A stretch of DNA of 42,345 nt from the NCBI GenBank assembly GCA_001780285.1, contig MFGN01000013.1, positions 1-42,345 of the forward strand, given 5' to 3'. The translations under genes and the position numbers were made by a program. Below, in pieces: positions 1 to 42,345 of this stretch. Positions within the stretch are counted from its first letter, which is position 1. Each line of letters begins with the position of its first letter. This stretch comes from Candidatus Falkowbacteria bacterium RIFOXYD12_FULL_34_57 (lineage in GTDB: Bacteria; Patescibacteriota; Patescibacteriia; Patescibacteriales; UBA12075). Under the pieces are notes generated by a model. The model saw nothing but the letters and a program-made list of their open reading frames with translations. It had not been told where the DNA came from and did not search any database.

Positions 1-137
1 CTCACGGCTTCCTCAAACACGCTGTTCGCAGCCCCCTTTTACTTGACTTGGTTTTATTATATATCTGATGGGTTTAATATACCAACAAGATTTATTTTTA
101 AGGGGTAAAATTTATGAGGGGGTGGGGCTTCCGCCTC

Positions 138-159
138 TTCAAGTCCTACTCGGCCCACA
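138..159 (+). other. tRNA 3'-end-like fragment (possible att remnant)
   Basis: The stretch reads like the last part of a tRNA: a T-loop TTCAAGT (138-144), a T-stem 3' strand CCTAC (145-149) and an acceptor 3' strand TCGGCCC (150-156) followed by ACA. The matching T-stem 5' strand (GTAGG) is absent; the bases before it read GCCTC. No GGGCCGA acceptor 5' strand occurs upstream in the window. It is therefore not a functional tRNA gene as seen here. Tyrosine recombinases often cross over in the T-loop and leave such 3' fragments, but no integrase is visible. Chance resemblance is possible. Confidence 0.3.
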
Positions 160-223
160 CACATAATAATCGTTGTAATAAGCGGTTATTTTTTGTCGCA
201 CCAATTATTATTTGGAATCAGGC

Positions 224-253
224 TTAGTGTTAATTTATTAAATATTGTATAAT
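224..253 (+). promoter_or_regulatory. Promoter of the ABC importer operon, probably leaderless
   Basis: A perfect -10 hexamer TATAAT lies at 248-253, with a weak -35 (TTAGTG, 224-229) 18 bases upstream. The permease ATG at 260 begins only six bases after the -10, so transcription would start at or next to the start codon and give a leaderless mRNA. No Shine-Dalgarno sequence is present. Confidence 0.45.
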
Positions 254-259
254 ATAAAT

Positions 260-1804
260 ATGGCATTAACTAAAAGACAAAAGAAAATAAGCATGATTGG
301 ATTTTTGGTGGCTATTGTTTTTTTTCTTTTTTTTGTGTTTTTACCGGCAGTTTATATTCTCAGTTATGTCTGGAAAGTAGAGAGTATGTTTTCTCAGACA
401 GTAATTCGGGCGGTATCCACTTCATTTTTTATTGGTTTGATGGTTGTTGTGATTAATTTAATATTTGGTTTACCTTTGGCATGGGCAATGGTTAGGGGAA
501 AGACATGGGTATCTGGATGGCTGGATAATTTGGTTGATCTTTCTTTGGTTGTACCAACTGCAGCATTGGGATTTTCTATATATCTTTACTGGGGGTCAAA
601 GTACGGAATAGCAAGTCTTTTTGGCTTGGAAGATGGTTTTGTTTCAAGGGGGGTGATTATGATTATTCTTTTACATGTTGTTTTTACTATTCCCTATATG
701 ATTCGTTCTGTTGGCGCTGCCATATCTCATATTGATATTGATCTTGAAGAGGCGGCTGTGACTTTGGGCGCCAATCCCTTTACGATTTTTCGCACTATAT
801 CTTTACCTCTTTTTAGAGATGGGGTAATTGTTGGTTCGGTCTTGTCATTCACTAGAAGTTTGTCTGAAACCGGAGCTACCATGATGGTGGCCGGTGCTGT
901 TAGTACAGCCCCCGTGCTTATAGTGGGACTGAAACAAATGGGTGATATGCCCGGTGCATCTGGGGCAAGTATTTTTTTAATTTTATCTGCTATGGCAGTT
1001 TTGTTTTTTGCAAAATTTTTTCTCAGAGAGAAAACTATAAACATCGAAAAGGTTTATCCTAATTTTGAAAAATCACTTTTTATGTTAAAACCATTATTAA
1101 ATATAATTTTAGCTATCTTTTTTATTCTTATTGTTTTTTTGCCAACCATATTTATTGTTTTATATAACATAACGAGTTTGAATTTTTTTATGAGCGGAAT
1201 GTTAATTAAGAGTTTAGTGATTTCTTTTTCGCTTGCTTTTATAGCCACCTTGATAAACTTGTTTTTTTCTGTCCCATTGGCGTATTTGATTGCTAGGAAT
1301 ATTTTTGGTCTTGGTAGATTTTTTGATGGATTAAATGAGATAGTTCTTTTAGTGCCAACAAGCGCCCTGGGCTTGTCTTTGGCGTTGTTTTGGAATAATT
1401 TTTTTGCTAATGAGTTTCTTATCCTCTTATTGACTCATTTAAGTTTTACTTTTCCTTTATTGGTAAAACCATTAGCGGCAGCTTTTAAAGACATTTCTCA
1501 TTCATTGGAAGAAGCTGCTTACTCCTTGGGGGCAAACACAAAAACTATGTTTGTAACAATACTTTTACCCTTAATTAAGCCTGCTATTATCGCTGGTTCA
1601 ATTATGGCATTCATGCGTAGCTTGTCAGAAACAGGGGCAACTTTCGCAGTATCTAAAAATATAAAAACTATTCCCATTGTGATAGTTGATATGGTTAAGA
1701 CTGATAATTTAAGCCAAGCTGCTTTTGCCTGTACAATTTTATTTTTTATTTCCTTAGTGTTTTTGCTTATATTAAAATATAATAAATTAAGTAAATTAAG
1801 ATAA
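260..1804 (+). CDS. ABC transporter permease, two fused BPD-type domains (iron/thiamine type)
   Basis: This is the inner-membrane permease of a binding-protein-dependent ABC importer. Two homologous halves each hold about six hydrophobic segments and one EAA loop. The first loop reads DLEEAAVTLGANP and the second SLEEAAYSLGANT, each followed by an LPL segment. A fused two-domain permease of about 515 residues is the architecture of FbpB (ferric iron) and ThiP (thiamine). ATG at 260 is preferred over TTG at 245, because 245 falls within the promoter -10 region. The ATPase gene starts two bases after the stop codon. No substrate-binding protein gene is in the window, so the substrate cannot be assigned; it may be encoded just upstream. 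Confidence 0.88.
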   Translation: MALTKRQKKISMIGFLVAIVFFLFFVFLPAVYILSYVWKVESMFSQTVIRAVSTSFFIGLMVVVINLIFGLPLAWAMVRGKTWVSGWLDNLVDLSLVVPTAALGFSIYLYWGSKYGIASLFGLEDGFVSRGVIMIILLHVVFTIPYMIRSVGAAISHIDIDLEEAAVTLGANPFTIFRTISLPLFRDGVIVGSVLSFTRSLSETGATMMVAGAVSTAPVLIVGLKQMGDMPGASGASIFLILSAMAVLFFAKFFLREKTINIEKVYPNFEKSLFMLKPLLNIILAIFFILIVFLPTIFIVLYNITSLNFFMSGMLIKSLVISFSLAFIATLINLFFSVPLAYLIARNIFGLGRFFDGLNEIVLLVPTSALGLSLALFWNNFFANEFLILLLTHLSFTFPLLVKPLAAAFKDISHSLEEAAYSLGANTKTMFVTILLPLIKPAIIAGSIMAFMRSLSETGATFAVSKNIKTIPIVIVDMVKTDNLSQAAFACTILFFISLVFLLILKYNKLSKLR

Positions 1805-1806
1805 AT

Positions 1807-2901
1807 ATGCCGGAAATTAAAATTAAAAATTTAAGTAAGATATTTAAATCAGCCAGAGGTGAAAAGATAACCGCTTTGAATAAAATTAGTCTAAAAATTC
1901 CCAACAAAAAATTTAATATTTTACTTGGTCCCTCTGGTTGTGGTAAAACAACTTTGCTCAGAACAATCGCAGGTCTTATAGAGCCAAGCAATGGAAAAGT
2001 ATATTTTAACGGAAAGAATGTTTTAAAACAAACAGTTCAGGATAGAGATATCGGTTTTGTATTTCAACATTTTGCAATTTTTCCCCATCTTGACGTGTGG
2101 CACAATGTTAGTTATGGACCGGTTGTCAGGGGGTGGAAAAAAAAAGATATTATTGATTTGACAAAAAAATCTCTTAAGCTAGTAGGACTTTTAAATAGAG
2201 CAAGCGCCCTACCCAGAGAACTATCAGGAGGAATGATGCAACGACTTGGCTTGGCTCGGGCGCTTGCTACCAGATCACAGTTATTACTTCTTGATGAACC
2301 ATTATCGGCCTTGGATGCTAAAATTGGATCCTTTTTGCGTTATGAGCTTAGGAAAATTGTGAAAGAGAACAAGTTAACCGCAATTCATGTTACACATAAC
2401 CAAGAAGAAGCAATGGTGATAGCTGATAATATTATTCTAATGAAAAAAGGAAAAATAATACAAACAGGTTCTCCGGAAGAAATGTATAATAGACCAAATT
2501 CTATTTTTTCTGCTAATTTTTTAGGTAAGTGTAATTTTTTTCCGGCTAAAAAAATATCAGATCATGAAGCACTGTATCTAGGGAAAAGAATAAAAATAGG
2601 ACAAAAAATAAAATATGAAAAAATCATTATTGGTGTTAGGCCGGAAAAAATTCATTTGGAGCAGAAAGTTAGCAAGAAACTGATTACGGGAAAAATAGAG
2701 TTGATAAATTTTCTTGGACACTTATATGAGTATCGGATTAATGTTAATGGTTATTCCGTAAAAGCGTATAAAAGAATAAAAGAACAAGAAATAGAGAAAA
2801 AGTTTAGATTAGGTGATGAAATATCTTTTTGGTTCCATCGCGATGATGTTTTTATTTTTAAACAGCCAAAAAACCTGAAAGATGAGTTGAGCTTAGAATA
2901 G
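1807..2901 (+). CDS. ABC transporter ATP-binding protein (FbpC/PotA-like, with TOBE domain)
   Basis: This is the cytoplasmic ATPase partner of the preceding permease. All nucleotide-binding motifs are intact: Walker A GPSGCGKTT (residues 41-49), a Q-loop in FQHFAIFPHLDVW, signature LSGGMMQR, Walker B LLLLDEPLSALD, and the switch histidine in HVTHNQEEA. After about residue 240 comes a region typical of the TOBE/MOI regulatory domain of FbpC, PotA and CysA-type subunits (IIGVRPEKIHLE and following). At 364 residues it matches that class. The gene follows the permease stop by two bases without its own Shine-Dalgarno, so translational coupling is likely. Specificity (iron, thiamine or another small solute) is not readable from the sequence. 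Confidence 0.9.
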   Translation: MPEIKIKNLSKIFKSARGEKITALNKISLKIPNKKFNILLGPSGCGKTTLLRTIAGLIEPSNGKVYFNGKNVLKQTVQDRDIGFVFQHFAIFPHLDVWHNVSYGPVVRGWKKKDIIDLTKKSLKLVGLLNRASALPRELSGGMMQRLGLARALATRSQLLLLDEPLSALDAKIGSFLRYELRKIVKENKLTAIHVTHNQEEAMVIADNIILMKKGKIIQTGSPEEMYNRPNSIFSANFLGKCNFFPAKKISDHEALYLGKRIKIGQKIKYEKIIIGVRPEKIHLEQKVSKKLITGKIELINFLGHLYEYRINVNGYSVKAYKRIKEQEIEKKFRLGDEISFWFHRDDVFIFKQPKNLKDELSLE

Positions 2902-2984
2902 TTGTGAAGAATAAGAAAAAAATATATGAAATTAAAATTAGTTAATATTAATTTCAAAAGATATTTTTAGACATGAAACCTTCT

Positions 2985-3001
2985 TTTCACAATCTGTGAA
3001 A
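2985..3001. promoter_or_regulatory. Palindrome upstream of rubrerythrin gene
   Basis: Perfect 7-bp inverted repeat TTTCACA-atc-TGTGAAA about 70 bases before the rubrerythrin start. The size suits a dimeric repressor operator or a small RNA hairpin. No regulator is identified, and oxidative-stress control is only a guess from the downstream gene. Confidence 0.3.
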
Positions 3002-3068
3002 TAATTTTATTAAAATAAACGGGTTATATAGACAAAAAATAATAACAAATTTAATAAAGATAAAATTT

Positions 3069-3599
3069 ATGAGAATATTTACTTGTCGAATTTGTGGAGA
3101 AGTTTATATTGGCACAGAGGCGCCAAAGACTTGTCCGTTTTGCGGTGTTGCTAATAAGTATCTAGTGTTGGCCAGTGTTTGGAAAGATGAAAATAAAGAT
3201 GTGAAAATTTCTGAAGTTAGCAGAAAGAATCTAGAAGAAGCTTTGGAATTGGAACTTTCTAATACAGCTTTTTATAAATGTTTGGCGCAGAAGCTTGCTA
3301 ATACGGAAACATCTTTAATGTTCAAGGGATTATTTAAAGTAGAAAGAGAACATGCTTCGGTGTTTAGGAAATTATTGGGTTTGCTGGAAGACCAGAAAGT
3401 AGTAGAATATTGTATTAATGATCCGGAAAAAGCGATAACCGAATCTGCCGAGAGAGAAGAAAAAGCCATTAATTTTTATGCGAAAGCTTTGACTGAAGCA
3501 ACAGAACCGAGAATAAAAGAAGTGTTTACGGCTATTATGAATACCGAAAAAGATCATTTGGAATTGGATCGTGAGATGAAAAATAAAATAATTAAATAA
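3069..3599 (+). CDS. Reverse rubrerythrin (N-terminal rubredoxin-like, C-terminal diiron ferritin-like)
   Basis: A 176-residue protein whose N-terminus carries two metal-binding pairs, CRIC and CPFC (within residues 6-25), forming a rubredoxin-like iron site. The rest is a four-helix ferritin-like domain with diiron ligands: a Glu in LELELSNTAFY, ExxH in VEREH, a Glu in REEKAINFY, and a second ExxH in EKDH. Classical rubrerythrin has these domains in the opposite order, hence 'reverse'. The family reduces hydrogen peroxide in the cytoplasm of anaerobes using reduced rubredoxin-type electrons. It appears monocistronic, follows a palindrome at 2985, and has no strong Shine-Dalgarno. The diiron set looks complete, so an active enzyme is expected. 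Confidence 0.88.
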   Translation: MRIFTCRICGEVYIGTEAPKTCPFCGVANKYLVLASVWKDENKDVKISEVSRKNLEEALELELSNTAFYKCLAQKLANTETSLMFKGLFKVEREHASVFRKLLGLLEDQKVVEYCINDPEKAITESAEREEKAINFYAKALTEATEPRIKEVFTAIMNTEKDHLELDREMKNKIIK

Positions 3600-3612
3600 T
3601 ATTTATATTTCT

Positions 3613-4728
3613 ATGAAATGGAAATTTTTGTTTATTTTTTTTGCAATTCCTTTCTTATTAGTTGGATGCGCTGAAAAAACCAGTTTTAAAAAGGGGGATA
3701 TTAAAGATGATTTTTGTGGGGCGCATCTTAATTTTCAATATTGTAAATGCGCTTTTCACAATGAATATTGTGATAATATCGGTATGTCAAAAAGCGCGGC
3801 TAAAGATTATGTTTATGAACAATACGATAAATGGGTAGCTGAAGAATTTGAAAAATTTGAAAATAATTGTCAGAATACAAATGGAGTTATTAAAAGTAAA
3901 AAATGTGTAAAATGCGGAGAAGGAGAAATGGTTAATGATGGTCGTTGTGTGTCTGTTGCTAATAATGAAAAAGGTGAAGAGGGAGAAAATATTGATGAAG
4001 CAAATGAAGATAATAATAAAGAAGAAGGAGGAGGGTGTAAATATGATAGTGATTGCGATTCAATTTGCGAAGGAGATGTAATGTGGAAAATGGGTTGTAA
4101 TGCGCGTAGCAATATTTGTGAAAAGACTTTTGATACTGATTGTGTTACTGATATGGAAAGTTTTGGAGAACTTAGTTTTTCAAAAATTTGTAATAATGGC
4201 GAGTGTACCAGAAACACGAAAGAGATTGAAAAGACCAAGGCAGATTTAATAAGAGAAAAAGAAATTTGGTCTCAAACTTTGAAGGATATAAATAGTTCGC
4301 GTGACAATATTAGAGAGGCTATGATGGAGGCTAATAAAAATTGTATAAACGGTATTGCGGATATGACCAATGTGGCTATTATTGAATTTTCTACACGAAT
4401 TGCTTCGGTACTAGCCGGTGGCATTCCGGATATAGCAGCTATGACTGCCAGTGCTGCCGAAAAGGCCGGTGGTTTATTGGAAAAACATGTGGAAAATTTG
4501 GCCGGAGCGGCAGTTGATTATGCCGGAGAAGCGCTGAATCGGTTGTATAATTATCAATCTGGAGAACCGCAAGAAGAGGAGCGGAAATTGAAACCGCATG
4601 AATATATAAAACTGAATTGCGACCTTTATAATTATTTTAAAGAAGTGCAAGCTGAAAGTGATATTGATCTGGATATTGTATTGGAAAATGCTAGAGAAGT
4701 GGATAGTTTATTGCAAGTCCTACCATAA
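3613..4728 (+). CDS. Cysteine-rich lipoprotein of unknown function
   Basis: The N-terminus is a lipoprotein signal: basic residues (MKWK), a hydrophobic stretch, then lipobox LVGC with Cys19 as the expected lipidated residue. The mature part has a Cys-rich first half, for example FCGAHLNFQYCKCAFHNEYC and later CKYDSDCDSIC, separated by an acidic Glu/Asn-rich linker near residues 118-140. The second half is largely helical and rich in Ala/Gly with no obvious transmembrane helix. The many paired cysteines suggest disulfides outside the cytoplasm. I recognise no family. It starts 13 bases after the rubrerythrin stop, so the two may be cotranscribed, and a terminator follows at 4745. Confidence 0.75.
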   Translation: MKWKFLFIFFAIPFLLVGCAEKTSFKKGDIKDDFCGAHLNFQYCKCAFHNEYCDNIGMSKSAAKDYVYEQYDKWVAEEFEKFENNCQNTNGVIKSKKCVKCGEGEMVNDGRCVSVANNEKGEEGENIDEANEDNNKEEGGGCKYDSDCDSICEGDVMWKMGCNARSNICEKTFDTDCVTDMESFGELSFSKICNNGECTRNTKEIEKTKADLIREKEIWSQTLKDINSSRDNIREAMMEANKNCINGIADMTNVAIIEFSTRIASVLAGGIPDIAAMTASAAEKAGGLLEKHVENLAGAAVDYAGEALNRLYNYQSGEPQEEERKLKPHEYIKLNCDLYNYFKEVQAESDIDLDIVLENAREVDSLLQVLP

Positions 4729-4744
4729 AGATTGATATCTTAAA

Positions 4745-4786
4745 AATAAAAAAACGAAGTATATTGCTTTGTTTTTTTATTTTTTT
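4745..4786 (+). terminator. Rho-independent-type terminator after lipoprotein gene
   Basis: Long A/T-rich inverted repeat: AATAAAAAAACgAAG on the left (4745-4759) pairs with CTTtGTTTTTTTATT on the right (4767-4781), around a seven-base loop. The T-rich right arm and following T run suit transcription termination. Confidence 0.65.
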
Positions 4787-4793
4787 AAATATA

Positions 4794-4802
4794 TGCTATA
4801 AT
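4794..4802 (+). promoter_or_regulatory. Extended -10 promoter for the PAS protein
   Basis: TGCTATAAT is a perfect extended -10 (TG-n-TATAAT) 22 bases before the ATG at 4825. No convincing -35 is seen, as is usual for extended -10 promoters. It lies directly after the preceding terminator. Confidence 0.55.
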
Positions 4803-4824
4803 TTAAATAGCTAAAAATTATTTA

Positions 4825-6129
4825 ATGTTTGTAAAAAATGTTATGCCGGAAGAAGAAATAATAAATGAGGATAATATAGATCTATTTGAGGCCATGTTGA
4901 ATGGTTTTGCTTTACATAAAATAATTGTTGACGAGTATGGCAAGCCGGTTGATTATGTATTTTTAAGAGTTAATAAAGCCTTTGAAGATGTAGTGGGTGT
5001 GAAAAAAAAAGATATTATTAATAAAAAAGTTACAGATGTTTTACCGGGTATTGAAAAAGATACATTTAACTGGATAAAAGTATATGGGGAAGTAGCTTTA
5101 AACGGGAAACATAAGAAATTTCAACAATATTCCGACAAACTTAGAAGGTGGTTTCGTGTTTCCGTGTATTCGCCTCGTAAAAATTATTTTGCGGTAATAG
5201 TTGAGGATATTACAGAAAAAAAGAAAGCAGAAGATGAGCTCAAAAAAAGTGAAAAAAGGTTTAAAATGATTTTTAATAATTCACCAGAGGTTATTATTTT
5301 TTTTAGTCCAAAAGGAATGGTTCAGGAAATAAATGAAAGAGCTGGAGAGTGGCTTGGTTATGAAAAGGGAGATTTTGTCGGAAAGAGTTTATTGAATTTA
5401 TCAATGATTTCCGAGGAAACCAGAAAAATTGTTTTAGAAAAGTTTAATGCAAGAATAAGGGGGGAAAAGATTGCGCCTTACGAAATTGAACTTATAGCTA
5501 AAGACAAATCAATAAAAATCGGCCGAATTCTAGGTTCGCAGGTAAAAGATGAGGACGGAAAAGTCTTGGGTGAATTAATATTAATTTCGGATGTGACAGA
5601 GCAGCGAAAAACTGAAGAAATGTATAAGCTGATTACCGAGAACACCAGTGATCAGGTTGTGATTACTACTTTTTCCACGAACCCAAAATATTTATATGTC
5701 AGCCCCTCTGTTAAGCAGATTATGGGCTATGAACCAGAAGAATTAATCGGAAGGAATAGTTTAGATTTTATTCATCCGGATGATCTTAAAAAAATGATTC
5801 CTTTGCTTGTGAAACACTTAAAAGATAAGGTGTTATTTTTGAGAAATAAGGATATTAAGATAAAAGAAGTTTTGCAATATAGAACCAGACACAAATCGGG
5901 AAATTGGATAGAGGTAGAAAGCACTGCTAATTTAGTTGAGAATAAAATGATATTTATTACCAGGGATGTTTCTGAGCGTAAAAAATCAGAAAAAGCTTTG
6001 AGGGAAAAATTGGAAGAATTGGAAAAGTTTCAGAAAATTACCACGGGAAGAGAATTAAAGATGGTTGAACTTAAAAAAGAAAACGAAAGACTGAGAGAGG
6101 AGATTGAAAAATTGAATAATAAAATATAA
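4825..6129 (+). CDS. Triple-PAS sensor protein without kinase domain
   Basis: A 434-residue soluble protein with three PAS/PAC repeats, ending at about residues 135, 265 and 390 in the typical PAC signatures VEDITEKKKAE, ISDVTEQRKTE and TRDVSERKKSE. A C-terminal coiled coil (about 390-434, including GRELKMVELK) follows. PAS domains bind small ligands, flavin or haem and sense redox or metabolites. There is no histidine kinase, GGDEF, HTH or transmembrane segment, so any output must pass through the coiled coil or a partner. The C-terminal GRELKM segment resembles the linker found before kinase domains, so this may be a kinase that lost its catalytic part or a stand-alone adaptor. No response regulator is adjacent. 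Confidence 0.85.
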   Translation: MFVKNVMPEEEIINEDNIDLFEAMLNGFALHKIIVDEYGKPVDYVFLRVNKAFEDVVGVKKKDIINKKVTDVLPGIEKDTFNWIKVYGEVALNGKHKKFQQYSDKLRRWFRVSVYSPRKNYFAVIVEDITEKKKAEDELKKSEKRFKMIFNNSPEVIIFFSPKGMVQEINERAGEWLGYEKGDFVGKSLLNLSMISEETRKIVLEKFNARIRGEKIAPYEIELIAKDKSIKIGRILGSQVKDEDGKVLGELILISDVTEQRKTEEMYKLITENTSDQVVITTFSTNPKYLYVSPSVKQIMGYEPEELIGRNSLDFIHPDDLKKMIPLLVKHLKDKVLFLRNKDIKIKEVLQYRTRHKSGNWIEVESTANLVENKMIFITRDVSERKKSEKALREKLEELEKFQKITTGRELKMVELKKENERLREEIEKLNNKI

Positions 6130-6154
6130 AATTTATATAAAATTATTGACTAAG

Positions 6155-6191
6155 TAGCACAAATGTGCTATTTTTTATATAAATTAGCACA
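6155..6191 (+). terminator. Palindrome TAGCACA-TGTGCTA with T-run, plus extra half-site
   Basis: TAGCACA (6155-6161) and TGTGCTA (6164-6170) form an inverted repeat followed by six Ts (6171-6176), which suits a short terminator for the PAS gene. A further TAGCACA copy lies at 6185-6191, just before the Shine-Dalgarno of the next gene. The repeated half-site also allows an operator reading. Confidence 0.45.
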
Positions 6192-6211
6192 TTAAAAAAG
6201 GAGATATAGAA

Positions 6212-6613
6212 ATGTATTATATAAAAAAAATACCATATAATTGGCGGCCGCTGTTTTATTGGATTTTTGTTTCTTTGTTTTTATGGTTTATATCGGGATG
6301 GAGAATAGCTGGCGCGGTATTTGTGGTGAACATGGGAATATATACGGCCCTATTATGTGGCATGGAAACCATTATGCAATTTATTAAAACGCACCTAAGT
6401 GAACAAGGAAAAGATTTGGTGGAAAATCGTTTAATAAACAGGGTTTTGATTTCAGAAAAAGATATAATGTTTTTATTTGGTCCGCTTCTTGGTTTTGGGT
6501 TTTTATTTGGAATTTTTGTTGATAATATGCATTTTTTAATAGTAATACTCCTTGAATTAGTGTTGATATTTTTTATGATTCGAGATCTTTTATATTATTA
6601 TTTATATAAATAA
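6212..6613 (+). CDS. Small integral membrane protein, unknown
   Basis: A 133-residue protein with about four hydrophobic segments: two close together near residues 14-50, and two near 86-130 separated by a short polar turn. The middle segment (about residues 57-80) is polar and charged. I recognise no family. The start is supported by the Shine-Dalgarno AAAGGAG about 10 bases before ATG. The next gene begins 12 bases after the stop, so the two form an operon. This is the first gene of the block in which strong Shine-Dalgarno sites become the rule. Confidence 0.65.
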   Translation: MYYIKKIPYNWRPLFYWIFVSLFLWFISGWRIAGAVFVVNMGIYTALLCGMETIMQFIKTHLSEQGKDLVENRLINRVLISEKDIMFLFGPLLGFGFLFGIFVDNMHFLIVILLELVLIFFMIRDLLYYYLYK

Positions 6614-6625
6614 AAAGGGGGTGGT

Positions 6626-6919
6626 ATGAAAGATAAAATAATTAAATCACTACAAATTATTTTGAATTCAGAAAAGATTGATACAGAAAGCAGAGAGTTT
6701 ATTGAGGATATTATCAGTGGGCGCGGTAAGGATTTAGATTTTGAGAAAATGACAATCTCATGCTATGTGGAAGCTCGAAAAGATAATTTAAAACCATTAG
6801 GATTTGTTTGGAAAAATAAAAAGGGGTATAATGTTTGTGTCTCTCCAGAGCAATTAATTCAGTTATTGGACGATTTCGATTTTATTTCTTTTAAGGTAAA
6901 TCTGATAAGTTTTTTATAA
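6626..6919 (+). CDS. Small soluble protein, unknown
   Basis: A 97-residue acidic protein without signal peptide or membrane segment. It has an N-terminal helix-rich half (residues 1-40) and a mixed half containing two cysteines. I recognise no family. The purine-rich stretch AAAAAGGGGGTGG just before the ATG supports the start, and cotranscription with the membrane protein 12 bases upstream is likely. A good terminator follows at 6930. Confidence 0.6.
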   Translation: MKDKIIKSLQIILNSEKIDTESREFIEDIISGRGKDLDFEKMTISCYVEARKDNLKPLGFVWKNKKGYNVCVSPEQLIQLLDDFDFISFKVNLISFL

Positions 6920-6929
6920 AAATTACCAT

Positions 6930-6959
6930 AACCGCTTATAAAACATGAGCGGTTTTTTT
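6930..6959 (+). terminator. Rho-independent terminator
   Basis: Perfect 7-bp stem AACCGCT (6930-6936) / AGCGGTT (6947-6953) followed by a T-run to 6959. It closes the 6212-6919 gene pair. Confidence 0.8.
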
Positions 6960-7059
6960 ATTTTGATTTTTATCTTGATTTTTTATAAGAATTATGTTAA
7001 GTTGTTTGTGTTAAACAGTACTTTAAAAAGCAAACTATTGCCTAAATAAGGAGGAAAAT

Positions 7060-8358
7060 ATGGCAAAAAAACAGATAAATAAAACTTCTTTGACGGATGC
7101 GGAAGTGATTCAGATGGAAAGTGAATCCGGCGCCAATCATTACGGGCGCATAGATTTTGTAGTTAGGAAAGCCGAAGGTGTTTGGCTTTATGATAACCAA
7201 GGCAAAAAATATTTGGATTGTCTGGCTGCTTATTCTGCCGCGAATCAGGGACACCATCATTCAAAAATTGTTGCAGCTGTTACTGACGCCTTGAAATTTG
7301 GTTATGGTTCAGTTATTTCTAATGTTGTTTATACCGAAGCTTTGGCTTGTTTTTTGAAAAAGGTAGCTAATTTGGCGCCTCAACTTGCTCCTCGTTTCGG
7401 TAATAGAGGTAACAAGGTTCTTCCGAAGAACGGAGGGGTGGAATCTGTTGAAACAGCTGTTAAGCTTGTAAGTGATTTCGGCGTTTTACACAAGGGTATT
7501 GCCGACCATGAACAGAAATTGATAGTTTTCAGGAACAATTTTCACGGCAGGACGAAAAGCGTAGTCGCTTTTTCTTCCACAAAAAAATACCGGGACGGTT
7601 TCGGGCTGGGCATTGATCCCGGCGCCTATATTTTCGCCGATTACGGCAACTGGAAATCTGTTGAAAAAATACTGCAAAGCGAAGACGGGCCTTATGTGTG
7701 CGGCATATTGGTAGAGCCGATGCAGGGCGAAGGCGGAATGAATATTCCTCCTGCCGGATTTTTGCAGGGTTTGCGCAACTTGGCGGATCAATATGGTTTG
7801 CTTTTGGTTTTTGATGAGATTCAGGTGGGGCTCGGGCGCACCGGGAAAATGTTCTGTTTTGAGCACGAAAACGTAATTCCCGATGTTTTAATCCTGGGTA
7901 AGGCTATTTCCGGCGGACTTATTCCTTTATCGGTTTGCATTACAAACTCTTATTTAATGGATGAAACCTTTTTTCCAGGAAGAGACGGTTCGACTTATGG
8001 TGGATACCCTCTGGCGTGCATCGCCGGTCTGGCCGCTCTGGATGTTATTGAAAAAGAAAAGCTTGTGGAAAATTCAGAAAGAATGGGTAAGCTTCTCAAG
8101 GAGAAAATTGAAAATTTTATTCAGGAATCAAAACCGGCCCAATCAAGAGTAAAAGAGATACGCGGCAGAGGATTATTTATCGGCATTGAAATGCGCGATG
8201 GCGATGCTATGATGTATTGCCGAGAATTGACCAAAGAGGGTCTTTTGGTTAATGACAGCCATGGCCATACTATCAGGATATCTCCACCTTTAGTTATTAC
8301 CGAAAAAGATGTCGATTATATCGTTGAAAAGCTGCAAAAAGTTTTGTGCAGAAGATGA
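7060..8358 (+). CDS. rocD: Class III PLP-dependent aminotransferase, ornithine aminotransferase-like
   Basis: A 432-residue cytoplasmic fold-type I PLP enzyme. The N-terminal motif LAAYSAANQGHHH is close to the signature of ornithine-oxo-acid aminotransferases. The substrate-domain segment NNFHGRTKSVVAFS, the PLP aspartate in LLVFDEIQVGLGRTG and the Schiff-base lysine in LILGKAISGGLIPLS are all present. The family moves the delta-amino group of ornithine to 2-oxoglutarate, giving glutamate semialdehyde. Acetylornithine or another omega-amino substrate is possible, since no other arginine or proline genes are nearby. Start chosen at ATG 7060 after AAGGAGG. The stop overlaps the start of the ThiS-like gene. 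Base use looks richer in G+C than the pilus and shape genes. Confidence 0.85.
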   Translation: MAKKQINKTSLTDAEVIQMESESGANHYGRIDFVVRKAEGVWLYDNQGKKYLDCLAAYSAANQGHHHSKIVAAVTDALKFGYGSVISNVVYTEALACFLKKVANLAPQLAPRFGNRGNKVLPKNGGVESVETAVKLVSDFGVLHKGIADHEQKLIVFRNNFHGRTKSVVAFSSTKKYRDGFGLGIDPGAYIFADYGNWKSVEKILQSEDGPYVCGILVEPMQGEGGMNIPPAGFLQGLRNLADQYGLLLVFDEIQVGLGRTGKMFCFEHENVIPDVLILGKAISGGLIPLSVCITNSYLMDETFFPGRDGSTYGGYPLACIAGLAALDVIEKEKLVENSERMGKLLKEKIENFIQESKPAQSRVKEIRGRGLFIGIEMRDGDAMMYCRELTKEGLLVNDSHGHTIRISPPLVITEKDVDYIVEKLQKVLCRR

Positions 8359-8564
8359 TTAAGGTAGGAGAAACCCAAGTTTTTTATCAAGAAGGGATGA
8401 CTATTTCCGGATTAATAAAGGAGTTGAAAATAAAGTCGATCTATACAAAGGTAAGGATTATTCAAAAAAATGAAAAAGATATTAGTGTATCATTTGATAA
8501 GTTTGATATTTATGTTTTACCGGATGATTGTGAAGTGATATTTATTATGATCGCCGGCGGATAA
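8355..8564 (+). CDS. ThiS/MoaD-like beta-grasp protein with C-terminal Gly-Gly
   Basis: A 69-residue protein starting MIKVGE and ending IMIAGG. Its length, alternating strand pattern and terminal Gly-Gly match the ThiS/MoaD sulfur-carrier family, whose last glycine is adenylated and thiocarboxylated by a ThiF/MoeB-type E1 enzyme. The ATG at 8355 overlaps the aminotransferase TGA (ATGA), a typical coupled start; GTG at 8346 is the alternative. No E1, ThiG or MoaE gene is in the window. Its job could be in thiamine, cofactor or thio-amino-acid synthesis, or protein tagging. The family call rests on size, pattern and the terminal motif only. Confidence 0.6.
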   Translation: MIKVGETQVFYQEGMTISGLIKELKIKSIYTKVRIIQKNEKDISVSFDKFDIYVLPDDCEVIFIMIAGG

Positions 8565-8570
8565 AAACAA

Positions 8571-8599
8571 AAAGAGGATATAAAAATATCCTCTTTTTT
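8571..8599 (+). terminator. Strong Rho-independent terminator
   Basis: Perfect 11-bp stem AAAGAGGATAT (8571-8581) / ATATCCTCTTT (8586-8596) with a four-A loop and T-run. It separates the aminotransferase/ThiS-like operon from the NAD operon. Confidence 0.9.
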
Positions 8600-8629
8600 C
8601 ATTGTTTTTAGTGTTAAAGTGATTTTTAT

Positions 8630-8658
8630 TTGACATTTTTAAAAATTAGATGTAATAT
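8630..8658 (+). promoter_or_regulatory. Sigma-70-type promoter P1 of the NAD operon
   Basis: Consensus -35 TTGACA (8630-8635), 17-base spacer, -10 TAATAT (8653-8658). The palindromic operator starts at the last base of the -10 and covers the expected transcription start. Confidence 0.8.
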
Positions 8659-8676
8659 AGTGTTATATATACACTA
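8658..8676. promoter_or_regulatory. Putative NrtR operator, copy 1
   Basis: TAGTGTTATATATACACTA: inverted arms TAGTGT/ACACTA around TATATAT. The identical 19-mer occurs at 17486-17504 in the same position relative to the -10 of the nrtR promoter. Binding at +1 would block transcription. Assignment to NrtR is an inference from this sharing and from the NAD genes downstream of both copies. Confidence 0.75.
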
Positions 8677-8703
8677 AGTATTTATTTTATGAATATTTTT
8701 TTA

Positions 8704-8732
8704 TTGACAAAATTTATATTTCGTGCTAATGT
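8704..8732 (+). promoter_or_regulatory. Possible second promoter P2 of the NAD operon
   Basis: TTGACA (8704-8709), 17-base spacer and a TGC-extended -10 TAATGT (8727-8732). It lies downstream of the operator, so it could give operator-independent basal expression. Confidence 0.45.
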
Positions 8733-8769
8733 GTAAAGATTTATTTTTAATAAATATTTATATTTTTGA

Positions 8770-8779
8770 TGTTCTTTAA
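8770..8779 (+). promoter_or_regulatory. TGTTCTTTAA leader element, copy 1
   Basis: TGTTCTTTAA just before AAAAAGGA and the start at 8801. Near-identical elements recur at 11307, 12244, 13896 and 15849, each in the leader of a gene in this operon. Function unknown. Confidence 0.5.
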
Positions 8780-8800
8780 GACAAAAAGGAAATATGCTTT

Positions 8801-9343
8801 ATGGAAAATAGAATTCAGGAAAAGTTTGATTTGATTTTTAATGAATTTCGTAAAAAAATTGCAAAAATTAAAAGCGATTTCGGAAAACATTCCCAAAACT
8901 GTAGTGTAATTGAAGAATATGACTTTGAGCAAGCGCTTGAGACATTAAAAAGGGATTGTTCTTCTCTTCTTGATGAAGTTAAACCGGAAATTCAAATACC
9001 TAAAGAATTATTGATTATAGGTGATGTAAAACAAAGCGGGATTAAAATTTTAATTATGGGAGATGTTCATCATGGAAGTTTGGTGCTGCCGCAGTCTTTA
9101 TATCCAGAAGACCAGCAGATTTTAGAGCATTTAGAGCATGATAAATTTCAGGAAATTATTACTCAGCTTCCACTGGTATTCCACGAAGAAATCCCATTAA
9201 GGATTTTGCCGGATGATTATTTTCAGAAGATTGAATGGCGAACAAAAATAAAGCCGGATAATTATCAAGCCACATTAAAAAGGCATAAGAAATTTCCTCC
9301 AGTTTTTTATAACAGCAGGAGATTTTTACAGAACAGAGGGTAA
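8801..9343 (+). CDS. First gene of NrtR-controlled operon, unknown soluble protein
   Basis: A 180-residue protein without signal peptide or membrane segment. The first 70 residues are helical and charged; the middle has alternating strands (ELLIIGDV, IKILIMGDVHHGSLVLP). The C-terminal part is basic with many aromatic residues. The GDVHHG piece superficially recalls metallophosphoesterase motifs, but the rest of that signature is missing, so I do not assign it. As the first gene behind the P1 promoter and operator it should respond to NAD status. The Shine-Dalgarno AAAAAGGA lies somewhat far from the ATG (about 11 bases). Confidence 0.65.
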   Translation: MENRIQEKFDLIFNEFRKKIAKIKSDFGKHSQNCSVIEEYDFEQALETLKRDCSSLLDEVKPEIQIPKELLIIGDVKQSGIKILIMGDVHHGSLVLPQSLYPEDQQILEHLEHDKFQEIITQLPLVFHEEIPLRILPDDYFQKIEWRTKIKPDNYQATLKRHKKFPPVFYNSRRFLQNRG

Positions 9344-9370
9344 GTTAAACTAAAAAACAAGGAGAGAGTC

Positions 9371-9589
9371 ATGAAGAAAGGGAATTGTGTCCGAGTTTAC
9401 ACGAATGATGGAGCAACACTTTATTTTACAGACAAAAAATATCCCGATCCGAAAAATCCGGAAAAATTTTTGTCAGCCACTGAAAAAGTGGAATCTATGA
9501 AATGTGAGATTGGGTCAGCCCTGGTCTTAAAAGTCGACGGTGAAACCAAAGAGTACGGAGTAGTCCAGCGTTTTATTGATATGCTTTAA
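9371..9589 (+). CDS. Small beta-rich protein, unknown
   Basis: A 72-residue protein with alternating hydrophobic and polar residues (CVRVYTNDGATLYFTDKK, SALVLKVDGETKEYGVV), suggesting a small beta barrel or SH3-like fold. No signal or membrane segment, and no family recognised. AAGGAGAG nine bases before ATG supports the start. It lies 27 bases after the preceding unknown gene in the same operon. Confidence 0.6.
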   Translation: MKKGNCVRVYTNDGATLYFTDKKYPDPKNPEKFLSATEKVESMKCEIGSALVLKVDGETKEYGVVQRFIDML

Positions 9590-9608
9590 ATGAATTGAAA
9601 AAATAAAA

Positions 9609-9672
9609 ATGCGAGGAAGTGGTAATACTTCCTCGCATCTAAAAAGTGTACATAAATATGCTTATGTGTACA
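9609..9672 (+). other. Intergenic double hairpin
   Basis: The first hairpin has perfect 12-bp arms ATGCGAGGAAGT (9609-9620) / ACTTCCTCGCAT (9627-9638) and a six-base loop. A second, imperfect hairpin pairs TGTACATAA (9647-9655) with TTATGTGTACA (9662-9672). The first has no U-run on the + strand, so it is not a standard terminator for this operon. Similar U-less hairpins recur after other genes of the operon (12169, 13825, 15783). Confidence 0.6.
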
Positions 9673-9738
9673 GTTTCTAGATTAATTTATTGAAATTTCT
9701 AAGAGTAGAGTTGTTTTATTAACGTAAATTATTATTTT

Positions 9739-11109
9739 ATGAAAAAAATAGCGCTTTTCGGAGGTAGTTTTAATCCGATTGGTACGCACCATATTAATAT
9801 TATCAAAGAGCTCGTCCGTGATTTTGACGAAGTGATTGTGGTGCTTTGCGGTCATCGTCCGGATAAGGCAACTACTAATGATATTGAGCCGATTCATAGA
9901 GCAATCATGGTAGATATCGCGCTGCGCGGACTTTCTTCAAAAGTAAAAGTTGATTATAGTGATCTGATACATGATATGTTTACCAGAACTCATAAACTTG
10001 ATAAAAAGTACAGCAAAGATGGAGAGGTATGGCATGTAGTGGGAATGGATCTGATTTATGGCGGCGCCAGAGGAGAATCTGAAATTCAGGCATCGTGGCA
10101 AAGAGGAAAAGAGCTTTGGTGTAATTTGAATTTTGCCGTTGTGGAGCGCGAGGGATATAAATTTAGTAAAGACGATCTGCCGCCTCATGCGATACTTATT
10201 AAACCCGATCATAGCGGCTCCAGTACAGAGATCAGAAATAATACTTTTAATCATAAATCTATTGATGGGTTAGTAACGTCGGAAGTAAAAAAATATATTG
10301 AAAAGTATAATTTGTATCGCGGGGTATTTCCGCAGCCGAAAGCCATGATGACCATAGAAGACCCTGGAATTAAGATTGTTTTAAATGAACGAGACGAGAA
10401 GGCTAGGAATTTGCGGGATAATTTAAAAAGATTAGTAGACGAAGATAATCCAAATTTAATCGTAGTCATCGGCGGAGACGGCACTATGCTGCGGGCAATT
10501 CGTAAATATTGGCAGCTGCGTTTGCCTTTTTTGGGGATAAATACGGGGCATAGAGGATATTTATTGAATGATGGCGATGTGTTTACATATAAAAATTTTG
10601 TGGTTTATCAATTGCCATTATTGCAAGTAGACACCAGAAGTGTAGACGGCAGATGGCGCCGCGATATTGGTTTCGCTGATGCTTGGCTGGAAAGAAGAGA
10701 GGGACAATCTGCCTGGATAGAGGTGGAAATGAATAATGGCAAAATAAAAAAATTAATTGGCGACGGAATATTAGTCTCTACTTCTGCCGGATCTACGGGG
10801 TATGCACGCAATATTTGTAAATTTTCCCTGCCACCCTATGCGCATCATCTGATACTTGCCGGCATGAATATTGCCGAACCGGTTAATTGGCGCGATACTA
10901 TTATCTCCCGTGATGCAACTATAAAATTAAAAAATTTAGATATTAAGAAAAGGCCCTTGCGGGGTTTTGTGGATGGAGTATTGATTGGAGAAGTAGAGAG
11001 GATGAATATAAAACAGAGCAGGATTGCGGCGGTAGAACTTGCCTTTGTTCCTGATTTGGATATCATAGAGAAACATTCCAGATTGAATATGCCGTATTTA
11101 TCATCTTAA
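9739..11109 (+). CDS. nadD-nadK: Bifunctional nicotinate-mononucleotide adenylyltransferase / NAD kinase (NadD-NadK fusion)
   Basis: Residues 1 to about 195 are a NadD-type nucleotidyltransferase: GGSFNP (8-13), a histidine at the HxGH position, GMD (102-104) with a downstream Trp, and SSTEIR (161-166). Residues from about 210 on are NAD kinase: GGDGTM (245-250), GINTGHRGYL (266-275) and the substrate loop in GDGILVSTSAGSTGYA (341-356). The fusion would turn NaMN into NaAD and, after NadE, NAD into NADP. The first catalytic segment reads GTHH (15-18) rather than HxGH: the second His is kept, the first is Gly. Separate nadD and nadK genes are the norm. The start has no Shine-Dalgarno. Confidence 0.88.
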   Translation: MKKIALFGGSFNPIGTHHINIIKELVRDFDEVIVVLCGHRPDKATTNDIEPIHRAIMVDIALRGLSSKVKVDYSDLIHDMFTRTHKLDKKYSKDGEVWHVVGMDLIYGGARGESEIQASWQRGKELWCNLNFAVVEREGYKFSKDDLPPHAILIKPDHSGSSTEIRNNTFNHKSIDGLVTSEVKKYIEKYNLYRGVFPQPKAMMTIEDPGIKIVLNERDEKARNLRDNLKRLVDEDNPNLIVVIGGDGTMLRAIRKYWQLRLPFLGINTGHRGYLLNDGDVFTYKNFVVYQLPLLQVDTRSVDGRWRRDIGFADAWLERREGQSAWIEVEMNNGKIKKLIGDGILVSTSAGSTGYARNICKFSLPPYAHHLILAGMNIAEPVNWRDTIISRDATIKLKNLDIKKRPLRGFVDGVLIGEVERMNIKQSRIAAVELAFVPDLDIIEKHSRLNMPYLSS

Positions 11110-11160
11110 CATAATAACATTTGAACATTTTAGCATTTGAACATTTAATTATTTTTCTAT

Positions 11161-11240
11161 GTAATCCTGAACACAGCGAAGGATCTCGTGAATAACAGTA
11201 TTCTTAGTTTAATGAAAATCTTCGCTCCGTTCAGAGTAAT
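11161..11240. repeat. Intergenic inverted repeat, TCCTGAAC...GTTCAGAG type
   Basis: The left arm (11161-11186, core CTGAACACAGCGAAGGATCT) and right arm (11217-11240, core ATCTTCGCTCCGTTCAG) are imperfect inverted copies. It resembles the larger stem-loops at 39061 and 40859 that begin TGTCATTCTGA. Such dispersed palindromes are common non-coding repeats. It is flanked by A/T-rich stretches repeating ACATTT/ATGTTA words. Confidence 0.55.
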
Positions 11241-11511
11241 AAAAGGTGAAAAGGTTAATAATATTTAGTGTTTATGTGTTAGCATGTTAATATGTTAAAA
11301 TGAGCTTGTTCTTTAAATTTTATTTTTTAAAGGAGAAAATAGAGACAGACATTAAAAGATATTGGGCTTTGGGAGTTGTTTTGTGAAACAAGCAACCCTT
11401 TTGAACGTGATCTATTGATCAAGTGTGTCATGGGGCTTCGCAGCGAAGATTTTTCCAGGGGATATGAAGTAATAAATTTTAACCTAAAATAACAAGGGGA
11501 GAATTGAGGAA
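11241..11511 (+). other. Long leader before small membrane protein genes; no gene seen
   Basis: The whole gap 11110-11511 is about 400 bases. This part contains TTGTTCTTTAAA (11306-11317) and a good Shine-Dalgarno AAAGGAG (about 11329-11335), but no start codon follows it at a usable distance. Further on are short inverted repeats, including TGATC/GATCA near 11409-11421 and CTTCGC/GCGAAG near 11436-11448. I find no ORF above about 20 codons. It may be a structured leader RNA or the remnant of a gene with the usual operon leader. Confidence 0.4.
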
Positions 11512-11820
11512 ATGATTGCTTTGGGTTTGATTATCGCAACAAAATGTTTGTTTGGCGCAATTTGTATTGTAATTTTTGATTTTCAAGAAAAGGCGGTTAA
11601 ATTTTTGGGGCTATGGCTTGTTGCCGCAATTTGTTCTTTAAAGTTTTTTCTGATAACAGCCGTATTTTTTCCGATTATTGTGTTTGGAGCTTATGCTCTT
11701 ATAAATTCTTTGAAAAATGAAAAAATTAAAAAGTTTATTGATTTTGTAAATACCGTGATTCACAAAAAAGAATCATTTATTCAAAAAATAAATACTGTTA
11801 TGGAGCGGATTCGCAGTTAA
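11512..11820 (+). CDS. Small membrane protein 1 of the NAD operon, unknown
   Basis: A 102-residue protein with a hydrophobic first two thirds (about residues 2-22 and 29-65, two or three membrane segments) and a basic, amphipathic C-terminal helix (about 68-102). I recognise no transporter family; NiaP, PnuC and ECF S-components are longer and differ. The purine-rich stretch GGGGAGAATTGAGGAA precedes the ATG. It is the first of three tiny membrane genes directly before pncB, so a role in uptake of the pyridine precursor or in sensing is conceivable but untested. Confidence 0.65.
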   Translation: MIALGLIIATKCLFGAICIVIFDFQEKAVKFLGLWLVAAICSLKFFLITAVFFPIIVFGAYALINSLKNEKIKKFIDFVNTVIHKKESFIQKINTVMERIRS

Positions 11821-11896
11821 TGCAGATCCGAATAATCATTAACCCCTAACCCCCAACCTGTAATTTTTACTTTTAACCGTTTTAAAGGAGGAAAAA

Positions 11897-12154
11897 ATGC
11901 CTGATTTTTCTTTAATCCCAATTAATTTGTACATTGGTGTATTCTCTCTTTTGCTTGCTGTGTTTTTTTACGTGGCAGCTGTTAAATCGGAATTTTTAAG
12001 ATGGTTCGGCATTGCTGCCGGTATCGGGCTGTCTATGTGTTTTATCAGTATAGTGTCCGTTGTCGGCGCTTATGTGCCTATTATCGGGTTTTACCTGATC
12101 TGGGCATTGCACATGATGAATCTTAAAGGAAGGCTTTTCGCCGTTAAGAGCTGA
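11897..12154 (+). CDS. Small membrane protein 2 of the NAD operon, unknown
   Basis: An 85-residue protein, almost wholly hydrophobic, with about three membrane segments (residues 8-28, 35-55 and 57-75), a polar N-terminus and a basic C-terminal tail. No family recognised. The strong Shine-Dalgarno AAAGGAGG sits seven bases before the ATG. It follows the preceding membrane gene by 76 bases; that gap has no hairpin of the type seen elsewhere in the operon. Confidence 0.65.
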   Translation: MPDFSLIPINLYIGVFSLLLAVFFYVAAVKSEFLRWFGIAAGIGLSMCFISIVSVVGAYVPIIGFYLIWALHMMNLKGRLFAVKS

Positions 12155-12168
12155 TTTGTTAAAATCAA

Positions 12169-12260
12169 GGGCAAAGAAAAATCTTTGCCCTCATTAATAG
12201 AGTTTCTCAAATTTTTTTGGGTAACTGTAATAATGCAAAATATTTGTTCTTCACATTAAA
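12169..12260 (+). other. Intergenic module: hairpin plus TGTTCTT element
   Basis: Perfect 9-bp stem GGGCAAAGA (12169-12177) / TCTTTGCCC (12182-12190) with an AAAA loop starts 14 bases after the upstream stop. It is followed by TCATTAATAGAGTTT instead of a U-run. A TGTTCTT element (12244-12250) lies further on before AAGGAG and the next start. The same order recurs at 13825-13906 and 15783-15860. Confidence 0.6.
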
Positions 12261-12294
12261 ATTTTAATATTTAATTTCAACAAGGAGAAAAAAG

Positions 12295-12564
12295 ATGTTT
12301 AAATTATTTTTGGTTATGGTTTTGTTGTTTGGCAACCTGGTAATGCCCTTTATTGTTTGGGAGCATAAAAAATATTTTATTATCGGTTCTGTTATAGCAT
12401 GCGCCATTTTTCTTCACTGGGCGCTTTCTTTGTTTATTTTAGCGTATTTTGGATTTTGTTACGGCATGCTGAAGATTAAAAAAATCAATAATTTGGTTTC
12501 CAGAATAAAAGAAGTGTTTACTGGTTTTAGAAAAGAATATAAAAAGGGAGGAGAATTAAAATGA
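12295..12564 (+). CDS. Small membrane protein 3 of the NAD operon, unknown
   Basis: An 89-residue protein with hydrophobic segments at about residues 3-20 and 27-62 and a strongly basic C-terminal tail (KKINNLVSRIKEVFTGFRK and on), which by the positive-inside rule should face the cytoplasm. CAAGGAGAA precedes the start. Its stop overlaps the pncB start (ATGA), so its translation is coupled to nicotinate phosphoribosyltransferase. That coupling is the best hint that it works with PncB, but no function can be assigned. Confidence 0.7.
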   Translation: MFKLFLVMVLLFGNLVMPFIVWEHKKYFIIGSVIACAIFLHWALSLFILAYFGFCYGMLKIKKINNLVSRIKEVFTGFRKEYKKGGELK

Positions 12565-13802
12565 TAAAAAACAAAAGCAAGCGGGTAATAAATTCTCTTC
12601 TTGATTTGGATCTGTATAAGTTGACCATGTGTCAATTAGCATTTCTGTTTTTTAGAAATATCCCCGTGGTATTTGGATTTACCAACAGAACAAAAACTAT
12701 AAAGCTGACCAGGCATATCAAGAAAAATGATTTGCTCACAGAGTTTGGCTATATTTCCGGGTTAAGGTTCAGAGATGATGAGCTGGATTATTTGCGCAAT
12801 CTGGAGATTATGGGTATTCGTATTTTTAGGGAATCATTTTTGGGATTTTTAAAAAATCTTCAGCTGTCCGGTTTAAACATCGAAGATGACGGAGAAAGTT
12901 ATAAGATTACTGCTCAAGGTTCGTGGCCGGAAGTAACTCTTTGGGAAACTTTGATTTTAAGCGTGGTGAATGAACTTTACTATCGTCGGATTTTACAGAA
13001 GATGAGCAGGGCAGAAAGAAAAGATTTGTTTGCGGAAGGGCAAAGACGCCTGGAAGAAAAGATTAAAATTCTTAAAAAAAATCCGCATATTGTTTTTTCT
13101 GAATTCGGCACCAGAAGAAGATTTTCCGGTGAATGGCAGGAATATATTGTAAAAAGATTAGCCCAAGCAGTACCATGTCAACTGGCCGGTACTTCCAATG
13201 TTTATCTGGCGAAAAAATTGGGGTTAAAACCAATTGGCACTTTCGCCCATGAAATGTTCATGGTCTTTTCCGGTATTTTTCATGAAAATGATGATGATAT
13301 CCTGAAATCTCATAATAAAGTATTGCAGTATTGGAAGAAATTATACAAAAATGTGTTGCTGATTGTTTTGACTGATACTTACGGCAGCGATTTCTTTTTT
13401 CGCGATATGACCCTGGAGCAGGCCGGGGAATGGGCTGGTTTGCGCCACGATTCCGGTGACCCGGTTGAGTTCGGAGAAAAAGCCATTAAGTTTTATCAGG
13501 ACAAAGGCATTGATCCGCGGGATAAGATTATTGTTTTCAGCGACGGTTTGGATATTGAAACGATTGTTAAGCTGGCCAATCATTTTCAGGGAAGAATCAA
13601 GGTAACTTTCGGTTGGGGCACCAACCTTACCAATGATCTTGGCTTGAAAAGCCTTTCTTTGGTGGTAAAGGCTGTTAAATCCAACGGACATGACACAGTA
13701 AAGCTTTCTGATAACATAGCTAAAGCTATCGGCAGAGAAGTGGAAAGATTTAAAATAATTTTTAGCTATAAGGTTGAGTTTTCGGAGGAGTGTAAATATT
13801 AA
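12561..13802 (+). CDS. pncB: Nicotinate phosphoribosyltransferase
   Basis: A 413-residue cytoplasmic enzyme joining nicotinate and PRPP to nicotinate mononucleotide with ATP hydrolysis, the entry step of the Preiss-Handler route. The N-terminal LLDLDLYKLTM matches the PncB opening motif. Downstream are TSNVYLAKKLGLKPIGTFAHE (the His of the AHE segment is the usual phosphorylated position), LTDTYGSDFFF, GLRHDSGDP and the phosphate-binding end FGWGTNLTND. The length is usual for bacterial PncB. A Shine-Dalgarno (AAAGGGAGGAG) lies inside the upstream gene, and the start overlaps its stop. It is flanked by membrane genes upstream and the clpX-like gene downstream. Confidence 0.93.
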   Translation: MIKNKSKRVINSLLDLDLYKLTMCQLAFLFFRNIPVVFGFTNRTKTIKLTRHIKKNDLLTEFGYISGLRFRDDELDYLRNLEIMGIRIFRESFLGFLKNLQLSGLNIEDDGESYKITAQGSWPEVTLWETLILSVVNELYYRRILQKMSRAERKDLFAEGQRRLEEKIKILKKNPHIVFSEFGTRRRFSGEWQEYIVKRLAQAVPCQLAGTSNVYLAKKLGLKPIGTFAHEMFMVFSGIFHENDDDILKSHNKVLQYWKKLYKNVLLIVLTDTYGSDFFFRDMTLEQAGEWAGLRHDSGDPVEFGEKAIKFYQDKGIDPRDKIIVFSDGLDIETIVKLANHFQGRIKVTFGWGTNLTNDLGLKSLSLVVKAVKSNGHDTVKLSDNIAKAIGREVERFKIIFSYKVEFSEECKY

Positions 13803-13824
13803 TATTTTATAATTTCAATAAAAA

Positions 13825-13906
13825 GGGGCAGGAATAATTCTCGCTCCCATTACTAGAGTTATGTATTAGTTAAATAAATAATTCTAGAAATGAAATGTTC
13901 TTTAAA
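13825..13906 (+). other. Intergenic module: hairpin plus TGTTCTTTAAA element
   Basis: Imperfect hairpin GGGGCAGGAA (13825-13834) / TTCTCGCTCCC (13838-13848), followed by ATTACTAGAGTT and then by GAAATGTTCTTTAAA (13892-13906) before the Shine-Dalgarno of the clpX-like gene. The layout parallels 12169-12260 and 15783-15860. Confidence 0.6.
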
Positions 13907-13941
13907 TCAATATTTATTTTATACAATCAGGAGGAATTAAA

Positions 13942-15768
13942 ATGATTGAAAATGGACGGCTTGTTCAAACAATTATCGCTTCTCAGGGATATAAAAGATC
14001 CTTAATTACTACAGAGGGTGATAAATCTTTTATCGACAGTTTTAATTTGCGTCCTTCAGAGGTGGTGGATTACTTGAATGAATGGATAATCGGGCAGGAA
14101 AAAGCCAAGTGGACGCTGGCTACTAAAATTTGCAGCCACTTAAACGGTATTCGCCATGAAATGGAATTGGGACTTGATCCTATGGATAATGACGAGAGGG
14201 TTAAGTCCAATATTCTTCTTATCGGGCCGACTGGTTCGGGCAAGACTTATGTTATGCGCAAAACTGCTAAAAAATTCGGTATTCCTTTTGTAAAAGCAGA
14301 TGCTACCAAGTTTTCTGAAACCGGATATGTAGGCAGAAATGTCGATGAAATAATCAGGGATCTTTTTAAGAATGCTTTAAGTTTGGTGCAAAAAGATTCT
14401 GAATATAAAAATTTGAAGCTGGAAGAGCAGGAGGATAAAGCTGTAGAATTAGCGCAGTACGGCATTGTTTTTATCGATGAATTCGATAAATTAGCAGAAA
14501 GAAAAGGTTTTTTTGGGGGTGATGTTTCCCGCGGCGGAGTGCAAAGAGGACTCTTGACTCTGACCGAAGAAACAGATGTGCCAATTATTGATACGCAAAA
14601 TCCCATGGAGGCTATCAAAATAGCAATGGCCGTCCAAACTGGACAGAAAATAAAAAATAGAATGATTAACACCAGAAATATTATCTTTATTTTTTCCGGA
14701 GTTTTTGCCGGTTTGCAAGACATTATCCAGAAAAGAAATGATCAGAAAAAAATAGGCTTTGGCGCTGATTTTCATTGTAAATCAAAAGAAACAAACAAAC
14801 TGTGGGATGATTTGATTGCCGAAGATCTGATGAATTTCGGCATTGAAGGGGAGCTTGTCGGCCGGATACCGGTCAGGGTGGTTCTTGATAGATTGAGCGA
14901 AGATGATTTGTTTCAGATTTTGAAAAATCCTAAATCATCCATAGTTTTAAATTTGAAAAATTCTATGGCTGGTTATGGCATCAAGGTGGATTTTGGCGAT
15001 GATATTTTGTGCTATGCTGCTAAGCTGGCTTATAAGCAAAATACCGGAGCGCGCGGACTGGTGTCGGCTTTTGATGGCATTTTTCAAAAGTTTGAAGCAT
15101 ATCTGCCCGATATACCAATTAATTATTTAATGGTGACAAAAGAATTAATCAATTTGAAAGACAAGAAGGAATTTTTAAATACCCTTAATAAAGAGCTGGA
15201 AAAAGCGGATTTGATTTTGGAAAAAGATCATGTAGCGGCTTATCAAAAATATCTTTTAAAAAGATGGAAAGTTGCTTTGGATTTTTCTCCAGGGGCGATT
15301 AATGCTCTTAAGGTTATGGCAGATAGTGATGGAATTACCCCTTGTAAGAAGTGTCAAAGAATGTTTTTGAAAGAAGAAGAAAGGATAGCGTATTATAGCA
15401 AAAGAGGAATCCGGCGATATTTGCTTGATAAAGAATTCCTGAATGATGTTTCAAAATGTTTGGTCGCCAATATTATCAAGCAGATGAATAATATTCAACA
15501 TGCCAAAGAAGAGCGTGTCTGGCGTTACAAAAAAATAATCAAGGAAAAATATGACATAACCCTTAAAACTTCCGGGGATTTTGTTAAGGAGATAAGCCGT
15601 ATGGCAATTATAGCCATGAAAACTCCTTTTGAGATTTGTGAAGAGATTTTTAGAGATTATGACGGCGCTTTTCATTCTTTGAGGGGCAAAGAGCTGTTGA
15701 TAGAAGAGAAAGATATTGAAGATATTTCAGGATTTTTTACCAGAAAGATAATAGAAAATAAATATTAA
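13942..15768 (+). CDS. ClpX-like AAA+ unfoldase with long C-terminal extension
   Basis: Residues about 36-395 are a ClpX-type AAA+ module: IIGQEKAK (49-56), Walker A GPTGSGKT (95-102), pore loop GYVGR (128-132), Walker B GIVFIDEFD (174-182), ClpX-like FSGVFAGLQDII, an IGF tripeptide (271-273) and sensor-2 GARG (369-372). In ClpX the IGF loop docks onto ClpP, so partnership with the ClpP-like gene downstream is plausible. The N-terminal zinc-binding domain of ClpX is missing. In its place are about 35 unrelated residues, and a roughly 200-residue C-terminal extension (608 in total versus about 420) carries a CKKC pair. CAGGAGG supports the start. Probably a specialised paralogue rather than housekeeping ClpX. 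Confidence 0.85.
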   Translation: MIENGRLVQTIIASQGYKRSLITTEGDKSFIDSFNLRPSEVVDYLNEWIIGQEKAKWTLATKICSHLNGIRHEMELGLDPMDNDERVKSNILLIGPTGSGKTYVMRKTAKKFGIPFVKADATKFSETGYVGRNVDEIIRDLFKNALSLVQKDSEYKNLKLEEQEDKAVELAQYGIVFIDEFDKLAERKGFFGGDVSRGGVQRGLLTLTEETDVPIIDTQNPMEAIKIAMAVQTGQKIKNRMINTRNIIFIFSGVFAGLQDIIQKRNDQKKIGFGADFHCKSKETNKLWDDLIAEDLMNFGIEGELVGRIPVRVVLDRLSEDDLFQILKNPKSSIVLNLKNSMAGYGIKVDFGDDILCYAAKLAYKQNTGARGLVSAFDGIFQKFEAYLPDIPINYLMVTKELINLKDKKEFLNTLNKELEKADLILEKDHVAAYQKYLLKRWKVALDFSPGAINALKVMADSDGITPCKKCQRMFLKEEERIAYYSKRGIRRYLLDKEFLNDVSKCLVANIIKQMNNIQHAKEERVWRYKKIIKEKYDITLKTSGDFVKEISRMAIIAMKTPFEICEEIFRDYDGAFHSLRGKELLIEEKDIEDISGFFTRKIIENKY

Positions 15769-15782
15769 TATTTTAAAAATAT

Positions 15783-15860
15783 GGCGGAAAATTTTTCCGC
15801 CCATTAATACGGTTGCTTAGACTCATTTAGGCAATCGTATTAATGAAATGTTCTTATAAA
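15783..15860 (+). other. Intergenic module: two hairpins plus TGTTCTTATAAA element
   Basis: The first hairpin is GGCGGAAAA (15783-15791) / TTTTCCGCC (15793-15801), followed by CATTAATACGGTT. The second pairs ATACGgTTGC (15807-15816) with GCAAtCGTAT (15831-15840). Then comes AATGAAATGTTCTTATAAA before the Shine-Dalgarno GGGG of the radical SAM gene. The layout parallels the two preceding modules. Confidence 0.6.
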
Positions 15861-15897
15861 TTTAAATAAACAAAAAAATAAAAAGGGGAAATTGCAC

Positions 15898-16830
15898 ATG
15901 AATATATTAATGACCGATGGTCTTTTTAAAGCTTTGTCTTTTTCTATTATGCTTAGTACGAATACTGGATGCAATGCCAGATGCAAATCTTGTATTTCAC
16001 GGATTACGCCCAGCGTAAAAAGCATAGACATTAAATTATGCTCTATTCCCAGAGTAGAATTAGGACTTAGAACCGCAAAACACCATAGAGCCACACACGC
16101 CATTTTGACAGGCAAGGCCGACCCAACCCAAGAAGATGACGGTTATCTTTTAGAGCTTACAAAATTATCCCGAAAATATTTATTGTATGTTGATATGCAT
16201 ACTAATGGATTTTTGCTGCAAAAAGGTAAAAAAAAAGAAGGTTTGCTTAAAGATTTAACCAAAGCCGGGCTTACTCATATTACCTTTTCGATTGCCTCTT
16301 TTAGTGCACAGGAGAATCTAAATTTTATGGGCATTAAACAAAACCCAAAAGAATTGATTCAAAAAGCGCATGAATTGGAGTTGTATACCCGCTGTTCTCT
16401 TCTGCTTACAAGCAGCACTGTTTATAATGCGCAAGGAATAATGGATTATATTTATAAAGCCGGAGCGAATGGCGCCGATGCCGTGGTAATTCGCGAGTTA
16501 TGGATACCTGATAGCTATAATCAGAAAAGCACAGAAATCTTTGAGTGGAACAAAAAAAATTTTGTTGACATGAATCCATTGATCGCAGAGTTCGAGGCAA
16601 TATCGGAAAATAAAGATAATGAATACGGAATTAGAAGATTGCGCGACCTGCCATGGGGCGTGCCGGTATTTTCTATGCGAAATATTTTTTCTGATGCAGA
16701 GCATGGGGTAAATGTAACATTCGCCCGTTGCGATGATTCTGTAAATGATGTGATTATCAAGTCGATAGTACACAAGCCAAACGGCCATGGATACCGGAAT
16801 TGGGATGATAACGGGGATAGCCTGTATTAG
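15898..16830 (+). CDS. Radical SAM protein, MoaA-like core, unknown substrate
   Basis: A 310-residue protein with the 4Fe-4S/SAM signature CNARCKSC (Cys25, Cys29, Cys32). Further on, LTGKADPTQ sits where the GGE-type SAM motif is expected, and DMHTNGFLL resembles strand beta-4 of the fold. The C-terminal part lacks an obvious second cluster (SPASM) motif. Such enzymes cleave SAM to a 5'-deoxyadenosyl radical; what this one modifies is unknown. ATG 15898 is preferred over TTG 15892 because AAAAGGGG sits about 10 bases upstream. The gene lies between the ClpX-like and ClpP-like genes, with the Shine-Dalgarno of the next gene overlapping its stop codon. Confidence 0.8.
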   Translation: MNILMTDGLFKALSFSIMLSTNTGCNARCKSCISRITPSVKSIDIKLCSIPRVELGLRTAKHHRATHAILTGKADPTQEDDGYLLELTKLSRKYLLYVDMHTNGFLLQKGKKKEGLLKDLTKAGLTHITFSIASFSAQENLNFMGIKQNPKELIQKAHELELYTRCSLLLTSSTVYNAQGIMDYIYKAGANGADAVVIRELWIPDSYNQKSTEIFEWNKKNFVDMNPLIAEFEAISENKDNEYGIRRLRDLPWGVPVFSMRNIFSDAEHGVNVTFARCDDSVNDVIIKSIVHKPNGHGYRNWDDNGDSLY

Positions 16831-16841
16831 GAGAAATCGCA

Positions 16842-17406
16842 ATGCAGAGAAAACATAGTTTGTTTATAAAAAAAGGAAAAGACAAGAATGTTTATACTTT
16901 GTTTCTAGGGCATTTAAGGGGTGATGATCGGGAGATTCACAATATAGTGTATAATTTGCACCAAGCTAAAAGCAGTGATGTTTTACAAATCAGAATTAGC
17001 TCCTCGGGCGGTTTTGTTAACCACATGTTGGCTATTATAAATGTTATTTATGATAAATTTTATGGTAGAATTATAACTTATATTGAAAAAGAAGCTTGTT
17101 CTGCGGCCGGAAATTTTTTTACATGGAAAGATTAGAATTATTTATCCTATGTCCCAAATTCATTTTCATTTTATAGAAAAACCCAAAGAAATTAACGAAA
17201 GCTATATTTTTAAAAAAGAGATATGGAAGAATTTTTTTGATAATTTTTTATCTTCGTATTTTTCTAAAGATGAACTACAAAAAATATATAACGGTGAAGA
17301 ATATAATTTTGATGCTTGTGAGATGTGTAGGCGCGGCATAGCTACGCATATTATGGCGGAGGGCAAAAGAATAGACGCAAAAAAATTTAAAAGTATAGGA
17401 AAATAA
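16842..17406 (+). pseudogene. ClpP-like serine peptidase, frame broken at a T7 run
   Basis: Two overlapping frames encode one ClpP-like protein of about 187 residues. The first (16842-17135) has the substrate-strand motif LQIRISSSGGFV and the likely nucleophile in ACSAAG (Ser87). The second continues with YPMSQIHFHF (likely catalytic His, second of the HFH pair) up to 17406. They join exactly if the T7 run at 17114-17120 has one T fewer. This is either a sequencing or assembly indel, a real inactivating mutation, or slippage-dependent expression. The expected Asp region (GEEYNFDACE) has Glu at the nearest position, so the triad is uncertain. AGGAG precedes the start, and a terminator follows. 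Confidence 0.75.
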
Positions 17407-17413
17407 ATAAGTC

Positions 17414-17440
17414 AAAAGACGGGATAATCTCGTCTTTTTT
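17414..17440 (+). terminator. Rho-independent terminator closing the first NAD operon
   Basis: Stem AAAAGACG / CGTCTTTT with inner GAT/ATC pairing (17414-17436), followed by Ts to 17440. It lies just before the nrtR promoter. Confidence 0.8.
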
Positions 17441-17458
17441 GCTTTTTGGGATAAGGAC

Positions 17459-17486
17459 TTGACAAAATTTTTATAACAGGTATAAT
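17459..17486 (+). promoter_or_regulatory. Sigma-70-type promoter of nrtR-prs-nadE
   Basis: Consensus -35 TTGACA (17459-17464), 16-base spacer and perfect -10 TATAAT (17481-17486). The palindromic operator begins at the last base of the -10, as at 8658. Confidence 0.85.
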
Positions 17487-17506
17487 AGTGTTATATATAC
17501 ACTATT
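17484..17506. promoter_or_regulatory. Putative NrtR operator, copy 2
   Basis: AATAGTGT (17484-17491) and ACACTATT (17499-17506) form perfect 8-bp arms around TATATAT. The core 19-mer (17486-17504) is identical to that at 8658-8676. The site overlaps -10/+1 of the nrtR promoter, which implies autoregulation. Confidence 0.8.
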
Positions 17507-17576
17507 GAGTTTTTATAAAAAATATTGATTTATGTGATATGGAGATTAAAATGCGGATATAATTCATAAAATTTAT

Positions 17577-18254
17577 ATGGAAGACATAAAACAAAAATAT
17601 GAACATGCGGTTATTGCTACAGATGTGGTTATTTTTCGAGCAGAAGAAAATGACCTGCAGGTTTTGCTTATTAAAATGAAGAAAAAACCTTTTTTTGATA
17701 TGTGGGCTACCCCCGGAGGATTGGTAAAAGGCGATGAATCGATAGATATAGCCGCCAAAAGAAATCTATTTGATAAAACCGGAGTAAAAAATGTTTATTT
17801 GGAACAATTATATGCTTTTGGGGAAGTTGATCGGGATCCTTTTGGCCGGGTCGTGTCTGTGGCTTATTTCGCCCTGCTTCCACAAGGTATAAAGTTGCAT
17901 CTTAAAACTACTGAAGAACATGGTGATGTGGGATGGTTTTCCGTGGATGGATTGCCGGTCTTGGCTTATGATCATAAGAAAATTATTGAAATGGCGCTGA
18001 ACAGACTTCGCGCCAAGCTGGCATATACTAATATTGTTTATAGTTTATTGCCGGATGAATTTACTTTGACTGATTTGCAGAAAATTTATGAGTTGATTCT
18101 TGATAAGAGGCAGGATAAAAGAAATTTCCGTAAAAAGATATTGTCTTTGAAAATGATTAAAAAAACCGGCGGGAAAACAACGGGGGGGGCATACCGTCCG
18201 GCAGAATTGTATAAATTTATTAAAAAGAATCCGGAGATTGTACAGATTTTATAA
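17577..18254 (+). CDS. nrtR: NrtR-type transcriptional regulator (Nudix-like sensor plus winged helix)
   Basis: A 225-residue protein: a Nudix-fold domain (about residues 8-145) then a winged-helix domain (about 150-225, with LTDLQKIYELILDKR and a basic GGKTTGGAYRPAELY end). The Nudix box at 48-70 keeps Gly48, Glu54, Arg62 and Gly69, but the metal-binding REuxEE core reads RNLFDK, so hydrolase activity is unlikely. This fits NrtR repressors, which sense ADP-ribose-type NAD metabolites and control NAD genes. It heads an operon with prs and nadE and lies behind its own palindromic operator. A mini-ORF (ATGCGGATATAA, 17551-17562) with upstream GGAG sits in the leader. No Shine-Dalgarno precedes the nrtR ATG. 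Confidence 0.88.
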   Translation: MEDIKQKYEHAVIATDVVIFRAEENDLQVLLIKMKKKPFFDMWATPGGLVKGDESIDIAAKRNLFDKTGVKNVYLEQLYAFGEVDRDPFGRVVSVAYFALLPQGIKLHLKTTEEHGDVGWFSVDGLPVLAYDHKKIIEMALNRLRAKLAYTNIVYSLLPDEFTLTDLQKIYELILDKRQDKRNFRKKILSLKMIKKTGGKTTGGAYRPAELYKFIKKNPEIVQIL

Positions 18255-18411
18255 ATTTTTATTTATAGCGAAAAGATTTTTCTTTTTTTTAAATTTTGAT
18301 AGTGTAATAAACACACAAACAAAATGGGATAATCTGGACAGAAAATTAAAAATATGTTAGAAATATATGAAAATCAGAACATTAAAAATTAAATATAAAG
18401 GAGAAAAGGCG

Positions 18412-19476
18412 ATGTTTGATTGGAAGAAAAAATTTAAAGAATTCATATTTTCTTTTTTAAAAGAAGAGCTTGATACCTTAAGTGAGGATGAACTTCGGCT
18501 TATTCGTGATTCATCCGATAAAATTTTAGGCAATAGATTGGTTCATTCCCCTAAGCCGGTTTTATTTTATCATCATACTTATGAAAAATTAGCCGCTTTG
18601 ATTGCTGAAGACGACAGGATAGAATTAGGCAATATTCATTGGGATAAATTTTCTGACAAGTGGCCCAGTTTACAGATAGAAGATAACGAAAATATCAGGA
18701 AAAAAGTAAAGGGGCGCGATGTAGTGTTTTTAGCTTCGTTTTTGCCGGAAAATTTATTTGAGCAAATGGCAATAATTTATGCCTTGCCCAGATACCAGGC
18801 CGATAGTTTTAGAATAGTACTTCCCTATTTTCCTGTGGGTACCATGGAAAGAGTGGGAGAAGGAAAAGAAGGAGAAATCGCGACCGCTATGACTATGTTT
18901 AGAATGTTGTCGGCTACGCCGCAATGCCATGGAAAAGGCCCGGCGCTTTTGACGATTTTTGATGTTCATGCGCTGCAGGAAAGATTTTATCCTTCTGATA
19001 ACATTATTCCCGATCTGCATTCCACCGTTTCGCTTTTGAAGAATAGAATTAGGAGCATGAAAAATATAGCAATAGTTTTTCCTGATGACGGCGCGCGCAA
19101 AAGATATGGTGATTATTTCAGGGATTATCCGATTATCGTCTGCAACAAGGTGAAGATCGGGAAAAAGAAAATTATCACCATCAAAGAAGGCAATTCTTGC
19201 GGTAAGCACTGCATAATGGTTGATGATTTAATATTTACAGGAGGAACTTTAATGGAATGCCGCGACGTCCTGATAAAAGCCGGAGCAAAAAAAATCAGCG
19301 CTTACGCAGCGCATGGTATATTTCCGGAAGAATCATGGAAAAAATTTACTAAAGAATTATTTGAATACGTTTGGATTACGGATAGTTGTCCCTGGATGGT
19401 GGATATTGTCAAGGACATAAAACCTTTCGAGATTTTGTCTATTAAAGATTTAATCGTTAATGTGATTACTAATTAA
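18412..19476 (+). CDS. prs: Ribose-phosphate pyrophosphokinase, plant class II-like
   Basis: Makes PRPP from ribose 5-phosphate and ATP, supplying the co-substrate of PncB. Diagnostic pieces are YFPVGTMERVGEGKEGEIAT, the ATP-site segment FDVHALQERFYPSDN, PDDGARKRY and the PRPP loop VDDLIFTGGTL. From memory, the YFP-GTMER and DxHALQERFYF wording recalls plant class II (phosphate-independent) PRPP synthases rather than typical bacterial Prs. ATG 18412 is chosen over 18367 because AAAGGAG (18397-18403) lies eight bases upstream; this gives 354 residues. It sits between nrtR and nadE (14-base gap), in the operator-controlled operon. Confidence 0.85.
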   Translation: MFDWKKKFKEFIFSFLKEELDTLSEDELRLIRDSSDKILGNRLVHSPKPVLFYHHTYEKLAALIAEDDRIELGNIHWDKFSDKWPSLQIEDNENIRKKVKGRDVVFLASFLPENLFEQMAIIYALPRYQADSFRIVLPYFPVGTMERVGEGKEGEIATAMTMFRMLSATPQCHGKGPALLTIFDVHALQERFYPSDNIIPDLHSTVSLLKNRIRSMKNIAIVFPDDGARKRYGDYFRDYPIIVCNKVKIGKKKIITIKEGNSCGKHCIMVDDLIFTGGTLMECRDVLIKAGAKKISAYAAHGIFPEESWKKFTKELFEYVWITDSCPWMVDIVKDIKPFEILSIKDLIVNVITN

Positions 19477-19490
19477 ATAAAGGAAAAAAT

Positions 19491-20468
19491 ATGTTTAAAA
19501 AACAGATGAATCAAGTTTTAAGCGCTTATAAGAAAAGAGCCAGGGAAATGGCCGGCGGATGTGAAAAAGTTTTTGTAGCCGGCTCCGGCGGAGTCGATTC
19601 TTCTTTAGTGGCAGCCATACTTACATCTGAATTTGATCCGGATAATGTAGTGGTCCTTTTTAGGAATCTTCAATCTGATCCGAAACATTTAAAAGATATA
19701 ACGGATTTGCAAAAAGCTCTTGGTTTCCACTTGATTTATATAGACATGGAATCAGGGTACAAAGACGGAATAAGGCAATGCGCGGAGCAATTTGAAGAGT
19801 CTGGGCTTCTTTGGTTTACCGAAGAAGAATGCCTTAGCGGCGGTTTGCCTGAAATCAATGCTTATGCATCGCTACGATCTCGCTTTATTACCCCTTGGGC
19901 CGGGTTCATATCCAAGATGATAGATGGCGGCGGCGGAAGGATTTACGGAACAGGCAACGCCGAAGAAGACGGATTACTGCGGTATTTTGACAAATTCGGC
20001 GACGGCGCTGTCGATAATAATATTTTAGACGGCCTTACCAAGTGCGAAGTGCGCCAATTTCTTCTTTATTTCGCAAAGCTTTATCCTGGTCATGATGTTT
20101 TTCGGCGCATTGCGGAGAAAACCCCTTCGGCTGACCTGCAGGGAAACGGGGATCGGCACAATGATGAAGACGAACTTACTTCATGGGCGCACAAAAGAGG
20201 ATATGACAGATTGTTTTTGTCTTATGGCGATACGAAACAAGAAGGCAATATCGCCTGGGCACTGAAAAAAGACATGGAATTCGGCGTTATTACCGGAAAA
20301 AGAAGAGATTGGAGTAAGGATAGGCTTAAAAAAGAATTTAGATTTTCCGAAGAAGAGCTGCAATTGATATTGTTTATCCGCGAAGAAGAATTGAAAACCC
20401 GCCATAAAGTTTTGAGGCCGCCGGGTTTTTGCAGGGAAATTTTGAGAAAAATAAATTTAGTTGATTAA
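19491..20468 (+). CDS. nadE: NAD synthetase (ammonia-dependent type)
   Basis: A 325-residue ATP-pyrophosphatase-fold enzyme that amidates nicotinate adenine dinucleotide to NAD in the cytoplasm. It shows the P-loop GSGGVDSS (31-38), IYGTGNAEEDG, FGDGAVDNN, LTKCEVRQF and the PSADL segment, all hallmarks of NadE. There is no glutaminase domain, so ammonia, or glutaminase in trans, is the likely nitrogen source. It is somewhat longer than short NadE proteins (about 275) owing to the C-terminal region. An AAAGGA Shine-Dalgarno precedes the ATG. It is the last gene of nrtR-prs-nadE, with a terminator following. Confidence 0.9.
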   Translation: MFKKQMNQVLSAYKKRAREMAGGCEKVFVAGSGGVDSSLVAAILTSEFDPDNVVVLFRNLQSDPKHLKDITDLQKALGFHLIYIDMESGYKDGIRQCAEQFEESGLLWFTEEECLSGGLPEINAYASLRSRFITPWAGFISKMIDGGGGRIYGTGNAEEDGLLRYFDKFGDGAVDNNILDGLTKCEVRQFLLYFAKLYPGHDVFRRIAEKTPSADLQGNGDRHNDEDELTSWAHKRGYDRLFLSYGDTKQEGNIAWALKKDMEFGVITGKRRDWSKDRLKKEFRFSEEELQLILFIREEELKTRHKVLRPPGFCREILRKINLVD

Positions 20469-20482
20469 AATTAAAACAAGAA

Positions 20483-20517
20483 AAGCCGCAAAATTATTTA
20501 TGCGGCTTATTTTTTTT
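20483..20517. terminator. Bidirectional terminator between convergent genes
   Basis: Perfect 8-bp stem AAGCCGCA (20483-20490) / TGCGGCTT (20501-20508), followed by a T-run on the + strand and an A-rich stretch on the other side. It serves nadE and probably the converging minus-strand gene, whose stop codon lies at its edge. Confidence 0.85.
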
Positions 20518-21070
20518 ACTTTTTTTTAAGTAATTCAATAAATATTAAATATTGCAGAATTTTTTTATTACTCATCGTTTGGTCTTCCGGCGTTTGTTCT
20601 ATTTGTGTCATGTCTTCGTTTACTGAATATGAACATTTTGAGGTTTCATCGGTTATTTCCCATTCAAAGGGGCGGGTTATAAAATCAATATAATCTTTTT
20701 CCAGGGTAACGGAAAATATTTTTTCTTCTCCCTTTTCTTTTTGAGGATCTGTAATATCAGCTCTTTCCGAAACATGAACAATGTATGTTCCTAGCCCGAG
20801 ATCCAGCATCATTATTTGCGGCGAATTTTTTCTAGGGTTGAGATTTTGTTTTTTAAAATATTTTGGTTCCAATATTCTGGAATATGCTTCCAGAAATTTT
20901 TGGTCTTCTGTCGACCAGATTTTTATTTGCTGATGATAAGATGATTCATTGATTAAAAATCCTCTAAAAGTGCCTTTCTCCGGATTATCGAATTTTGATT
21001 TACAAAAAACATTGTTGCATGGCAATAAAAAAAGAGTTATTGCAAGCGTGATAATATTGGTTATTTTCAT
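20516..21070 (-). CDS. Secreted protein, unknown
   Basis: A 184-residue protein with a clear signal peptide (MKITNIITLAITLFLLPC, cleavage probably near residue 23; the Cys at 18 makes a lipoprotein less likely but possible). The mature part is polar with alternating strands and no recognised domain. It ends in an amphipathic helix with a Lys run. It is the downstream gene of a minus-strand pair with the spermidine-synthase-like gene, 48 bases after that stop. A G9 tract ends two bases before its ATG, in place of a normal Shine-Dalgarno. Confidence 0.65.
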   Translation of the reverse strand: MKITNIITLAITLFLLPCNNVFCKSKFDNPEKGTFRGFLINESSYHQQIKIWSTEDQKFLEAYSRILEPKYFKKQNLNPRKNSPQIMMLDLGLGTYIVHVSERADITDPQKEKGEEKIFSVTLEKDYIDFITRPFEWEITDETSKCSYSVNEDMTQIEQTPEDQTMSNKKILQYLIFIELLKKK

Positions 21071-21072
21071 TA

Positions 21073-21081
21073 CCCCCCCCC
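21073..21081 (-). repeat. G9 homopolymer at the ribosome-binding position
   Basis: Nine consecutive C on the + strand, read as AAAAAA-G9-TA-ATG on the minus strand, directly ahead of the secreted-protein start. A slippery G-tract here could change translation efficiency between cells. Its length may also be an assembly uncertainty. Confidence 0.7.
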
Positions 21082-21118
21082 TTTTTTATAATAATTCAAG
21101 TATTATTATCAAATTTAT

Positions 21119-22603
21119 TTATTTTATTATTTTGCTGATGTAATAATCCACAGGAGCGTGATCATCTGTGATTATGGGCATATCTTCTTCGATTTTTCCT
21201 GTCCATAAATGTTCTAAATACTTGTTTAATTCTTCATTTTCATTTTTAAATTTTGGTATTTCGGAAGATTTTAAGGCTACCAAAATTATATTCTGTACAT
21301 TATTTACAGCTAATTGATTATTTACTGGAAACAAATAAACTTGCGGAAATATCTGTTTATAGGTCGCATACTCTGCTCTTAAAAATTGGCCGCTTATTCC
21401 ACCTATTGATGAAATAATATTCAAAATTACCACGCCCCCATCGTTTAAAATATCATACTTTTTTTGTATAGCCTCTCTTGTTGTTAATTGGTAGGGGATA
21501 GAATAGTGGGATTTGAAAGCGTCTCCCAGAATAGCATCATATTTATTTGAGGTTTTATTTAAAAAAGTTCGACCGTCTTCGTGGTAAATGTTTAATCTTG
21601 GATTTTCTTGAAGATAAAAGTAGGTCTTGGCAAATTCAGTAAGTTTTGGATCAATTTCAACTACATCCATAGAGGCCTCCGGGTAAGCCTTAAGGTAATA
21701 TTTGGGATATGAAAAAGCTGCTCCCCCAATAACTAAAGATTTTTTAAAACTAGGATTAAAGTGTTCAATTAAGTTGTAATATTTTGTATATTCAAAAACA
21801 AGTTCTCCATCATCAATAAACATCGCGGAACTACTTTCATTATTGACCCGCAAGCCCCTTGCTGGTTTCCCTGTTTCCGCATCCTGATAATCAATGATTT
21901 GAACATGGTTATATTTTGTGTCTACATCAATAAATCCGTTTTGGGCTAATAAATAATTTACCCTGCCAACTGTAAGCCAGCTTATACTGATTAAAAATAT
22001 AAAAGTGAATTTTGTTTTTATAAGTTGTTTTGATGATAATATAATAGAAAGAATGATTAATGACAAAGAAAGAATCAAGAGTATTTTAGTGGTTCCAAAC
22101 GCGGGAATTAAATAGAATCCGGATGAAAATGTTCCTATGATGCTGCCAATAGTAGAAATAGCATAAAGATTGCCTACGGTAGAACCGGATGTGCTTAGAT
22201 TGTTCAACTTTAACTTAATGGCATATGGCGAGACCATACCCAAAAGAATACTAGTTGGCGCAAATAAAATTATGGACGCAAATACAGAGCTTAATCTAAT
22301 ATCTATAAAAGAATTTTGCAGAAATATTATTATTGATTCTTTTGTAAACATGGTTAGATTAATGTAAATTCCAGCAAAAAAAATAATCAAAGAAAGTATT
22401 CTTAAATTAGATTTTTTGTCGGCTATTTTTCCGCCTAGTATATAGCCAATACTCAGGCTGCCGAGTATGACGCCTATCAGGCTAGTCCAAACAAAAATAG
22501 ATGTGCCCAGATATGGACCCAAAACTCTAGAGCCCACAAGCTCAAATATCATTACAATTGCTCCGCAAATAAAAACAGTTATTTCTAAAATATATTTTTT
22601 CAT
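21119..22603 (-). CDS. Membrane-anchored spermidine synthase-like protein (fused MFS/SpeE type)
   Basis: A 494-residue protein: about seven hydrophobic segments in the first 220 residues (MFS-like, including a glycine-rich helix near residues 35-60), then a Rossmann methyltransferase-fold domain of the spermidine synthase family. The SAM-site pieces are KKSLVIGGAAFSYPKYYL, MDVVEIDPKLTEFA, IYHEDGRTFL and YDAILGDAF. The GGGxG of true SpeE is altered to GGAAF, and the SpeE-typical double Asp is only partly kept, so polyamine synthesis is uncertain. Such fused proteins are common in bacteria with unproven substrates. No Shine-Dalgarno is visible before the ATG. Upstream on the same strand are comF and the propeller gene. 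Confidence 0.82.
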   Translation of the reverse strand: MKKYILEITVFICGAIVMIFELVGSRVLGPYLGTSIFVWTSLIGVILGSLSIGYILGGKIADKKSNLRILSLIIFFAGIYINLTMFTKESIIIFLQNSFIDIRLSSVFASIILFAPTSILLGMVSPYAIKLKLNNLSTSGSTVGNLYAISTIGSIIGTFSSGFYLIPAFGTTKILLILSLSLIILSIILSSKQLIKTKFTFIFLISISWLTVGRVNYLLAQNGFIDVDTKYNHVQIIDYQDAETGKPARGLRVNNESSSAMFIDDGELVFEYTKYYNLIEHFNPSFKKSLVIGGAAFSYPKYYLKAYPEASMDVVEIDPKLTEFAKTYFYLQENPRLNIYHEDGRTFLNKTSNKYDAILGDAFKSHYSIPYQLTTREAIQKKYDILNDGGVVILNIISSIGGISGQFLRAEYATYKQIFPQVYLFPVNNQLAVNNVQNIILVALKSSEIPKFKNENEELNKYLEHLWTGKIEEDMPIITDDHAPVDYYISKIIK

Positions 22604-22666
22604 AAAAATTATTTTTTATTTTTAGTAAAAATTAGCGTAAACAGTTCCATGATTTTTAACTAAACA

Positions 22667-23401
22667 TCACCCCTTAGCAACAACTAGTCCCCAAATTTTT
22701 CCAGCTCCGTGCTTTTTAAGTTCTCGGGCACACTCATTAAGTGTTGATCCGGTAGTTACTACATCATCTATCAATAAGATATTTTTTTTATTTAAATTTT
22801 CTCCTTCCCACTTGAAGCAATTTTTTATGTTTTTAAGCCTATTTTCTCTTTTTAATTTGGTTTGTGGTTTTGTGTGTTTGATTTTTATTAAGTTGTTGCT
22901 TGTTGGTAATTTACATTTTTTTGCTAAAAATTTAGCTATTTCTTCGGATTGATTAAAGGTTCTAAAATTATATCTTTTGTGCGAAAGGGGCACAGGAACA
23001 ATTAATGTTTTTTTAAGGGGGAATGAAGGGTGATTATTTTTATCAAATATCTTTATTTCTTTTTTAATAAAAACATATAAATATTCCCCTAATATATTTG
23101 CTATATTTTTTACGGAATAAAATTTTAATTTTTTTATCAAATCAGCTATAACTATATTTTTATAATTTCCAGCAATAAATATTCGATCAATTTCGTAAAA
23201 AGGCTTACAATTCGGACAAAATTTTCCCATTAGGCCTTCTTGTTTGCATATTGGGCAATATTGGTTTTTATAAAATGATAATTTTTCAAAGCATGGCTCA
23301 CACAGCCACTCTCCCTCTTTTTGGCACCCCACACACTCTATTGGAAAAATAAAATCAAGTAAAGGGGTTATTACTTGATTCTTTATTTTGTCAAAATTCA
23401 T
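22667..23401 (-). CDS. comF: ComF family phosphoribosyltransferase-like protein
   Basis: A 244-residue cytoplasmic protein: an N-terminal zinc-binding region with CxxC pairs (CVGC, CEPC, CPIC, CPNC), then a type I phosphoribosyltransferase fold with VPVPLSHKRYNFRTFNQSEEIA and the PRPP loop LLIDDVVTTGSTL. ComF is needed for DNA uptake in naturally competent bacteria, probably with the ComFA helicase. Its closeness to type IV pilus genes, which often form the uptake pilus, supports a competence role here. Its ATG overlaps the TAA of the upstream propeller gene (TAATG), so the two are translationally coupled. Confidence 0.9.
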   Translation of the reverse strand: MNFDKIKNQVITPLLDFIFPIECVGCQKEGEWLCEPCFEKLSFYKNQYCPICKQEGLMGKFCPNCKPFYEIDRIFIAGNYKNIVIADLIKKLKFYSVKNIANILGEYLYVFIKKEIKIFDKNNHPSFPLKKTLIVPVPLSHKRYNFRTFNQSEEIAKFLAKKCKLPTSNNLIKIKHTKPQTKLKRENRLKNIKNCFKWEGENLNKKNILLIDDVVTTGSTLNECARELKKHGAGKIWGLVVAKG

Positions 23402-24639
23402 TATTTTAATTTGATTTTATGTATAATGCCTGTTGTCTGATCTGTAAAATACAGATTATATTCATTTTCTGAAATTATTAAATTGGTCATATTATAACTT
23501 TCTTTTGTCGTAGCCAGTAATTTTTTGATTCCGGTTTTGGTATCTATTTTATATAAACGATCGCGGGTATTTTCTGCCAATTCAGGGAAAAGTCCCGCGC
23601 CCTCTGGCAAATTCTCTGGTACCGCACAATAGAGAGTATCAGCACTACCAAAAGAACATTTATTGGCCCAAGTTTCAAGATTTAGTGATTTTCTGTTTTG
23701 TCCAATATCCTCACCTTGAGCGTCTACTATCCACAAATTCGGCTTCATATTGTTTTTGTTAGAGTATACACTATACAGTAGGCGTTTTCCGTCCGGCTGC
23801 CATTTTGGTTCGAAACCACGACCTTCCACAATAGTTGATTTAAAATTTTCATTATTAAGGCCCACAAAAAACACTTCTTGACGATCAAAATCTTTCCCTT
23901 CGGTATACATGGCAACGGATTGATTATTTGGTGACCATGAAGGATAGACAGTTGCATCTTTGGCGCCAAGAGATTCTATGGCTTGAACTTTTGATCCATC
24001 TTCATTGGTGATGGCTAACCAGCGATTTTCCGGATCAAGCCCCATGCTTTTCATGACAATTTCATCACCCGTAGAAGAAAAATCAAAATTTTTCCAATGA
24101 GCAGGCAAAGTTATTTGTTTTTCCGTTTCGAAATTATAAATAATGTTAGCTCCGTCCGGATATTCAATAATCGCCTTATTTTTGTTTGGCGCCCAAGTTA
24201 CTTTTTCAACATTATAAAATTGTTTATTTGAAAGTTCGGTGATTTCATTATTTTTAGAAATGGTATAGAATTTGTTATCATTTTTATTATAATAATTTAT
24301 ACTAGAGCCATTTCCGGAAAGAGCGCTGCCAAAACTGTTTGCTTTGCTTATTTCGGTGGTCTGTGTAAGGTTTCCATTGGCGATTGCACTTTCTTTCGCT
24401 GGAATTTTGTCCACAATTTCTTTTAGCGGTTGAACTTCTCCTTCTTCTGTGATAATTTGTCCTTTTCCGGTATCAGCATATGGAAAACCGCCGGTTTCTG
24501 TAGTGGTTGCTTTCGGAGTAGTGGCTACGGGTTCTTTTGCGGGAGCAAAAAATAATTTGTAAAGTAAGTAGCCAAAAAATATTGTAATTATTACAAAAAT
24601 TGTTATTAGTAATATTTTTTTATATTTTTCTTCAAACAT
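23401..24639 (-). CDS. Membrane-anchored beta-propeller (TolB/WD40-like) protein
   Basis: A 412-residue protein with one N-terminal transmembrane anchor (about residues 8-30), a Pro/Thr-rich linker (about 32-48) and then repeated strands with propeller-blade wording such as VTWAPNKNKAIIEYP, YPSWSPNNQSVAMYT and PKWQPDGKRLLYSVY. This matches TolB/PD40-type beta-propellers outside the membrane. The substrate or partner is unknown. It is divergent from pilM and overlaps comF by one base, so it may belong to the pilus/competence system, but that is an inference from position only. Confidence 0.72.
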   Translation of the reverse strand: MFEEKYKKILLITIFVIITIFFGYLLYKLFFAPAKEPVATTPKATTTETGGFPYADTGKGQIITEEGEVQPLKEIVDKIPAKESAIANGNLTQTTEISKANSFGSALSGNGSSINYYNKNDNKFYTISKNNEITELSNKQFYNVEKVTWAPNKNKAIIEYPDGANIIYNFETEKQITLPAHWKNFDFSSTGDEIVMKSMGLDPENRWLAITNEDGSKVQAIESLGAKDATVYPSWSPNNQSVAMYTEGKDFDRQEVFFVGLNNENFKSTIVEGRGFEPKWQPDGKRLLYSVYSNKNNMKPNLWIVDAQGEDIGQNRKSLNLETWANKCSFGSADTLYCAVPENLPEGAGLFPELAENTRDRLYKIDTKTGIKKLLATTKESYNMTNLIISENEYNLYFTDQTTGIIHKIKLK

Positions 24640-24643
24640 TTTT

Positions 24644-24672
24644 TTGAATTTTAAGTTATTTTATGTTATAAT
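24644..24672 (+). promoter_or_regulatory. Promoter of the pil operon
   Basis: TTGAAT (24644-24649), a 17-base spacer and TATAAT (24667-24672) with an upstream TG (extended -10). A second TATAAT at 24735-24740, nearer to pilM, has a weaker -35. Both lie in the divergent gap between pilM and the propeller gene. Confidence 0.6.
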
Positions 24673-24769
24673 TTGATTGTTGATAAATATTTAATAAATT
24701 GGACTTGAATTTAATACATAAACTAATATTATTATATAATATAAACAATATTAGGTCAAAGTAATACTT

Positions 24770-25801
24770 ATGGGAATGTTTACACCATCAAAAAATTATG
24801 TGGGTATTGATATTGGTAGTACCAGTATTAAAATTGTAGAACTGGAACAAGCTGGAAGCGGGGCCAGACTTGTGAATTATGGTTTTAGTGAAACCACAAA
24901 ATTTATACCCAGTAATTGGCATGAAAATGAAAAATTAACAGCTAATATTATTAATGAGATATATAAAAAAGCTAATATAAAAAGTCGCAGCGCAGTAGCT
25001 GCATTGCCCACTTTTTCAGTTTTTTCTTCAATTTTAAATCTACCAAATGTTTCTAAAAAAGAATTAGCTTCATCTGTTCACTGGGAAGCCAAAAAAGTTA
25101 TCCCTCTTCCCCTAGAAGAAATGATATTGGATTGGAAAATAATAAAAAACGAAAAAGACAAATCCAACATTAAGGTTCTTTTAACCGGAGCTCCAAAATC
25201 ATTGGTTAAAAAATATATTAACATCTTCAAAGAAGCTCAAATAAATTTGATGAGTTTGGAAACAGAAACATTTTCACTAATTAGGTCGCTGATCGGTAAT
25301 GACAAATCTACCATCATGATGGTAGAAATCGGGGCCAATACCACCGATGTTTCTATTGTGGACAACGGAATACCGATGCTTAACAGAAGTATTGATATTG
25401 GCGGGATGACTATTACCAAGGCAATTGCTAAAAATTTAAATATTAGTTTAGAGAAAGCCGAACAATTTAAATATGATTTAGGCATCAGTTCAATGAATTC
25501 AGATATTGATGTTGTGCCAAAGACAATTATAGATACCATAGAACCAATTATTAATGAAATTAAGTATGCAGTTAATCTTTTTCAAACTAAAGACAAAAAA
25601 AATACTGAAAAAATAATTTTATCAGGAGGTTCAGTCATGCTTCCTAATTTAGCTAATTATTTGAGTAAAATTTTAGATATTAATGTTATTGTTGGCGATC
25701 CATGGTCCAGAATTTCTTACCCAGAAGACTTAAAGCCGCTTTTACATGAAATAGGTCCCAGACTTTCTGTGGCTATTGGTTTGGCAATGAGGGAAATATA
25801 A
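24770..25801 (+). CDS. pilM: Type IV pilus assembly protein PilM
   Basis: A 343-residue actin-like cytoplasmic ATPase that, in the known system, binds the N-terminus of PilN and forms the inner-membrane platform. The opening YVGIDIGSTSIKIVEL is the PilM phosphate-1 motif. Later MMVEIGANTTDVSIVDNG (phosphate 2) and KIILSGGSVMLPNL (adenosine site) follow the actin-fold order. Length is normal. First gene of the pilus operon; no Shine-Dalgarno before the ATG. The PilN-like gene follows 18 bases after the stop. Confidence 0.92.
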   Translation: MGMFTPSKNYVGIDIGSTSIKIVELEQAGSGARLVNYGFSETTKFIPSNWHENEKLTANIINEIYKKANIKSRSAVAALPTFSVFSSILNLPNVSKKELASSVHWEAKKVIPLPLEEMILDWKIIKNEKDKSNIKVLLTGAPKSLVKKYINIFKEAQINLMSLETETFSLIRSLIGNDKSTIMMVEIGANTTDVSIVDNGIPMLNRSIDIGGMTITKAIAKNLNISLEKAEQFKYDLGISSMNSDIDVVPKTIIDTIEPIINEIKYAVNLFQTKDKKNTEKIILSGGSVMLPNLANYLSKILDINVIVGDPWSRISYPEDLKPLLHEIGPRLSVAIGLAMREI

Positions 25802-25819
25802 TTTAATTTAAGAATTAAA

Positions 25820-26731
25820 ATGCCAGAAAATAAAGAAAATAGAAAAATAGGATTTCAAACAGATGAAAATACATCTTCGGATGAAAAATCCGGATTATTT
25901 GGGTTTATTAATAAAAATTCAGAAAAAGAAATCAGCTCTGAGGACAAAAATATTTTAGAGGAACAAAAAGAATTATTGGATACTGAAAAACAAAAAAGAA
26001 CAGAAGATTTCAGTGATAAAAAAGATATAAATACAAGTAATCAAAAAGAAGAAATAGAAAAAGGATTAAGAAGTATAATTCAAAATAAAAGAATAAAGAA
26101 CATGTTGGATAGTTTTAAAAAAATGTTCAGCAAGAAAGAAAAATCATCAGTCTCTAGTGTATTAAAAACAAATTTGATTCAAGGAGAAACAACAATCACC
26201 TTTGATTGGAAGAAGAACATAACCCCAATATTATTTTCTATATTTTTTTCAACCTTAATTCTTGGCGGAGCTTTTGGGGGGTTGATTATATGGGAAGACA
26301 GATCAATTAACAGGGGTACGGAACTTATACAGGAAACCGAAGCATTAATTGTTCAAATTAAGCAAGCCCAGAAAAAATCAGAAAAAGTGGATATATTTCA
26401 AAAAAAAATCGGATTAGTAAAATACCTTTTAGATGAACATGTTTATTGGACGAATTTTTTTGAATTTTTAGAAAAAAATACTTTATCCAATTCTTATTAT
26501 CAGGGTGGGTTTAGCGGGGATGCAAAAGGAGCATACACATTTTCAGTGATAACCGATAGTTACAGCAGTATAAATGATTTTGTTAATGTTTTAGAGAACA
26601 ATAAAAATGTTTTTCAAATTGAAACCAAGGGGGCTAAAATAGGTGTTAAGAAGGGTGAAAAGACAAATAGTCAGGGTGCAACATCTTTTGAATTGTCAGT
26701 AAAAATAAACCCGCTACTTTTTAAGAAATAA
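25820..26731 (+). CDS. pilN: PilN-like pilus assembly protein with long charged N-terminus
   Basis: A 303-residue bitopic membrane protein. About 130 charged, low-complexity cytoplasmic residues rich in Lys, Glu and Asp are followed by one transmembrane helix (about 138-158, LFSIFFSTLILGGAFGGLI), then a coiled-coil/ferredoxin-like periplasmic part. Position between pilM and the PilO-like gene and the topology support PilN. The cytoplasmic region is far longer than the few residues of classical PilN that bind PilM. Identification is from context and topology; sequence similarity is weak. Confidence 0.7.
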   Translation: MPENKENRKIGFQTDENTSSDEKSGLFGFINKNSEKEISSEDKNILEEQKELLDTEKQKRTEDFSDKKDINTSNQKEEIEKGLRSIIQNKRIKNMLDSFKKMFSKKEKSSVSSVLKTNLIQGETTITFDWKKNITPILFSIFFSTLILGGAFGGLIIWEDRSINRGTELIQETEALIVQIKQAQKKSEKVDIFQKKIGLVKYLLDEHVYWTNFFEFLEKNTLSNSYYQGGFSGDAKGAYTFSVITDSYSSINDFVNVLENNKNVFQIETKGAKIGVKKGEKTNSQGATSFELSVKINPLLFKK

Positions 26732-26735
26732 AACA

Positions 26736-27380
26736 ATGTTTAATCAAGATAAAAAAAATATTATAAGTAAAGAAAATAAAAAAAATCCTCTTATTTCTTT
26801 GGTTAATAATTTTTTATTACAATATTTTAAGATGGTTTTAATTGGTTTTACGATTTTAACATTATTGCTGGGGTACTTTTTTGTGTTAAAACCAAAATAT
26901 ACACAGATTAAAAAGGATGTTGCACTAACCAATGAAAACACAAAAAACACATCGGATAATTTAAAAAATTATTTATTAGCATTAAATAAGTATATTAAAG
27001 ATTATGAAAAGGTAGAGAGTGGTGTTCAGGAAAAGATAAGCAAGGTTTTACCTGTTGGTAGCAATAAAGAGAGTATGTATGTTTTAATAGAGCAAATAGC
27101 AAAAAATGAAAATCTATTTTTAACTTCCTTAGAAATTACAGATAGTAGCATCAAAGCAAAAACTTCGGAAAAAAATAAAGATGTTTCGGGTGTGCCGGGT
27201 GAATTAGGGATTATTTCAATTGATTTAAGTTTTATGGGGGGAGGTTATACCAACTTAAAATCCCTACTTAATGTTCTAGAACAAAACCTGCAGATAATGG
27301 ATGTTAGATCTATTAATTTCAATCCAAGCAATAGCGCTATAAGTTTATCTTTGGATACATATTATTTAAAAACAAATTAA
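26736..27380 (+). CDS. pilO: PilO-like pilus assembly protein
   Basis: A 214-residue bitopic protein: a short cytoplasmic N-terminus, one transmembrane helix (about residues 33-51), a coiled coil (about 55-100) and a ferredoxin-like periplasmic domain ending in the strand SLSLDTYYLK. Topology and order match PilO, which pairs with PilN in the inner membrane. It starts four bases after the upstream stop, and its own stop is one base before the next ATG. Confidence 0.75.
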   Translation: MFNQDKKNIISKENKKNPLISLVNNFLLQYFKMVLIGFTILTLLLGYFFVLKPKYTQIKKDVALTNENTKNTSDNLKNYLLALNKYIKDYEKVESGVQEKISKVLPVGSNKESMYVLIEQIAKNENLFLTSLEITDSSIKAKTSEKNKDVSGVPGELGIISIDLSFMGGGYTNLKSLLNVLEQNLQIMDVRSINFNPSNSAISLSLDTYYLKTN

Positions 27381-27381
27381 T

Positions 27382-27777
27382 ATGCAACTTGAAGGAGAAA
27401 AAAATAAAAATGCATTTTTTTTGGTCATGGGAATAATTTTAATTATTGGTGGTTTGTTTTTTCTAAACAATTATTTAATGTCATCCAGAATTAATAATCC
27501 AAATAATTTATCAACATTACTAAAAAATAACGATTTAAAAGAACAGGCTAATAAAAAAGTTGTGCCCAAGAAAATTAATGTAGATTTTTTTAATAATAAT
27601 GAAAAATTTAAAAGTTTGCAGGAAATAGACATAAAAATTAAAGATATCAATGAATTGAAAGTTGGCACAAATAATCCATTTCAACTGAATGTGCCACAGG
27701 CAGCAGGAGAACAAGGCGACAAAGATAATGGTTTAAAATCAGAAAACAACAATTTGCAAAATGAGCAAAAAAATTAA
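27382..27777 (+). CDS. Small bitopic protein between PilO and PilB, unknown
   Basis: A 131-residue protein with a single N-terminal membrane helix (about residues 12-30) and a polar extracytoplasmic tail rich in Asn, Lys and Gln. The segment VGTNNPF recalls the short Asn-Pro-Phe motif of PilP-type lipoproteins, but there is no lipobox and no outer-membrane secretin in the window. It is likely a pilus accessory protein by operon position: it starts one base after pilO and its stop overlaps the pilB start (TAATG). Confidence 0.6.
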   Translation: MQLEGEKNKNAFFLVMGIILIIGGLFFLNNYLMSSRINNPNNLSTLLKNNDLKEQANKKVVPKKINVDFFNNNEKFKSLQEIDIKIKDINELKVGTNNPFQLNVPQAAGEQGDKDNGLKSENNNLQNEQKN

Positions 27778-29528
27778 TGAATTTACTACATATGGATAAA
27801 CAAGAAAAAATATTAAATATATTGAAACGCGATAATCTGATTCGGGAAGAGCAGATAGAGGAAATAAAAAAAGAAATTTCTAAAGATTCGTCAAAGTTTG
27901 ATGAATTTTTAAATAAAATAATTGATAATGAAAAAATTGTAAAAGCCAAAGCAGAATTTTATAATTTGCCATATATGGATATTACAGAGATGGATATTTC
28001 AGAAGGGGTCTTGAATGTTATTTCCGGAGAGGTGGCGGAGAATTACCATATTATATGTTTTGATAAAATTGGACGAACAATCAAGGTGGGTATTGTTGAT
28101 CCTGATAATTTTAAGGCGGTAGAGGCTGTTAATTTTTTGGTTAACAAAAAGGGAATGGATGTGGAATACTTCATGATTTCACCTGAAAGTTTTAGCGCCG
28201 CATTCAAACAGTATAAATCTTTATCAAAAGAATTAACTTCTGCTTTAAAAACAAGAGAAGAAGAAGAGGGTGACCTGGTTGAGGTGAGCGCTAAAGAAAG
28301 TGAGGAAATGGAAGAGATAACCAAGACTGCGCCAGTGGCAAAAATCGTATCCGTGATTATACGCCATGCGGTCGAAGGAGGAGCCAGTGATATTCATATT
28401 GAACCATTAAAAAAAGAAAGCAGGGTTCGTTATCGTATAGATGGTATTTTGCATATTTCTCTGGTCCTACCGAGAAGCGTGCACAATTCTATCGTGGCTC
28501 GCATTAAGGTTTTAGCCAACTTAAAGCTTGACGAAACTCGTATTCCGCAAGACGGAAGAATCAGGTTGGTAATTGACGGAAAAGAAATAGATTTTAGAAT
28601 TTCCATATTGCCGGTAGTGGGAGCGGAAAAAGTTGTAATGAGAATTTTAAATACCTCAAAAGGAGCTCCAAAGTTAACAGATTTGGGTTACGAGGGACAG
28701 CAATATGAAACCATTATGAATAATATCAAAAAAACAGAAGGAATCTTGCTTATTACCGGTCCGACCGGATCTGGAAAATCAACAACTCTTTTTTCTATTT
28801 TAGACATGCTTAATAAAGAGGGAATTAATATTTCTACTTTGGAGGATCCGGTAGAATATACAATAAAAGGCGTTAATCAGTCACAAATTTTTCCAAATCT
28901 TGGCTATACATTTGCCACCGGACTCAGATCTTTTTTGCGCCAGGATCCGGATATTATTATGGTAGGAGAAATTCGTGACGGTGAAACCGCCGAATTGTCT
29001 ATGCATGCCGCATTAACTGGTCATTTTGTGGTTTCAACCCTGCACACCACTAGCGCTGCCGGAGCAATTCCCAGGTTGGTTGATATGGAAATAGAAACAT
29101 TTCTTTTAGCTTCTACTCTGAACACCATAATTGCGCAAAGATTGTGCAGAAAAATATGCCCTTTCTGTAAAGAAAAAATAAAATTCCCCGAAAAAATATT
29201 AAAAGATATAAAACAAAATATTGAAAAAATTACAGTCGACTATATAAGAACTCTTATGCCGGATTTTGACGGAAAAACAATTGAAGGTTATAAGGGAAAG
29301 GGGTGTCCAAAGTGTGGTAATTCCGGTTATGGCGGAAGAATAGCTATTGCTGAAGTATTAAATATAAACGATGCTATAAAAGAGAAGATTATATCGGGAG
29401 AAAAATATTTGAATTTAGATTTTATTAAATCAACGCAGCGTTTTATTACTGTAAAGCAGGATGGAATCATTAAGGTTTTACAAGGATTTACCACCATGGA
29501 AGAAGTATTGAGGGTTATGAGCGATTAA
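27777..29528 (+). CDS. pilB: Type IV pilus extension ATPase PilB/GspE
   Basis: A 583-residue hexameric ATPase that drives pilin polymerisation at the inner face of the membrane. It has an N-terminal MshEN/T2SSE-N domain (about residues 1-160), then the secretion ATPase: GPTGSGKSTT (328-337), the Asp-box in STLEDPVEY, Walker B IIMVGEIRDGETAE and the His-box TGHFVVSTLHTT. The zinc pairs CRKICPFC and CPKC are present. All catalytic motifs are intact. The start at 27777 overlaps the preceding stop; ATG at 27792 is an alternative. No pilT retraction ATPase is in the window. Confidence 0.92.
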   Translation: MNLLHMDKQEKILNILKRDNLIREEQIEEIKKEISKDSSKFDEFLNKIIDNEKIVKAKAEFYNLPYMDITEMDISEGVLNVISGEVAENYHIICFDKIGRTIKVGIVDPDNFKAVEAVNFLVNKKGMDVEYFMISPESFSAAFKQYKSLSKELTSALKTREEEEGDLVEVSAKESEEMEEITKTAPVAKIVSVIIRHAVEGGASDIHIEPLKKESRVRYRIDGILHISLVLPRSVHNSIVARIKVLANLKLDETRIPQDGRIRLVIDGKEIDFRISILPVVGAEKVVMRILNTSKGAPKLTDLGYEGQQYETIMNNIKKTEGILLITGPTGSGKSTTLFSILDMLNKEGINISTLEDPVEYTIKGVNQSQIFPNLGYTFATGLRSFLRQDPDIIMVGEIRDGETAELSMHAALTGHFVVSTLHTTSAAGAIPRLVDMEIETFLLASTLNTIIAQRLCRKICPFCKEKIKFPEKILKDIKQNIEKITVDYIRTLMPDFDGKTIEGYKGKGCPKCGNSGYGGRIAIAEVLNINDAIKEKIISGEKYLNLDFIKSTQRFITVKQDGIIKVLQGFTTMEEVLRVMSD

Positions 29529-29608
29529 TTAACTTAGTCAAAAGTTAAAAACTAAGTACTACGAAGCAATATTAATGATTTTCTACTTTTAAATCCCAAT
29601 TAAAATAT

Positions 29609-30823
29609 ATGGCATTTTTTGCATATAAAGTACAAAATAGAGATGAAAAAATAATTTCCGGAAAGGTGGAGGCAATAAGTGAGTCAGAGGCTGTTAGTAT
29701 TTTGAAAGATAAACAATATAAGATTTTGTCTATTCACGAAGCGAGCGGAGCGGGTGATTTTTTAAATAGAATCAACATCGCCCTCGCAAAGGTGAAACCC
29801 AAGGATATTGTCTCGTTTTCCAGGCAATTCGCAGTTTTAATATCCGCCAATGTATCATTGGTTCAGTCTTTAAAGATGATGATTACTCAGACTGAAAATT
29901 TAAAATTAAAATCTGTGGTTGCGGAGATTGCTGACGAGGTTGATGGAGGGGAAAAATTTTCTTATTGTCTAGCTAAGAGGCCGCAAGTTTTTTCAAATTT
30001 TTATACAAACGTTGTTAGCTCTGGAGAATCATCTGGAAAATTAGACGAGGTTTTAAATTATTTAGCGGATGAATTGGAAAAGGATTATGATATGAATGCC
30101 AAGATAAAAGGAGCTATGATTTACCCGGCCTTTGTTATGGTAATGATGTTGGGGGTGGGAACGGTAATGATGATTTTTGTGGTCCCCAAACTTACTGACA
30201 TGTTAGCGGAATCAGGGGGAGAGCTGCCAATAGCCACTAAATTGTTAATGGCTATATCTAGTTTTTTGGTTAATTATTGGTATATTCTAGTTATTTCCGT
30301 AGTTGGTCTTTTTTTCGGTTTTAGATTTATATATAAAACAAAATTAGGCAAAAAAATTATTGATAAAGTTTTGCTTCACTTGCCAATTTTTGGCAACCTT
30401 CTTCAAAAAATTTATATAGTTCGTTTTACCAGGTCTCTGCAAACATTAATTATGGGCGGTGTAACCATTTCTAAGGCCCTGGGCATTACAGCTAGTGTGG
30501 TTGATAATGCTATTTATAGTCATATTATAAGTGAAACAAAAAGAGAGGTAGAAGATGGAAATTCTATTACTACCATTTTGTCGGAAAGCAAGGAAATTCC
30601 AAGTATGTTATCACAAATGATGAAGGTGGGGGAAAAAACAGGGAGATTAGACTTGGTTTTGGAAAAGATTACTATTTTTTATTCAAGAGAAATAAACAAT
30701 ATCGTAGCTAACTTAATGACTTTAATGGAGCCGATTATTATGGTTATCATGGGTATTGGCGTGGGTGTTATGGTGGCTGCTATTATTTTGCCGATGTATC
30801 AGATGGCTACTAGCCTGCAATAA
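29609..30823 (+). CDS. pilC: Type IV pilus inner-membrane platform protein PilC
   Basis: A 404-residue polytopic protein with two homologous T2SSF domains. The first opens with FSRQFAVLISANVSLVQSL and the second with FTRSLQTLIMGGVTISKAL. Membrane helices lie near residues 170-192 and 215-240, plus one at the C-terminus (about 370-395). PilC couples PilB movement to pilin insertion. Length is normal. An 80-base gap after pilB holds only a weak inverted repeat (ACTTAGT/ACTAAGT). A terminator follows the gene. Confidence 0.92.
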   Translation: MAFFAYKVQNRDEKIISGKVEAISESEAVSILKDKQYKILSIHEASGAGDFLNRINIALAKVKPKDIVSFSRQFAVLISANVSLVQSLKMMITQTENLKLKSVVAEIADEVDGGEKFSYCLAKRPQVFSNFYTNVVSSGESSGKLDEVLNYLADELEKDYDMNAKIKGAMIYPAFVMVMMLGVGTVMMIFVVPKLTDMLAESGGELPIATKLLMAISSFLVNYWYILVISVVGLFFGFRFIYKTKLGKKIIDKVLLHLPIFGNLLQKIYIVRFTRSLQTLIMGGVTISKALGITASVVDNAIYSHIISETKREVEDGNSITTILSESKEIPSMLSQMMKVGEKTGRLDLVLEKITIFYSREINNIVANLMTLMEPIIMVIMGIGVGVMVAAIILPMYQMATSLQ

Positions 30824-30838
30824 TTTTTTAGATATAAT

Positions 30839-30879
30839 AATACAAAATAGGACAATAGGGTCAATTTTGTATTTTTTTT
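30839..30879 (+). terminator. Terminator of the pil operon
   Basis: Perfect 10-bp stem AATACAAAAT (30839-30848) / ATTTTGTATT (30864-30873), with the T-run extending to 30879. Its last Ts overlap the -35 of the proS promoter. Confidence 0.75.
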
Positions 30880-30907
30880 GACAAAAAAGTATGTTTTGGG
30901 GTAATAT
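30878..30907 (+). promoter_or_regulatory. Promoter of proS
   Basis: TTGACA (30878-30883), an 18-base spacer and TAATAT (30902-30907). The leader to the ATG at 30995 is about 80 bases and contains a short hairpin CCGCA/TGCGG (about 30959-30975). Confidence 0.65.
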
Positions 30908-30994
30908 AAACACATAAATAGAAAGTAAATTTATTAAATTATAAAACATTCGGATATCCCGCATTTGTAGTGCGGATTTGCGAAGCGAATAACC

Positions 30995-32230
30995 ATGAAA
31001 CAATCATTATTATTTACCAAAACAAGCAAAACAGTATCGGCGGAAGAGACTAGTTTAAATGCACAATTTTTAATAAAGGGCGGATTTGTAGACAAGTTGT
31101 CTGCCGGAGTGTACACAATGCTTCCTTTGGGTTTTAGGGTGTATAAAAAAATTGAACAGATTATCAGGGAGGAGATAAACAGTATCGGCGGTCAGGAAGT
31201 TTTTATGCCCAGCCTTTGTCCGAATGAAAATTGGAAAAAAACAGGTAGATATGAAATATTGGCAGACGATATTTTGTTTAGTGCCGAATCTAAACATGTT
31301 AAGTCTTCTGTGTTGAATTTGTCTCATGAAGAAGTGGTTTCGCCATTACTTAAAAAGTTTGTTAATTCTTATCAGGATTTGCCGCAATACGTTTATCATA
31401 TTCAAAATAAATTCAGAGGAGAGGCGCGTCCAAAATCCGGGATATTGCGCGGTAGGGAATTCATGATGAAAGATTTATATTCTTTTCATGCCACAGAGGA
31501 AGATTTGAATAATTATTATGAAAGAGTGAAAATTAGCTATAAAAATATTTTTACCAAAGCCGGAATCGGAGATCAGACATATTTGACTTATGCTTCAGGG
31601 GGTACTTTCTCTAAATACTCGCATGAATTCCAGACTTTAACTGGGGCCGGAGAAGATTATATTTATATTTGCGATAAATGTCGCGTGGCTATTAATAGGG
31701 AAATTTTGGAAGACCAGAAAAATAAATGTCCGGAATGCGGTAATAATAAATTAAGGGAGGAAAAGGCGGTGGAGGTTGGTAATATTTTTAAGTTAAGTAC
31801 TAAGTTTTCAGATCCTTTTGATTTGTTTTATATTGATAAAGATAATAATAAAAAAGCTGTAATTATGGGTTGTTATGGTATTGGTTTGCAGAGACTTATG
31901 GGTACAATTGTAGAGGTGAGCCACGATATACAAGGAATTATTTGGCCGGAAAGTGTTGCCCCATATAGAGTGCACTTAATCTCGCTAAAGCAAGACAAAG
32001 AAAGCGATAAAATTTATAACAACTTATTAGATGCTGGAATAGAGGTTTTGTATGATGATCGCGATATTTCTTTTGGTGCGAAGTTTGCCGATGCAGACTT
32101 AATCGGCTGCCCGTATAGAATAATAGTAAGCACTAAAACACTGGAACAAGACTCTGTGGAGTTTAAGAAAAGAACAGAGAAGAGTTCAGAGTTAGTAAAA
32201 AAAGATAACATTTTAAAAATTTTTAAATAA
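30995..32230 (+). CDS. proS: Prolyl-tRNA synthetase, short form without editing domain
   Basis: A class II aminoacyl-tRNA synthetase charging tRNA-Pro. Motif 1 region GFRVYKKIEQIIREEI, motif 2 RGREFMMKDLYSFH and motif 3 GCYGIGLQRLM are present, followed by the anticodon-binding domain (about residues 315-411). At 411 residues it lacks the roughly 180-residue INS editing insertion of typical bacterial ProRS. In its place sit only two zinc-ribbon-like pairs, Cys226/Cys229 and Cys245/Cys248. Misacylated Ala-tRNA-Pro would need clearing by a separate factor. The gene has its own promoter and precedes the shape operon. Confidence 0.92.
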   Translation: MKQSLLFTKTSKTVSAEETSLNAQFLIKGGFVDKLSAGVYTMLPLGFRVYKKIEQIIREEINSIGGQEVFMPSLCPNENWKKTGRYEILADDILFSAESKHVKSSVLNLSHEEVVSPLLKKFVNSYQDLPQYVYHIQNKFRGEARPKSGILRGREFMMKDLYSFHATEEDLNNYYERVKISYKNIFTKAGIGDQTYLTYASGGTFSKYSHEFQTLTGAGEDYIYICDKCRVAINREILEDQKNKCPECGNNKLREEKAVEVGNIFKLSTKFSDPFDLFYIDKDNNKKAVIMGCYGIGLQRLMGTIVEVSHDIQGIIWPESVAPYRVHLISLKQDKESDKIYNNLLDAGIEVLYDDRDISFGAKFADADLIGCPYRIIVSTKTLEQDSVEFKKRTEKSSELVKKDNILKIFK

Positions 32231-32292
32231 AATATCACGCAAGTGATTTCAGGCAGTTAAATGTCAAATATTAATTGTTAAATGTTAAAAAA

Positions 32293-33336
32293 GTGTTTAA
32301 TAGATTTTTAGGAAAATTTAGCAAAGATCTGGGTATTGATCTCGGGACTAAAAATACTCTGGTTTATACCGCAGACAAGGGTATTGTTATTAATGAACCA
32401 TCTGTAGTGGCGGTTAATACTCGTACTGACGAGATTTTGGCCGTGGGTGATGAGGCTAGAAAAATGATCGGCAAGACACCAAGCCATATTCAGGCTATCA
32501 GACCATTGGTTGATGGTGTGATTTCTGATTTTGAGGTTACAGAAAAAATGTTAAAATATTTTATAGATAAAGTACACAATGAAAATTTTACATTGATTCC
32601 GCGCCCAAGGGTAATAATCGGCATTCCTTTGGATATTACAGAAGTAGAGAAAAAGGCCGTAGAAGATGCTGTAAAATCCGCAGGCGCCAGACAAGTCTTT
32701 TTAATAGAAGAGTCTATGGCCGCAGCAATTGGTTCTAGGCTGCCGGTAATTGAGCCAACAGCTACTATGATAGTGGATATCGGCGGAGGAACTACGGAAA
32801 TATCCGTAATATCTCTTGGCGGCGTAGTCACATGGAAGACGCTTAGGCAAGCCGGAAACGAACTAGACAACAATATTATCCAGTATATACGAGAAGAATT
32901 TAATTTATTAATAGGAGAACAGGTTGCTGAAAAGATAAAAATGAAAGTAGGATCAGCCACCCCGCTTAAAGAATCAATAGAAATGGAGGTTAGGGGTCGG
33001 GATTTGATTAATGGACTCCCTAGATCAATAAGAATAAATGATGGACAAGTAAGGGAGGCGATTGGAAAATTATTGAATCAAATTATTGAAAACATAAAAA
33101 CAACCCTGGAAACAACACCACCGGAATTAGTGTCAGATATTTATGAACATGGTATAGTTTTGGCGGGTGGTGGCGCCCTGCTTAGGGGATTAGACAAGGA
33201 AATTGCCCAAGCTACAAAAATTCCGGTTCGTATCGCCGATGATCCTTTGACTTGCGTGGTCCGTGGTACGGGAATTTTGTTATCCGATATGGAACTTTTA
33301 AACAAGATTATCACACCGGGGGCCAATGAATATTAA
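32293..33336 (+). CDS. mreB: Rod shape-determining protein MreB
   Basis: An actin-like filament protein that directs lateral wall synthesis. DLGIDLGTKNTLVY (phosphate 1), ATMIVDIGGGTTEISVISLGG (phosphate 2) and the adenosine motif HGIVLAGGGALLRGLD are all intact. GTG 32293 gives the usual short N-terminus (about nine residues before DLGIDLGT). TTG 32275 is an alternative in frame, and no ATG is available. The first gene of mreB-mreC-mreD-mrdA, it follows proS by only about 60 bases, so read-through from proS is possible. No Shine-Dalgarno is visible. Confidence 0.93.
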   Translation: MFNRFLGKFSKDLGIDLGTKNTLVYTADKGIVINEPSVVAVNTRTDEILAVGDEARKMIGKTPSHIQAIRPLVDGVISDFEVTEKMLKYFIDKVHNENFTLIPRPRVIIGIPLDITEVEKKAVEDAVKSAGARQVFLIEESMAAAIGSRLPVIEPTATMIVDIGGGTTEISVISLGGVVTWKTLRQAGNELDNNIIQYIREEFNLLIGEQVAEKIKMKVGSATPLKESIEMEVRGRDLINGLPRSIRINDGQVREAIGKLLNQIIENIKTTLETTPPELVSDIYEHGIVLAGGGALLRGLDKEIAQATKIPVRIADDPLTCVVRGTGILLSDMELLNKIITPGANEY

Positions 33337-33424
33337 ATAAAAATCAAAAATCAAAATGCAAAAAATTTATTCAAGGACTGGATTGCTTTGTGTGGAAAAA
33401 TGTATTGGAAAAATTTATTAAATT

Positions 33425-34252
33425 ATGTTGAAGATTGATAAAAAAAATATATTTGTGTATATAGCAGTTGTCTTACTGCTTGTTTTTTTATATTTTATGG
33501 GAGTTGTTAGTCCAATAGAAAATATTTTTTTAAAAACGCTCAACCCAGTTCTTAAAAGTTTGTATTCTTTAAGTACAGATTTGCGTTTAAAATATAATGA
33601 ACAAGCGGATAGGGGTATTTTGTTACAAGAAATAAAAAAATTAGAATCAGAGATAATAAGGTTGACAGAAGAGAATGCACAATATAAAACAACCGAAGAG
33701 GAGAATAATTCTTTGCGCGAGCACTTAATGTTTTTAAACAAAGCTCAACATAGTTACATATTATCCAATGTTATATCTAGGGGTGATATTGGGGGCGCAA
33801 ACAAACAAACACAAACCATTACAATTGACAAAGGAAAAAATGACGGACTTTATGTTGATTTAGCCGTGGTAAGTAGTAAGGGGGTTATTGTGGGAAAAAT
33901 TTTTGATGTGAAAGATAGTATTTCTAAAATATATTTAACAAATAGTCCGAAGTGTAAATTGGCGGCAACTATTATAAATGAAGATAGAACATCCGGGGTT
34001 GTAGAGGGGGAGTTAGGACTTACTATTAAAATGGGATTTATTCCTCAAGATAAAATTATTCACGAAAAAGATGTTGTAATCACTTCTGGACTCGAAAAGT
34101 TTATTCCTCGCGGATTAATAATTGGAACAATTATAGATGTAAATAATGAAAGTAATGAATTATGGCAATCTGCAATTGTTGAACCCATGGTTAATGTTGA
34201 CGAGTTATTAGTAGTTTCGGTTTTACTGCCCAATTTAGTTGAAAGTTTGTAA
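33425..34252 (+). CDS. mreC: Rod shape-determining protein MreC
   Basis: A 275-residue bitopic protein with one N-terminal membrane helix (about residues 10-28), a coiled coil (about 60-95), then the beta-rich MreC domain outside the membrane with ISRGDIGGANKQTQTITIDKGKNDG and VVITSGLEKFIPRGLIIGTI, typical of the family. It links MreB to the elongation synthases. It is 88 bases after mreB, and a 54-bp palindrome separates it from mreD. Confidence 0.9.
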   Translation: MLKIDKKNIFVYIAVVLLLVFLYFMGVVSPIENIFLKTLNPVLKSLYSLSTDLRLKYNEQADRGILLQEIKKLESEIIRLTEENAQYKTTEEENNSLREHLMFLNKAQHSYILSNVISRGDIGGANKQTQTITIDKGKNDGLYVDLAVVSSKGVIVGKIFDVKDSISKIYLTNSPKCKLAATIINEDRTSGVVEGELGLTIKMGFIPQDKIIHEKDVVITSGLEKFIPRGLIIGTIIDVNNESNELWQSAIVEPMVNVDELLVVSVLLPNLVESL

Positions 34253-34295
34253 AGTCTAAAAAATCAAAGATTTACAGAGTCGCTTCGCAACATTT

Positions 34296-34349
34296 AATTT
34301 AAATAATACTAGACTTGACACTAGTATTAAGTCTAGTATTGTTTAAATT
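34296..34349. repeat. 54-bp near-perfect palindrome between mreC and mreD
   Basis: The left arm AATTTAAAtAATACTAGACTT (34296-34316) pairs with a right arm (34329-34349) at 20 of 21 positions, with a 12-base loop. It forms a very stable hairpin in the mRNA. The following sequence is T-rich, so it could attenuate mreD-mrdA expression; it may equally be a mobile palindromic repeat. Confidence 0.7.
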
Positions 34350-34386
34350 TTTAATTTTATAAATTTTTGACTTTTGATTCGGATTT

Positions 34387-34926
34387 ATGTATATAAAATT
34401 TATTCTAAATATACTGATTATATTTTTTTTGTTTGTTATTCAGGTTGGGTTTATTAGTGGACTGCCAGAATTTTTTAAAGAATTAAATTTATTTTTGGTG
34501 AGTTTTATTTTCATCTTGGGCTTGTTTGGTTTTGAAAAAGCTTTAGTTTTATCTTTGGGGATCGGAATATTTTTTGATTTTTATTCTTTTTATCCCTTTG
34601 GTGTTTATTCAATAGTTGTTTTTATTACAATAGTTTTATCTAATTTTTTGCTCTCCAATTTTTTAACAAATCGCTCCCTATATTCCTTTTTAGCATTAAC
34701 GGCTTTTGCTCAAATTATATTTATGATTTTATTGCATTTATTTTTATTTTTAATATATTTTATAAAAAAGGAAGATTGGATAATTTTTTTTGATGCTGAT
34801 TTTTGGCTGAAACAGGGAAGTGGATTGTTGGTTAACTTACTAACGGCTTTATGCTTTTTTTATATTTTTAATTTTTTTAGCAAAAGATTTAAACCCGTTT
34901 TTCTCTCTAAAAAATTAAACCAATAA
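34387..34926 (+). CDS. mreD: MreD-like membrane protein
   Basis: A 179-residue, highly hydrophobic protein with about five membrane segments. The placement between mreC and the PBP2 gene, the size and the hydrophobic pattern (FILGLFGFEKALVLSLGIGIFFDFYSF resembles the MreD core) support the call. Sequence conservation in this family is low, so context carries much of the weight. It ends six bases before the next start. Confidence 0.78.
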   Translation: MYIKFILNILIIFFLFVIQVGFISGLPEFFKELNLFLVSFIFILGLFGFEKALVLSLGIGIFFDFYSFYPFGVYSIVVFITIVLSNFLLSNFLTNRSLYSFLALTAFAQIIFMILLHLFLFLIYFIKKEDWIIFFDADFWLKQGSGLLVNLLTALCFFYIFNFFSKRFKPVFLSKKLNQ

Positions 34927-34932
34927 GTTTAA

Positions 34933-36954
34933 ATGAAGTTTAATAAATATATAAAATCTAAAAAATATTTAGAGGAAATTACTCCTTTTTCTATTAGATC
35001 TGGAAAAATTAAAAATGGAAAAATAGAATCTATCTATCGTTCTCCTTGGTCTGAAGATGTTTATATATCCGACTCTAAAGAAAAGGTCAGAATTGGAAAA
35101 AGCTTTGATTTTAATTCATTGCCCATTCTGTCAGCGATTTTAATTTTTTTAATTTTTATTTTAATGCTTAAAATTTCATGGCTACAAATTGCTCAGGGGG
35201 CGCATTATAGAGAAATGGCAGACGGGAACAGGATTCGTATTCAGAGAATTGAACCAAAAAGAGGAATTATTTATGATCAAAATCATCTAGCACTAGTTAG
35301 AAATAAAGCAAATTTTATGCTGTATATTGTTCCCGCTGATTTACCCAAAAAGAGAGAGGATGTTGATAAAATTTTTGACAGAATAGGTGAATTGATAACG
35401 GGGGTTGATTTGAGTAAAATAAGAGAAAAAATAAACGGAATTGATATGCGTTTGCTGGAGTCATATAATCCCATTTTTATTACAGATAATATAGAATACG
35501 AAAAAGCATTGTCTCTGTATTTGGAAGCAAGTAATTGGTCCGGCGTAATTATTTCCAGTAAAAAAAATCGTGATTATCCGGTTTTTGTAAACAAAGAAAC
35601 AGATGAAACATATTATTCCCTTTCTCATATACTTGGTTACACGGGAAAGATAAATGAAAAAGAATTAGAAAAGTTTGGAGAAGAATACTTGCAAATAGAT
35701 TATATTGGTAAAATGGGCTTGGAGTATTTTTGGGAAAACGAGCTAAAAGGAAGAGGTGGAAAAAAGAGAATAGAGGTTGATGCTCTGGGCAAAGAAAAGA
35801 AAATATTGGGACAAGTTGATGAAGCCGATGGAAACAATTTGGTTTTATCGCTCGATATCAACCAGCAAATTAAACTAGAGGAAATACTCAGAGATTATTT
35901 AAAAAAATTAAAATTAACCAAGGCTGTCGCCATTGTAATAAATCCAAACAACGGAGAAATTTTGGCAATGGTAAGTCTGCCGTCATATAACAATAATTTA
36001 TTTGCCCATGGAATTTCTCAGGATGAGTACACCGAGCTGATAAACAACCCTGATCACCCTCTTTTTAATCGTTCAATTAGCGGTGATTATCCCTCTGGTT
36101 CAACATTTAAAATTATTATGTCCGCCGCCGCATTGGAAGAGGGGGTAATAAACGAAAAAACCACCTTTATGAGCTATGGAGGAATTCAAATTGGGCAATG
36201 GTTTTTTCCTGATTGGCGAGCGGGGGGTCACGGAAGAACGGATGTGCGAAACGCTATTGCCAATTCAGTGAATACATTTTTTTATTACATAGGCGGGGGA
36301 AATGATGATTTTAGCGGTTTGGGGGTGGATAGAATTGTGGAATATGGAAAACTTTTCGGACTAGGTACGCAATCAGGTATAGACTTGGCTGGGGAGGTTA
36401 GCGGTTTCCTGCCCACACGCAAATGGAAAGAGGAAGTAAAGGGTGAAAAATGGTATATAGGAGACACTTACCATCTTTCTATTGGGCAGGGCGACTTATT
36501 GGTTACTCCACTACAAGTGGCTATGTATACCAGTGTTTTTGCCAATGGCGGAGCATTATACCGACCCCATTTTGTAAAAGAAATACTATCAAGTGATGAT
36601 AAGCTAATATCTGAGACCGAAAACATTCCAACCAGAAAAGATTTTATTAAAAAATATAATATTGACATAGTGCGCCAAGGGATGCGGAGAGCGGTAACAA
36701 GTGGAAGCGCTATTAGGCTTTCTCTTCTGCCTTTTGAATCGGCCGGCAAGACAGGAACCGCTCAATGGTCAAGTCAAAAAGAAAATCACGCTTGGTTTAC
36801 CGGTTTTGCGCCATACGATAATCCGGAGGTGGTTATTACTGTTTTGGTGGAAGAGGGGGGGGAGGGAAGCGCGGTGGCGGTGCCAATAGCCAGTGATTTT
36901 TTAAAATGGTATTTTACAGAATATAAAGAGCGGGTTAAAATAAGCAAAGAGTAA
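34933..36954 (+). CDS. mrdA: Penicillin-binding protein 2 (elongation transpeptidase)
   Basis: A 673-residue bitopic class B PBP cross-linking peptidoglycan during elongation, partner of RodA. It has a charged cytoplasmic N-terminus of about 65 residues (longer than usual), a membrane helix (about 68-88) and a PBP dimer domain starting at RIQRIEPKRGIIYDQN. The transpeptidase has nucleophile Ser390 in STFK (390-393), SVN (445-447) and KTG (606-608). All catalytic motifs are present. No rodA follows in the window. The last gene of the shape operon. Confidence 0.93.
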   Translation: MKFNKYIKSKKYLEEITPFSIRSGKIKNGKIESIYRSPWSEDVYISDSKEKVRIGKSFDFNSLPILSAILIFLIFILMLKISWLQIAQGAHYREMADGNRIRIQRIEPKRGIIYDQNHLALVRNKANFMLYIVPADLPKKREDVDKIFDRIGELITGVDLSKIREKINGIDMRLLESYNPIFITDNIEYEKALSLYLEASNWSGVIISSKKNRDYPVFVNKETDETYYSLSHILGYTGKINEKELEKFGEEYLQIDYIGKMGLEYFWENELKGRGGKKRIEVDALGKEKKILGQVDEADGNNLVLSLDINQQIKLEEILRDYLKKLKLTKAVAIVINPNNGEILAMVSLPSYNNNLFAHGISQDEYTELINNPDHPLFNRSISGDYPSGSTFKIIMSAAALEEGVINEKTTFMSYGGIQIGQWFFPDWRAGGHGRTDVRNAIANSVNTFFYYIGGGNDDFSGLGVDRIVEYGKLFGLGTQSGIDLAGEVSGFLPTRKWKEEVKGEKWYIGDTYHLSIGQGDLLVTPLQVAMYTSVFANGGALYRPHFVKEILSSDDKLISETENIPTRKDFIKKYNIDIVRQGMRRAVTSGSAIRLSLLPFESAGKTGTAQWSSQKENHAWFTGFAPYDNPEVVITVLVEEGGEGSAVAVPIASDFLKWYFTEYKERVKISKE

Positions 36955-37308
36955 CAGATAATTTCAACTGATTTAGTAATTAATGATTATAAGTTATGTT
37001 TTTTATTAAAATTACTAATATTAGCTTTTTTTATATAAAAAGACTTGCATAAAATTTTTTAGGTATTATAATAATATATAATAATAAATATTATAAAAAA
37101 TTAAAAAGTTATTTTATCGTAAATGAGTTTCAGTGTTATTTTTAAATCACATATACAGTATTAATTTTTAACCATTTAATTGTCTAGCCTCCCCTCTGTG
37201 GCGGATTAAAGAAGGTGGACAAATTAGTATATTTTAAAATAATGATTGAAATTTAACACAAAGTTATAATTTATATTATAATGTGCATTTACGCCTAATT
37301 TAAAAAAT
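36955..37308 (+). promoter_or_regulatory. 350-base intergenic region with promoter candidates
   Basis: No ORF of note. It holds a weak inverted repeat TTAGTAATT (36973-36981) / AATTACTAA (37010-37018) before a T-run, a possible terminator for mrdA. There is a promoter-like TTGCAT (37045-37050), 16 bases, TATAAT (37067-37072). Closer to the ABC ATPase gene lies TTAACA (37253-37258), 18 bases, TATAAT (37277-37282). The stretch between the two promoters is non-coding and could be transcribed as a long leader or small RNA, but I see no strong fold. Confidence 0.45.
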
Positions 37309-38238
37309 ATGATTGATATAAAAAATTTGACAAAAAAATTTGGTAACAATGTTATTTTAGATGATATTAGTTTTTCTGTGAATAAAGGAGAAATTCTTGG
37401 GTTTTTGGGTCCAAATGGCGCTGGAAAAACTACCACCATGAAAATTATTACTAGTTTTTGGTCTCCGACCAGGGGGAGCGTAAAAATTGATGGCGTAGAT
37501 GTAATAGAAAATTCACTAGAGGTTAGAGCAAAGATTGGTTATCTACCGGAAACCGTTCCTTTATATGATGATATGCGCGTGTATGAATATTTAAAATTTA
37601 TTGCAGAGGTGCGAGGTATAGAAAAGGAAAATATAAAAAAAAGAATAAAAGAGGTTGTTGCTTCTTGCGGGCTCAAGAAAGTGCTTTTAAAACCCATTGA
37701 AGAGTTATCCAAGGGATATAGACAAAGAGTTGGATTGGCACAAGCTATTATGCATGAGCCGGATATTTTAATACTAGATGAGCCGACCACAGGTCTGGAT
37801 CCTAATCAAATTAAAGAAATAAGGGATTTAATAAAAAAAATCGGGAAAGAAAAAACGGTTATTTTTTCAACTCATATTTTAAGCGAGGTAAGTGCTACCT
37901 GTGATCGAATTATTATTATTAATGGCGGTAAAATTGTCGGAGAGGGCACCCCGAAAGAATTAGCCCGAAAAGCCGGATCGCAAGAAGTTGTTTATGTAAA
38001 AATCAAGGGTCCAAAGGAAAATGTTTTAGATAAACTAAAAGAAATGGAAAATGTGGAAAAAGTGGAAAGAAAAGATAAAGAATCAGATGATGTTTATGGT
38101 TATGAAATTACTCCAAAAGAAGGGGTGGATTTGCGCGAATATTTATCTATGACTATCATGGGGGCTGGATGGAGTATACTTGAATTTAATAAAAAAACAG
38201 TCTCATTGGAGGATATATTTAGGGAATTAACCAAATAG
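37309..38238 (+). CDS. ABC transporter ATP-binding protein (GldA-like)
   Basis: A 309-residue ABC ATPase: Walker A GPNGAGKTT (34-42), the signature motif in LSKGYRQRVGLAQA, Walker B ILILDEPTTGLD and switch His in FSTHILSEV. A C-terminal regulatory region of about 90 residues follows. The neighbours (a six-helix ABC-2 permease, a GldG-like protein and a DUF4340 protein) mark it as the ATPase of a GldAFG-type system. In Bacteroidota this complex is tied to gliding; elsewhere its cargo is unknown. The start lacks a Shine-Dalgarno. Confidence 0.88.
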   Translation: MIDIKNLTKKFGNNVILDDISFSVNKGEILGFLGPNGAGKTTTMKIITSFWSPTRGSVKIDGVDVIENSLEVRAKIGYLPETVPLYDDMRVYEYLKFIAEVRGIEKENIKKRIKEVVASCGLKKVLLKPIEELSKGYRQRVGLAQAIMHEPDILILDEPTTGLDPNQIKEIRDLIKKIGKEKTVIFSTHILSEVSATCDRIIIINGGKIVGEGTPKELARKAGSQEVVYVKIKGPKENVLDKLKEMENVEKVERKDKESDDVYGYEITPKEGVDLREYLSMTIMGAGWSILEFNKKTVSLEDIFRELTK

Positions 38239-38286
38239 ATTTCATGTTAACAATATAATATTTTAACAATATAACAATACAACTGT

Positions 38287-39018
38287 ATGGATAAAAAATA
38301 TTTTAAAACAATCTATGTCTTATTTAAAAAAGAATTGATGAGTTATTTTAATTCCCCAATTGCCTATATTTTTATCGGAGTATTTTTAATTGTCGGCAAT
38401 TGGCTCTTTTTTAAGAATTTTTATTTAATTGGACAGGCTAGCATGCGCGCTTATTTTGATCTTTTGCCTTGGATATTTTTGTTTATGTCTCCGGCTATTT
38501 CTATGCGCATTTGGGCTGAGGAAAAAAAGAGCGGTACTATTGAGTTCTTATTAACATTGCCGATTACAGATTGGCAGGTGGTGCTCGCTAAGTTTTTTTC
38601 CGCCCTTGCTTTTTTGTTCGTATCACTTATGCTTAGCATTACCTTGCCAATCACTGTTATGTATCTCGGAAATATGGATATAGGGCCGGTAATCGGTGGA
38701 TATATCGGCGCTTTATTTTTAGGGGGTGCGTATTTGGCTCTGGGCGTTTTTATTTCCAGTTTGACCAAGAATCAAATTATCGCTTTTGTTTTAGGACTTG
38801 TTGCTTGTTTTGTTGCATTTATCATCGGTGCCGATTTTGTACTTTTGGGCGCGCCGCAGTTCTTGGTGCCAGTTATGAAATTTGCGGGGCTAGGGAGCCA
38901 TTTTTATAATATAGCCAAAGGAGTTATTGACTCTAAGGATGTTATATATTATTGTTCTTTTATTTTTGTATTCCTGTGGCTGAACACTAGGGTTATTGAG
39001 AGCAGGGGGTGGAAATAA
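38287..39018 (+). CDS. ABC-2 type permease (GldF-like)
   Basis: A 243-residue membrane protein with six membrane segments. The N-terminal ELMSYFNSPIAYIFIGVFLI is a family hallmark of GldF/NosY-like permeases, and ISMRIWAEEKKSGTIEFLLTLPIT is the conserved cytoplasmic coupling segment after the second helix. It pairs with the ATPase 48 bases upstream. The gap on both sides carries A/T-rich stretches built of repeating ACAAT/AACATT words. Confidence 0.88.
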   Translation: MDKKYFKTIYVLFKKELMSYFNSPIAYIFIGVFLIVGNWLFFKNFYLIGQASMRAYFDLLPWIFLFMSPAISMRIWAEEKKSGTIEFLLTLPITDWQVVLAKFFSALAFLFVSLMLSITLPITVMYLGNMDIGPVIGGYIGALFLGGAYLALGVFISSLTKNQIIAFVLGLVACFVAFIIGADFVLLGAPQFLVPVMKFAGLGSHFYNIAKGVIDSKDVIYYCSFIFVFLWLNTRVIESRGWK

Positions 39019-39060
39019 TTTCATTTAAACATTTTAGCATGTTAACATTTTGACAAACCC

Positions 39061-39166
39061 GGTGTCATTCTGATCCGCCAGTTGGTGGAGAAAAATTCCG
39101 TCAAACTAAGATTACTATTACCAATGGTATTCTTCTCTATGTTTAGAATTGTGGATGACGGAATTT
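39061..39166. repeat. Large intergenic palindromic repeat beginning TGTCATTCTGA
   Basis: The left strand begins TGTCATTCTGATCC (39063). AAATTCCGTCA (39093-39103) pairs perfectly with TGACGGAATTT (39156-39166), and ATTACCAATGGTATT lies as an inner palindrome. It shares its opening with the 40859 element and resembles the one at 11161. Confidence 0.55.
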
Positions 39167-39279
39167 AAAAAGCTCATCTTTTTTTATGGGATGAAATGAA
39201 TTATTTTGTTAAATTTTTAAATATATTGCAAAATATCAATTTTGAGTTTTGGTTTTTGCATTTTGATTTTATAAATATT

Positions 39280-40812
39280 ATGTCAAACAATAAAAAGATT
39301 AAAAAAACAGACCTTTCGGTGGCTGCAATATTAATTATTGGAATTTTTGTTGTAGTTAACTTTTTGTCTTATCAAATATTTTATCGTTTTGATTTGACGC
39401 AAAATAAAATTTATTCTATTTCTTCCGTGAGTAAAAAAACCGTGGGAGAATTAGATGATGTTGTAAATATTAAAGCTTATTTTAGCAATAATCTCCCAAG
39501 TCAGTTTTTGGCTTTGCGCCAGGAGGTGGCTGATATTTTGGATGAATATCAGGCATTTTCAAACGGAAAAATCAGAATAGAATTTATTGATCCTGGCACA
39601 GAGGAGGACACACAAAGAGAATTATATATGGTTGGCATTCCTCAACTAACCTTTGAAGTATACGAGAAAGACAAGATTCAGCAGGTGCGTGGATATATGG
39701 GAATAGTTATTAGTTATGGAGAAAATAGCGAATCTATTCCGGCGGTTAAACAGAATACTAGCGACCTAGAATATCAGCTGACTACCGTAATCAAAAAAGT
39801 TATAAGTGATAAAATTGCCGCAATAGGAATTGTAACCAGTCATGGAACAGCTGATTCGCAAAATCAGATTAGTACTATTTATCAAGAATTATCCGGACTT
39901 TACACCTTGCAAAATATTGACCTACAAAGCATCACAAGTGTTCCGGACAACATTGACACCATTATTATTATCGGACCAAGGGAACAGTTTACAGAAGAGC
40001 AACTCAAGGTTATTAATTCTTTTGTGGCGCGCGGCGGGGGGTTGTTGCTTGCTTATAACGGCGTTGAGATTGGTGACGGTTTGCAAGCGCAGAAAAATAT
40101 TACAGGAATAGAGGGTTTAATGGAAAAATATGGTATCAAAATAAATAACGATCTTGTGGCAGATCAGCGAAGCGGAATAGCCTCTTTTAATCAGGGATTT
40201 ATTACTTTTTCTACTCAATATCCTTTTTGGCCAAAGGTAATAGGAGACGGATTTAATCAGGAAAATAGTGCGGTATCCAACTTGGAGAGCATAACTTTTC
40301 CGTGGGCATCAAGCATTGGGTTTGTTGACGAAGAAACAAAAAACAGCTCATCTTTCTTGGCGCGTACTACCGACAAGGCTTGGCAAGTTTCCGACAATTT
40401 CAATATTTCACCGAACAATATGACTAAAAGCGGAAACACAGGACAATACAATCTAGCAGTGTCGGTTTTTGGTAATATTAACAATCCATACCCAGAAGGA
40501 GAGAATACTGCATTTGAGGGAAAAATAGTTGTAATTGGAGACAGTGATTTTATTTCTGATGGTTTTTTAAGAAATTCTCCCGACAACTTAGTTTTTTTTC
40601 AAAATTTGGTTGACATGTTGAGTCTTGACGGGGATTTAATCAGCATTAGATCTAAAACAGTATCAAGCCGGCCGATAAAAGAAGACTTAACCGATAGCTC
40701 AAGGGCAATGATTCGCTATATAAATGTATTTGGACTAACCATGGTAGTAGTAGTTTTCGGCATGATCAGATATTACATAAGAAGAAAAAGCAGATTCGTG
40801 GATGATTTATAG
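39280..40812 (+). CDS. GldG-like ABC auxiliary protein
   Basis: A 510-residue protein with an N-terminal membrane helix (about residues 16-36), a large extracytoplasmic region opening with FDLTQNKIYSISSVSKKTVGEL (wording characteristic of GldG/ABC-type auxiliary proteins), then a class I glutamine amidotransferase-like fold (IDTIIIIGPREQFTEEQL, FVARGGGLLLAY, GKIVVIGDSDFISD). A C-terminal membrane helix (about 480-500) ends in a basic tail. ATG 39280 is chosen because it opens on a lysine-rich start before the helix; an upstream in-frame ATG at 39196 would add 28 hydrophobic residues. It works with the ATPase and permease upstream. Confidence 0.85.
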   Translation: MSNNKKIKKTDLSVAAILIIGIFVVVNFLSYQIFYRFDLTQNKIYSISSVSKKTVGELDDVVNIKAYFSNNLPSQFLALRQEVADILDEYQAFSNGKIRIEFIDPGTEEDTQRELYMVGIPQLTFEVYEKDKIQQVRGYMGIVISYGENSESIPAVKQNTSDLEYQLTTVIKKVISDKIAAIGIVTSHGTADSQNQISTIYQELSGLYTLQNIDLQSITSVPDNIDTIIIIGPREQFTEEQLKVINSFVARGGGLLLAYNGVEIGDGLQAQKNITGIEGLMEKYGIKINNDLVADQRSGIASFNQGFITFSTQYPFWPKVIGDGFNQENSAVSNLESITFPWASSIGFVDEETKNSSSFLARTTDKAWQVSDNFNISPNNMTKSGNTGQYNLAVSVFGNINNPYPEGENTAFEGKIVVIGDSDFISDGFLRNSPDNLVFFQNLVDMLSLDGDLISIRSKTVSSRPIKEDLTDSSRAMIRYINVFGLTMVVVVFGMIRYYIRRKSRFVDDL

Positions 40813-40858
40813 ATTAATATTAAATATTTAATGCTTTTAGAAATATTATGCCCCTTGT

Positions 40859-40931
40859 GTCATTCTGAACTTGATTCAGAATCCATTGGATTGATTAGCG
40901 GTATGAATCATGAATCAAGTTCAGGATGACA
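40859..40931. repeat. Palindromic repeat with 21-bp arms beginning TGTCATTCTGAAC
   Basis: The left arm (40859-40879) and right arm (40911-40931) are inverted copies with a single mismatch over 21 bp, around a 31-base loop. The TGTCATTCTGAAC opening is a common type of dispersed intergenic repeat in bacteria. It sits between the GldG-like and thioredoxin genes. Confidence 0.75.
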
Positions 40932-40964
40932 TAAAATGGAATAAGGAATGCATTATTATGTGTT

Positions 40965-41231
40965 ATGAAAATTATAAAAGTTGGCGCTATTTGGTGCAAG
41001 GAGTGCTTGGTTATGAAACCAATGTGGGTCGAAATAGAAAAAGAAATTCCGGAATTGAATACAGAGTATTTTGATTTTGATATGGATAATGACAAGATAA
41101 AAAAGTACGAAATAAAAAATGTCCCGTCGTTTATATTTTTAGATAAAGAGGGGCAAGAATTTTTGCGTTTAAATGGCGTGCAGAACAAAGATGATTTAAT
41201 TAAAATCATTAAAGATAATATTGATAAATAA
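40965..41231 (+). CDS. Thioredoxin-like protein
   Basis: An 88-residue minimal thioredoxin fold: active site WCKEC, a cis-proline in KNVPSFIFLD, and strands in the expected order. It is short compared with thioredoxin (about 105), lacking the N-terminal helix-strand. There is no signal peptide, so it is probably cytoplasmic. It sits inside the Gld-like cluster between the auxiliary protein and the DUF4340 gene, the next ATG coming 13 bases after its stop. Its natural partner is unknown; the Cys-rich lipoprotein at 3613 is far away. Confidence 0.82.
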   Translation: MKIIKVGAIWCKECLVMKPMWVEIEKEIPELNTEYFDFDMDNDKIKKYEIKNVPSFIFLDKEGQEFLRLNGVQNKDDLIKIIKDNIDK

Positions 41232-41244
41232 TTTTATTAACTTT

Positions 41245-42153
41245 ATGAACAAGAAAAACTTAATTTTAGCTGCCATTTTATTTTTATTGGTTCTTGTTTC
41301 TTATGTATATCAAGGACCGATGCAAGATTGGAAAGCTAAATCGGGCAAACAAGAAAATTTTTTGCAAGCTGTAAATATTGATGAAATAAATTCAATAGAG
41401 ATTGTAAAAAATGGAGAATTATTAAAATTTAATAAGCAGGATAATAGATGGAAAATAGACGGTACAAAAGATTTTTACATTAAAGATGATATTATGGTTG
41501 GTGTTATAAGCAGTTTAAAGGAGGCGCAAAAAGCAGAAATAGAATTAGTAAGTGAGAATCCGGAGAAAAAGGGGGATTTTCAAGTTGATGATCAGGGAAA
41601 TAGAATCAGGCTCATGAAAGACAGTTCAATTTTAGTTGAATTTGTAGTGGGTAAAGTAACTACTGATTATAAGGGATCTTTTATCTCTATGCCTGATTTT
41701 CCAAAAACTTATGCTTTGGAGAAAAGTTTAGGATCCTTGGATCGTGAGGATTGGTATGATAAGACTATCTTTAAAACTGAAAAAGAAAAGATTAATAAAA
41801 TTCGTTTTCAGTATCCTACTCGTGAATTTACTGTAGAGAAAAAGGAAAATAAATGGATGGGCACCTTGCCGAATAAGTTCAGCGTGAAAGATGAAAAAAT
41901 TGATGAGATTTTAGATGTGATGTCCAATTTAAATGCCGCAGAGATATCGGCGCAAATATTTGAAGGAACAGGACTTGAAAAACATAGTATTATTATTGAG
42001 GTAGGCGGAGAGGAAGCAAGTTATTCAATTATGATTGGAGATGAAGCGGGGGATGAACTATATTTTGCGAAAAAGGGAGATAGTGATAATATTTATTTGA
42101 TTACCAAAGAACAGAGGAATAAGCTGGACAAGCAGGCTTGGGAATTGAAGTAA
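41245..42153 (+). CDS. DUF4340 domain protein, membrane anchored
   Basis: A 302-residue protein with an N-terminal membrane helix (about residues 5-22) and a repeated beta-rich extracytoplasmic part (INSIEIVKNGELLKFNKQDNRWKIDG is DUF4340 wording; the segment after INKIRFQYPTREFTVEKKENKW repeats it). DUF4340 proteins usually sit next to GldG-like ABC genes, as here, and probably act on the outer face with them. ATG 41245 is preferred to TTG 41221, which would overlap the thioredoxin gene. Terminator at 42175. Confidence 0.8.
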   Translation: MNKKNLILAAILFLLVLVSYVYQGPMQDWKAKSGKQENFLQAVNIDEINSIEIVKNGELLKFNKQDNRWKIDGTKDFYIKDDIMVGVISSLKEAQKAEIELVSENPEKKGDFQVDDQGNRIRLMKDSSILVEFVVGKVTTDYKGSFISMPDFPKTYALEKSLGSLDREDWYDKTIFKTEKEKINKIRFQYPTREFTVEKKENKWMGTLPNKFSVKDEKIDEILDVMSNLNAAEISAQIFEGTGLEKHSIIIEVGGEEASYSIMIGDEAGDELYFAKKGDSDNIYLITKEQRNKLDKQAWELK

Positions 42154-42174
42154 AAATTTAGTTTTACAAATTTA

Positions 42175-42208
42175 AAAAGCTGTTTCGTTTAGAAACAGCT
42201 TTTATTTT
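42175..42208 (+). terminator. Rho-independent terminator of the Gld-like cluster
   Basis: Perfect 12-bp stem AAAAGCTGTTTC (42175-42186) / GAAACAGCTTTT (42192-42203) with a five-base loop and T-rich tail. Confidence 0.88.
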
Positions 42209-42249
42209 ACTTTAACTTTTTTAATTGATATTCAAATTCTTTTATTTAT

Positions 42250-42308
42250 TTGACAAAATTCGCATTTAGACATTTAAAAATCTAACTTTACTGCCTCTGG
42301 TTGAGGCA
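42250..42308 (+). promoter_or_regulatory. TTGACA element and small hairpin at the window edge
   Basis: TTGACA at 42250-42255 without a convincing -10, then a hairpin TGCCTC (42292-42297) / GAGGCA (42303-42308). This may be the promoter and leader of a gene beyond the window; nothing else is seen to 42345. Confidence 0.25.
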
Positions 42309-42345
42309 TATATTATCTTACTTTGTTAATGATTGCATTTTCTTG

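Follow-up and report, generated by a model that had tools for sequence, protein, structure and literature searches.

Two identical 19-bp palindromes in the window, by which we mean the whole 42,345-nt stretch of DNA analysed here, are very probably operators of an NrtR-family repressor that is encoded at 17577-18254 and controls NAD salvage. Bacteria of the Candidate Phyla Radiation (CPR; Patescibacteria) lack most cofactor synthesis, and their gene regulation is little known. The sequences point to a real NrtR regulon for NAD salvage, conserved within this little-known group, although NrtR regulation as a kind is already known; our literature search, which was not exhaustive, found no paper that names NrtR together with the Candidate Phyla Radiation. 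The host would be a tiny, largely auxotrophic bacterium salvaging vitamin B3 for NAD; its nearest named relatives, Buchananbacteria and Collierbacteria, place it in the CPR. A single palindrome lets the regulon be traced through the class, and the repressor is assigned to it by way of a residue-level DNA code taken from a crystal structure.

Identical probable operators overlap two promoters of NAD genes

Operator A, TAGTGTTATATATACACTA, lies at 8658..8676 and operator B, with the same letters, at 17486..17504, both on the + strand. The two copies are exact, as the earlier note had reported, and even with 3 mismatches allowed the window holds no further match to the 19-mer (0.02 expected). The 19-mer (TAGTGT-N7-ACACTA) has symmetric 6-bp arms, TAGTGT and ACACTA, flanking an asymmetric 7-bp A/T spacer.

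Each copy begins within a promoter of the sigma70 pattern on the + strand. Promoter A (TTGACA-17-TAATAT) has its -35 box at 8630-8635 and its -10 box at 8653-8658; promoter B (TTGACA-16-TATAAT), with boxes at 17459-17464 and 17481-17486, is the sole 12/12 match within the region scanned. The last base of the -10 box is the first base of the 19-mer at both A (8658) and B (17486), which bears out the overlap originally described, and the placement seen at A is common to relatives. A terminator-like hairpin (17414..17438, +) just before promoter B closes the first operon. Below operator A there may be a second promoter (8704..8732, +; TTGACA-17-TAATGT with a TG extension), and a similar layout follows the sites in two relatives (G004 and G006).

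The genes 3' of the two copies belong to the profile families that had been proposed for them. Downstream of operator A are a NadD-NadK fusion (9739..11109, +; PF01467 and PF01513, and NCBIfam) and pncB, encoding nicotinate phosphoribosyltransferase (NAPRTase; 12561..13802, +; PF04095 and PF17767, with TIGR01514 above cut-off). Operator B is followed by nrtR, by prs for ribose-phosphate diphosphokinase (18367..19476, +; PF13793, with TIGR01251 above cut-off) and by nadE (19491..20468, +), which encodes the sole NAD synthetase found in the genome. With a nicotinamidase-like protein encoded elsewhere in the genome, NadD-NadK, PncB, Prs and NadE are predicted to form a complete Preiss-Handler salvage route, which would run from nicotinamide through nicotinate, NaMN and NaAD to NAD and NADP, with PRPP supplied by Prs. 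The NAPRTase family is present in only 5 of the 111 genomes of the order.

We considered a phage origin for these genes and rejected it: no nrtR relative was confirmed in viral contigs, and the radical-SAM protein described below had no match in phage records. Phage matches to nadDK are partial, at <35% identity.

The predicted repressor carries the DNA-reading helix of a solved GTGT reader

The product of nrtR (17577..18254, +) is a Nudix-like, winged-helix repressor by its matches to NUDIX (PF00293) and NrtR_WHD (PF21906), both above cut-off. Its Nudix signature has changed from REUXEE to RNLFDK and the catalytic glutamates are gone; these residues are also impaired in other NrtR regulators (PMC4666351). 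The NCBIfam equivalog for the ADPR-responsive repressor NtrR (NF050029) matches at 164.8 bits, below its curated cut-off of 400, and the window protein is a family relative that falls outside that equivalog.

The best match in the PDB is the Bacteroides thetaiotaomicron arabinose regulator BtAraR (PDB 5bs6, 5dd4, 5ddg and 5deq; PMC4666351), ahead of SoNrtR. In its recognition helix, DKRNFRK, the window protein agrees at every position with BtAraR residues 178-184, and in the BtAraR-DNA crystal structure Lys179, Arg180, Asn181 and Lys184 define GTGT together with the wing (PMC4666351). The tested BtAraR sites AGTGTATTTGATACACC and AGTGTAAAAAAGACACT have the core GTGT-N7-ACAC (PMC4666351), the same core as the operators here, although wing residue Lys204 of BtAraR is Tyr in the window protein. 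Thus one helix and operator code serves sugar control in Bacteroides, where BtAraR answers L-arabinose and controls pentose genes, and by present evidence NAD control here. Sharing that code does not make the window protein an arabinose regulator, and the different roles leave a change of effector within the family open to direct test.

The pocket differs from both solved proteins. The SoNrtR residues that contact ADP-ribose, Arg41, Asn43 and Arg98, align with Met34, Lys36 and Phe89; among the arabinose-binding residues of BtAraR (Arg34, Arg86 and His131), Arg34 is replaced by Met while Arg86 and the histidine are kept. Because the SoNrtR contacts are mostly changed and Arg34 of the arabinose pocket is changed as well, the effector is not readable from the sequence, and the earlier note's term 'NAD-responsive' says more than these residues support. 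ADP-ribosylglycohydrolases (ARH) recur in these operons, a pattern compatible with ADP-ribose as the signal but no proof of it.

These likenesses bear on the best-surviving alternative, that the protein is a pentose-responsive regulator of the AraR/XylR type, lying near NAD genes by chance, with the palindromes as its operators, and answering a sugar or a pentose phosphate, for example one tied to PRPP supply. BtAraR is its closest solved sequence and shares its helix and operator core, the Pfam family AraR_C also matches it, prs belongs to the regulon, and two of the three arabinose-binding residues named above are kept. However, the third is the Arg34 that has become Met, and the neighbours of nrtR in relatives across the class are repeatedly NAD genes (pncB, nadD or nadDK, nadE, ARH and pnuC-nadR), with no pentose pathway genes seen among them. 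We consider this alternative unlikely, and NAD control by an NrtR-family repressor the better account.

That account places the window protein beside NrtR repressors of NAD metabolism from other bacteria (SoNrtR, PDB 3gz5/3gz6; MsNrtR, PMC6800001; Streptococcus suis NrtR). Common to all are a Nudix-like domain with a broken signature, a winged helix, NAD-gene neighbours, a palindromic operator and likely autorepression. The operators differ: the Mycobacterium NrtR operator is GTTTTCGA-N7-TCGAAAAC and the streptococcal NrtR site is A/T-rich (PMC6800001), in contrast to GTGT-N7-ACAC here. The targets differ too: they are genes of nicotinate and nicotinamide salvage, and the genome (1.6 Mb, 37 contigs) yielded no gene for quinolinate phosphoribosyltransferase. 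NiaR and NadR have the same role of repressing NAD synthesis or salvage genes (PMC6800001) but are unrelated in protein architecture. We saw no sign of either as a binder of the palindrome.

The probable operator is kept beside nrtR across the class

The nrtR gene is present in 9 of the 111 genomes of the order and in 43 of 381 genomes sampled from the class. Counting up to 250 bp on the upstream side and up to 200 bp on the downstream side as beside the gene, 28 of 34 class loci have the core GTGT-N7-ACAC there, against 0.18 expected from dinucleotide shuffles; in the other 6 the exact core was not found beside the gene. Sites occur upstream of nrtR in 27 class loci and downstream in 14. A sigma70 promoter (up to 3 mismatches) accompanies 19 of 30 upstream sites, and 17 of these have a -10 box whose last base is base 1 or 2 of the operator. 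The arrangement seen in the window, with the operator on the -10 box, is thus kept across families of the class, which answers whether relatives retain the palindrome ahead of nrtR.

DKRNF is present in all 34 class NrtR proteins, and loci of other groups with other helices have the site in none of 22 cases (Fisher p 2e-10, uncorrected for shared ancestry). Among other groups that keep DKRNF, the site is beside the gene in 4 of 17 loci; the helix alone therefore does not set the position of the site.

Some other regulator might bind the palindrome, with its proximity to nrtR a coincidence, or a nucleoid protein or a protein of the host might bind there. The nrtR loci that have no site would agree with this. 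However, the sites track nrtR through the class, none occurs next to relatives whose helix differs, and the helix here matches that of a solved GTGT reader, so we regard this explanation as very improbable. The least credible explanation is that the two 19-mers arose by chance or as a mobile repeat in an A/T-rich genome and have no regulatory role: their A/T-rich spacer and -10-like composition are as it would predict, but two copies are far above chance in the window and their -10 placement recurs in many genomes. The proposal of a single repressor behind both palindromes is well supported, as far as sequence can speak, by conservation in the class, placement on the -10 box and a helix that would read GTGT.

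The predicted regulon extends beyond operators A and B

The 1.6-Mb genome contains the exact core GTGT-W7-ACAC 4 times, about 0.9 being expected from the base composition of the window. Three are at NAD-gene promoters (A, B and a site on contig C5) and one is inside an RNase J-like ORF; a scatter of the palindrome ahead of unrelated genes, which would have told against the earlier note, was thus not observed. A search with the 19-mer at up to 3 mismatches found three further places genome-wide, of which one (C5:10564) is of promoter type. The C5 site, placed on TTGACA-17-TAATAT, lies 153 bp upstream of an isochorismatase-family gene (nicotinamidase-like); after this gene come kinase-like, VWA-like and PurA-like genes. 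The same trio stands in the same order directly after nrtR in another genome (G056). The kinase and VWA labels on C5 come from relatives and from motifs judged by eye; a Pfam search with these two proteins of this genome gave no match for either.

We dropped the exact core at C20:22305 as a regulon site, since it lies within the RNase J-like ORF (an identity judged by eye) and is attributed to chance. One-mismatch sites were likewise rejected as regulon members, and only core-intact promoter sites were counted, because most one-mismatch sites are inside ORFs, have no GTGT core or belong to genomes without nrtR, and because the reversed-pattern control is nearly as frequent (4 matches in the genome, against 5 for the pattern itself). 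In relatives, too, the other one-mismatch matches are mostly within ORFs or without the core. Distant sites of relatives precede ARH-nadD in G004, nadD in G007 and, in G003, an operon that includes a NadM-like gene.

A weaker candidate, operator C (TAGTGTAATAAACACACAA; 18300..18318, +), lies between nrtR and prs and has one arm mismatch. Because one-mismatch matches are about as frequent as those of the reversed control, we judge it by its position and by relatives: the 14 class loci noted above (34 examined) retain a site immediately 3' of nrtR, and operator C is the counterpart in the window. A T-rich tract precedes sites downstream of nrtR. The regulon, at first limited to operators A and B, is thus wider, with a candidate site ahead of prs and another on C5.

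From the observed sites, their placement and conservation, and the gene families, we infer binding and repression as follows. An NrtR dimer would read GTGT in each half-site and span the DNA from the last -10 base or bases to past the start site, a placement expected to keep RNA polymerase off; BtAraR covers 25 bp (PMC4666351). Operator B, with the weaker operator C ahead of prs, would mediate repression of nrtR itself along with prs-nadE, and the site downstream of nrtR may permit separate control of prs-nadE. Operator A would serve repression of the nadDK/pncB operon, and the C5 site that of the unlinked operon headed by the nicotinamidase-like gene. A small molecule reporting NAD status would bind the catalytically dead Nudix domain and alter DNA binding.

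The possible promoter at 8704-8732 may give basal expression independent of NrtR. NrtR bound at A would leave it uncovered, which counts against full repression at A.

Genes between the operators

The earlier note had placed every uncharacterised gene between 8801 and 17406 in the regulon, a claim that presumes an operon continuous over these coordinates. For several genes it was not sustained, the direction of transcription being what links them to operator A. The first ORF after the operator (8801..9343, +; 180 aa, no family match) was rejected as a conserved NAD gene because the class yielded no convincing relative of it, and it is followed by a 72-aa reading frame (9371..9589, +). A 403-bp gap (11110-11511) interrupts the gene series and leaves space for another promoter; beyond it are three small hydrophobic, presumably membrane, ORFs (11512-11820, 11897-12154 and 12295-12564, +). 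Family and profile matches identify a ClpX/HslU-like ATPase with an extra C-terminal part (13942..15768, +), and a ClpP-like gene (16842..17406, +) has its frame broken near 17114-17120. In the close relatives read, the NAD clusters showed no such Clp-like pair, and the ClpX-like query had no match in viral contigs.

The claim holds for the radical-SAM gene (15892..16830, +), whose protein has relatives in 7 other genomes of the class. In all 8 genomes it lies among NAD genes (nrtR, nadDK, pncB, prs, nadE and ADP-ribosylglycohydrolase), and 6 of the 8 have nrtR, compared with 43 of 381 overall (p 4e-5). The palindrome may serve as a tag for uncharacterised genes tied to NAD. Tentatively, NrtR might also govern conserved modules, namely the radical-SAM protein and the sets of kinase-like, VWA-like and PurA-like or of PP2C, kinase-like and VWA-like proteins near nicotinamidase-like genes, which would make, use or recycle an unidentified pyridine-nucleotide product.

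The radical-SAM protein keeps a CX3CX2C motif and a C-terminal HGYRxWD block. Its likeness to MoaA and viperin is weak, its structure model has a mean pLDDT of 64.5, and we treat these matches as a lead only. Among the class genomes, this MoaA/viperin-like radical-SAM protein is found only in NAD clusters.

Gene neighbourhood of nrtR in related genomes

A set of genes linked to nrtR recurs in several genomes of the same Patescibacteria class (loci L137:9548-18407, L133, L083 and L084). It encodes a PP2C phosphatase, a large kinase-like protein, an isochorismatase-like protein and a VWA-like protein. At L137 the VWA-like gene is followed by pncB, prs and nadE. The set resembles a signalling triad within an NAD operon.

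Three predicted operators lie in tandem 3' of nrtR at L133:9861-10062 (the same gene as L105), each with the same T-rich tract ahead of it, and such a tract stands ahead of most predicted operators 3' of nrtR. In relative G003, a perfect predicted NrtR site adjoins a gene encoding an 821-aa CN_hydrolase-NadE-NadD triple fusion (L142:3664-6126).

Genes of the putative first operon

Whereas canonical NadD carries HxGH, the NadD half of the window's NadD-NadK fusion (9739-11109) has GTHH, and its relatives keep xxHH (as GTHH or CRHH). The gap at 11110-11511 contains a REP-like inverted repeat (CTGAACACAGCGAAGGAT ... ATCTTCGCTCCGTTCAG).

The ClpX/HslU-like ATPase (13942-15768) has an additional C-terminal half and matches phage proteins of unknown function (phrog_4339). 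The ClpP-like gene (16842-17406) is split over two frames at a T7 run (about 17114-17120), which may reflect an error, slippage or decay; a canonical ClpP is present on another contig of this genome, C9.
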